Below are positions 1-35,284 of a stretch of DNA of 35,284 bases, in pieces (the first letter of the stretch is position 1; each line of letters begins with the position of its first letter). The DNA lies in assembly GCA_937868485.1 (NCBI GenBank), contig CALMML010000057.1:1-35284 (forward strand), written 5' to 3'. The DNA is from an uncultured Myxococcales bacterium. Its GTDB lineage: Bacteria; Myxococcota_A; Polyangia; Palsa-1104; JAEUJZ01. The notes beneath the pieces were generated by a model, which did no database searches, was not told the DNA's origin, and was given only the letters and a program-made list of their open reading frames with translations. A program made the position numbers and the translations under genes.

Positions 1-1252
1 CGAGGGCTTGGGGCTCCAGGGCTCCGCTCACCTGACTGCTCGGCTGGGTGTGATAGGTGGTGTACATCACGCGACCGCAGCCGTGCTGGACGCTGGTGGT
101 CACGGGCGAGCTGGATTCCACCCAGACCTTGGGCGTGATCTTGACGGTCTTGCCATCGGCATCGAGTCCCATCCGATCCTGCACGGAACGAATCGACGTC
201 CACGCATCTTTGACCGAGGTCAGGTTCTGTCCCTGCGCGCGCAGCCAGGCATCCAGTCCGGTGTCACTGCGCGAGACGGACTGATCGCCGCCACCGCCGC
301 CGCAGGCGCTGCCGATGGTCGAGTTTTCGCCGCTCCACGAGATGTAGCCGGGGAAGATCTGGCGAACGTATTCATAGGACCAGTCCGACACGTAGAGCCG
401 TCCGCCCTTTTGGACAAACTCGGTGAGGGTGCTTTTGACGCGCGGGTCGGAGTTGTAAATGCTGGTGCACTTGGGTCCGGTGTCGCCGCTGTTGGTTCCG
501 CCCGAGCAGGGCAGAAACACGATGTGGTACTTGCTGATCTCTTTGGGATCGGTGATGAGCTGCACCGGGTTGGGATACGGAGACATCTCGAACAGACCGT
601 GGACTCCGTAGATGGCAAACGACGGCGCATCCTTGCCGAGCACCTGCGCTTTGCCGAGCAGATCCTTGGTGATGGTTGCCTTCATTCCCATCCGCGCGAG
701 CACGACCTCAATCGGGTCCCACGCGCCGAGCATGACGGCCATCTTGGGAACGTCGTCCCCGTTGGCCTTGTCCATGATCGGTGGCAGCGTGGTCTTGTCG
801 ATGGGAACCTGCTGCTTTCCTTCGAGGATGTTCAGCTGACGAACGCGCCGGAAGGCTCCCTTTTGGACGACCAAGTAGTAGTTGCCGGTGTTGGCATCTA
901 GCTCGAAGGTTCCGTCGGGATTGGTCGATACGTGCGGCGTGCCATCGGGCAGGTGAACGCACTTGTCACAGTAGACGCCATCGGGAATCGCCGCAGGCGG
1001 ATAGGCCGTGACGTAGACGAGCGCGCCCGAGATAGGAATCGTTCCTTCCGGTGCCACCACCTTGCCGGTCAGTCGACCAATCTTTTGGTTCGGACCGGGA
1101 TTGGGATTGGGGTTCGGATTGGGATTCGGATTGGGATTCGGCATCCCGGACGACATGGTCGAGTCATCAGAGATCTCGCGATCCGCGTTACAGGCCGACA
1201 GCGTCAGCGAAGAGACCAGCAAAACCCACGGGGTCAGTTTGAGCAGCCGCAT
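1..1252 (-). CDS. Surface lipoprotein with carboxypeptidase-regulatory-like and amidotransferase-like domains (C-terminus cut by window edge)
   Basis: About 417 residues are visible and the frame is still open at base 1. The N-terminus is a lipoprotein signal ending in lipobox LSAC (Cys21), so an exported lipid-anchored protein is expected. A Pro-Asn dipeptide linker (residues about 38-53) follows. Next comes a beta-rich stretch (about 58-140, with GALVYVTAYPPAA) resembling carboxypeptidase regulatory-like folds. A later segment has YHIVFLPCSGG followed by TEFVQKGGRLYVSDW, the strand-elbow-helix-GG.l.vsd layout of class I glutamine-amidotransferase-like (ThuA-like) folds, with Cys in the elbow. 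Whether that Cys is catalytic is unknown. No good Shine-Dalgarno sequence precedes the ATG at 1252, but a TATAGT lies 6 bases upstream. It lies downstream of another lipoprotein gene on the same strand, separated by a likely terminator, so it is probably transcribed on its own. The biological role is not recognised. Confidence 0.8.
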   Translation of the reverse strand, partial: MRLLKLTPWVLLVSSLTLSACNADREISDDSTMSSGMPNPNPNPNPNPNPNPGPNQKIGRLTGKVVAPEGTIPISGALVYVTAYPPAAIPDGVYCDKCVHLPDGTPHVSTNPDGTFELDANTGNYYLVVQKGAFRRVRQLNILEGKQQVPIDKTTLPPIMDKANGDDVPKMAVMLGAWDPIEVVLARMGMKATITKDLLGKAQVLGKDAPSFAIYGVHGLFEMSPYPNPVQLITDPKEISKYHIVFLPCSGGTNSGDTGPKCTSIYNSDPRVKSTLTEFVQKGGRLYVSDWSYEYVRQIFPGYISWSGENSTIGSACGGGGGDQSVSRSDTGLDAWLRAQGQNLTSVKDAWTSIRSVQDRMGLDADGKTVKITPKVWVESSSPVTTSVQHGCGRVMYTTYHTQPSSQVSGALEPQAL

Positions 1253-1258
1253 GCGCGG

Positions 1259-1264
1259 ACTATA
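1259..1264 (-). promoter_or_regulatory. Candidate -10 hexamer (TATAGT) for the lipoprotein gene at 1252
   Basis: TATAGT on the minus strand ends 6 bases before the ATG, so the transcript would begin at or next to the start codon (leaderless). No convincing -35 box is visible. It is one of seven such arrangements in this window. Confidence 0.35.
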
Positions 1265-1335
1265 TCCAAGATTCGCGGTGTGAATAGCCAGGAACCTTAT
1301 CGGGCGCAACGGGGCAGCGACCGCAGCGGGCGTCG

Positions 1336-1361
1336 AAAAAAGCGGCAGTCTGGGCCGCCGC
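1336..1361 (-). terminator. Likely intrinsic terminator after the 677-aa lipoprotein gene
   Basis: Read on the minus strand, GCGGC, a 10-base loop and GCCGC are followed at once by six T residues. An overlapping alternative stem, CTGGGC/GCCCAG (1350-1369), could compete. It lies about 100 bases downstream of the stop codon at 1465 and before the next lipoprotein gene, so it would separate the two transcripts. Confidence 0.55.
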
Positions 1362-1464
1362 GCGCCCAGATGGTAGATGCGCACCGATCGGCGCGCTGGG
1401 ACGGATGGTCAGGAATCGGAAGGAAGCCGCAGGCGCTGCGGCGGAAGGAAAAGCGACGAGCCGA

Positions 1465-3498
1465 CTAGCCGACGGGCTGCTGGCAGACGTTGGCGCTGCA
1501 GGTCAGACCGGCGCAGCAGCCACCACCACCGCAGGTCTGTCCCGCACCGATGCAGGTGGACGGACTGACGCACACGCCGTTTACCGCGACGCCCGAGCAG
1601 CACTGGGTGCTGACATCGGCAGCGGCTCCGTCTTGACGGCACGCGACGGGGGCCCAGTACGCGGAGATGTTCTTCGCAGCGACATCCTGACCGGGCAGCC
1701 AGTACGGAACGAAGCTCGGATCTTCCCCGGCGTTGGGCGAGTTCTTGATCGCGGCAACCCACAGCTGCTGACGGCTGGTGCCAGCGGTGCCGACCTTGTT
1801 ATTGCCGTAGTCACGCTCGCTGATGAAGCTGAGCCAGAAGTAACCACCGACGTTGAACGGAGAGAAGTTCGGGAAGAACACCTTCGCCGTCGTGGTGCTG
1901 CCCATCGCGTTGGCCAGCTTGATAAGGCCCGTGCCGTCCGGCTTGATCATAAACAGCGAGCCAGGCTTCTGGTTGTCGCTGCGCGGGCTTGTGCCGTTCT
2001 GGAACGAAATCCACTTCGAGTCGGGCGACCAGGTCGGATAGCTGTTCTGCGTCGCGCCCGCAACGGTCGCCGCCTTGTGAATCTGCACCACCGGACCGAC
2101 GGTGTCTTGTCCAGTGACAGGCAGGATCGACAGGTTGGCGACGCTCAGGTCGGTGCCGTCCCCGTTGGCTTCGCTGGCGTAGGCAATCATCTTGCCGTCC
2201 GGCGACCAGTTCGGATAGGTGCCTCCCGTCGGAAGTGCGCTGCTGCCCGCGCCGAGCGTAACCGGCTTTCCGTTGGCGGTATCAATGAAGTACATGATGT
2301 TGCCGCCGCTCGGGTTGACGACGACCATCCGCTTCGCATCGGGATTGAACGACGAAAAGTAGAACGGCTGGGTCGCGGTCGTGACCGGATAGGTCGTCGG
2401 AGCCGGGTTGCCGCTCAGGTTGGCGGTCAGGTCGAAGATGCCGCCGTAGTTGATGCCACCACCGAGCCGACCGACCATGTAGCGGCCATCGCGCGAGACG
2501 GTGTGGCAACCGACGCAGACCTCGCCGCTCGACGGAGACTTCGGCGGGTTTGGCAACAGGTCCGATGCCGTCGCGGTGCCGTCCTGAATCTTGCGGATCT
2601 TGCCGACGTTGATGTCCCAGTAATAGATGGTGCCAAGCAGCGAGCCCTTGGCAAAGTGCATCTTGACTGCGTTTCCGCTCCACACCTTGCCGGTCGCTTT
2701 TTCGTAGCGGTCCACCGTCAGGACTGCATCGGCGTCGAGGTTGCTCTGCGCGATGCCGGCCCAGCCCTTGGCATCGACCAGATAGTTCGACGTAAACGCG
2801 GTGCTGTTGTGACCGACGTACGCCGTAAACTTCATGTTCGGCTTGACGATGCTGACGCGGAAGATGTCGCCGACTGCGCCCATCGTCCACTGGATGTTGG
2901 CCGGATAGACGTTCTGCGGCATCAGCACGTTGTCGAGCGGATACACAATGCCCGCAGCCTTGGTCAGATCCTGCGTCGGCGTCGCGGCTGCAAACAGGGC
3001 CGCCGCATTGGCGTCCGTGTTGGGAGTCGACAGCACCGACTCCACAGTCACGGTGATCTTGACGGTGGTCGTCACCGGCGTGCCATTGTCGATGTAGGTC
3101 GCAGTCACCTCGACCTCACCACCGATGGTTCCGTTGGCGGTAAAGACACCGGCAGAGTCCACCGTTCCAATCGCGTTGTAGGGAACGCTCCAGCTCACAC
3201 CGACAAGCTGATTGCTGGTCGATCCATCGGCGCGAGTACCAGTGACAGCCAGCGCTTGGGAAACGGGCGTTCCGCTCGCTTTGAGCATCACCGGACTCGG
3301 CGTGATGCTGATCGAAACGTACTCCGGTGCGGTCTGATTGCCACAGCCGTTCGGGTCCGTGCAGTTTGCGTTGCAAGTCGCCGGATCTGCATTCGGATCC
3401 GCACAGACATCACCACCGCCCAGGCTGCTGTTGTTGCAGCCCACCACAACCGCGGTGGTCAGGACGGAAAGAATGCCAAGAAGCTTCCAAGTTTTCAT
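1465..3498 (-). CDS. Lipoprotein with Ig-like region, CXXCH site, TolB-like propeller and knottin-like C-terminus
   Basis: 677 residues. A lipoprotein signal ends in VVGC (Cys21). A short Cys-rich stretch (about 32-52, DPNADPATCNANCTDPNGC) is followed by a bacterial Ig-like (BIG_2 type) region at about 60-155. The central part has a single CVGCH sequence (Cys328, Cys331, His332), the covalent heme c attachment pattern. Repeated PNWSPDGK, PTWSPDSK and FNPDAKR motifs then mark TolB/WD40-like propeller blades. The last 60 residues are Cys-rich. Residues 649-672 have spacing C-x6-C-x4-CC-x4-C-x4-C, the inhibitor cystine knot pattern. A GGAG lies 9-10 bases before the ATG at 3498. The CXXCH fits the cytochrome c maturation genes further along the window, but heme attachment is inferred. 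The likely location is the outer membrane or cell surface; substrate or partner unknown. Confidence 0.85.
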   Translation of the reverse strand: MKTWKLLGILSVLTTAVVVGCNNSSLGGGDVCADPNADPATCNANCTDPNGCGNQTAPEYVSISITPSPVMLKASGTPVSQALAVTGTRADGSTSNQLVGVSWSVPYNAIGTVDSAGVFTANGTIGGEVEVTATYIDNGTPVTTTVKITVTVESVLSTPNTDANAAALFAAATPTQDLTKAAGIVYPLDNVLMPQNVYPANIQWTMGAVGDIFRVSIVKPNMKFTAYVGHNSTAFTSNYLVDAKGWAGIAQSNLDADAVLTVDRYEKATGKVWSGNAVKMHFAKGSLLGTIYYWDINVGKIRKIQDGTATASDLLPNPPKSPSSGEVCVGCHTVSRDGRYMVGRLGGGINYGGIFDLTANLSGNPAPTTYPVTTATQPFYFSSFNPDAKRMVVVNPSGGNIMYFIDTANGKPVTLGAGSSALPTGGTYPNWSPDGKMIAYASEANGDGTDLSVANLSILPVTGQDTVGPVVQIHKAATVAGATQNSYPTWSPDSKWISFQNGTSPRSDNQKPGSLFMIKPDGTGLIKLANAMGSTTTAKVFFPNFSPFNVGGYFWLSFISERDYGNNKVGTAGTSRQQLWVAAIKNSPNAGEDPSFVPYWLPGQDVAAKNISAYWAPVACRQDGAAADVSTQCCSGVAVNGVCVSPSTCIGAGQTCGGGGCCAGLTCSANVCQQPVG

Positions 3499-3869
3499 CG
3501 TGAATACTCCACCCTAGCCAAGATTCGTAGGCACAGCGCAGACAATGACAGCAGCATTTTACCGTCGGAAAGTGCGATTCATCAAGCGCGATACGGTCTG
3601 CGCATTCCTAAGTTGCGGAATCGTAACAACTGTTCGAGCCACGAACGCTCAAGTGACACAGACAGCGCCATCGAAACGGACGCTGTAGCAACTGATGCAA
3701 ATGACTCAGGGATTCACCTGAGACGACATCTGCAACACGCCGTACTGCGGAGACATTGCGGAAGGAATCCGATGGATTCGAGGTGTTCTGTGTGGTGAAA
3801 AGGAGTCCGGTCAGGAGTCCCATTCATCGCGGTTGACCGGGATGTGTGTCCGGGTAAAGCTATGCAACC
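3499..3869. other. Non-coding divergent control region between lipoprotein and P450 genes
   Basis: No credible gene is seen in these 371 bases; open frames crossing it are extensions of antisense frames. It is less GC-rich than its flanks. It holds several short inverted repeats: ACAGCG/CGCTGT (3662-3686), CTCAGG-6-CCTGAG (3705-3722) and GAATCC-GAT-GGATTC (3765-3779). A tandem direct repeat AGGAGTCC follows (about 3801-3819). These could be operators for the P450 gene or promoters for both divergent genes. Function is inferred only from position and symmetry. Confidence 0.5.
3833..3860 (+). promoter_or_regulatory. Weak candidate promoter for the P450-reductase gene
   Basis: TTGACC (3833-3838), a good -35 match, is followed after 16 bases by TAAAGC (3855-3860), a poor -10 match, ending 9 bases before the ATG at 3870. 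The gene has no clear Shine-Dalgarno sequence, so a very short leader is plausible. Confidence 0.25.
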
Positions 3870-6800
3870 ATGACCGCCAGCAAACGCTCTGTCTTTGTCA
3901 CGTTCCAAGGCCAACGACAAAAGATCAGCTTCTATGAAGGAACCAGCGAGCTTGCCATCGATCGCGCCGTCCGTGCGGCATTCGGAATCGCGGAATCGGT
4001 GACGCTTCGCTTTCGGGATACAGAGGGAGACGCGCTGGCGCTCTGTGACAAGCTCCCACATGAGCTGGAGCTGACAGCGGAAGCGACGGAACTTGTCACA
4101 GCCCAGAAGATGCAGACACGCGATGCGGACACGGAACGGAGTCCGGCTCGATCGGAACAGAGTCCGATTCCCGCGAAGTCTGCGACGCTGCTAGAAGTTC
4201 CCGGACCGAGTCCGTGGCCCATCATCGGCAACATCGACCGGCTTCGCGCGGGGGAAAACCTACAAGAAGCCCTGGCCAAAGTTGCGTCGGAATACGGTCG
4301 GTTTGCGCGGCTGAAGCTTCCGAATCGCGCGACGTTTTACATCAACACCGATGCCGATGTGGTGGAAGAGCTAGACCGTCGTCCTGATGACTTCCGCAAG
4401 ACCACTCCACCGCCGGCAACACCGCTTGGTCGACTGCGCGCCGGAGCCGCAGGAAAAGGTCTGTTTACGTCCGGTGATGAAGAAGAGATCTGGCAGATCG
4501 CGCATCGGATTCTGCTTCCCGCGTTCGGACTGGGAGCCATCAAGCAGTACTTCGGTCGCATCGTGGAAGTGTCCGATGACTTGATCGAAAACCTCCGCAG
4601 TCGCAAGCCAAACGAGTCGTTCTTGGTGACAGAGCTGATGACCAAGATGACGTTTGAAGCGATTGGCTATGCAGGCTTTCACTCGCGCTTTCACTGCGTG
4701 AACGCCAAAGAAACGCCGCCGTTTGTGCAAGCGATGGTGGACGTACTGGAAGTCGCGATGGAGCAGACGCGCAACCTGCTTCCCGATCGATTCCATGTGC
4801 TTCAGCGTCACAAAAAAGACGCAGCATCAAAGGTCTTGTCGGACACGGTGGATCAGATCATTTCCGAGCGCAAAGGGATGATGCAGCGCAATGAAGCGGT
4901 CCCAAACGACATGCTTCAGATCATGCTGACGGCGCGCGATCGACAGACCGGACAGCGACTGCCAGATGACAACATTCGCGAGCAGCTCATCACGTTCCTC
5001 ATCGCAGGTCACGAGACCACAAGTGGCATGCTGTCCTACGCGCTATATTACATCTCGAAAAATCCTCTTATTGAACAGAAGCTCATCGAAGAGGTCGATC
5101 GCGTTCTCGGACGAGACTACAGTCGCAAGCCAAGCTTCGCGGATCTGGATGAGCTGGACTACACCGGACGGATCTTGAAAGAAGCGCTGCGGCTCAATCC
5201 AACGGCGCCCGGCTTTGGCAAAGTGGTGCAGCGCGACACCGTCATCGCAGGCAAGTATTCGGTCAAAAAAGACAGCATCATCCTGACGCTGCTCGGTAGC
5301 TTGCATCGCGATCCTCGGCACTTTGGGAAAGACCCCGAAGCGTTCAATCCCGATCACTTCCTTCCCGATGCGGTCGCGCGTCGTCATCCGCATGCCTACC
5401 ATCCGTTCGGAATGGGAATCCGTAGCTGCATCGGATCTCAGTTTGCGCTGGTGGAAGCCAAGCTGGTGCTCGCACGGATGTATCAGCAGTTCCGGCTGCG
5501 GCTGAGCGATCCGAGCTATCAGCTCAAGCACATTCAGACGCTGACGATCAAGCCACGCGATCTGCTGATGTGCGTGACACCGCGTCAGGAGGAGAAAGGA
5601 AAGCAGCCCACCTCACGCGCGGTATCAAACGATCCGGTGCGCATGCAGCGCGAGCCCGCAAGCGCAGAAGGATCGCTGCTGATTCTGTACGGATCGAACA
5701 TGGGAACCGCGCAGGAGCTGGCGCAGAAGCTTCTCCAGCAAGCTTCCGCGCGGAAGATTTCAGCGACGGTGGCAGAGCTGGATTCCTTTGTGGACAGGCT
5801 GCCCAAACAGACTCCGGTGGTGCTGATCTGTTCGACCTACAACGGACTGCCGCCAGACAACGCGGTGAAGTTTCATGCGTGGCTCAAGCAGCTAGCAGGC
5901 AGCGACGCGCTACAGGGTGTGGACTTTGCAGTCCTTGGCTGCGGCAACAAGCAGTGGCAAGCCACCTTCCAGCAGGTTCCTCGCTTTCTGTTTGATCGAT
6001 TGAGTGCGCTGGGCGCCAAGCCGCTGACTCCGTTTGTGGGCTGTGATGCCGACGGAGACTTCGATGCATCGGCAGAGTCTTTCTGCCAAGCGCTGTGGTC
6101 TGTGATGGGCTCGCGATCTCCCGCCATATCGGAAGGAATCAGCGCAGCAAGCGACAGCGAACACGCGCTCTCTTACGCAGTGGACGTCGTCCATTCCGCT
6201 GGATCGGATGCATCGCCGCTGGAATCAAGTCGCGTGCCCCTGCAAGCGGAAGCCAGACTGTGTACGATCCTCGAACATCGCGAGCTACAGTCCGCGCAGG
6301 CAGAGCGCTCCACTCGTCACCTAGAAATCCAGATCCCCGACGGTGTTTCCTATTCCGCAGGCGATCACGTAGGAGTCCTTCCCGACAATCCCATCGCGCT
6401 GTGTCAGTCCTATGCACAGCGCTGCGGAGTCCAGCTGTCTGACGCCGTGGTGATTCGTAAAATCGGCGCGATCAGCGGTCCGTTTCCGTGCGGAATTCCT
6501 CTCTCTGTCCGCGAGCTTCTGGGACAGCATGTGGATCTAAGCGGACCCCTTACCCGTCGAGAGCTGCGCGTTCTGGCTGCGCGCTGCCAGTGTCCGCCCG
6601 AACGAAGCGAGCTGCTGCGACTGGCATCCGCAGAGTCCTTCCCTACCGAGGTACTTTCGCAGCGCCTGACCTTGCTGGATGTCCTGCTTCGCTTTGCGTC
6701 GATTCCTTGTGATCTGGCCACGGTGCTGTCGCTGCGTCCGATGCTGCGTCCGCGCTATTACTCGATCTCGTCATCGCCCCGAAAGCTACCGAATCGCTGC

Positions 6801-7424
6801 ACCATCACCGTCGGTGTTCATGACTACCAAGGACCCGCAGGACAGCTCCGCGCGGGACTGTGCAGTCACTATCTGGCAGAGCGCACAGAAGGACAGACGC
6901 TGCGGGTGATCATCAAAGACACCGGAAGCAGCTTCCGCTTGCCGCCCGATCCCAAGATTCCGGTGATCTTGATTGGACCAGGAACGGGACTTGCGCCCCT
7001 GCGAGGCTTTGTACAAGAGCGCGCCGCGCTACGGAGCGAAGGAACGGAGGTCGGCCAGACGCTGCTGTTCTTCGGCTGCCGTCGTCCTGATCACGACTAC
7101 CTGTATCGCGAAGAGCTGGAAGCGTACGCGCAAGATGGAACGCTCGCCGGTCTGTATGTTGCGTTTTCCCGTCAGCCCGAAACGCCGAAGACCTACGTGC
7201 AGGATCTGATTCGGCAGCATGCGCAGAAACTGTGGTCCCTGCTGCAAGAGGGTGCGTATGTCTTTGTCTGTGGCGACGCAAAGAGCATGGCCCCCGCTGT
7301 CCAGCAGACCTTTGCAGAGATCCTGACCGCACACGGTGGACAGTCGGCAGAGCAGGCCCAAGAGACGATCCGTAGCTGGCGCAGTCAAGGTCGCTACTGC
7401 GAAGATGTCTGGGCTTCGACCTAA
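3870..7424 (+). CDS. Self-sufficient cytochrome P450 / NADPH-P450 reductase (CYP102-type) with N-terminal ubiquitin-like domain
   Basis: 1184 residues; the best-known relative, P450 BM3 (CYP102A1), has about 1050. Residues 1-75 form an extra domain with ubiquitin/PB1-like layout (VFVTFQGQ, RQKISFYEG, a helix, then RFRDTEGDALAL with D50-T-E-G-D54). A polar linker runs to about 108. The P450 domain (about 110-575) has the I-helix AGHETT (379-384), ExxR (E438-R441) and heme ligand Cys520 in FGMGIRSCIG. The flavodoxin domain starts at YGSNMGTA (607 onward). FAD binding is marked by RPRYYSIS (960-967), NADPH binding by GPGTGLAP (1036 onward), and the C-terminus is DVWAST. BM3 Arg47, Tyr51 and Phe87 align with Arg153, Tyr157 and Phe199, so fatty-acid hydroxylation with NADPH and O2 is the likely reaction. 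It is cytosolic and has no membrane anchor. The ATG at 3870 is needed to include the N-terminal domain. An out-of-frame ATG lies at 3862. Confidence 0.95.
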   Translation: MTASKRSVFVTFQGQRQKISFYEGTSELAIDRAVRAAFGIAESVTLRFRDTEGDALALCDKLPHELELTAEATELVTAQKMQTRDADTERSPARSEQSPIPAKSATLLEVPGPSPWPIIGNIDRLRAGENLQEALAKVASEYGRFARLKLPNRATFYINTDADVVEELDRRPDDFRKTTPPPATPLGRLRAGAAGKGLFTSGDEEEIWQIAHRILLPAFGLGAIKQYFGRIVEVSDDLIENLRSRKPNESFLVTELMTKMTFEAIGYAGFHSRFHCVNAKETPPFVQAMVDVLEVAMEQTRNLLPDRFHVLQRHKKDAASKVLSDTVDQIISERKGMMQRNEAVPNDMLQIMLTARDRQTGQRLPDDNIREQLITFLIAGHETTSGMLSYALYYISKNPLIEQKLIEEVDRVLGRDYSRKPSFADLDELDYTGRILKEALRLNPTAPGFGKVVQRDTVIAGKYSVKKDSIILTLLGSLHRDPRHFGKDPEAFNPDHFLPDAVARRHPHAYHPFGMGIRSCIGSQFALVEAKLVLARMYQQFRLRLSDPSYQLKHIQTLTIKPRDLLMCVTPRQEEKGKQPTSRAVSNDPVRMQREPASAEGSLLILYGSNMGTAQELAQKLLQQASARKISATVAELDSFVDRLPKQTPVVLICSTYNGLPPDNAVKFHAWLKQLAGSDALQGVDFAVLGCGNKQWQATFQQVPRFLFDRLSALGAKPLTPFVGCDADGDFDASAESFCQALWSVMGSRSPAISEGISAASDSEHALSYAVDVVHSAGSDASPLESSRVPLQAEARLCTILEHRELQSAQAERSTRHLEIQIPDGVSYSAGDHVGVLPDNPIALCQSYAQRCGVQLSDAVVIRKIGAISGPFPCGIPLSVRELLGQHVDLSGPLTRRELRVLAARCQCPPERSELLRLASAESFPTEVLSQRLTLLDVLLRFASIPCDLATVLSLRPMLRPRYYSISSSPRKLPNRCTITVGVHDYQGPAGQLRAGLCSHYLAERTEGQTLRVIIKDTGSSFRLPPDPKIPVILIGPGTGLAPLRGFVQERAALRSEGTEVGQTLLFFGCRRPDHDYLYREELEAYAQDGTLAGLYVAFSRQPETPKTYVQDLIRQHAQKLWSLLQEGAYVFVCGDAKSMAPAVQQTFAEILTAHGGQSAEQAQETIRSWRSQGRYCEDVWAST

Positions 7425-7456
7425 CGCAGCGGCTGCTGGTTTCGCTCTGCAAATAT

Positions 7457-7485
7457 GAGGCATATGAAATGCTTCATATGTCCTC
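7457..7485. repeat. Inverted repeat 1 downstream of the P450 gene
   Basis: GAGG-CATATGAA, a 4-base loop ATGC, then TTCATATG, one bulged T and CCTC make a 12-bp stem. It starts 33 bases after the P450 stop codon. It has no T-run, so it is not a classical intrinsic terminator. It shares the word TGCTTCATAT (7470-7479) with the inverted repeat at 7531-7561, exactly 80 bases away. It could be a processing or termination hairpin, or a protein-binding palindrome. Confidence 0.65.
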
Positions 7486-7530
7486 CATCCAGCCAGAATC
7501 GCTGAATCGTCAGACGAACACTCATCGAAT

Positions 7531-7561
7531 CAATATGAAGCAGATGATGTGCTTCATATTG
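7531..7561. repeat. Inverted repeat 2, perfect 12-bp arms, next to the JAMM-like gene's stop codon
   Basis: CAATATGAAGCA and TGCTTCATATTG are perfect reverse complements separated by the 7-base loop GATGATG. The right arm ends one base before the minus-strand stop codon of the JAMM-like gene (7563-7565). So each of the two convergent genes is followed by a copy of the same symmetrical motif. A bidirectional terminator or RNA-stabilising pair is one reading; operators are another. Confidence 0.7.
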
Positions 7562-7562
7562 G

Positions 7563-8459
7563 TTATTCTTCGTCAGATGACTCTTCGTAGTAGCGCACAA
7601 ACAGGTTCAGATCACTGCCGCCCAGTCGCAGCTCATTGATCGGACACGGAGAGCTGACTTGGCAGCGATCGAACAGCGTACGCAGTCGCTTGCGGTCGTG
7701 CGCATAGATGCAAAAGTCCCCGCGCTTGGGATCGACGATGTCGAGCAGCCAGTCGGTGCGCGGCCCCGGTTCGTTGAGCACGCTGCCCTGCCCCTCCAGC
7801 TCGACCCGACCGCTGACCATGTACGTCAGATCCGTTTCCGACAGCACGCCTTGGTGTAGCTCGTCGCCGGGATGGGTGTGATAGGTGCCAATCAGCTGCT
7901 CGCCCGGCTGAAGCGGACCCAGATCCGCCGCCAGAAAGTCCAGCGAGTCCCCCGCAAAGCGAAACGGAGGAACCAGCACGCGCGTCACATCCACGTCGCT
8001 GCCCAGCCGCTTGCCGAGCAGAAACGCCGCAACTTCAGCCACATCATCGCGGCCCAGACCTTCCTGTCGCGTCGAGACGTCCTTGAGCCGCTTGAGCTGA
8101 CAGACCTGCCGTCCCGAAAAGCGCACGCGCGACAGCTTCCCGTCGAGCTGCACCGCCACAATCCGCGCCCGCGCCTGACACGGAGCATCCGGCGACAGGC
8201 TGGGGTGCGGCACCTCGTCGAGGATCGCGTTCAAGATCGCCGCGTTGGCAAACGCATCCTGCGGGTCCAGTCGCGGCACCGTATCGCCTATCAGCCCTCG
8301 CTCACGCGCACGTTCCAGCGCATGCACCGACGGAATCGGCGGCCTTCGCTTGTGCGACAGCGCCAGGATCGCCGAGCCCACACCAATGGCGTACAGCGCA
8401 CAGACCAGCAGCGCGCGTCCCCACTGCGAAGCTCGTCCCCCGAATCGAACCCGTCTCAT
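7563..8459 (-). CDS. Membrane-anchored JAMM/MPN-like (putative metallopeptidase) protein
   Basis: 298 residues. A single hydrophobic segment (about 16-35, ALLVCALYAIGVGSAILALS) after a basic N-terminus suggests a signal anchor with the rest outside the cytoplasm. Residues 191-210 read IGTYHTHPGD followed by ELHQGVLSETD. His194-x-His196-Pro with Ser207-x-x-Asp210 is the zinc-binding signature of JAMM/MPN proteases, but the gap between His and Ser is three residues longer than usual. The upstream catalytic Glu could not be assigned with confidence. Four Cys residues (about 93, 119, 253 and 268) might form disulfides if exported. The ATG at 8459 is preceded by GGTGG. The AT-rich stretch at 8520-8560 may hold its promoter. 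It stands alone, convergent with the P450 gene. Activity is inferred; it could be a non-catalytic member. Confidence 0.6.
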   Translation of the reverse strand: MRRVRFGGRASQWGRALLVCALYAIGVGSAILALSHKRRPPIPSVHALERARERGLIGDTVPRLDPQDAFANAAILNAILDEVPHPSLSPDAPCQARARIVAVQLDGKLSRVRFSGRQVCQLKRLKDVSTRQEGLGRDDVAEVAAFLLGKRLGSDVDVTRVLVPPFRFAGDSLDFLAADLGPLQPGEQLIGTYHTHPGDELHQGVLSETDLTYMVSGRVELEGQGSVLNEPGPRTDWLLDIVDPKRGDFCIYAHDRKRLRTLFDRCQVSSPCPINELRLGGSDLNLFVRYYEESSDEE

Positions 8460-8528
8460 GGCGAGACCACCGACGACAATCGTCCCAGTGGTCAGCTACC
8501 AGTATCGCGAACCTGGGCTGATTCATGC

Positions 8529-8541
8529 ACAAAAATTTTGT
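8529..8541. promoter_or_regulatory. AT-rich palindrome upstream of the JAMM-like gene
   Basis: ACAAAA-A-TTTTGT is symmetrical around one base, inside an AT-rich island (about 8525-8570) that stands out from the GC-rich surroundings. It lies 70 bases upstream of the gene starting at 8459, a fitting place for a promoter or operator. No well-matched -35/-10 pair could be chosen. Confidence 0.35.
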
Positions 8542-8600
8542 ATTCTGCAAAACCTACAAATACTTAGGCACGCAGCAGCGCGGCCCAGCCAGACGTCACG

Positions 8601-9002
8601 CTACAGCTTGTCCGGTAGCGGAGGCACAGCAGCAGGCAATCCCAGCGTCGGAGAAGGCGCAGACGCATCAGACTCAGCGTCGGGATCAGGACGAAGTGTG
8701 ACGCTCACCGCCGCGTCCACACCGGCTCGCACATCGACGTCACGATAGGCCGACAGATGTCCGAGCGCGCGCACTTCCAGACGATGTGGACCGACGGCAA
8801 GACGCAGCCGAGCCGGACCTCCCGTCGTCGAGCGAATCAGCAGCGGCTGTTCATCCAGCAGCACCGACGAACTCTGCGGCGAAACAGTCAGCACCAGCGT
8901 CGAAGTCGGTGTCGGCGGAACCTGCGGATGACAGCCAGTCAGCGCGGCCAGCCATGGCACAGACAGAAGCAGCAGCGACACGCGCACAGCTTGGACCGTC
9001 AT
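8601..9002 (-). CDS. Small lipoprotein with PEGA-like domain
   Basis: 133 residues. The signal ends in lipobox LTGC (Cys24). After a Pro/Thr-rich linker comes a beta domain (about 35-105). It contains VGPHRLEVRALGHLSAYRD, matching the PEGA pattern (L.PG.H.v.v...Gy....) although PG is replaced by VGP. The C-terminal 30 residues are Pro/Ser/Asp-rich and probably disordered. PEGA domains are usually surface or periplasmic beta modules of unknown binding role. The start codon overlaps the stop of the upstream gene (ATGA, 8999-9002), which implies translational coupling as the last gene of a four-gene operon. Confidence 0.75.
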   Translation of the reverse strand: MTVQAVRVSLLLLSVPWLAALTGCHPQVPPTPTSTLVLTVSPQSSSVLLDEQPLLIRSTTGGPARLRLAVGPHRLEVRALGHLSAYRDVDVRAGVDAAVSVTLRPDPDAESDASAPSPTLGLPAAVPPLPDKL

Positions 9003-10156
9003 GGCGCAGGGCTCTCCGTCGGATTCGACTGGGGATCCGGGCTCGCTGAAGGCAAGTCCTGCGCCGACACGCAGTCCAGTCGCAGCATCGACGGACCGAG
9101 CGGCACCACCTGCACCCGCAGCCCGGCAATCGGTGTCCGGTACAGCGCAGCGCCCAGCGTCTCGGTCGTCGCTGTGGTCGTCAGTTGAAAGTGAACCTGC
9201 TCATCGCCACCGTCGGCCAGCACAATCCGTCGCGGCTCGACGCGCGTCACACCCGGCAGCGCCGCCAGCGCCTTCCACAGCTTGTTCATCACCTGCGGCG
9301 TGCGCAGTCCCGTCGTCAACAGCAGCACACCACCGCCGACGCGACCGAGCAGCCCGCTGCGATCCGCCAGCTTGCCGAGCAGCGGTCGTCCCAGCTGCGC
9401 CACCGCCAGTCCAAGCGCAGCCTCGGGCTTTTCCGCAAAGCCGCTGCCTTCACCCGCTTCCGTCTGCGGCGCGGCGCTCGCATCGGGAACGTACTGCCAC
9501 GCGCCCTTGAGCTGCGCCGACCACAGCCGAGGACTGGTCCCACGCACCTCCACCTGCGGCGCGGCGACGTTGCCCACAAAGCCGAGCCGTGGACCCGCCC
9601 ACGACGACGTCGCGCGACACTGATCCATCGTCCCCAGCTCGACGAGCTGTCCGCGCTGCGTCAGCCGATCTTTGGCGTCGGTCGCCAGCACGCTCGCCAG
9701 CGCATCCGCCCCGGTGAGCTGCACACACACCAGCACCTTCGCTCGTCCGTCGCCGCGCTTCGACTTGGGCAGCCCCGCCTGTAGCTCTTTGAGCACCTGC
9801 GCGACGTCCACCTGCGCCATGATCTTGAGCACCAGCCGCCCGTCCAGCTCGCTCTCTTCGACGATGCGGTACGACGACACAAAGTCCCGCGCCCGCGCGC
9901 CCAGCAGATACGTTCGCCCGCGCACCTCGGGAGCCGCTTGCTCGACGGCCAAGTCCAGCGCTTGCCGCATCGCTTCCGCCAGCGCCTGATTCCGGGTCTT
10001 GGTCGCATCCTCTTGCATCGCAACCTGCACCGAGGACTCGATCTGCATCTCTTGCGCCGCAGCGGGCGAAGCGAATCCAAGCAGTCCCACCGTCAGTGCA
10101 GTCGATATCCCTTGACAACATCTAGAAAGTGCGGGGTGAAGCTTCACAGGCGACAT
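8999..10156 (-). CDS. Secreted protein with FlgT-N/LPP20-like N-terminal region
   Basis: 385 residues. A signal peptide (LTVGLLGFASPAAAQ, cleavage after about residue 34) predicts export to the periplasm. The following 90 residues (DATKTRNQALAEAMRQALDL, then RIVEESELDGRLVLKIMAQVDV) resemble regions in FlgT-N and LPP20-type envelope proteins, where a helix rich in A..xAL..A is followed by a beta hairpin. The remainder (about 150-385) is not recognised. It contains GGGVLLLTTGLRTPQVMNKLWKAL-type alternation of strands and helices and a low-complexity Ser/Pro tail. It starts 2 bases after the stop of the preceding gene and overlaps the next by 4. No flagellar genes are nearby, so a flagellar role is not implied. 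Confidence 0.75.
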   Translation of the reverse strand: MSPVKLHPALSRCCQGISTALTVGLLGFASPAAAQEMQIESSVQVAMQEDATKTRNQALAEAMRQALDLAVEQAAPEVRGRTYLLGARARDFVSSYRIVEESELDGRLVLKIMAQVDVAQVLKELQAGLPKSKRGDGRAKVLVCVQLTGADALASVLATDAKDRLTQRGQLVELGTMDQCRATSSWAGPRLGFVGNVAAPQVEVRGTSPRLWSAQLKGAWQYVPDASAAPQTEAGEGSGFAEKPEAALGLAVAQLGRPLLGKLADRSGLLGRVGGGVLLLTTGLRTPQVMNKLWKALAALPGVTRVEPRRIVLADGGDEQVHFQLTTTATTETLGAALYRTPIAGLRVQVVPLGPSMLRLDCVSAQDLPSASPDPQSNPTESPAP

Positions 10157-10158
10157 GG

Positions 10159-10623
10159 CTATTGTTCCTCGCCAGAGCCAGTGCCCGCGTCGGGAACGGC
10201 TGACTCTTGCGTCGCGCCTTCTTTACCACGATCTGCTTTGGCCACAAGTGGCAGCGACAGCCACAGCACCACACCGCCGGTTGCGCCGTAGTCGATGCGA
10301 TCGACGATGGCGGCGCTGACATCCAGCTTGGCGACGCGCTCGGCCCCACCAAAGCGAGCCAGCTTCGCTTTGTGATCGCGCACGACGACGGTGAGTGCCT
10401 TGCGTAGCTTGTCTTCGGCCCGACTGCGTGCGACACGCTCGGCCTTCAGACGCGCCACATCCGCCGACGGAGGATACAGATCCGCCGCACAGCTTGCGAC
10501 CGCGACCAGCTTGCCCGCCGCAAAGTCCGCCGTCACACCCGCAGCGATCGTTTCGGGCTTGTCTGCCGCAGCAGCCAGCGTCGGAAGCAGAGCCAACGCA
10601 AGACCCAACCTACACCACTTCAT
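10159..10623 (-). CDS. Small secreted protein, LPP20-like
   Basis: 154 residues. A signal peptide (LGLALALLPTLAAAA) is followed by a single mature domain. A helix with RVARSRAEDKLRKALTVVV precedes a beta segment ending GGVVLWLSLPL, similar in layout to LPP20/FlgT-type proteins and to its downstream neighbour. The C-terminal 25 residues are charged and probably disordered. The ATG overlaps the stop of the hydrolase gene by 4 bases (10620-10623), and the next gene starts 2 bases after its own stop. The three secreted products of this operon may form one envelope complex; this is inferred from the coupling alone. Confidence 0.7.
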   Translation of the reverse strand: MKWCRLGLALALLPTLAAAADKPETIAAGVTADFAAGKLVAVASCAADLYPPSADVARLKAERVARSRAEDKLRKALTVVVRDHKAKLARFGGAERVAKLDVSAAIVDRIDYGATGGVVLWLSLPLVAKADRGKEGATQESAVPDAGTGSGEEQ

Positions 10624-11621
10624 CGACGCTGACCTCCCACCGAATCAAAGCGCCCCGGCGTCGCCACCCAATCGGCAATGGAATCCCAGCGGGGCCGCAG
10701 CTTGCTACTTGTCACCACCTGCATGTGATTTGGATCTATCGCATCACCGAAGCGCCGTCCAAGCTGCCAGTGCTCGAGCGGACCGTTTGTGCGAGCCCAC
10801 AGCCGAAGCTGAACATGCGGCGTCGACAGCAGCCGGTCGCCCTGCCCCGCGACGCTCAGAATCGGCACCGACACCTTCGCAAGCCCCGGCAGATACGAGC
10901 TTCCGCGACGATCCGTCCACTGATTGTGCGAAACCCAGCTTCCCATCTGACGAAGGTAGGGCCGCGGCTCGTCCACCGTGCCAACACCGAGCTTGCGCGA
11001 CGGAAAGTATCCCGACGGCAGCGACGCCCAGAGCAGCGCTTGAAACGACGCACGCTTGAGCAGCCGACGCAGCTTCGACGGCTCCAGCTCATCGAGCCAG
11101 ATGCTGCTCGCCAGCGCGACCACTCCGTCGAATGCCGACAGCTCCGCTTGCAGCGCCGCCAGCGACAGCCACGCGAGCGCCAGGTGTCCAAACAAGCTGT
11201 GTCCCATCGCGATCTGCGGCAGGTTCGGCTCGACGCTGGCAAGGTACGCGCTGATGCAGCCGGTGTCGTGAACCAGCGTGTCGTAGTCCCAGCTTGCGCC
11301 CTCATTCACCGACGGAACGGACTGTCCGTGACCACGCTGATCAAACCAGAGCACCTTCAGATCACGGGAAAGCAGCGACGACAGAAGTCCACGACCCGAC
11401 GGAGTATCGAGCGTCCGGCGATCAACCATCATCGCGTGCGACAGCGCAACCACCGCAATCGGCTTGTCACTGCGACACAGCCACTCTCCGCGCAAGATGG
11501 CTCCGTCGGACATTTGAATGGCAACCGGCTCGCCTCCACGCAAGGGCGGATGCGTCGCTGGTACCACCGTCCAGTCGCTCGGAACAATACGCGGCTTCGT
11601 CGGCAAGAAGGCTGGAGGCAC
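10620..11621 (-). CDS. Alpha/beta-hydrolase fold protein
   Basis: 333 residues. Hallmarks are VLWFDQRGHGQS (about 88-99, after the oxyanion-region strand), the nucleophile elbow GHSLFG (about 140-145), and a late His in DPNHMQVV. The elbow is unusual: the canonical G-x-S-x-G would have Gly where Phe stands, with a Gly one residue later. It may be a hydrolase/acyltransferase with altered geometry or a non-catalytic relative. No signal peptide is seen, so it is likely cytoplasmic, unlike its operon partners. The start is a GTG at 11621 with GAGGA 4 bases upstream. It leads the four-gene operon down to 8601 and is divergent from the FHA gene, 54 bases away. The substrate cannot be told. Confidence 0.8.
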   Translation of the reverse strand: MPPAFLPTKPRIVPSDWTVVPATHPPLRGGEPVAIQMSDGAILRGEWLCRSDKPIAVVALSHAMMVDRRTLDTPSGRGLLSSLLSRDLKVLWFDQRGHGQSVPSVNEGASWDYDTLVHDTGCISAYLASVEPNLPQIAMGHSLFGHLALAWLSLAALQAELSAFDGVVALASSIWLDELEPSKLRRLLKRASFQALLWASLPSGYFPSRKLGVGTVDEPRPYLRQMGSWVSHNQWTDRRGSSYLPGLAKVSVPILSVAGQGDRLLSTPHVQLRLWARTNGPLEHWQLGRRFGDAIDPNHMQVVTSSKLRPRWDSIADWVATPGRFDSVGGQRR

Positions 11622-11675
11622 GGTTCCTCGTTTTGGTAAGCCATGGTAGCCTGAATCGCTGGGGAATGATTGGCC

Positions 11676-13016
11676 ATGGCCAGGCTGTTCTATAAGGATG
11701 TGTCAGGGACGACGGGGACGGTTGAGCTACAGACCGCGCCGGTGCTGATTGGCCGCGCGACGGACTGTCAGATTCAAACGCAGGATGCGCAGGTTTCCCG
11801 TCGCCATGCTCGGGTGATCTTCGACGGTTCTTCGTATTGGATCGAAGACACCGGAAGCGCCAACGGCGTCTTCGTCGGAAACGAGCGAGTACCGCGCTAT
11901 CAGCTGCGACCGGGAACCAGCTTTCGCTGTGGCTACCTGGAAGTGCGCTTCGAGCTGGATGCTCCAGCGGGAGGACTTCCCGTCGCTGGACCGCCTGCTC
12001 CGCCCGCTGCGCCAGTGGCTCCGGTTGCGCCCGCTGCTGTGCCGGTGGCGCCGGTCGTCGCGGCTCCGTCTGCGGCTCCGTCCGTCGGTGTGAGCGAGCT
12101 ACAGAGCCTGCGCAGCGAGCTAGAGAGTGAGCGGCGAAAGCGCACCGATCTGGAGTTTGAGCTGTCCGAGCAGAGGCGCAAGCTCGACGAGCTGCAGGCG
12201 AAGCCCGCTCAGGCGGTCAGCGAAGCCGATGCAGATCGTCTGCGTCGTCGCGTCGAGCAGCTAGAGTCCGAGCTAAAGCGCAAGGCGCCAGCGGGATCGG
12301 GCGGTGGTGCGTCGTCGGAAGCACTTCGCGCAACCGAAGCCGAGCGAGATCGCCTACGGACGCGCGTCGCGGAGCTAGAAGCCAAAGCGAAAGAGCCGAG
12401 CAAAAACGATGACCAAGAGATGGAGCTTATCCGTCAGCGTCGTCGCGTCGAACAGCTAGAAGCAGATCTGCGTCGGGTTCGGGGCGGCAAGCCCGCAGAG
12501 CCCGCTCCAGCACCGTCTGGCGATGCCTTGGTGGCCGAGCTGGAAGAAAAAGTCCGTCGCCTGATTGAAGAGCGCGACGAAGCGGTTCGCAAAGCCAGCA
12601 CGCCCGTGCTCGTGGCTCCGGCGGCGGCAGCGCCCACCGATCCGAAGGTGGCAGAAGAGCTGGAGCGGGCCAAACGTCGCATCGAACAGCTGGAGTCTGA
12701 GCTTCGTCGCAAGCCCGTCGGACAAGTGGCTGACACGCAGCGGGCGACCGATCAGCGCGGAGAGCTAGAAGCAGCGCTTCGTCAGCTTCGGGACGTGGAA
12801 AAAGAACGAGACAGCCTGCGCGAGCTGGTGGCTCAGTCGACGGGAAGTGCGCGTCCGCCCAAAGCAGCGCTTGATGGACTGTTGGCTGTCAGCGACGGAC
12901 TGGCTGACATTCGCGCCGCGCTCCGGGCTGCTGGGGACGATGTCGCATTAGAGCAGCTAGAGCAGCTACGCTCGACGCTGCGACAAGCCTTGGCCAGCCT
13001 GGGACTGACGACCTAA
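11676..13016 (+). CDS. FHA-domain protein with Ala/Pro linkers and repeated coiled coils
   Basis: 446 residues from the ATG at 11676; a TTG two codons earlier (11670) is possible. A GGGGA lies 10 bases before the ATG. Residues 1-95 form an FHA domain with Gly26-Arg27, Ser41-Arg-Arg-His44 and Asn63-Gly64, the phosphothreonine-binding positions. An Ala/Pro/Val-rich linker (100-140) follows, then long charged coiled coils. A motif close to RRRVEQLESELRRK occurs three times (around 12240, 12435 and 12670), separated by Ala/Pro-rich spacers. The last 45 residues are a shorter helical bundle (LLAVSDGLADIRAALRAAGD). It has no membrane segment and is likely a cytoplasmic scaffold recruited to a phosphorylated partner. 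No kinase gene is in the window. It ends 4 bases before the end of the convergent PEGA gene. Confidence 0.9.
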   Translation: MARLFYKDVSGTTGTVELQTAPVLIGRATDCQIQTQDAQVSRRHARVIFDGSSYWIEDTGSANGVFVGNERVPRYQLRPGTSFRCGYLEVRFELDAPAGGLPVAGPPAPPAAPVAPVAPAAVPVAPVVAAPSAAPSVGVSELQSLRSELESERRKRTDLEFELSEQRRKLDELQAKPAQAVSEADADRLRRRVEQLESELKRKAPAGSGGGASSEALRATEAERDRLRTRVAELEAKAKEPSKNDDQEMELIRQRRRVEQLEADLRRVRGGKPAEPAPAPSGDALVAELEEKVRRLIEERDEAVRKASTPVLVAPAAAAPTDPKVAEELERAKRRIEQLESELRRKPVGQVADTQRATDQRGELEAALRQLRDVEKERDSLRELVAQSTGSARPPKAALDGLLAVSDGLADIRAALRAAGDDVALEQLEQLRSTLRQALASLGLTT

Positions 13017-13020
13017 GCCG

Positions 13021-13980
13021 CTACTTAAAGACCACGACGCCGGGAAGCTGGGTGGTATCCGGCGGCGGAATGTCGGTTCCAAGCTTGACCGCGACGGCAG
13101 TGGCAGCAACCGCACCGACGCCCGCGATGATGCCTGTCCAGACATACCAGCGACGATACCAAGGCGTCTGCCGCTGCTCGCTAACCAGTGTTGCCGAGAC
13201 TTCGACGGTGGTATCGGGCATCACGCTGATCGCCGCTTGAAACGGCAAGTGCTTGGTCTTTTCGACGAGGATTCGATAGTTCCCCGGTGCCAGCACGCGC
13301 AGCGGATCGGTGAGCGGCGTCGAGCCACTTGCTTTGGAGTTTACGTAGATCTGCGCACCGTCGATGTTGGCGGAAATCTGAATCTGTCCATAGCGCTTGA
13401 ACGTGTCGGGCGGATACAGCTGCTGAAGCCAGCTTAAGATTCTCGCCTCTTCGATGGCTTGCCCACCGACGAGAGAGTCCGCATAGCGTCCAATGACTTT
13501 CTGATCTGCGACGGAGATCCGCTGAACCGCGAGCACCACGTCGCCAAGCTGACTGACCGCGAGCAGCAACACCTCGCGCACCCCGAGCTTCTGTCCGACG
13601 ATGGAAAGACAGCGCGTCTCACCGTCACAGCGCGCGACATCCGCGTCGATACCAGGCCCAAGTCGTCGCCTCGCTTCGGTCAAGTTCACGACGCGCAGCG
13701 ACGTATTTTGGCTCAGTGCCAAGACCAGTCGCTCGGGCAGGTCGGACAGCGCTTTGACGTCGTTGCGATACTCGAACACCACGACGCCTTCGGACGCGGG
13801 CTTTTCGGCAGGCTTATCGACGGGCAAGCTGGCTTTGGCAGACGAAGCATCGACCGCGCCCGCTGCATTTCCCGTCGCAGCAGCGGTCAGCGACGACTTG
13901 GCACCTCGGGTTCGAGCCTGTGCAGACGGAAGCGCCAGCAGCGCCAGCAGCGAACACGCAGCGATAAGAGACGTTTTCAT
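13021..13980 (-). CDS. Exported PEGA-domain protein with C-terminal membrane segment
   Basis: 319 residues from the ATG at 13980, chosen because AGGAG lies 9 bases upstream and a signal peptide follows directly (LIAACSLLALLALPSAQA). Longer in-frame starts run into the upstream gene and give a non-protein-like sequence. The middle (about 70-215) reads VVFEYRNDVKALSDLPERL and later VLLLAVSQLGDVVLAV, like the TolB-N/GNA1162-type folds that often precede PEGA. Residues about 222-290 are a PEGA domain (IDGAQIYVNSKASGSTPL, LAPGNYRILVEK). A membrane helix (about 291-312, TGIIAGVGAVAATAVAVKL) sits near the end. It follows the lipoprotein gene at 13991 by 10 bases, with its ribosome-binding site overlapping that stop, so the two are co-expressed. 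Confidence 0.85.
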   Translation of the reverse strand: MKTSLIAACSLLALLALPSAQARTRGAKSSLTAAATGNAAGAVDASSAKASLPVDKPAEKPASEGVVVFEYRNDVKALSDLPERLVLALSQNTSLRVVNLTEARRRLGPGIDADVARCDGETRCLSIVGQKLGVREVLLLAVSQLGDVVLAVQRISVADQKVIGRYADSLVGGQAIEEARILSWLQQLYPPDTFKRYGQIQISANIDGAQIYVNSKASGSTPLTDPLRVLAPGNYRILVEKTKHLPFQAAISVMPDTTVEVSATLVSEQRQTPWYRRWYVWTGIIAGVGAVAATAVAVKLGTDIPPPDTTQLPGVVVFK

Positions 13981-13990
13981 CGGCGGGCTC

Positions 13991-15895
13991 CTATCGTCCA
14001 AACAGAACGCTGGCTGCGCTCGGTACGTAGCCTTCTTGGAAGCCACGCAGATACGGCTTGGAGTCGGTCGGGTCGCAGGCGGGCAGACAGGTGCCAACCA
14101 GGTTGTTGGCCGAGTCATAGACCCGCGAGGTGCAGTCCTGGTTCTGAAACCCGACGATGTAGTCTTGCTCACGCGCGCCCGACTGAAGGTTCAGCAGCGC
14201 AACGTGATACGAGTACCCGGACCAGTCGACGTAGCAGCGATACTGATTGCTCGATCCCAAGTAGGTCAAAAACAGGCCGCGAACCTTGTGCTGAACACGC
14301 ATCAGCGACAGGGCGCGCGCGCGGTCGGGCGTCACAGCCAGGCTGTAGCCGCTCACATCCGTCGGTGCGAAGAAAATATCAATCGAGCTGACATACGGTT
14401 TTCCGTCGCTGGACAAGGTAATTCGATACGGAACTTGCCAGGAGGGAAGATCAAACGCCGACGAAGCCCACTTGTCTGCACCACTTTCCAAGATGAAGAT
14501 CTTGGCCTGCGCAGCCAGCGTCGGAACATCGGCATTGTCATCGCGACCGACGCCAATGATCGACGAGCGAATGGCACTGACGGCGAGCACGCCGGGTGCG
14601 GACAGGATTTTTTCACCACTCGGACGCGCGACGACGACCCGACCGAGCCGCGTTGCACCGCTCACTGAGGCGCAGGGCTGCACCAAGACCTGCTCACCGC
14701 TCGCGGTGTAGGCAATGCTGGTGGTGTACGGCAGGCTGCGCTGGCTGATCTGTTCGCCGGTCTTGGGATTGTAGCGACGAAGCAGCGATGGTTCACCAGT
14801 GCTCAGCGTCGAGCAGTCTGGCTCTCCCGGCTGAAGCGGCGGCTTGCCAAAGACCAGCTCGACCATTCCGTCGGGCGTGTAGGCTGCGGCAATCGGCTGG
14901 CCAATCGGAGCCTGCGTCGTCGAGTCAATGCTCGCGATGAACAGGTCGCCATCTTTGGTCACACGAGAGCGCAAGCCCGGCAGGTTGCGAATGAAGCCAA
15001 CAAGTCCAGCGCGTCCGACGGCGGGTGCGACGCGCGGATACTGCAAGATCACGGCGGTCTGATCGACTGGATCGACGACGATGCCTTGCACCGGATTGCT
15101 CATGTAGTCGGGTAGCTCGAAGCTGACCTGATCTTCAAGACGCAGCGTATCGACGACGTGCAGCTTGCCCGACAGATTTCCGACGAGCAGCGACTGTCCA
15201 TCATAGGTTCCAGCAGCGGCGCTCACCGGCGGAGCACTCGTCACACCGGGACTCAGCTGATACGGATCGAGCCAGCGATCGTAAATCGCCAGCAGCGGCT
15301 GCACCGAGTTGGGATCGACAATGCGCAGCTTGGACTCGTCGCGCAGCGGCTCATACAGACGACGCGAGGGCGCAAAGATCGGATCGGTCGGAGCAATCGG
15401 CGCGACCAGCTTTGGACTGCCTCCAAAGAAAAATAGCGGTCGTCGCAGCTCCAGATAGACATCTTTGGTGTCGCCAAACTGCCACGACACGTCGCGCGTC
15501 AGAGCCATCCCGAGCAGCTGCTGTCCCGCCGCACCGAGCGCCAGCATCTTCAGATCACGCGGCTCAGACACCCGAATGAGACCCAGATCGAGCGATGGCA
15601 GCGACGTCGTGACAGCGTCGGAAGAAGGCTCAAAGCGGGTGCGGGCAAGCAGGTCGTCAGTGCGTCCGTCGCGTAGCTCCAGTGCAGTCACCCGCAGATC
15701 ACGCAGCGGCGACAGCACCGCATCGTCGGGAGCCGGCGTGGTTCGCACCAAAAAGCGCACCGATCCAGGGTCGGGTTGCGTTTGGCTACAGCCGAAAAAG
15801 CCGAGCAAGGTGCTGCACATTCCAAGCGCCAACAGGGGACGAGCCACGCGACGGTATGCACTGCTCCGAATTCGACGAGCGACGGCCTGCGTCAT
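13991..15895 (-). CDS. Large lipoprotein, possible beta-propeller, function unknown
   Basis: 634 residues from the ATG at 15895. An Arg-rich start and hydrophobic core lead to LLGFFGC (Cys about 35), an imperfect lipobox. The mature part is beta-rich and has propeller-like repeats (SLLVGNLSGKLHVVDTL, GIVVDPVDQTAVIL, IAAAYTPDGMVELVF), but no family could be named. Cys residues late in the protein (CYVDW, DCTSRVYD, CLPACDP) may form disulfides. The frame runs on upstream to 16222, but that part overlaps the divergent peptidase gene and looks like shadow sequence. A TAGAGT 7 bases upstream of the ATG replaces a recognisable Shine-Dalgarno sequence. It forms a two-gene unit with the PEGA gene ending at 13021. 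Confidence 0.8.
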   Translation of the reverse strand: MTQAVARRIRSSAYRRVARPLLALGMCSTLLGFFGCSQTQPDPGSVRFLVRTTPAPDDAVLSPLRDLRVTALELRDGRTDDLLARTRFEPSSDAVTTSLPSLDLGLIRVSEPRDLKMLALGAAGQQLLGMALTRDVSWQFGDTKDVYLELRRPLFFFGGSPKLVAPIAPTDPIFAPSRRLYEPLRDESKLRIVDPNSVQPLLAIYDRWLDPYQLSPGVTSAPPVSAAAGTYDGQSLLVGNLSGKLHVVDTLRLEDQVSFELPDYMSNPVQGIVVDPVDQTAVILQYPRVAPAVGRAGLVGFIRNLPGLRSRVTKDGDLFIASIDSTTQAPIGQPIAAAYTPDGMVELVFGKPPLQPGEPDCSTLSTGEPSLLRRYNPKTGEQISQRSLPYTTSIAYTASGEQVLVQPCASVSGATRLGRVVVARPSGEKILSAPGVLAVSAIRSSIIGVGRDDNADVPTLAAQAKIFILESGADKWASSAFDLPSWQVPYRITLSSDGKPYVSSIDIFFAPTDVSGYSLAVTPDRARALSLMRVQHKVRGLFLTYLGSSNQYRCYVDWSGYSYHVALLNLQSGAREQDYIVGFQNQDCTSRVYDSANNLVGTCLPACDPTDSKPYLRGFQEGYVPSAASVLFGR

Positions 15896-15902
15896 AGATC
15901 GG

Positions 15903-15908
15903 ACTCTA
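15903..15908 (-). promoter_or_regulatory. Candidate -10 hexamer (TAGAGT) for the lipoprotein gene at 15895
   Basis: TAGAGT ends 7 bases before the ATG on the minus strand and no Shine-Dalgarno sequence is present, so a leaderless message is possible. The 88-base gap to the divergent peptidase gene must hold both promoters. Confidence 0.3.
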
Positions 15909-15983
15909 ACAGAACCGAGGCACCGGCAACCTAGCTTTCTCTCGTGGGCGAGGCTTGCGCTGGTGTACGCTGGAGCCACGAAC

Positions 15984-17471
15984 ATGGCGAAATCAAGCAT
16001 TTTCCGTCGGACAGTTACGCTTGCAGGACTTGGCATTGGTACGCTGTTCGCGGTGGTGACGGTGCGGACGCTGACCCTTACGTCGAAGCAGCCACGAGCG
16101 AGTGCTCCGACGGTACCGGAGCTTGGCGATGGCAACCTGCACGCGGAGCGACTGGGACAAGCGATTCGCTTTCGGACGGTCTCGCAAGATGGACAGCCGC
16201 CCGCGAGCGCCGAGTTCGACAAGCTGCACGCGTTTGTGCGTCAGAGCTTTCCCAAGGTTCACGCGACGCTACAGCATGAGACGGTGGGCGGACTGAGCCT
16301 GCTCTACAAATGGCAAGGATCGGACCCGCAGGCGAAGCCGATTCTGCTGCTGGCGCATCAAGACGTGGTTCCCGTCGATCCTGTGACGGAGTCGCGCTGG
16401 CACAAAGCACCGTTTGGCGGCGAGCTGGCGGATGGCTTTGTGTGGGGACGAGGCAGCCTCGATGACAAGTGCTCGATGATGGCCATCTTCGAGTCGGTCG
16501 AGCTTCTGCTGACGCAAGGATTTGCGCCTAGGCGCACGGTCTATCTGGCGTTCGGTCACGACGAAGAAGCGGTCTCGGCGGGTGGCGCGTCGCAGATTGC
16601 AGCGCTGCTGCACAGTCGCGGGGTCCAGCTGGAACTCACGCTCGACGAAGGACTGACGGTGCTACAGGGCATGATGCCGGGCGTTACGCGTCCGGTTGCG
16701 CTCGTCGGTGTGTCGGAAAAGGGTTTCATCAACGTCGAAATCGAAGCAGCGGGAGAAGGCGGTCACTCGTCGATGCCGCCCAAGCAGACGCTGATTGGAC
16801 GGCTGGGACGTGCGCTGGCTCGGCTCGAAGAGCATCAGATGGACGCTTCGCTACTGCCACCGACGAGCGATATGTTTGACTTCGTCGCACCAGAGATGTC
16901 ATGGCCGCTCAAGCCGATCATCGCGAATCGCTGGCTGTTTGGACCGATCCTGCGCTGGCAGCTCGAGCAAGCCAACTCGACGCGGGCGCTGCTGCAAACG
17001 ACGCAAGCACCGACGATGTTATCGGGAAGTCCGAAGTCGAACGTGCTGCCGCAGTCGGCGCGAGCGACGATAAACTATCGGATTCGCCCCGGTAACACCA
17101 CGGCGCAAGTGGTTGAGCATGTTCGCAATGCGGTCCACGACGATCAGGTCAAGGTTGCGATGCAGCCAGGGTCAGGAACTGAACCGTCGCCAGTTTCGGA
17201 TGTTCACTCGGCGGTGTTTTCGACGTTTGGGCAGACCATCGTGTCGCTGTTTCCTGATGCGCTGGTTGCGCCGGGGCTGATGATTGGCGCGTCCGACGGA
17301 AGACACTTTGCGAAGGTGTCAGACAGCGTCTATCGCTTCGTTCCGATGGTGCTGGCGCCTGAAGATCTGGCGCGACTGCACGGCACCGACGAAAGAATCC
17401 GCCAAAGTGACTATCTACGGATGATTCGCTTCTATGCGCAGCTTGTGCAAAACCTCGATGGGACGCGCTAG
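15984..17471 (+). CDS. Membrane-anchored M20-family metallopeptidase (carboxypeptidase S-like)
   Basis: 495 residues from the ATG at 15984 with GGAG 8 bases upstream. A single N-terminal hydrophobic segment (about 10-30, LAGLGIGTLFAVVTVRTL) suggests a membrane anchor with a periplasmic catalytic part. Zinc-binding motifs of family M20 are LLLAHQDVVPVD (His125, Asp127), WGRGSLDDK (bridging Asp160), GHDEEAVSAGGA (Glu pair) and ASDGRHFAK near the C-terminus. The insert after the Glu pair contains GEGGHSSMP, typical of the dimerisation (lid) domain. Length and motifs match the carboxypeptidase S/N-acyl amino acid hydrolase branch (PM20D1-like), which cleaves or forms N-acyl or dipeptide amide bonds. 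The exact substrate is inferred only. Threonine synthase follows 27 bases later and is probably co-transcribed. Confidence 0.92.
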   Translation: MAKSSIFRRTVTLAGLGIGTLFAVVTVRTLTLTSKQPRASAPTVPELGDGNLHAERLGQAIRFRTVSQDGQPPASAEFDKLHAFVRQSFPKVHATLQHETVGGLSLLYKWQGSDPQAKPILLLAHQDVVPVDPVTESRWHKAPFGGELADGFVWGRGSLDDKCSMMAIFESVELLLTQGFAPRRTVYLAFGHDEEAVSAGGASQIAALLHSRGVQLELTLDEGLTVLQGMMPGVTRPVALVGVSEKGFINVEIEAAGEGGHSSMPPKQTLIGRLGRALARLEEHQMDASLLPPTSDMFDFVAPEMSWPLKPIIANRWLFGPILRWQLEQANSTRALLQTTQAPTMLSGSPKSNVLPQSARATINYRIRPGNTTAQVVEHVRNAVHDDQVKVAMQPGSGTEPSPVSDVHSAVFSTFGQTIVSLFPDALVAPGLMIGASDGRHFAKVSDSVYRFVPMVLAPEDLARLHGTDERIRQSDYLRMIRFYAQLVQNLDGTR

Positions 17472-17498
17472 CTTGCAGACGAAGAAGGAGCTTGAGCG

Positions 17499-18824
17499 AT
17501 GACTGCGCTGCGCGTCTTTTTTCGCTGTTTCGATGGCTGTCCGGGTGAGTGGCCGCTGTCGCTCATTGATACGCGCTGTCCGCGCTGTGGTGGGCTGCTC
17601 GACGTGCAGCACGATGAAGCCGCGCTGACGCATCGGTCGGGTGCAAAGTGGCGAGAGCTGTTCGATGCGCGACGGCTGTCGTCGAACTGGCCGATGTCAA
17701 GCGGGGTCTGGAGCAAGCGCGAGTGGGTCAATCCCGAGCTTGCAGACGAAGATCTGATTTCGCTGGGGGAAGGATGGACGCCGCTGGTGCCGATGCCGAC
17801 GCTCGGGCAAGAGCTGGGCATCCGCAACCTGTGGGTGAAGCAGTGCGGACACAACCCGACGGGATCGTTCAAAGATCTGGGCATGACTGGGCTGCTGTCG
17901 CAGGTGGCGCGGCTGCGACGGCTTGGGGCACACATTCCGGCGGTGGCGTGTGCATCGACGGGAGACACCTCGGCAGCGCTGGCGGCGTACTGTGCGCGCG
18001 CGCAGCTCCAGTCGATTGTGTTCCTGCCCGCAGGCAAGCTGTCCGACGAGCAGCTCACGCAGCCGCTCTGTAACCACGCGCAGACGGTGGCCATCGATAG
18101 CGACTTCGACGGCTGCATGGCGCTGGTGGCGGCGTTTTGCAGTCGGCACGGCATCTATCTGGCCAACTCGATGAACCCGCTGCGCATCGAAGGACAAAAG
18201 ACGCTGTCCGTCGAGATCACGCAGCAGCTTGGCTGGCAGGTTCCCGACTGGGTGATTGTTCCAGGGGGAAACCTGGGACATGTGACGGCGCTGGCTCGCG
18301 GCTTTGCGCTGCAAAAAAAGCTGGGACTTGTCGACAAAGAACCGAGGCTGCTCGTTGCGCAGGCGGCACAAGCGGCGCCGCTCCATCGCGCGTATCTGAA
18401 CGACTGGCGCTTTGAAAAGACGGTGGCGGGACCGACGCAAGCGACAGCGATGGCGATTGGCAATCCGGTCAATGTGCGCAAAGCGATTGCCGAGCTTCAG
18501 CGCGTCGACGGAGCGGTCGAGTCAGCCAGCGAAGACGAGATCACGCGGGCCTGGACCGCCGGAGACCGTCACGGACTACAGACCGATCCGCACACGGGCG
18601 TCGCGCTGGCGGCGCTCCGCAAGCAGGTCGAAGCAGGACGAATCTTGCCAAGCCAGCAAGTGGTCGTGGTGAGCACCGCGCATGGGCTCAAGTTCGGAAC
18701 GCTCAAGCGCGCATTTCACCTGTCGCCCGGTTCGGACACCCAGACCGCACTGCGCAATCCGCCGCTGCGCGTGCCAGCGCACTTGCCTGCGATTGAAGAC
18801 GCGCTCCTTCCCAAGCTGCGCTAG
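17499..18824 (+). CDS. thrC: Threonine synthase (PLP-dependent)
   Basis: 441 residues. It converts O-phosphohomoserine to threonine, the last step of threonine biosynthesis, in the cytoplasm. The PLP lysine is Lys125 in NPTGSFKDLG. ACASTGDTSAALAAY is the Ser/Thr-rich phosphate and substrate region, and VIVPGGNLGHVTA the PLP-phosphate glycine loop. Conserved IGNPVNVRKA follows in the C-terminal half. The N-terminus carries a small Cys pattern (RCFDGC, CPRCGG, residues 9-31), a rubredoxin-like zinc ribbon as in longer threonine synthases. AGGAG lies 8 bases before the ATG. It follows the M20 peptidase gene closely. A paralogous PLP fold-type II enzyme cannot be wholly excluded, but overall similarity favours ThrC. 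Confidence 0.9.
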   Translation: MTALRVFFRCFDGCPGEWPLSLIDTRCPRCGGLLDVQHDEAALTHRSGAKWRELFDARRLSSNWPMSSGVWSKREWVNPELADEDLISLGEGWTPLVPMPTLGQELGIRNLWVKQCGHNPTGSFKDLGMTGLLSQVARLRRLGAHIPAVACASTGDTSAALAAYCARAQLQSIVFLPAGKLSDEQLTQPLCNHAQTVAIDSDFDGCMALVAAFCSRHGIYLANSMNPLRIEGQKTLSVEITQQLGWQVPDWVIVPGGNLGHVTALARGFALQKKLGLVDKEPRLLVAQAAQAAPLHRAYLNDWRFEKTVAGPTQATAMAIGNPVNVRKAIAELQRVDGAVESASEDEITRAWTAGDRHGLQTDPHTGVALAALRKQVEAGRILPSQQVVVVSTAHGLKFGTLKRAFHLSPGSDTQTALRNPPLRVPAHLPAIEDALLPKLR

Positions 18825-18833
18825 CGATTCGAG

Positions 18834-18839
18834 TATCAT
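18834..18839 (+). promoter_or_regulatory. Candidate -10 hexamer (TATCAT) for the oxidoreductase gene
   Basis: TATCAT ends 8 bases before the ATG at 18848, and there is no Shine-Dalgarno sequence. It lies just after the thrC stop codon, so the oxidoreductase gene could have its own leaderless promoter as well as read-through from thrC. Confidence 0.35.
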
Positions 18840-18847
18840 CCGCAGCC

Positions 18848-19864
18848 ATGCGACAAATCTGGATTACCAAAGCCGGTGCGCCCGAAGTCTTGCAGGTTCG
18901 GGAAGCGCCCGATCCCGAGTCACAGAGCGGACAAGTTCGCATTCGCGTCAAGGCCGCAGGAATCAACTTCGCGGATCTGATGGCTCGCACCGGAATGTAT
19001 CCCGATGCACCGCCGATTCCTTGCGTGGTCGGCTATGAAGTGTCCGGCGTCATCGATCAAGTCGGTCCGAACGTCAGCGGACTTTCCGTCGGAGATCGCG
19101 TGCTTGCGATGCCTCACTTTGGCGGCTACAGCGATACGATTGTGATTCCGTCTACGCAGGTCTTTCGCATGCCGGACAAGATGTCCTTTGAAGAAGGAGC
19201 CGCGCTTCCGGTGGTCTATCTAACGGCGCATCACATGATGCTGTTCGTTGGGAATCTGCGCAAAGACATGCGCGTGCTGATTCACTCCGCAGCGGGAGGT
19301 GTTGGCCTGGCTGCCATTGATCTGGCGCGTGCGCACGGCTGCGAGATCTTCGGAACCGCATCCCCGGCAAAGCACGGCTTCCTGCGTGAGCGCGGCTGTC
19401 AGCATCCGCTCGATTCTGGACAAGATCTGACGACGCAAGTTCGCGCCATTGTGGGAGCCAAAAGCGGAGTCGATCTGGTGCTCGATCCCGTCGGTGGAAA
19501 GTCTTTTACGGACTCCTACCGTTTGCTACGAGAAGCCGGACGCTTGGTCTGTTTTGGCGTCTCTTCGATCAGCTCAGGAAAGAGCCGCAGCATTCCGAGC
19601 GCGATCAACATGTTCGTACGGACTCCGCGATACAGTCCGCTTCAGCTCATGGATGACAACAAGTCGGTGCAAGGCGTGAACATGGGTCATCTGTTTTCGC
19701 GCATCGATCTGCTGCGTCCGCAGTTTGAAGCGCTGATTGCGATGTATGAGCGCGGCGAGATTCGTCCGTTTGTGGATCGCTCGTTTCCGTTTGCAGAAGC
19801 AGCGTCCGCGCATCACTACCTGCACGATCGGAAGGCCAAAGGAAAGCTGCTGCTGATTCCCTAA
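18848..19864 (+). CDS. Zinc-independent medium-chain dehydrogenase/reductase (quinone oxidoreductase / VAT1-like)
   Basis: 338 residues, the usual length for this branch. The N-terminal catalytic domain has VRIRVKAAGINFADLMARTG and VVGYEVSGVIDQVG, signatures of the MDR superfamily. The Cys/His zinc ligands of classical alcohol dehydrogenases are absent, as in NADPH:quinone reductases. The Rossmann motif is HSAAGGVGLAAIDLA (about 140-155). Later RTPRYSPLQLMDDNKSVQG and the close GKLLLIP match VAT-1-like and crotonyl-CoA-reductase-like members. The expected reaction is NADPH-dependent reduction of a quinone, enone or enoyl substrate in the cytoplasm; the true substrate is unknown. It follows thrC by 23 bases, and a hairpin terminator follows it. 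Confidence 0.9.
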   Translation: MRQIWITKAGAPEVLQVREAPDPESQSGQVRIRVKAAGINFADLMARTGMYPDAPPIPCVVGYEVSGVIDQVGPNVSGLSVGDRVLAMPHFGGYSDTIVIPSTQVFRMPDKMSFEEGAALPVVYLTAHHMMLFVGNLRKDMRVLIHSAAGGVGLAAIDLARAHGCEIFGTASPAKHGFLRERGCQHPLDSGQDLTTQVRAIVGAKSGVDLVLDPVGGKSFTDSYRLLREAGRLVCFGVSSISSGKSRSIPSAINMFVRTPRYSPLQLMDDNKSVQGVNMGHLFSRIDLLRPQFEALIAMYERGEIRPFVDRSFPFAEAASAHHYLHDRKAKGKLLLIP

Positions 19865-19870
19865 CCGCAA

Positions 19871-19896
19871 GCAGGAATCCCGCTTGGGAGTCCTGC
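19871..19896 (+). terminator. Candidate hairpin terminator after the oxidoreductase gene
   Basis: GCAGGA-A-TCCC, loop GCTT, GGGA-G-TCCTGC gives a 10-bp stem with one A/G mismatch, beginning 6 bases after the stop codon. A T-run (ATTTTTC, around 19908-19912) comes a dozen bases later, farther than in a classical terminator. The following gene is only about 30 bases further. Confidence 0.5.
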
Positions 19897-19929
19897 GTAG
19901 GAACTCATTTTTCGACGGGAGAACTGCTC

Positions 19930-20337
19930 ATGCGAGAACCTCCGCACCATCTGTACTTTGATGATCGATCTGCGGTTTCCTGGCAGCGAGATCTTCAGCA
20001 AGCTGCGTCGCTTGCACTGGCAGACAACAAGCGACTCCTGATTGTGGTGACGCATCCAGACTGTGGTGGATCGCGTGCGCTGCTCGAGCGCGTGTTTCCC
20101 AAAGAAGAGATCACCGAAGAGCTACGCAGCGGCTTTGTCTGTGTCGCAGCAGACTCACGCACGCTGCCCGCAGAGATTGCGTCTCTGCTGGCGTCGGCCC
20201 CGAAGAAAGAGCCGACTCCGGTCTGTCTGTACGCGCTGGCAGAACCGAGCGGAGTCCGACTCCTGTTTTCCACCGCAGGAGGCCGTCCGCCCGCTGTCTT
20301 TATCCGAGATCTGACCGACGCACACGCTCGCCACTGA
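19930..20337 (+). CDS. Small thioredoxin-like protein with single-Cys CxxS site
   Basis: 135 residues with no signal peptide, so probably cytoplasmic. The sequence WQRDLQQAASLALADNKRLL followed by IVVTHPDCGGSRALLERVFP fits the thioredoxin-like layout (Thioredoxin_7/DUF255 type). There, a helix, a strand and a Cys site precede a helix with 'F.d.ei...l...FV.v..D'. The position of the usual CxxC is Cys45-Gly-Gly-Ser48, so only one thiol is kept; a dithiol reductase role is unlikely. GGGAG lies upstream of the ATG at about the right distance. Its last 38 bases overlap the end of the convergent STAS gene. The partner is unknown. Confidence 0.7.
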   Translation: MREPPHHLYFDDRSAVSWQRDLQQAASLALADNKRLLIVVTHPDCGGSRALLERVFPKEEITEELRSGFVCVAADSRTLPAEIASLLASAPKKEPTPVCLYALAEPSGVRLLFSTAGGRPPAVFIRDLTDAHARH

Positions 20338-21256
20338 TCGCGCCACGCTGCACTTCATAACCTTGCGTCCGCAGCGCCATCCGCAGTCCTTCCGCAAGCG
20401 TTGCATGACAGGGAGGAAGCGCTGTGTGCTGACTCCTTCGCGATAGCTCGATCGCCAACGCAGGCGACAGTCCCACCAGCATCACCGACGATCCAATCAA
20501 GCGAATCGCCCGCGAAGTCTTCAGCAGAGACTCCGCAGCCATCTCATCGATCTGCGGCAGTCCGGTCAGATCCAGAATCGCAACCTTGGCGCGGTGTTCC
20601 ACAATCGATGTCAGCAGACGATGAATCAGCTCGTCGGCGCGCTCTGCGGACAGCTCTCCGATGAGCGGCATCACCAGCACACCTTGAAACACACTGATCA
20701 CCGGAAGCGATACTTCATGCAGCAGACTGCGCTGCTTCTGAATCACTGTCATCGCTTCCTGAAACTCGCGCTCACGCTCGGCGGCCACCCGCTGCAGATC
20801 CGCTTCCAGCTGCGCCCGACGCTCTGTGATGGTGCGATTTAGCTTGTCGACATACTCATCACCCATCTGAAAGATCGCGGTGAGATACGCATCATCGACC
20901 ACACGCAGACAAGAAAACGCAAGCTGCGGCTCGACGTTTGGTGGCGACAGAAGCTCTGCCATCGCGGCCCGAAACGAACAGAATCCGCGCAGCAGCGTCG
21001 AGATATGAAACTCACTCGATGCGCGATAAGCCGTCACAAAGCCGATGAACTCCGCAAGCGGAACGGAGTCTGCGCGCAAGATCAGCGCTTCATTCCAGCG
21101 CACCACACCTTCGACCAAGCGACGTGTCTCTTCGCGAGGCCGCTGTCCTTGTAAGTCCCGAGCCTGCGCAATCACCCAGTCCGTCGCTCGCTCGATCACT
21201 TCCTGGTGATGATCCTGCAGAAAGACCGCCAGGAACTGTAAGACAGAATCGCTCAT
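20300..21256 (-). CDS. RsbR-like STAS-domain regulator
   Basis: 318 residues from the ATG at 21256. The frame continues upstream but only as shadow of the hydrolase gene. Residues 1-165 are an all-helical sensor-like region (DHHQEVIERATDWVIAQARD and FIGFVTAYRASSEFHISTLL), resembling the N-terminal RsbR/RsbRD kind. A coiled coil follows (RAQLEADLQRVAAEREREF). The STAS domain (about 183-295) starts at VSLPVISVFQGVLVMPLIG and has LDLTGLPQIDEMAAE; that Thr matches the first phosphorylated Thr of RsbR. The second site area reads RLIGSSVMLVGLS. Such proteins form stressosome-type or co-antagonist complexes. No RsbS/RsbT genes are present here. It lies 37 bases after a hydrolase gene and is probably co-transcribed with it, and overlaps a convergent gene by 38 bases. 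Confidence 0.88.
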   Translation of the reverse strand: MSDSVLQFLAVFLQDHHQEVIERATDWVIAQARDLQGQRPREETRRLVEGVVRWNEALILRADSVPLAEFIGFVTAYRASSEFHISTLLRGFCSFRAAMAELLSPPNVEPQLAFSCLRVVDDAYLTAIFQMGDEYVDKLNRTITERRAQLEADLQRVAAEREREFQEAMTVIQKQRSLLHEVSLPVISVFQGVLVMPLIGELSAERADELIHRLLTSIVEHRAKVAILDLTGLPQIDEMAAESLLKTSRAIRLIGSSVMLVGLSPALAIELSRRSQHTALPPCHATLAEGLRMALRTQGYEVQRGAISGERVRRSDLG

Positions 21257-21293
21257 GGACTGTGTACGCTCACACGATGCTGCCGATGCCGAT

Positions 21294-22091
21294 TCACGTC
21301 CGTTCGGGGTGTCCCAGTCCGGCCACAAACGCTTCGATGATCGCAGCCGTTTCCCGAGGCCGCTCAGCCTGAACGTAGTGTCCGGGTCCTGGCAACATCG
21401 CGAGCCGCGCACCACGAATCGGGTTCACCACCGCTTGACGCAAAAACGCAGGCGGAAGGAATGGATCATCGGTTCCCACCACCAGCGTTGGCGCCGTGAT
21501 CGCCGCGAGCTTGTCGGCAAAACCGCCCGCAGTCCATGCATCAAACGCCTGCTCGATACACTGCGGAGCGACGGTCACGGAGTCATCCAGTAAGCGCTCA
21601 AGAGAGGACGCGCTCAGCTGCTTACAGGCCAGTCCCAAGATGGTCTGCTGTAGGTGCCTGTTCTGGGCTGAGCCGCGAAACAGAGCCTGCGCATCAGCCG
21701 GAAGCGGAATGCCCGATGCGGGCACCGGACACAGCAGGATCTGCGCACGGACACGCTCGGGCGCAGTGCTTGCAATCCACTGCGCAATCAGTCCGCCCAT
21801 GCTGTGCCCGATAAGGACAAACGATCGACTCTCCAGCGCATCGGCCACCGCCAGGACATCGGCTGCGTAGTCCGAAATGCCGTAGCCACGCTCAGGTCGA
21901 TCCGATGCGCCGGTTCCGCGCTGATCGAGGACCACCAGGCGCAGTCCTTCCTGATCGAGCGCTGCAATCATGTCGTCATAGACCGCGCCAGACATCATCC
22001 AGCCGTGAATCAGGAACACATCGCGAGAGCCTGCGCCGATCACGCGATAGGAGATCCGAACACCATCACGCGTCACAAAGTCTCTTCTCAT
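21294..22091 (-). CDS. Alpha/beta hydrolase (lipase/esterase-like)
   Basis: 265 residues from the ATG at 22091. An upstream in-frame ATG at 22136 would add 15 non-conserved residues. Motifs: HGWMMSG (oxyanion loop), VVLDQRGTGASDRP, nucleophile elbow GHSMGG (about 108-113), acid VVGTDDPFLPP and catalytic His in GPGHYVQAERP. The complete triad layout suggests an active serine hydrolase of the epoxide hydrolase/haloperoxidase/esterase group, cytoplasmic, with unknown substrate. RGTGASDRPERGYG resembles many homoserine-lactone or carboxylesterase-type members. There is no Shine-Dalgarno sequence, but TATGAT lies 9 bases upstream of the ATG. It is followed by the STAS gene on the same strand and is divergent from the DNA glycosylase gene. 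Confidence 0.88.
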   Translation of the reverse strand: MRRDFVTRDGVRISYRVIGAGSRDVFLIHGWMMSGAVYDDMIAALDQEGLRLVVLDQRGTGASDRPERGYGISDYAADVLAVADALESRSFVLIGHSMGGLIAQWIASTAPERVRAQILLCPVPASGIPLPADAQALFRGSAQNRHLQQTILGLACKQLSASSLERLLDDSVTVAPQCIEQAFDAWTAGGFADKLAAITAPTLVVGTDDPFLPPAFLRQAVVNPIRGARLAMLPGPGHYVQAERPRETAAIIEAFVAGLGHPERT

Positions 22092-22100
22092 GGGAGCCCG

Positions 22101-22106
22101 ATCATA
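22101..22106 (-). promoter_or_regulatory. Candidate -10 hexamer (TATGAT) for the hydrolase-STAS operon
   Basis: TATGAT, a close match to the consensus, ends 9 bases before the ATG at 22091. No Shine-Dalgarno sequence is visible, so the leader would be two or three bases or none. Confidence 0.4.
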
Positions 22107-22266
22107 TACCGCGGCCCGCGCGCGCTGAAAGGGCATTTTCCGTCTGACAACAGCGACTAGCGAAGCCGTCCAAAGCCCTCAGCATTCCGCCTGTTTGGGT
22201 TCGATACCGGGCAGAAGTGCTGAACAAAAATACAGCCAATTGTTCCGACATTCGCAGACCACACAG

Positions 22267-22272
22267 TAAGAT
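22267..22272 (+). promoter_or_regulatory. Candidate -10 hexamer (TAAGAT) for the DNA glycosylase gene
   Basis: TAAGAT ends 6 bases before the ATG at 22279 and there is no Shine-Dalgarno sequence. The divergent gap 22092-22278 (187 bases) holds no other gene. A weak TTCCGA lies 18 bases upstream of the hexamer. Confidence 0.4.
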
Positions 22273-22278
22273 GCGGTC

Positions 22279-22920
22279 ATGAACTTGGCCGAAGGACTAC
22301 GCAGACACGATGACGGAGTGGTTCGCTGCTTTTGGGCGAGTGACGATCCACTGTATCGCCGCTATCACGACGAAGAGTGGGGCATGCCGGTGCGCAGTGA
22401 CACGCGGCTGTTTGAAAAGCTCTGCCTGGAAGGATTTCAATCGGGACTCAGCTGGCTGACGATCTTGCGCAAGCGAGAGTCATTCCGCGCAGCGTTCCAC
22501 GGCTTTGAGATCGATCGCGTCGCAGCGTTTGGTCCGTCCGATGTCGAGCGGCTGCTCGGGGATGCGGGCATCGTGCGACATCGCGGCAAGATCGAAGCAG
22601 CGATTCAAAATGCGCGCGCGGTGCAGCAGCTCATCCGTCAGGAAGGCTCGCTGTCGGACTATGTCTGGCGCTTCATTCCGCCCGCGTCTGAGCGTCCAAA
22701 GAAGCTCGATTATGCGTCGCTGCGCGTGCTCGGACAGACAGAGACTTCGCTGCGGCTGTCACGCGATCTCAAGCGCCGAGGTCTGCGCTTTGTCGGACCC
22801 ACCACCGCGTACGCATTCATGCAAGCGATGGGACTCGTCAACGATCACATCGATGGCTGTCCGGCCCGCGCCGCAGTCAGCGCCCACGCCCCAGGTCACG
22901 CCGCGTCCGCTGCCCGTTAG
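22279..22920 (+). CDS. tag: DNA-3-methyladenine glycosylase I
   Basis: 213 residues; about 187 are typical, with the excess in a short N-terminal arm and an Ala-rich tail. It removes N3-methyladenine from alkylated DNA in base-excision repair. Family hallmarks are RCFWASDDPLYRRYHDEEWG (first Cys and His zinc ligands), LFEKLCLEGFQSGLSWLTIL, the helix-hairpin-helix region RHRGKIEAAIQNARAV, and FVGPTTAYAFMQAMGLVNDH with a second His-x3-Cys (DHIDGC). The tail after the Cys differs from well-known members. It is a single-gene unit preceded by a TAAGAT, and its last 4 bases overlap the end of the convergent small membrane protein gene. Confidence 0.95.
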   Translation: MNLAEGLRRHDDGVVRCFWASDDPLYRRYHDEEWGMPVRSDTRLFEKLCLEGFQSGLSWLTILRKRESFRAAFHGFEIDRVAAFGPSDVERLLGDAGIVRHRGKIEAAIQNARAVQQLIRQEGSLSDYVWRFIPPASERPKKLDYASLRVLGQTETSLRLSRDLKRRGLRFVGPTTAYAFMQAMGLVNDHIDGCPARAAVSAHAPGHAASAAR

Positions 22921-23123
22921 GAAGGTGAAGCCGCGTCGGAACCGTCGGATGCCTTGGCGGCTTGTTCGGCGGCACGCTGTGCTTTGCGAGCGGCCTTGGC
23001 AGCGGCTCTCGCTTCGTCTTCTGCGATGGCTGCACGCGTCGCACGACCGCCAAACACAAAGCCCAGGACAAAGCCCAGGCACAGCATGGCGGGAATGTAG
23101 ATGATGTGAGCCGCCGTGGGCAT
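22917..23123 (-). CDS. Small single-pass membrane protein at end of ccm operon
   Basis: 68 residues. One hydrophobic helix (about 8-26, IYIPAMLCLGFVLGFVFGG) is followed by a charged, Ala-rich helix (IAEDEARAAAKAARKAQRAA) and a polar tail. The start codon shares a base with the upstream stop (TGATG at 23121-23125), so it is translationally coupled to the ccmD-like gene. Size and topology resemble small accessory subunits such as CcmD, but no family was recognised. A role with the cytochrome maturation proteins is inferred from the operon. Confidence 0.7.
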   Translation of the reverse strand: MPTAAHIIYIPAMLCLGFVLGFVFGGRATRAAIAEDEARAAAKAARKAQRAAEQAAKASDGSDAASPS

Positions 23124-23497
23124 CAGCTCTTGCTCAGCGACTTCAGCTTGCTCTCTAGCTCGGCCAGCTCTCCGTCTACGCGACGAATGCCGCGACCCAA
23201 ATAGACGACGTAGCCAAGCACCGCGATCCAGACAAAGCCATACGCAGTTGCCACAAGCGGTCCCGCCGGAATCGACTCATCGACCGTCGGTCCGTTCATG
23301 GGTCGGCTCTCTGATACAAAGCCGTCTTTGTCCGGCTCGGCAGCCGGTTTCGGGGCTTCTGCCGCGCGACCGGAAGCAGGAAGCGGAGCCAGGTCCGCCC
23401 ACGCCGGAGCGCTCAGTCCACACAGCAGCGCCAGGCTGATTCCCACGCTGCGCAGGTGTCTTACGGTTTGGTCTCGAAAACTCCGCACGTTACTCAT
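23123..23497 (-). CDS. ccmD: CcmD-like small membrane protein (heme exporter accessory)
   Basis: 124 residues from the ATG at 23497. This start overlaps the end of ccmC by 8 bases and gives a plausible signal (SLALLCGLSAPAWA). A Pro/Ala-rich linker leads to a membrane helix with TAYGFVWIAVLGYVVYLGRGIRR, resembling the YvW..Yg...l CcmD core, and a coiled-coil tail (ELAELESKLKSL). CcmD helps release holo-CcmE from the CcmABC complex in E. coli. Here it has an unusual exported N-terminal extension, since CcmD itself is only about 70 residues. The symbol rests on the adjacent ccmC and the core, so it is tentative. Confidence 0.7.
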   Translation of the reverse strand: MSNVRSFRDQTVRHLRSVGISLALLCGLSAPAWADLAPLPASGRAAEAPKPAAEPDKDGFVSESRPMNGPTVDESIPAGPLVATAYGFVWIAVLGYVVYLGRGIRRVDGELAELESKLKSLSKS

Positions 23498-24194
23498 CGA
23501 AAAGCCCCGCATCTTCGGCCTGCATCTTGAGGTTTGCGAGCTGGTCCCTTTGCCGCTGAAGCCGCATGCGCAGCGACATGAGCACCGCAAACAGCAGCGT
23601 AAACGTCAGCACCGATGTCCACAGCGCCAGCCGCATCGACGGCTCAAGCGTCGGCACCACGCTGGTCTTGGGATGAATCGTCCGCCACAGCGAAACAGAG
23701 ATGTAGATCATCGGCACATCCGCCGCGCCAAACACCATCAGGCCCGCCGACAGCCGAGGTCCGCCCGGTCCGCCATACTTCTCTGCAAACAGTGCGGCCA
23801 CAAAGATGATCCACAACAGCGCACTCGTCGTCAGGCGCACATCCCACTGCCACCACACACCCCACGCTTTGCGCGCCCACAGCGGTCCGGTAAACAGCAC
23901 ACACAGACCGAACACCACCGCCAGCTCTGCCGCTGCAATCGCCACCTGTCGCGACTTTTCAGAGCCACGAAACAGATACAGCGCGCTCGCTCCGCCCGCG
24001 ATGAACGCGCCAATCATCGTTTGCCACGCGCACGGAACGTGGAAGTAGAAGATCCGCTGCACCAGGCCCATCGTCGGCTCGTTGGGAGCCTTCACGATAA
24101 GCTGCGGCGCGATCGCAAACCCGACACAGACAAGCGCAAGCAGTACCAGCTGCGTCGTCGAAAAAACCTTGGGCGAAGGAGTGTGCTGCGTCAT
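23490..24194 (-). CDS. ccmC: Cytochrome c maturation heme-handling protein CcmC
   Basis: 234 residues from the ATG at 24194. It is an integral membrane protein that presents heme to the chaperone CcmE during cytochrome c assembly. Six hydrophobic segments are seen. The tryptophan-rich periplasmic loop reads WGVWWQWDVRLT (111-122). The two axial heme histidines match His52 (FYFHVPCAW) and His174 (TIHPKTS), equivalent to His60 and His184 of E. coli. Frame continuation upstream to 24335 lies within lepB and is not used. It starts 11 bases after the lepB stop and overlaps the next gene by 8. Other ccm genes are not in the window. CcsA/ResC proteins share the WWD motif but are longer. Confidence 0.93.
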   Translation of the reverse strand: MTQHTPSPKVFSTTQLVLLALVCVGFAIAPQLIVKAPNEPTMGLVQRIFYFHVPCAWQTMIGAFIAGGASALYLFRGSEKSRQVAIAAAELAVVFGLCVLFTGPLWARKAWGVWWQWDVRLTTSALLWIIFVAALFAEKYGGPGGPRLSAGLMVFGAADVPMIYISVSLWRTIHPKTSVVPTLEPSMRLALWTSVLTFTLLFAVLMSLRMRLQRQRDQLANLKMQAEDAGLFDE

Positions 24195-24205
24195 GCACCA
24201 ACGTC

Positions 24206-25450
24206 CTAGTGAATCGAGGTAAACAGTCGCTTGAGCCGAACCGACGAGCCCTTGCCCGCCGACCACCAGATGAACCAGGCTTTGCCTTTGATGAACTCGT
24301 ACGGAACAAACGACACCTTGTCGGAAGGTCCGCACTGCATCGCACCATCGAGCCCGCGCTGCTCACACCAGAACCGGCTGTCGTGACTGTGGTCGCGGTT
24401 GTCGCCCATCACGAACACATGCTCGGGCGGAACCACCCACTTCTGACACGGATGCAGGTTCGGCGTCACGTCTTGCACCACGCGGTACGTCTCTGCGCCG
24501 TTCTTTTCACGGAAGCCGCGACAGATCTGATGCGTCCAGCGCGCACCGGGACGCTCTTCATCGAAGTCGTCGTACTCGCACACACCTGACGCTGGCTCAC
24601 GCGGAATCGCCTGACCGTTGATGCTGATCTGCTCGTTACAGACTTCGATCGTATCGCCAGGAATCGCAGCGATTCGCTTGATGAAGTCCTTCTGCACATC
24701 GTGCGGATAGACAAACACGATGACCTCACCGCGCCGAGGCTCACGCAGGTGATGACCGAACTTGATGTTGGTAAACGGAATCCGCAGTCCGAACAGCAGC
24801 TTGTTCACGAAGATGTGATCGCCCACTTGCAGCGTCGGAATCATCGAGCCAGACGGAATCTTGAACGCTTCGACGGTAAACGCGCGCAGCAGCAGCGCAA
24901 TCACAATCGCTCCGCCAATCGACTCACCGTATTCCTGAAGCGGACTTTTGCGCGCAAACGCCAGGTGTTTGTTGATCACTTGATCCAGCGCATGCAGCGT
25001 CCGAATCAGCTCATCGTTGTCTTCCGATTCCATCGCTTTTTCGACGGAAGTCAGCACATCCGACACCGCCGAACGCGCATCCGGACGGAGCTTGGACTCG
25101 TACTTGCGAAAGCGCCGCTGCGCATCTTTGAGCGACAGCGCAGCATCCCGATGCAGCATCAGATCATCGCGGGTCTCATCGATGATCTTGCGATACAGCA
25201 GGTAGGGAATTCCGAAGATCACCGACAGACCGAGCAGCGCAATCACCAGCTGAACCACACGCGGATGCGGCGGCACTTCGGTCAGATCCATGTCGTTTGT
25301 GACATGAACGACCAGCAGAAACAGCCCGAGCAGAAGAGGAACCCCGACCACCCACAAGTGATCGAGCATCAGACGCAGCCATACAGGAGGACGACGACCC
25401 GAAGGCAGAGAGATCGGCTCTGCCTTGTCTTTTCCTGAATCGCTCATCAT
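24206..25450 (-). CDS. lepB: Signal peptidase I with long cytoplasmic insert
   Basis: 414 residues (413 if the second ATG is used). It removes signal peptides from exported proteins at the membrane. Two N-terminal membrane segments (about 35-52 and 68-88) are followed by a charged helical stretch of about 85 residues ([20 protein letters not shown]) that ordinary LepB lacks. Another membrane segment ([13 protein letters not shown]) then precedes the catalytic [10 protein letters not shown] (Ser202). The general base Lys is in [12 protein letters not shown], and the C-terminal box is [15 protein letters not shown]. The expanded region before it ([13 protein letters not shown]) is also longer than usual. 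The start overlaps the lepA stop by 4 bases, implying coupled translation. The two adjacent ATG codons leave the exact first residue uncertain. Confidence 0.95.
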
Positions 25451-27306
25451 TCATCCACCTTGAGCACCGCCAAGAAGGCCTCTTGCGGAATCTCGACCGA
25501 GCCAATCTGCTTCATCCGCTTTTTGCCCTCTTTCTGGCGCTCAAGCAGCTTGCGCTTGCGGCTGATGTCTCCACCATAACACTTCGCGGTCACGTTCTTG
25601 CGCAGCGCCTTGACGGTCGTTCGCGCAATCACCCGGTTGCCAATCGCAGCCTGAATCGCGACCTCGAACTGCTGCGGAGGCACCAGCTCTTTCATCTTTA
25701 CGCACAGATCGCGACCACGGAAGTACGCGCGGTCCCGGTGCGAGATGATCGACAGCGCATCGACCCGATCTCCGTTCACCAGCAGGTCGAGCCGAATCAG
25801 ATCCGCCCGTCGATAATCAAGCAGCTCCCAGTCGAGCGAAGCGTAGCCACGCGACACCGACTTGAGCTTGTCGTAAAACCCGAACACCACCTCAGCGAGC
25901 GGCAGCTCGTACTTGAGCACGACCCGATCTTCGCCGTTATAGGTCATGCCCACTTGGATACCGCGCCGGTCCTGACACAGCGTGATCAGCGACCCGAGGT
26001 ATTCCGACGGCGTATAGATGCTCGCCATGATGATCGGCTCCTCGATGTAGTCGAGCTTGCCTTCATCCGGCAGCGCCGCCGGGTTGTCGACGATGACCGT
26101 CTCACCACTTGCGTTGGTGGCACGGTATTCCACCGTGGGAGCCGTCGTAATCAGGTCCAGATCGTACTCACGCTCCAGTCGCTCTTGCACGATCTCCATG
26201 TGCAAAAGCCCCAGAAAGCCGCAGCGAAAGCCGAAGCCAAGCGCGAGCGAAGTCTCCGGCTCATAGGTAAAGCTCGCGTCGTTCAGATGCAGCTTTTCCA
26301 GCGCATCACGGAGGTCGGTGTAGCGCGCATTGTCCGTCGGGAAGATACCGGCGAAGACCATCGGCTTGACCACCTTGAAGCCTTCCAGCGGCTCTCCGCA
26401 CGGACGCTCTTGGTGGGTGATGGTGTCGCCGATTTGGGTGTCCGCGACGCTCTTGATGTTGGCGATGACGAAGCCGACTTCGCCGCAGCGCAGCTCTTTG
26501 ATTTCGACCGGGAACGGTGAAAACACGCCAAGTCCGAGCACTTCGAACGACTTGCCCGTCGCCATCAATCGGATCTTGTCGCCGATCTTGATGCTGCCGC
26601 TCTTTACCCGCACTTGGGTGACGACGCCGCGATAGTTGTCGTACCAAGAGTCAAAGATGAGCGCTTGCAGCGGCGCTGTCGGATCGCCCTTCGGCGGCGG
26701 CACCAGCTGAACCACCGCTTCCAAGATCTCCGCGATGCCGCGTCCGTCCTTGGCACTCGCCGGAATCGCCATCGAGGCATCAATGCCAATCACGTCCTCG
26801 ATCTGCTTGCGAATCCGCTCGGGTTCCGCCGATGGCAGGTCGATCTTGTTTAAGACCGGCACGATCTCTAGGTTGCTGTCGAGCGCGACATACACGTTCG
26901 CCAGCGTCTGGGCCTGCACACCTTGCGAGGCATCGACGACGAGCAGCGCACCCTCACACGCCGCCAGGCTGCGACTCACTTCGTAGTGAAAGTCGACGTG
27001 GCCCGGCGTATCGATCAGGTTCAGCTGATACTCGACGCCGTCTTTGGCGCGATAACGCAGCCGCACCGTCTGCGCTTTGATGGTGATGCCGCGCTCTCGC
27101 TCAAGCTCCATCTTATCGAGGAACTGATCTTGCTTTTCGCGGTCGCTCAGCGCGCCACAGGCTTCGAGCAGACGGTCAGCCAGCGTCGACTTACCGTGGT
27201 CGATGTGCGCGATGATCGAAAAGTTACGAATGTTGGTTAGATACACGGCCCCGCCGGACGGGGTCAGTGCAGAAGCTGGAGCTGGTGAGTGAGCGTCTTG
27301 AGACAT
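25447..27306 (-). CDS. lepA: Elongation factor 4 (ribosomal back-translocase GTPase)
   Basis: 619 residues; most are about 600. It binds the ribosome and reverses or remodels translocation under stress. GTPase motifs are AHIDHGKST (33-41), DTPGHVDF and [10 protein letters not shown]. The elongation-factor domains II, III and V follow. The LepA-specific C-terminal domain is seen with [20 protein letters not shown] and [18 protein letters not shown]. About 22 extra residues at the N-terminus are Ala/Pro-rich. No Shine-Dalgarno sequence is visible; TAAGCT ends 5 bases before the ATG. It heads the lepA-lepB-ccmC-ccmD operon, joined to lepB by a 4-base overlap. Confidence 0.97.
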
Positions 27307-27311
27307 GGCAG

Positions 27312-27317
27312 AGCTTA
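27312..27317 (-). promoter_or_regulatory. Candidate -10 hexamer (TAAGCT) for the lepA operon
   Basis: TAAGCT ends 5 bases before the lepA ATG on the minus strand, with no Shine-Dalgarno sequence between. The 113-base gap to serC also holds no gene. Supporting -35 sequence is poor. Confidence 0.3.
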
Positions 27318-27419
27318 CGGTGAAGCGGGCAAATCAAGTCACTAAACAGGGGGAAGCGCAAGTCTGTTCCCGCTCCCGCTGTGTTTCGCTGGACTCGACG
27401 GTTGATGGTTACGCTGCGA

Positions 27420-28520
27420 CTAGCCGTGACGGGCTGCGAAGTCGCGCATGAAGCTGGCCAGCGCCTGGGCACCAGCCATGGGAAACGCGTTGTAGACCGA
27501 AGCGCGAATGCCACCGACGGAGCGATGACCTTTCAGTCCGTCCATGCCCGCCGCTTTGGCTTCTTTGGCGAACTGTTCTTCCAGCGCTTCCGAGGGCAGG
27601 CGGAACGTAATGTTCATCAGCGAGCGACTGTCCGACGCCGCGTGGCCACGATAAAAGCCCGACATCGCGTCTATCGCGTCATAGATAAGCTGCGCCTTGG
27701 CTTGGTTGTGCGCCGCCATCTGTGCCAGTCCGCCGAAGCGCTTGAGCCAGCGCAGCACCAAGTGAACGATGTAGATCGGAAACACGGGCGGCGTGTTGTA
27801 GAGCGACTTGTTTTCGACGTAGGTGCGGTAGTTCATCATGATCGGCAGCTTGGCCTGCGCTGCCTTGTCGAGCCGCAGCATGTCATCGCGAACCAGCACG
27901 ACGGTGACCCCCGCCGGACCGGCGTTCTTCTGCGCCCCCGCGTAGATGAGCCCGTAGCGCGCCACATCGACGGGCCGCGACAGAAAGTCACTCGACATAT
28001 CACAAACGATTGGCAGGCCACCTGCGTCGGGCTCGTGCTGCCACTCGGTGCCCCAGATCGTGTTGTTGCTGGTGGTGTGAACGTAAGCGACGCGGTCGGA
28101 GCAGCGCAGCTCTTCGTTTTTCGGAATGCGACGGAACTGCTCGGACTCTGTGCTGGCGGCGACGTGGGTTTCGCCGACGCGCTGCGCCTCGATGAGCGCT
28201 TTTTTCGACCACTCGCCGGTCAGTACGTAGTTTCCGACGGTTCCCGGCACAAGCAGGTTCATCGGCACCATCGAAAACTGCGTCGTCGCACCGCCCGATA
28301 GAAACAGCACGCGATAGCCACTGGGGACAGCCAGCAGCTCACGCAGGTTGGCTTCGGTCTCACCGATGATCGCTTCGAACTCTTTGCTGCGGTGACTGCA
28401 CTCCAGGATTCCGACGCCGCTCGATCCGAGCGACAGCAGGTTGTCTCGCGCTTCGACGAGAACTTCTTCAGGAAGGACAGCCGGACCGGCAGAGAAGTTG
28501 AAGATGCGATGGGTCGTCAT
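27420..28520 (-). CDS. serC: Phosphoserine aminotransferase
   Basis: 366 residues, the standard length. It makes 3-phosphoserine from 3-phosphohydroxypyruvate and glutamate in serine biosynthesis, and often acts in pyridoxal phosphate synthesis. It opens with HRIFNFSAGPAVLPEEVL. LSGGATTQFSMVPMNL binds the PLP phosphate. The PLP lysine is Lys198 in YAGAQKNAGPAG. GGIRASVYNAFP closes the conserved C-terminal region. The ATG at 28520 was chosen at the conserved MTTHRIFNF start. An AAGGAG lies 14 bases upstream, farther than usual. The frame extends to 28634 only as antisense shadow. It is divergent from the lipoprotein gene at 28582 and precedes lepA on the same strand. Confidence 0.96.
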   Translation of the reverse strand: MTTHRIFNFSAGPAVLPEEVLVEARDNLLSLGSSGVGILECSHRSKEFEAIIGETEANLRELLAVPSGYRVLFLSGGATTQFSMVPMNLLVPGTVGNYVLTGEWSKKALIEAQRVGETHVAASTESEQFRRIPKNEELRCSDRVAYVHTTSNNTIWGTEWQHEPDAGGLPIVCDMSSDFLSRPVDVARYGLIYAGAQKNAGPAGVTVVLVRDDMLRLDKAAQAKLPIMMNYRTYVENKSLYNTPPVFPIYIVHLVLRWLKRFGGLAQMAAHNQAKAQLIYDAIDAMSGFYRGHAASDSRSLMNITFRLPSEALEEQFAKEAKAAGMDGLKGHRSVGGIRASVYNAFPMAGAQALASFMRDFAARHG

Positions 28521-28567
28521 GACGAGCCAAGGTACTCCTTCTTTTCGGTGTAACCAAGCGAAGCTGG

Positions 28568-28573
28568 TAAGGT
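28568..28573 (+). promoter_or_regulatory. Candidate -10 hexamer (TAAGGT) for the lipoprotein-Nudix unit
   Basis: TAAGGT ends 8 bases before the ATG at 28582 and no Shine-Dalgarno sequence is seen. The 61-base divergent gap to serC leaves little room for two separate promoters with leaders. Confidence 0.3.
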
Positions 28574-28581
28574 GGGACCCG

Positions 28582-29430
28582 ATGCGCGCTCGCTGGTTCA
28601 CGCTGCTTGTCCCTGCGCTGATTGGCTGTCCCAAGCCGGTTGTGCTTCGGCCCTACCCTGCGCCCCCGCCGATTGAGCTGCTGCTACAAGCTCGTCAAAG
28701 CCATCAGCGCGTTCAGTCGATAAAGCTCTATGGCAAGGCCGATGTTCCCGACGACAAAGGTGGCCGCGTAAAGCTGGACATCTCGGTGGCGGTGCAGCGT
28801 CCGGCCAAGCTCCGACTGTCCGCAGAGAGCGTGCTTGCGGGACCGATCTTGACGCTGGCAACCGACGGACAGCGCTATCAGCTGCTCGACTCGCAGAACA
28901 ATCGCTACCTGAGCAGCGTCGTGACCCCGTGTGCCATGGCCAGGCTGCTGCGGGTCGCGCTGCCGCCGACCGTGCTGGCCGATGTGCTGACAGGTGGCGT
29001 GCCGGTCTTGGAAGGGGAAAACCTAGCCATCGACACCGCGTGGGACAGCCAAGAAGGCGGGCGCGAAGTGCTCAAGCTGACGGACGGACAAGGTCGCCGC
29101 CAAGTGCTGTATCTGCAGGCCGTGGCCGGTCAAGCGCCGCCCAAAGACTTCGATGTCGTGCAGAGCGAGCTGATGGGCTCTGACGGACGACCCTTTCTGC
29201 GCATCCGTCATCAGCGCTTTGCGGACCAAGACGTGACCCCCAAGCTGCGCCTGCCCAAGCAGTCTCACATCGAAGATCTCGTGGGCAACAGCGAGGTCAA
29301 GCTGCGCTGGAAAGAGAGCGAAGTAAACCCAACCCTTCCGTCTGAGTTATTCTCTTTGCAGCAGCCCGCAGGCATCCCAAACGATCTCGATCCCTGCGTG
29401 GACGCACCTTCAGCCACTGTTTCGCCATGA
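28582..29430 (+). CDS. LolA/LolB-like (DUF4292-type) outer-membrane lipoprotein
   Basis: 282 residues from the ATG at 28582. A short signal ends in lipobox LIGC (Cys16). The mature domain has the open-barrel pattern of the LolA/LolB superfamily: HQRVQSIKLYGKADV, KLDISVAVQRPAKLRLSAE, GPILTLATDGQRYQLLDSQN and later strands. Such proteins may carry lipids or lipoproteins between envelope layers. Whether this one binds cargo is unknown. It ends with a Pro/Asp tail. It overlaps the following Nudix gene by 4 bases, so both are one unit. The longer in-frame start inside the divergent serC region is rejected because of the lipoprotein signal. Confidence 0.82.
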   Translation: MRARWFTLLVPALIGCPKPVVLRPYPAPPPIELLLQARQSHQRVQSIKLYGKADVPDDKGGRVKLDISVAVQRPAKLRLSAESVLAGPILTLATDGQRYQLLDSQNNRYLSSVVTPCAMARLLRVALPPTVLADVLTGGVPVLEGENLAIDTAWDSQEGGREVLKLTDGQGRRQVLYLQAVAGQAPPKDFDVVQSELMGSDGRPFLRIRHQRFADQDVTPKLRLPKQSHIEDLVGNSEVKLRWKESEVNPTLPSELFSLQQPAGIPNDLDPCVDAPSATVSP

Positions 29431-30044
29431 GCCCGCCCGACTCCGCATTTGACGCTGCTGCACTCGCCAAGAAGCTGCGCTCTCGACCCCGACAGCGCTG
29501 GCAGCAGGATGGCTTTCGCGAATCGGCAGTGCTGGTGCCGCTGGTGATGTCCGCCGACGGACACAGCCCGGATGTGCTGTACATCGTGCGCACCGCATCG
29601 CTGCCAACCCACGCCGGACAGGTCGCGTTTCCGGGCGGCAAGCGTGAACCGAGCGATCACACGCTGGATGTCACCGCGCTGCGAGAGACGCATGAAGAGC
29701 TGGGCATCGCCGCCGAGCACGTCGAGCTACTCGGACAGCTAGACGACATGCCAACGCCGATGGGCTTTAACATCACGCCGGTCGTTGGGCTGATTCAAGG
29801 GCCGCTCCAGCTGTCGCCAAACCACGGGGAAGTCGCCGCAACCTTCACGGTGCCGCTCTACGAGCTACCAGGCCGCTACCGCGAAGCCGGCAAGGCCGAG
29901 TGGAAGGGCCATGTGTACACGATGCACGAGTTTGCTCACCCGACCTATCGCATCTGGGGAGCGACGGCAGCGATGACCCTGCAGCTCCTGCATCTGCTTG
30001 GACTGATGCCCTTTTCGGGACGCGCGCCATCGGCCATTCGCTAG
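29427..30044 (+). CDS. Nudix hydrolase of the CoA pyrophosphatase (NUDT7/NUDT8-like) group
   Basis: 205 residues. The signature LPTHAGQVAFPGGKRE (60-75) is the UPF0035 motif that marks CoA-type Nudix enzymes. The Nudix box proper follows: GG..E..D.......ALRETHEELGI, with the metal-binding RETHEELG. The likely reaction is hydrolysis of CoA or acyl-CoA to 3',5'-ADP and phosphopantetheine; this is inferred. LLHLLGLMPF near the C-terminus is hydrophobic but too short for a sure membrane anchor. Its ATG overlaps the lipoprotein stop (ATGA, 29427-29430). Confidence 0.92.
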   Translation: MSPPDSAFDAAALAKKLRSRPRQRWQQDGFRESAVLVPLVMSADGHSPDVLYIVRTASLPTHAGQVAFPGGKREPSDHTLDVTALRETHEELGIAAEHVELLGQLDDMPTPMGFNITPVVGLIQGPLQLSPNHGEVAATFTVPLYELPGRYREAGKAEWKGHVYTMHEFAHPTYRIWGATAAMTLQLLHLLGLMPFSGRAPSAIR

Positions 30045-30136
30045 CCCTTCACGATTCAGCGCACTGTCGCTTTGTCCGTTTCTGACAAGTCTTTGTCCCT
30101 TCTTGCAAAGCAGCCAATCCGCGCCTGCGGTTATCT

Positions 30137-30151
30137 CTGTGTTCAACACAG
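30137..30151. promoter_or_regulatory. Odd palindrome upstream of the MBL-fold lipoprotein gene
   Basis: CTGTGTT-C-AACACAG is perfectly symmetrical about one base (7-bp arms). It lies about 66 bases before the gene at 30217. A dimeric regulator could bind here; no regulator gene is adjacent. Confidence 0.4.
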
Positions 30152-30196
30152 CCGCTGAGCCCACGCGAACAGCTCGCGCGCGGCTCACTCAGCGGC
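30151..30196 (+). promoter_or_regulatory. Long-range hairpin in the leader of the MBL-fold lipoprotein gene
   Basis: GCCGCTGAG (30151-30159) and CTCAGCGGC (30188-30196) pair perfectly across 28 bases. Inside them CGCGA/TCGCG can also pair. The stem ends 6 bases before the AGGAG ribosome-binding site (30203-30207). It may control translation, or end transcription from the Nudix gene, whose stop is about 105 bases upstream. Confidence 0.4.
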
Positions 30197-30216
30197 CCAC
30201 TCAGGAGACGCTTGTC

Positions 30217-31074
30217 ATGACCCTTCGGACGCAACTGCTTGGTTCCCTTGTCTCGCTCGCTCTCGCTACTGGCTGCGGATCGCCCGTTGAGCTTCACGTC
30301 AGCAACTACCAGAGCGACGCGACCTTCGCCGTCAACTCCTACCTCATCAGCGGGGAAAGCGACGCGATCTTGGTCGACGGACAGTTTACGCGCGGCGACG
30401 CAGAAAAGGTCGTCACCATGGTCAAAGCCTCGGGCAAGACGCTGCGCTCGATCTTTTTGACCCATGCGCATCCCGACCACTACCTGGGACTTGATGTGAT
30501 TGCCACCGCGTTTCCCGGTGTTCCGATCGTCGCCACGCCCGAAGTCGTCGCCGAGTTCGTGGCCAAAGGCCCCGCAGCACTGGCCAGCGCCAAGACCAAC
30601 TTTGGTGCGGCCAACATTGCCGACAAGCTGGCGACGGTCACGCCGATCACCGATGACAAGCTGGTACTTGAAGGGGAAGCGCTACAGATCGTCAAGCTGT
30701 CCGACGGAGAAAGTGCTTCCGCAGCCGCGCTCTATGGCAGCCGTCAGAAGCTGATTGTCTCGGGCGACCTGATCTACAACCGCGCGTACCTGTGGCTCGC
30801 CGAGTGCAAGAGCGACGCGTGGGTCAACAACCTGCGCAGCCTCAGCAGCCTCGGCGCAATCGAGCAGGTGTATCCAGGACACGGTGCCGCACCAGCGACT
30901 GCTTCAGTGATCGACGAAAACATCCAGTACATCAGCACCGTCATCCCGATCTTGCAGAGCGCCAACACCGCTGCCGACGCCATCACCAAGGTCAAGCAGC
31001 GCTATAGCTACACGGGCGGCGGCCTGCTCGACTACAGCACGCAGATCTACTTTTCCGCCTGCAAGAAGCCGTAG
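30217..31074 (+). CDS. Metallo-beta-lactamase-fold lipoprotein
   Basis: 285 residues from the ATG at 30217, with AGGAG 9 bases upstream. The lipoprotein signal ends in LATGC (Cys about 20). The di-metal core motif is THAHPDHYLG (His83, His85, Asp87, His88). SGDLIYNRAYLWLAE supplies the bridging Asp and VYPGHGAAP the last His. So it is a predicted metal-dependent hydrolase on the outer membrane or in the periplasm. The substrate cannot be predicted; the broad group includes glyoxalase II-like and quinoprotein-associated enzymes. It is preceded by a palindrome and a strong hairpin, suggesting regulated expression. The first in-frame start at 30103 is rejected. Confidence 0.9.
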   Translation: MTLRTQLLGSLVSLALATGCGSPVELHVSNYQSDATFAVNSYLISGESDAILVDGQFTRGDAEKVVTMVKASGKTLRSIFLTHAHPDHYLGLDVIATAFPGVPIVATPEVVAEFVAKGPAALASAKTNFGAANIADKLATVTPITDDKLVLEGEALQIVKLSDGESASAAALYGSRQKLIVSGDLIYNRAYLWLAECKSDAWVNNLRSLSSLGAIEQVYPGHGAAPATASVIDENIQYISTVIPILQSANTAADAITKVKQRYSYTGGGLLDYSTQIYFSACKKP

Positions 31075-31100
31075 TCACGCAGCCGAAGACGACAGCTCCG

Positions 31101-31955
31101 CTACTTGCTGATCCCGCACAGCTTCTCGCTCAAGCCCCACAGACCATCGGCCAGCGACGCATCTTGCGCCAGCTTAGAGGTCTTGACCGGCTTGCAGTCA
31201 ACGCAGTACTCGCCAGCTAGCTTGCCCGCTTCGGCACTCGTCGCCAGCCAGATCAGCGTCTCGGCGCCTTTTTCCGGCGTACGCGCGAACACCTTGGCCG
31301 TCCAGCGAATCAGCGACGACATCAAGCCATCGTTGTTCTGCCCAAAGCCGGTCTGGACAAACCCTGGGTGAAAGCAGTTCGTCACGATGCCTTTTTCTCG
31401 CTGAGCAAGCGCCCGCGTAAACAGGATGTTGCACAGCTTCGAGTCACCGTACGAGCCAAAGCCCGCGACCTTGCCGTCTCGCTTGGCAATCGCTTGCAGA
31501 TCGACCTTGCCCGCCTGATGCGCCGCACTTGAGGTGCTGACCACCCGCGATCCAGCCGTCTTGCGCAGCAGCGGCAGCAGCTCATGCGTCAGCAGGAAGT
31601 AGCCCAGGTGATTGAGCGCAAACGTCATCTCAAAGCCGTCCGCCGACAGCTTGTAGTCGGCAAAGTACGCGCCCGCGTTGTTCACCAGCACATCGAGCCG
31701 ATCGTACTTCTTCGCAAACGCCGCAGCGACAGCGCGCACGTCAGCAAGCGTCGACATGTCTCCCAGCAGAAGCTCGATCTGACTGTTGTGACTCTGGCTC
31801 TTTAGCTCCGTGACGACGCGCTCGCTCTTTTCTTTGTTGCGACCCACGACCACCAGCGTTGCGCCTCGTCGAGCAAACTCCAGCGCCGCTGCTTTGCCGA
31901 TGCCTTCCGTCGCGCCTGTGACCAGAAACACCTTGCCGTTCAGATCGTTTGCCAT
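31101..31955 (-). CDS. Short-chain dehydrogenase/reductase (retinol dehydrogenase-like)
   Basis: 284 residues, slightly longer than the usual 250. The nucleotide-binding motif is TGATEGIG (13-20) followed by VVVGRN, which suggests NADPH preference. The catalytic set is NNAG, Ser in VVSTSSAAH, and Tyr-x3-Lys in SYGDSKLCN. The C-terminal half (FHPGFVQTGF and EYCVDCKPVK) resembles retinol dehydrogenase/WWOX-like members. The substrate is unknown. GGGAGG lies about 10 bases before the ATG. A TATGAT (31986-31991, minus strand) is a possible -10 about 30 bases upstream. It lies downstream of the ClpX-like gene on the same strand, 96 bases away. Confidence 0.92.
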   Translation of the reverse strand: MANDLNGKVFLVTGATEGIGKAAALEFARRGATLVVVGRNKEKSERVVTELKSQSHNSQIELLLGDMSTLADVRAVAAAFAKKYDRLDVLVNNAGAYFADYKLSADGFEMTFALNHLGYFLLTHELLPLLRKTAGSRVVSTSSAAHQAGKVDLQAIAKRDGKVAGFGSYGDSKLCNILFTRALAQREKGIVTNCFHPGFVQTGFGQNNDGLMSSLIRWTAKVFARTPEKGAETLIWLATSAEAGKLAGEYCVDCKPVKTSKLAQDASLADGLWGLSEKLCGISK

Positions 31956-32051
31956 CTACATCGCGCCTCCCAGCGCCAAGTCGACATCATAGCGGCGAGC
32001 CGACCTGGCTGGTAGCATGCCGTCGCCCAGCTATGGACTGCGCACAGAGCG

Positions 32052-33086
32052 CTAGCCCACTCGCGCACGGACATACTGCTCATCAATCACGATGCGCTGA
32101 CCACGACGCTCTGGCGCTTCAAACAGCAGATCGTGACAGACCTGCTCGCACAGGCCGCGCAGCGAGCGCGCCCCCAAGCCTTGCCGCAGCGCCGCTTGCG
32201 CAATCTCTCGAAGTGCCCCATCTGAAAAGTCTGCCTGCACCTGATCGAGCGCGAGCAGCGTCTGATACTCCGACAGCAGCGCGTCGTTCGGCCCTGCCAG
32301 GATCTGACACAGATCATCTTCCGATAGCGGCGCCAGCTGCACCCGCACCGGCAGGCGTCCGAGCAGCTCGCTCAGCATGCCGTATCCCAGCAGGTCTTCG
32401 GTCGATAGCTCTCGACTGTGGCTGACCTGTTCTTTGTCCCCAAAGCCGATGCGCGACGACGGACGCTCACGCTCAAACAGGTCTGCAAACGTCCCCGCAG
32501 CGACAAACAAGATGTCGCTCGTATCGACCTGAACCACATCTTGGCGACCGGGCTGCGGCGATAGGCTTGCGGGAACCAGCAGCTCGCGACCTTCCAGCAC
32601 CTTCAGCAGGCTCTGCTGGACGCCTTCTCCACCGATGTCGCGCGTGCCACCGCCTGTCTTATAGCTCTGCGTGCGACGGGCCAGCTTGTCGATCTCATCC
32701 AAAAAGATGATTCCGCGCTGCGCCTCTGCGACCGAGTGATTGGCACGATGCAGCAGCTCCGCCACCATCTGCTCGACGTCTTTGCCGTAGTAGCCAGCCT
32801 CGGTGTATTCCGTCGCATCCGCGATGCTAAGAGGAACATCCAGCACCTGAGACAGCATCCGCACCAAGTGCGTCTTGCCTGAGCCGGTGGGACCGATCAA
32901 CAGGACGTTCGACTTTCGAATCTGCCCTTTCCGCTCAGGCGGTAGCCCACACCGACGGACATGTCCATACGCGGCAACCGCCAGCACTCGCTTGGCACGC
33001 TCTTGACCGACGACGTGCTGGTCCAAAAACGCGTAGATCGAGCGTGGCGTGAGGAGAGTTCGCTTCTGCGGACGGGCTCGGGGCAT
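32052..33086 (-). CDS. ClpX-like AAA+ unfoldase lacking the zinc-binding domain
   Basis: 344 residues from the ATG at 33086; E. coli ClpX has about 424. The AAA+ core is complete: Walker A GPTGSGKT (65-72), Walker B IIFLDEID (126-133), sensor-II GARSLRG, and the ClpP-docking loop IGFG (213-216). The N-terminal zinc-binding adaptor domain is missing. The pore-1 loop reads GYYGKDVE where ClpX has GYVGEDVE, and the RKH loop motif is replaced (QPGRQDVVQ). So ATP-driven unfolding with ClpP contact is likely kept but substrate choice altered. The start is uncertain: the nearest ATG without a Shine-Dalgarno sequence was taken, and an ATG at about 33126 is an alternative. It is a likely paralog of a separate, normal ClpX; no clpP is nearby. 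Confidence 0.85.
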   Translation of the reverse strand: MPRARPQKRTLLTPRSIYAFLDQHVVGQERAKRVLAVAAYGHVRRCGLPPERKGQIRKSNVLLIGPTGSGKTHLVRMLSQVLDVPLSIADATEYTEAGYYGKDVEQMVAELLHRANHSVAEAQRGIIFLDEIDKLARRTQSYKTGGGTRDIGGEGVQQSLLKVLEGRELLVPASLSPQPGRQDVVQVDTSDILFVAAGTFADLFERERPSSRIGFGDKEQVSHSRELSTEDLLGYGMLSELLGRLPVRVQLAPLSEDDLCQILAGPNDALLSEYQTLLALDQVQADFSDGALREIAQAALRQGLGARSLRGLCEQVCHDLLFEAPERRGQRIVIDEQYVRARVG

Positions 33087-33173
33087 CAAAATGGCTTGTA
33101 GCGATTTAGCGGCTGCGCACGATATCATCCACGCTAGGAAATTTTGTAGACGAACTTTCCCGAGGGAGGACAG

Positions 33174-35039
33174 ATGACTCAAAGCCACGATACCGGGGTC
33201 GATAACAGCGGTGTGCCTGGCGATACGATCGCCGAGATGTACGCCAACCGAGCGCTGGCGACGCCGAATGCTCCAGCGTACATGACCCGTCGCAACGGGG
33301 ACTGGCAGACGCTTACGTGGCAGCAGGCCTACGAAAAGTCGTCGGACATTGCGCATGGTCTTCTTGCGATTGGCGCAAAGCTCGGGGACAAGATTGCGCT
33401 GATGGGCAGCACCCGTGAGGAATGGACGCTGTGCGACCTCGGGCTGGTGCTAGCGGGCGGCATCACGGTGCCGATTTATCCGTCGAGCCTCAAAGACACG
33501 GTGTCTTACATCCTCAAAGACAGCGAGTCGAGCATCATCTTTATCGAAGACAAAAAGCAGCTCGACAAGCTGCTGTCGATCCGCGCCGAGATTCCGCACG
33601 TCAAGCAGGTCATCTTGTGGGACGGTCACGCGGAAAACGATCCCAAGGTGGATGAGTGGGTGGTTCCGCTGCGTGAGCTATGCGACCGAGGCCGCGCGCA
33701 CCGCCTGACCCAGCCGCAAGCCCTGCCCGAGCTGCGCAAGCAGATGTCGGCAAACACCATCGCGACGATCATCTACACGTCGGGAACGACGGGCAATCCC
33801 AAGGGCGTGGTGCAGTCGCACGCATCGTTCTGTGTGGGCTCTCGCTATGGCGTCACAGCACTGCCGGTTCGTCGCATCGATCGTCAGCTTCTGTTTTTGC
33901 CCCTCGCGCACTCGTTTGCCAAGACGCTGTCGATGGTCGCGGTCCACGTCGGCTTCTGTACCGCCTATTCCGGCATCGACACGATTTTGGAATACGTTGG
34001 TCAGGTCAAGCCCAGCTTCATGGCCGGCGTGCCGCGCATCTACGAAAAGGTCTACGCCGGGTTTCTCAGCAAGGCCAAGCAGGGCGGCGCGGTCAAGTGG
34101 GCGCTGGTGCAGTGGGCCATTGAGGTCGGTGTCAAAGCCAGCCGCGAAATCCAGGCCGGACGTCAGCCAAGCGGACTGCTGGCCGTGCAGTGGAAGCTGG
34201 CGGACAAGCTGGTGTTTTCAAAGCTGCGCGAGCGCTTTGGCGGCAAGCTCAAGTGGTTTGTGTCAGGCAGCGCTCCGCTCTCGCGAGAGCTGGCCGAGTT
34301 CTTCCATGCAGCAGGCATGCTGATCCTGGAAGGCTACGGTCTGACCGAGACGAACAGCTTCACCAGCGTCAACCGGATTGACGCGTACAAGTTTGGGACT
34401 GTCGGCAAGCCGCTGCATCCCGAGCTGAAGGTCAAGATCGCCTCCGATGGAGAAATCCTGACCCGGGGCGTCACCAACCTGACCGGCTACTACAAGCTGC
34501 CCGATGCCACAGCGGAAGCGATCGATGCCGACGGCTGGTTCCACACCGGCGACATCGGAGAGATCGACAGCGACGGCTTCATCAAGATCACCGACCGCAA
34601 AAAGGATCTGATCAAGACCTCAGGTGGCAAGTACGTCGCACCGCAGATGATCGAAAACCAGCTCAAGCTCGACCCGATCATCAGCCAGGCCGTCGTCATC
34701 GGTGACAACCGCAAGTACATCACGGCGCTGGTGGCCATCAATCAAGACATTGCCAAGCAGACCGTCACAGACGGTGGCCAGACGCCGCCAAGCGATGTCA
34801 AAGAGCTGGGCAGTCATCCGCTCGTGGCGGCCCGCATCGACGCCAAGAAGAAAGAGGTCAACAGCAAGCTCGGCTCCTGGGAACAGGTCAAGTACATCAA
34901 GGTCCTGCCCCGCGAGCTGACCGAGCAAGATGGCGAGCTGACCCCGAGCATGAAGGTCAAGCGCAAGGTCGTCATCGAGCGCTACCGCGACACCATCGAG
35001 TCGATGTACCAAGGCAAGGAAAAGGGCGACAAGGACTAG
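33174..35039 (+). CDS. Long-chain acyl-CoA synthetase (FadD15-like AMP-forming ligase)
   Basis: 621 residues with GGGAGG 5-6 bases upstream of the ATG. It activates fatty acids with ATP to acyl-AMP and then acyl-CoA. Motifs are the P-loop YTSGTTGNPKGV (from Tyr201), the A5 motif GYGLTETN, GWFHTGDIGEIDSDGFIKI with DRKKDLIK, and the C-terminal lysine region TPSMKVKRKVV. It belongs to the long-chain group (ACSL/FadD15-like) rather than E. coli FadD by its overall pattern. No membrane anchor is obvious, but peripheral attachment is common. A gene-free stretch precedes it (33087-33173) shared with the divergent ClpX-like gene; an 8-bp hairpin follows. Confidence 0.95.
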   Translation: MTQSHDTGVDNSGVPGDTIAEMYANRALATPNAPAYMTRRNGDWQTLTWQQAYEKSSDIAHGLLAIGAKLGDKIALMGSTREEWTLCDLGLVLAGGITVPIYPSSLKDTVSYILKDSESSIIFIEDKKQLDKLLSIRAEIPHVKQVILWDGHAENDPKVDEWVVPLRELCDRGRAHRLTQPQALPELRKQMSANTIATIIYTSGTTGNPKGVVQSHASFCVGSRYGVTALPVRRIDRQLLFLPLAHSFAKTLSMVAVHVGFCTAYSGIDTILEYVGQVKPSFMAGVPRIYEKVYAGFLSKAKQGGAVKWALVQWAIEVGVKASREIQAGRQPSGLLAVQWKLADKLVFSKLRERFGGKLKWFVSGSAPLSRELAEFFHAAGMLILEGYGLTETNSFTSVNRIDAYKFGTVGKPLHPELKVKIASDGEILTRGVTNLTGYYKLPDATAEAIDADGWFHTGDIGEIDSDGFIKITDRKKDLIKTSGGKYVAPQMIENQLKLDPIISQAVVIGDNRKYITALVAINQDIAKQTVTDGGQTPPSDVKELGSHPLVAARIDAKKKEVNSKLGSWEQVKYIKVLPRELTEQDGELTPSMKVKRKVVIERYRDTIESMYQGKEKGDKD

Positions 35040-35050
35040 CCCGTCCTCAC

Positions 35051-35072
35051 GCAGCCAGGACCGTCTGGCTGC
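35051..35072 (+). terminator. Candidate hairpin after the acyl-CoA synthetase gene
   Basis: GCAGCCAG, a 6-base loop and CTGGCTGC pair perfectly, beginning 12 bases after the stop codon. No T-run follows, so Rho-independent termination is uncertain; it could serve the convergent frame as well. Confidence 0.5.
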
Positions 35073-35083
35073 TGTGCACGCCC

Positions 35084-35284
35084 CTACTCCGTCTTGCCGC
35101 GCGCTTGCTTCCGCTTCTTCCGCTGGGAGCGCCGCTCCACGCACACAAAGCCCAGGCTCTCAGCGCTCAAAGCGCCACTCCTCACTCTCACAGCGCCACT
35201 CCTCGCTCGCAAAGCATCGCTCCTCGCTCTCACAGCATCGCTCCAAGCGTCCAAAGCGCGCCTCCAAGCGTTCAATGCGCGACT
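35084..35284 (-). CDS. Possible C-terminal end of a heptad-repeat protein (open at window edge)
   Basis: An open frame runs from the window edge to TAG at 35084, giving 66 residues. It consists of six seven-residue units of the pattern S-x-A-(L/V)-x-A-(W/R), for example SDAVRAR, SDALRAR and SGAVRVR. A basic tail follows (ERRSQRKKRKQARGK). The unit matches the 21-base DNA repeat exactly, so the frame may be a by-product of the repeat. No start, promoter or family can be given. If real, the pattern could form a coiled coil. Confidence 0.35.
   Translation of the reverse strand, partial: SRALNAWRRALDAWSDAVRARSDALRARSGAVRVRSGALSAESLGFVCVERRSQRKKRKQARGKTE
35171..35284. repeat. 21-bp tandem repeat, at least five units, continuing beyond the window
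   Basis: Units start at 35171, 35192, 35213, 35234 and 35255, with a sixth cut at the window end. The consensus begins AGCRYCRCTCCTCGCTC on the plus strand. Units 1-3 and 4-5 are the most alike. A degenerate unit precedes (35150-35170). The period, a multiple of three, preserves a minus-strand reading frame. Confidence 0.85.

Follow-up and report, generated by a model that had tools for sequence, protein, structure and literature searches.

What is the extra stretch of about 108 residues that the original prediction placed ahead of the P450 domain of a myxobacterial fusion protein resembling P450 BM3, and what could such a stretch do for an enzyme of this kind? The gene lies on a contig from an uncultured Myxococcales bacterium, of which we analysed positions 1 to 35,284 (the window). 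The features that matter here are as follows.

1465-3498, minus strand: PD40 beta-propeller gene with a lipoprotein-like start, upstream of the P450 gene
3870-7424, plus strand: whole open reading frame of the fusion protein, 1184 aa, ATG at 3870
3870-4091, plus strand: predicted N-terminal ubiquitin-like or PB1-like beta-grasp domain, residues ~1-74 (AlphaFold2 models, VIA-align, conservation in L006 and L005, dN/dS)
4014-4058, plus strand: OPCA-like acidic stretch RDTEGDALALCDKLP, residues 49-63 (conservation among three homologues)
4092-4196, plus strand: variable flexible linker, residues ~75-109 (low identity to the congener, pLDDT 25-44)
4197-5549, plus strand: CYP102-type P450 heme domain, residues ~110-560, with Cys520 as thiolate ligand (Pfam p450, E 4e-93; BM3 alignment)
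5670-7424, plus strand: diflavin reductase with FMN, FAD and NADPH domains, residues ~601-1184 (Pfam Flavodoxin_1, FAD_binding_1, NAD_binding_1)
7563-8459, minus strand: Prok-JAB gene encoding an N-terminal hydrophobic segment, downstream of and convergent with the P450 gene

A CYP102-type enzyme with an N-terminal extension

The Pfam families p450 (residues 111-549), Flavodoxin_1, FAD_binding_1 and NAD_binding_1 follow one another along the frame, and the p450 match, beginning at residue 111, bears out the predicted length of the extension, which comprises ~109 residues made up of the domain (~1-74) and the linker (~75-109). The P450 BM3 chain 8dme covers the protein end to end from residue 111 (E 3e-217), and in the phmmer alignment to this chain all five residue matches that had been proposed are correct: Arg47 with Arg153, Tyr51 with Tyr157, Phe87 with Phe199, Thr268 with Thr383 and Cys400 with Cys520, the first of each pair in BM3 numbering. 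Equivalents of BM3 Trp96 and Phe393 are also present, so that the heme-thiolate Cys, the I-helix AGHETT and the counterparts of Arg47, Tyr51 and Phe87 are all found in the one protein. Because of the end-to-end alignment and the five correct equivalences, the product is, as judged by its sequence, a CYP102-type self-sufficient P450-reductase fusion. Membership of the CYP102 family is by convention set at an identity of at least ~40% to a known CYP102 P450, and the identity to BM3, 39.5% over 468 aligned positions that lie nearly all in the heme domain, stands at the edge of that convention. Like CYP102A1 (P450 BM3), the myxobacterial protein joins a P450 heme domain and a diflavin reductase in a single chain with the P450 N-terminal; it differs in its ~109 additional N-terminal residues, which include a predicted folded domain, in a Ser in place of Gln403, in short insertions between the Arg/Tyr motif and Phe87, and in its position in a separate deep clade of the tree.

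Translation and conservation of the extension

The same extension occurs at the same place in a congener (G002, with an open frame of 1194 codons; Myxococcales MAG record JAEUKB010000063.1, our L006, is identical in sequence there) and in a member of another genus within the same family (G001, L005; 1177 codons). Compared with the congener, residues 1-75 are 71% identical (dN 0.18, dS 1.23, dN/dS ~0.15) and the P450 part is 89% identical, whereas linker residues 76-110 are only 23% identical, gapped and saturated at synonymous sites; the identity of the domain to the second-genus homologue is 36%. On these codon comparisons the domain is under purifying selection and the linker is not. The frame has an in-frame stop five codons upstream of the ATG at 3870, and the congener offers no other Met within its first ~250 residues; with the codon-level selection on residues 1-75, this makes a translation start near residue 105 unlikely, and we regard the extension as very likely translated. 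That it is instead an untranslated or chance in-frame leader to an enzyme beginning near the P450 is scarcely credible: no strong Shine-Dalgarno sequence is visible upstream of codon 1, which would suit that reading, and against it stand the retention of the extension across two genera, its low dN/dS and the lack of an alternative Met in the congener.

A predicted ubiquitin-like fold

AlphaFold2, working from shallow alignments (1-5 rows), predicts a beta-beta-alpha-beta-(beta)-beta topology with strands at residues 5-12, 15-22, 45-49 and 65/66-71/73 and a helix at 27-38. The beta-beta-helix-beta layout read earlier from the translation is thereby reproduced, and a folded beta-grasp is predicted where a structureless residue 1-75 segment would have spoken against a domain. 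Mean pLDDT is 76-87 for residues 1-50 from the single sequence; from a shallow alignment pLDDT is 68-89 for residues 1-70 and 75-89 for residues 11-70, falling to 25-44 in the linker. The best Foldseek matches in the PDB are ubiquitin-like folds (the ELMO1 RBD, FERM proteins, the AtNBR1 PB1 domain and a bacterial Ubl), none of them below E 0.001. VIA-align of residues 1-76 leaves UFM1, doublecortin, a bacterial Ubl and the PKC-iota PB1 domain tied at Z 8.6-8.8, the last of these (1wmh_A) at Z 8.6 with an rmsd of 1.6 over 66 residues of the predicted model. Doublecortin, UFM1 and bacterial Ubl (Z 8-9 with the predicted model) thus share the fold class of the domain, as do the CAD/CIDE-N, RA and FERM F1 adaptor domains, and on the evidence of the model the structural matches fix the fold class, ubiquitin-like beta-grasp, and not the family. 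None of these families (doublecortin, CAD/CIDE-N, RA, FERM F1, UFM1, bacterial Ubl) has a Pfam sequence match to the domain at E <= 10, and PDB sequence searches with the domain or with a three-row profile returned chance matches and no ubiquitin-like one. An NCBIfam OXA-919 match on the domain (E 0.009) was likewise dismissed as chance. In a longer AlphaFold2 model (residues 1-576) the P450 part is poor, so that the model does not show how the domain packs against it.

Relation to PB1 domains

By sequence profile PB1 (PF00564) is the closest family, and the only ubiquitin-like Pfam family matched, through the domain of the congener alone among the three homologues (E 0.0016); the score of 18.8 bits lies below the gathering threshold of 23.6, and neither the domain of the frame at 3870-7424 nor that of L005 has a Pfam PB1 match. 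The OPCA core of PB1 domains has been defined as D-x-D/E-x-D/E (PMC7051960), and all three homologues possess it: the acidic D50-T-E-G-D54 pointed out in the original prediction is present in the frame at 3870-7424 and conserved as D-A-D-G-D in both relatives. Residues 49-63 around it are identical at 14 of 15 positions between the congener and the other-genus homologue (P 0.0005 against the rest of the domain) and at 9 of 15 across all three, and no other part of the domain is as well conserved in these alignments.

The myxobacterial domain therefore resembles PB1 in its predicted beta-grasp and in its D-x-D/E-x-D/E core, and departs from it in several respects. PB1 domains have 80-100 residues and this one ~70; the second helix that follows beta4 in PB1 is missing, neither AlphaFold2 model having a helix past residue 38 within the domain; the beta3 Tyr is absent (Phe48 in the frame at 3870-7424, Cys in L005); and so, at the aligned place, is the beta1 Lys (Thr11 here, Arg in both relatives). 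Of these two residues only the Tyr counts against PB1 membership as such, since type A PB1 domains do without the Lys. The earlier reading as a PB1 or ubiquitin-like domain accordingly stands for the ubiquitin-like beta-grasp, on prediction and conservation, and falls short for PB1 in the strict sense, where the cut-off, helix 2, Tyr and Lys are all wanting; from sequence and model together we call the domain PB1-like and do not class it as PB1.

Distribution and origin

CYP102-like fusions were searched for in 318 genomes of the class, 379 of the phylum and 200 of the family to which an Altererythrobacter locus belongs; further CYP102-like loci were sought by a pattern scan of one genome per species across 84,980 species. 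The extension is found in 3 of the 24 CYP102 fusions on the tree, all from one myxobacterial family (f1), and in none of those surveyed outside it; one further sequence from this family (G003) does not cover the N-terminus, its contig ending inside the reductase. The three extended proteins form one group (support 99/97), and in 98% of the bootstraps one change is enough to account for the extension. The sister of this group comes from another class of the phylum (G482; L053 / L057), is ~51% identical and is without the domain: its protein starts ~22 residues ahead of the P450, a contig end cuts its gene in the reductase, and the domain was not found in the ~9 kb around the locus. The source genome itself encodes a second CYP102 (contig C24:559-3705, L025), ~40% identical, without the extension and in a different clade. 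The tree is most simply read as one gain, in the common ancestor of family f1, with one loss in the lineage of G482 as a less simple alternative.

The long stop-to-stop leaders of five other CYP102 loci (L022, L037, L047, L048 and L051) show no likeness to the domain by eye and mostly contain no ATG except within their last few residues. Weak matches to the domain in other genomes fall at L013-L016 and L029-L031 (E 0.0007-0.008); those at L013-L016, on inspection, are in unrelated proteins or frames and were discarded as chance. The open-access papers searched contain no CYP102 with such an arrangement, in line with the original prediction, which knew of none, and no paper among them combines a CYP102 with a ubiquitin-like domain; open-access matches for a CYP102 "N-terminal extension" or "additional domain", or for a PB1-P450 fusion, looked off topic by their titles and abstracts, and a recent CYP102 family paper makes no mention of such an N-terminal extension. 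A CYP102 fusion with a ubiquitin-like domain at its front is a genuine variant, apparently one not described before.

Proposed role of the domain

We give a probability of roughly 60% to the reading that the tethered domain mediates interactions by way of its acidic face, the enzyme either associating with itself or docking a partner. A CYP102-type monooxygenase would have gained an N-terminal beta-grasp domain once, in one myxobacterial family, and carried it as a protein-docking module on a flexible tether of ~35 residues. The acidic face (D-x-D/E-G-D) would bind a basic face either of some partner protein or of another copy of the enzyme, where Lys5 and Lys/Arg18, plus Arg11 in two of the three homologues, could provide it; self-binding would build higher oligomers of an already dimeric oxidase. 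In other respects the P450 and reductase would follow the pattern of P450 BM3. The domain with its linker, its conservation and its narrow distribution are observed and its fold class is predicted; docking, its acidic-to-basic mode and the choice between self and partner are what we infer.

PB1 domains pair through an acidic and a basic face (PMC7051960), and PB1 and related beta-grasp domains serve as adaptors and oligomerisers (PMC1949818, PMC7051960). A tethered, folded, ubiquitin-like domain with a conserved acidic loop, in which we saw no active site or catalytic feature and no conjugation tail (C-terminal GG), fits a docking module. Since each of the three homologues keeps Lys5 and Lys/Arg18, and two of them Arg11, self-association is possible, in addition to the dimerisation of BM3-type enzymes (PMC9510131). 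At E <= 0.01 the genome yielded no further copy of the domain in a sequence-level search, a method to which highly divergent copies would be invisible. Neither a paralogous domain nor a protein above the Pfam PB1 cut-off was found in the genomes of the family, nor any protein above that cut-off in 193 genomes of the class; this tips the balance slightly towards self-association or a partner of an unrelated kind. Counting against docking are the lack of any partner protein found, Thr11 in place of the strict PB1 beta1 Lys, a fold drawn from shallow alignments and the unpredicted placing relative to the P450.

The domain might instead regulate or stabilise the enzyme from within: lying against the P450 or reductase of the same dimer, it would influence electron transfer or the access of substrate and need no external partner. 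We consider this unlikely, though it draws on the same failure to find a partner or second copy in the genome, on the restriction of the domain to one CYP102 clade, and on the way BM3 works, as a flexible dimer whose domain contacts are important (PMC9510131). The long, unconserved, low-confidence linker argues rather for a freely tethered module, and the best-conserved patch is the acidic loop, not an extended hydrophobic face.

Gene neighbourhood

Next to the P450 gene, the Prok-JAB protein carries an intact JAMM signature (H-x-H-x10-S-x-x-D), and within the genus the gene order is kept, Prok-JAB adjoining the P450 gene in L006 and L034. Since a Ubl-deubiquitinase complex is the source of the bacterial Ubl among the fold matches, one could picture the domain as a ubiquitin-like tag cut or recognised by this membrane-anchored peptidase, which we hold to be very improbable: the two genes are convergent and not co-transcribed, the domain lacks a C-terminal GG and forms part of a larger protein, the hydrophobic N-terminal segment of the JAB protein suggests an extracytoplasmic domain, and no JAB gene lies near the extended P450 in the second genus (L033). 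The adjacency is nothing special, given that the neighbouring genes are syntenic as a block, and with synteny ending outside the genus we set Prok-JAB aside as a functional partner; it is probably unrelated to the domain. The order is lost in G001, where the extended P450 gene is preceded by one gene of the metallo-beta-lactamase fold and another without assignment. As no neighbour accompanies the extended P450 throughout, the context names no partner.

On the other side of the P450 gene, a 797-codon open frame (1405-3798, plus strand) runs antisense to the PD40 gene; an antisense frame of 626 codons is kept in the congener (L006 2587-4467). It is probably a GC-rich shadow frame.

Implications

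More specifically, and tentatively, the extension may be a self-associating domain, a bacterial one of PB1 type (or CAD/DCX type), that was joined to a self-sufficient P450 for higher-order assembly or for recruitment to a complex. We know of no other CYP102 with a natural protein-docking module, and this one would, if the reading is true, be the first; bacteria would here be using a module familiar chiefly from eukaryotic signalling, and the case bears on the origin or spread of PB1-like domains in bacteria. P450 BM3, one of the P450s most often engineered, owes its activity in part to the geometry of its dimer. From a natural relative with a conserved, tethered docking domain one would learn how this class of enzyme is scaffolded or regulated in evolution, and the domain would offer engineers a ready-made recruitment tag.
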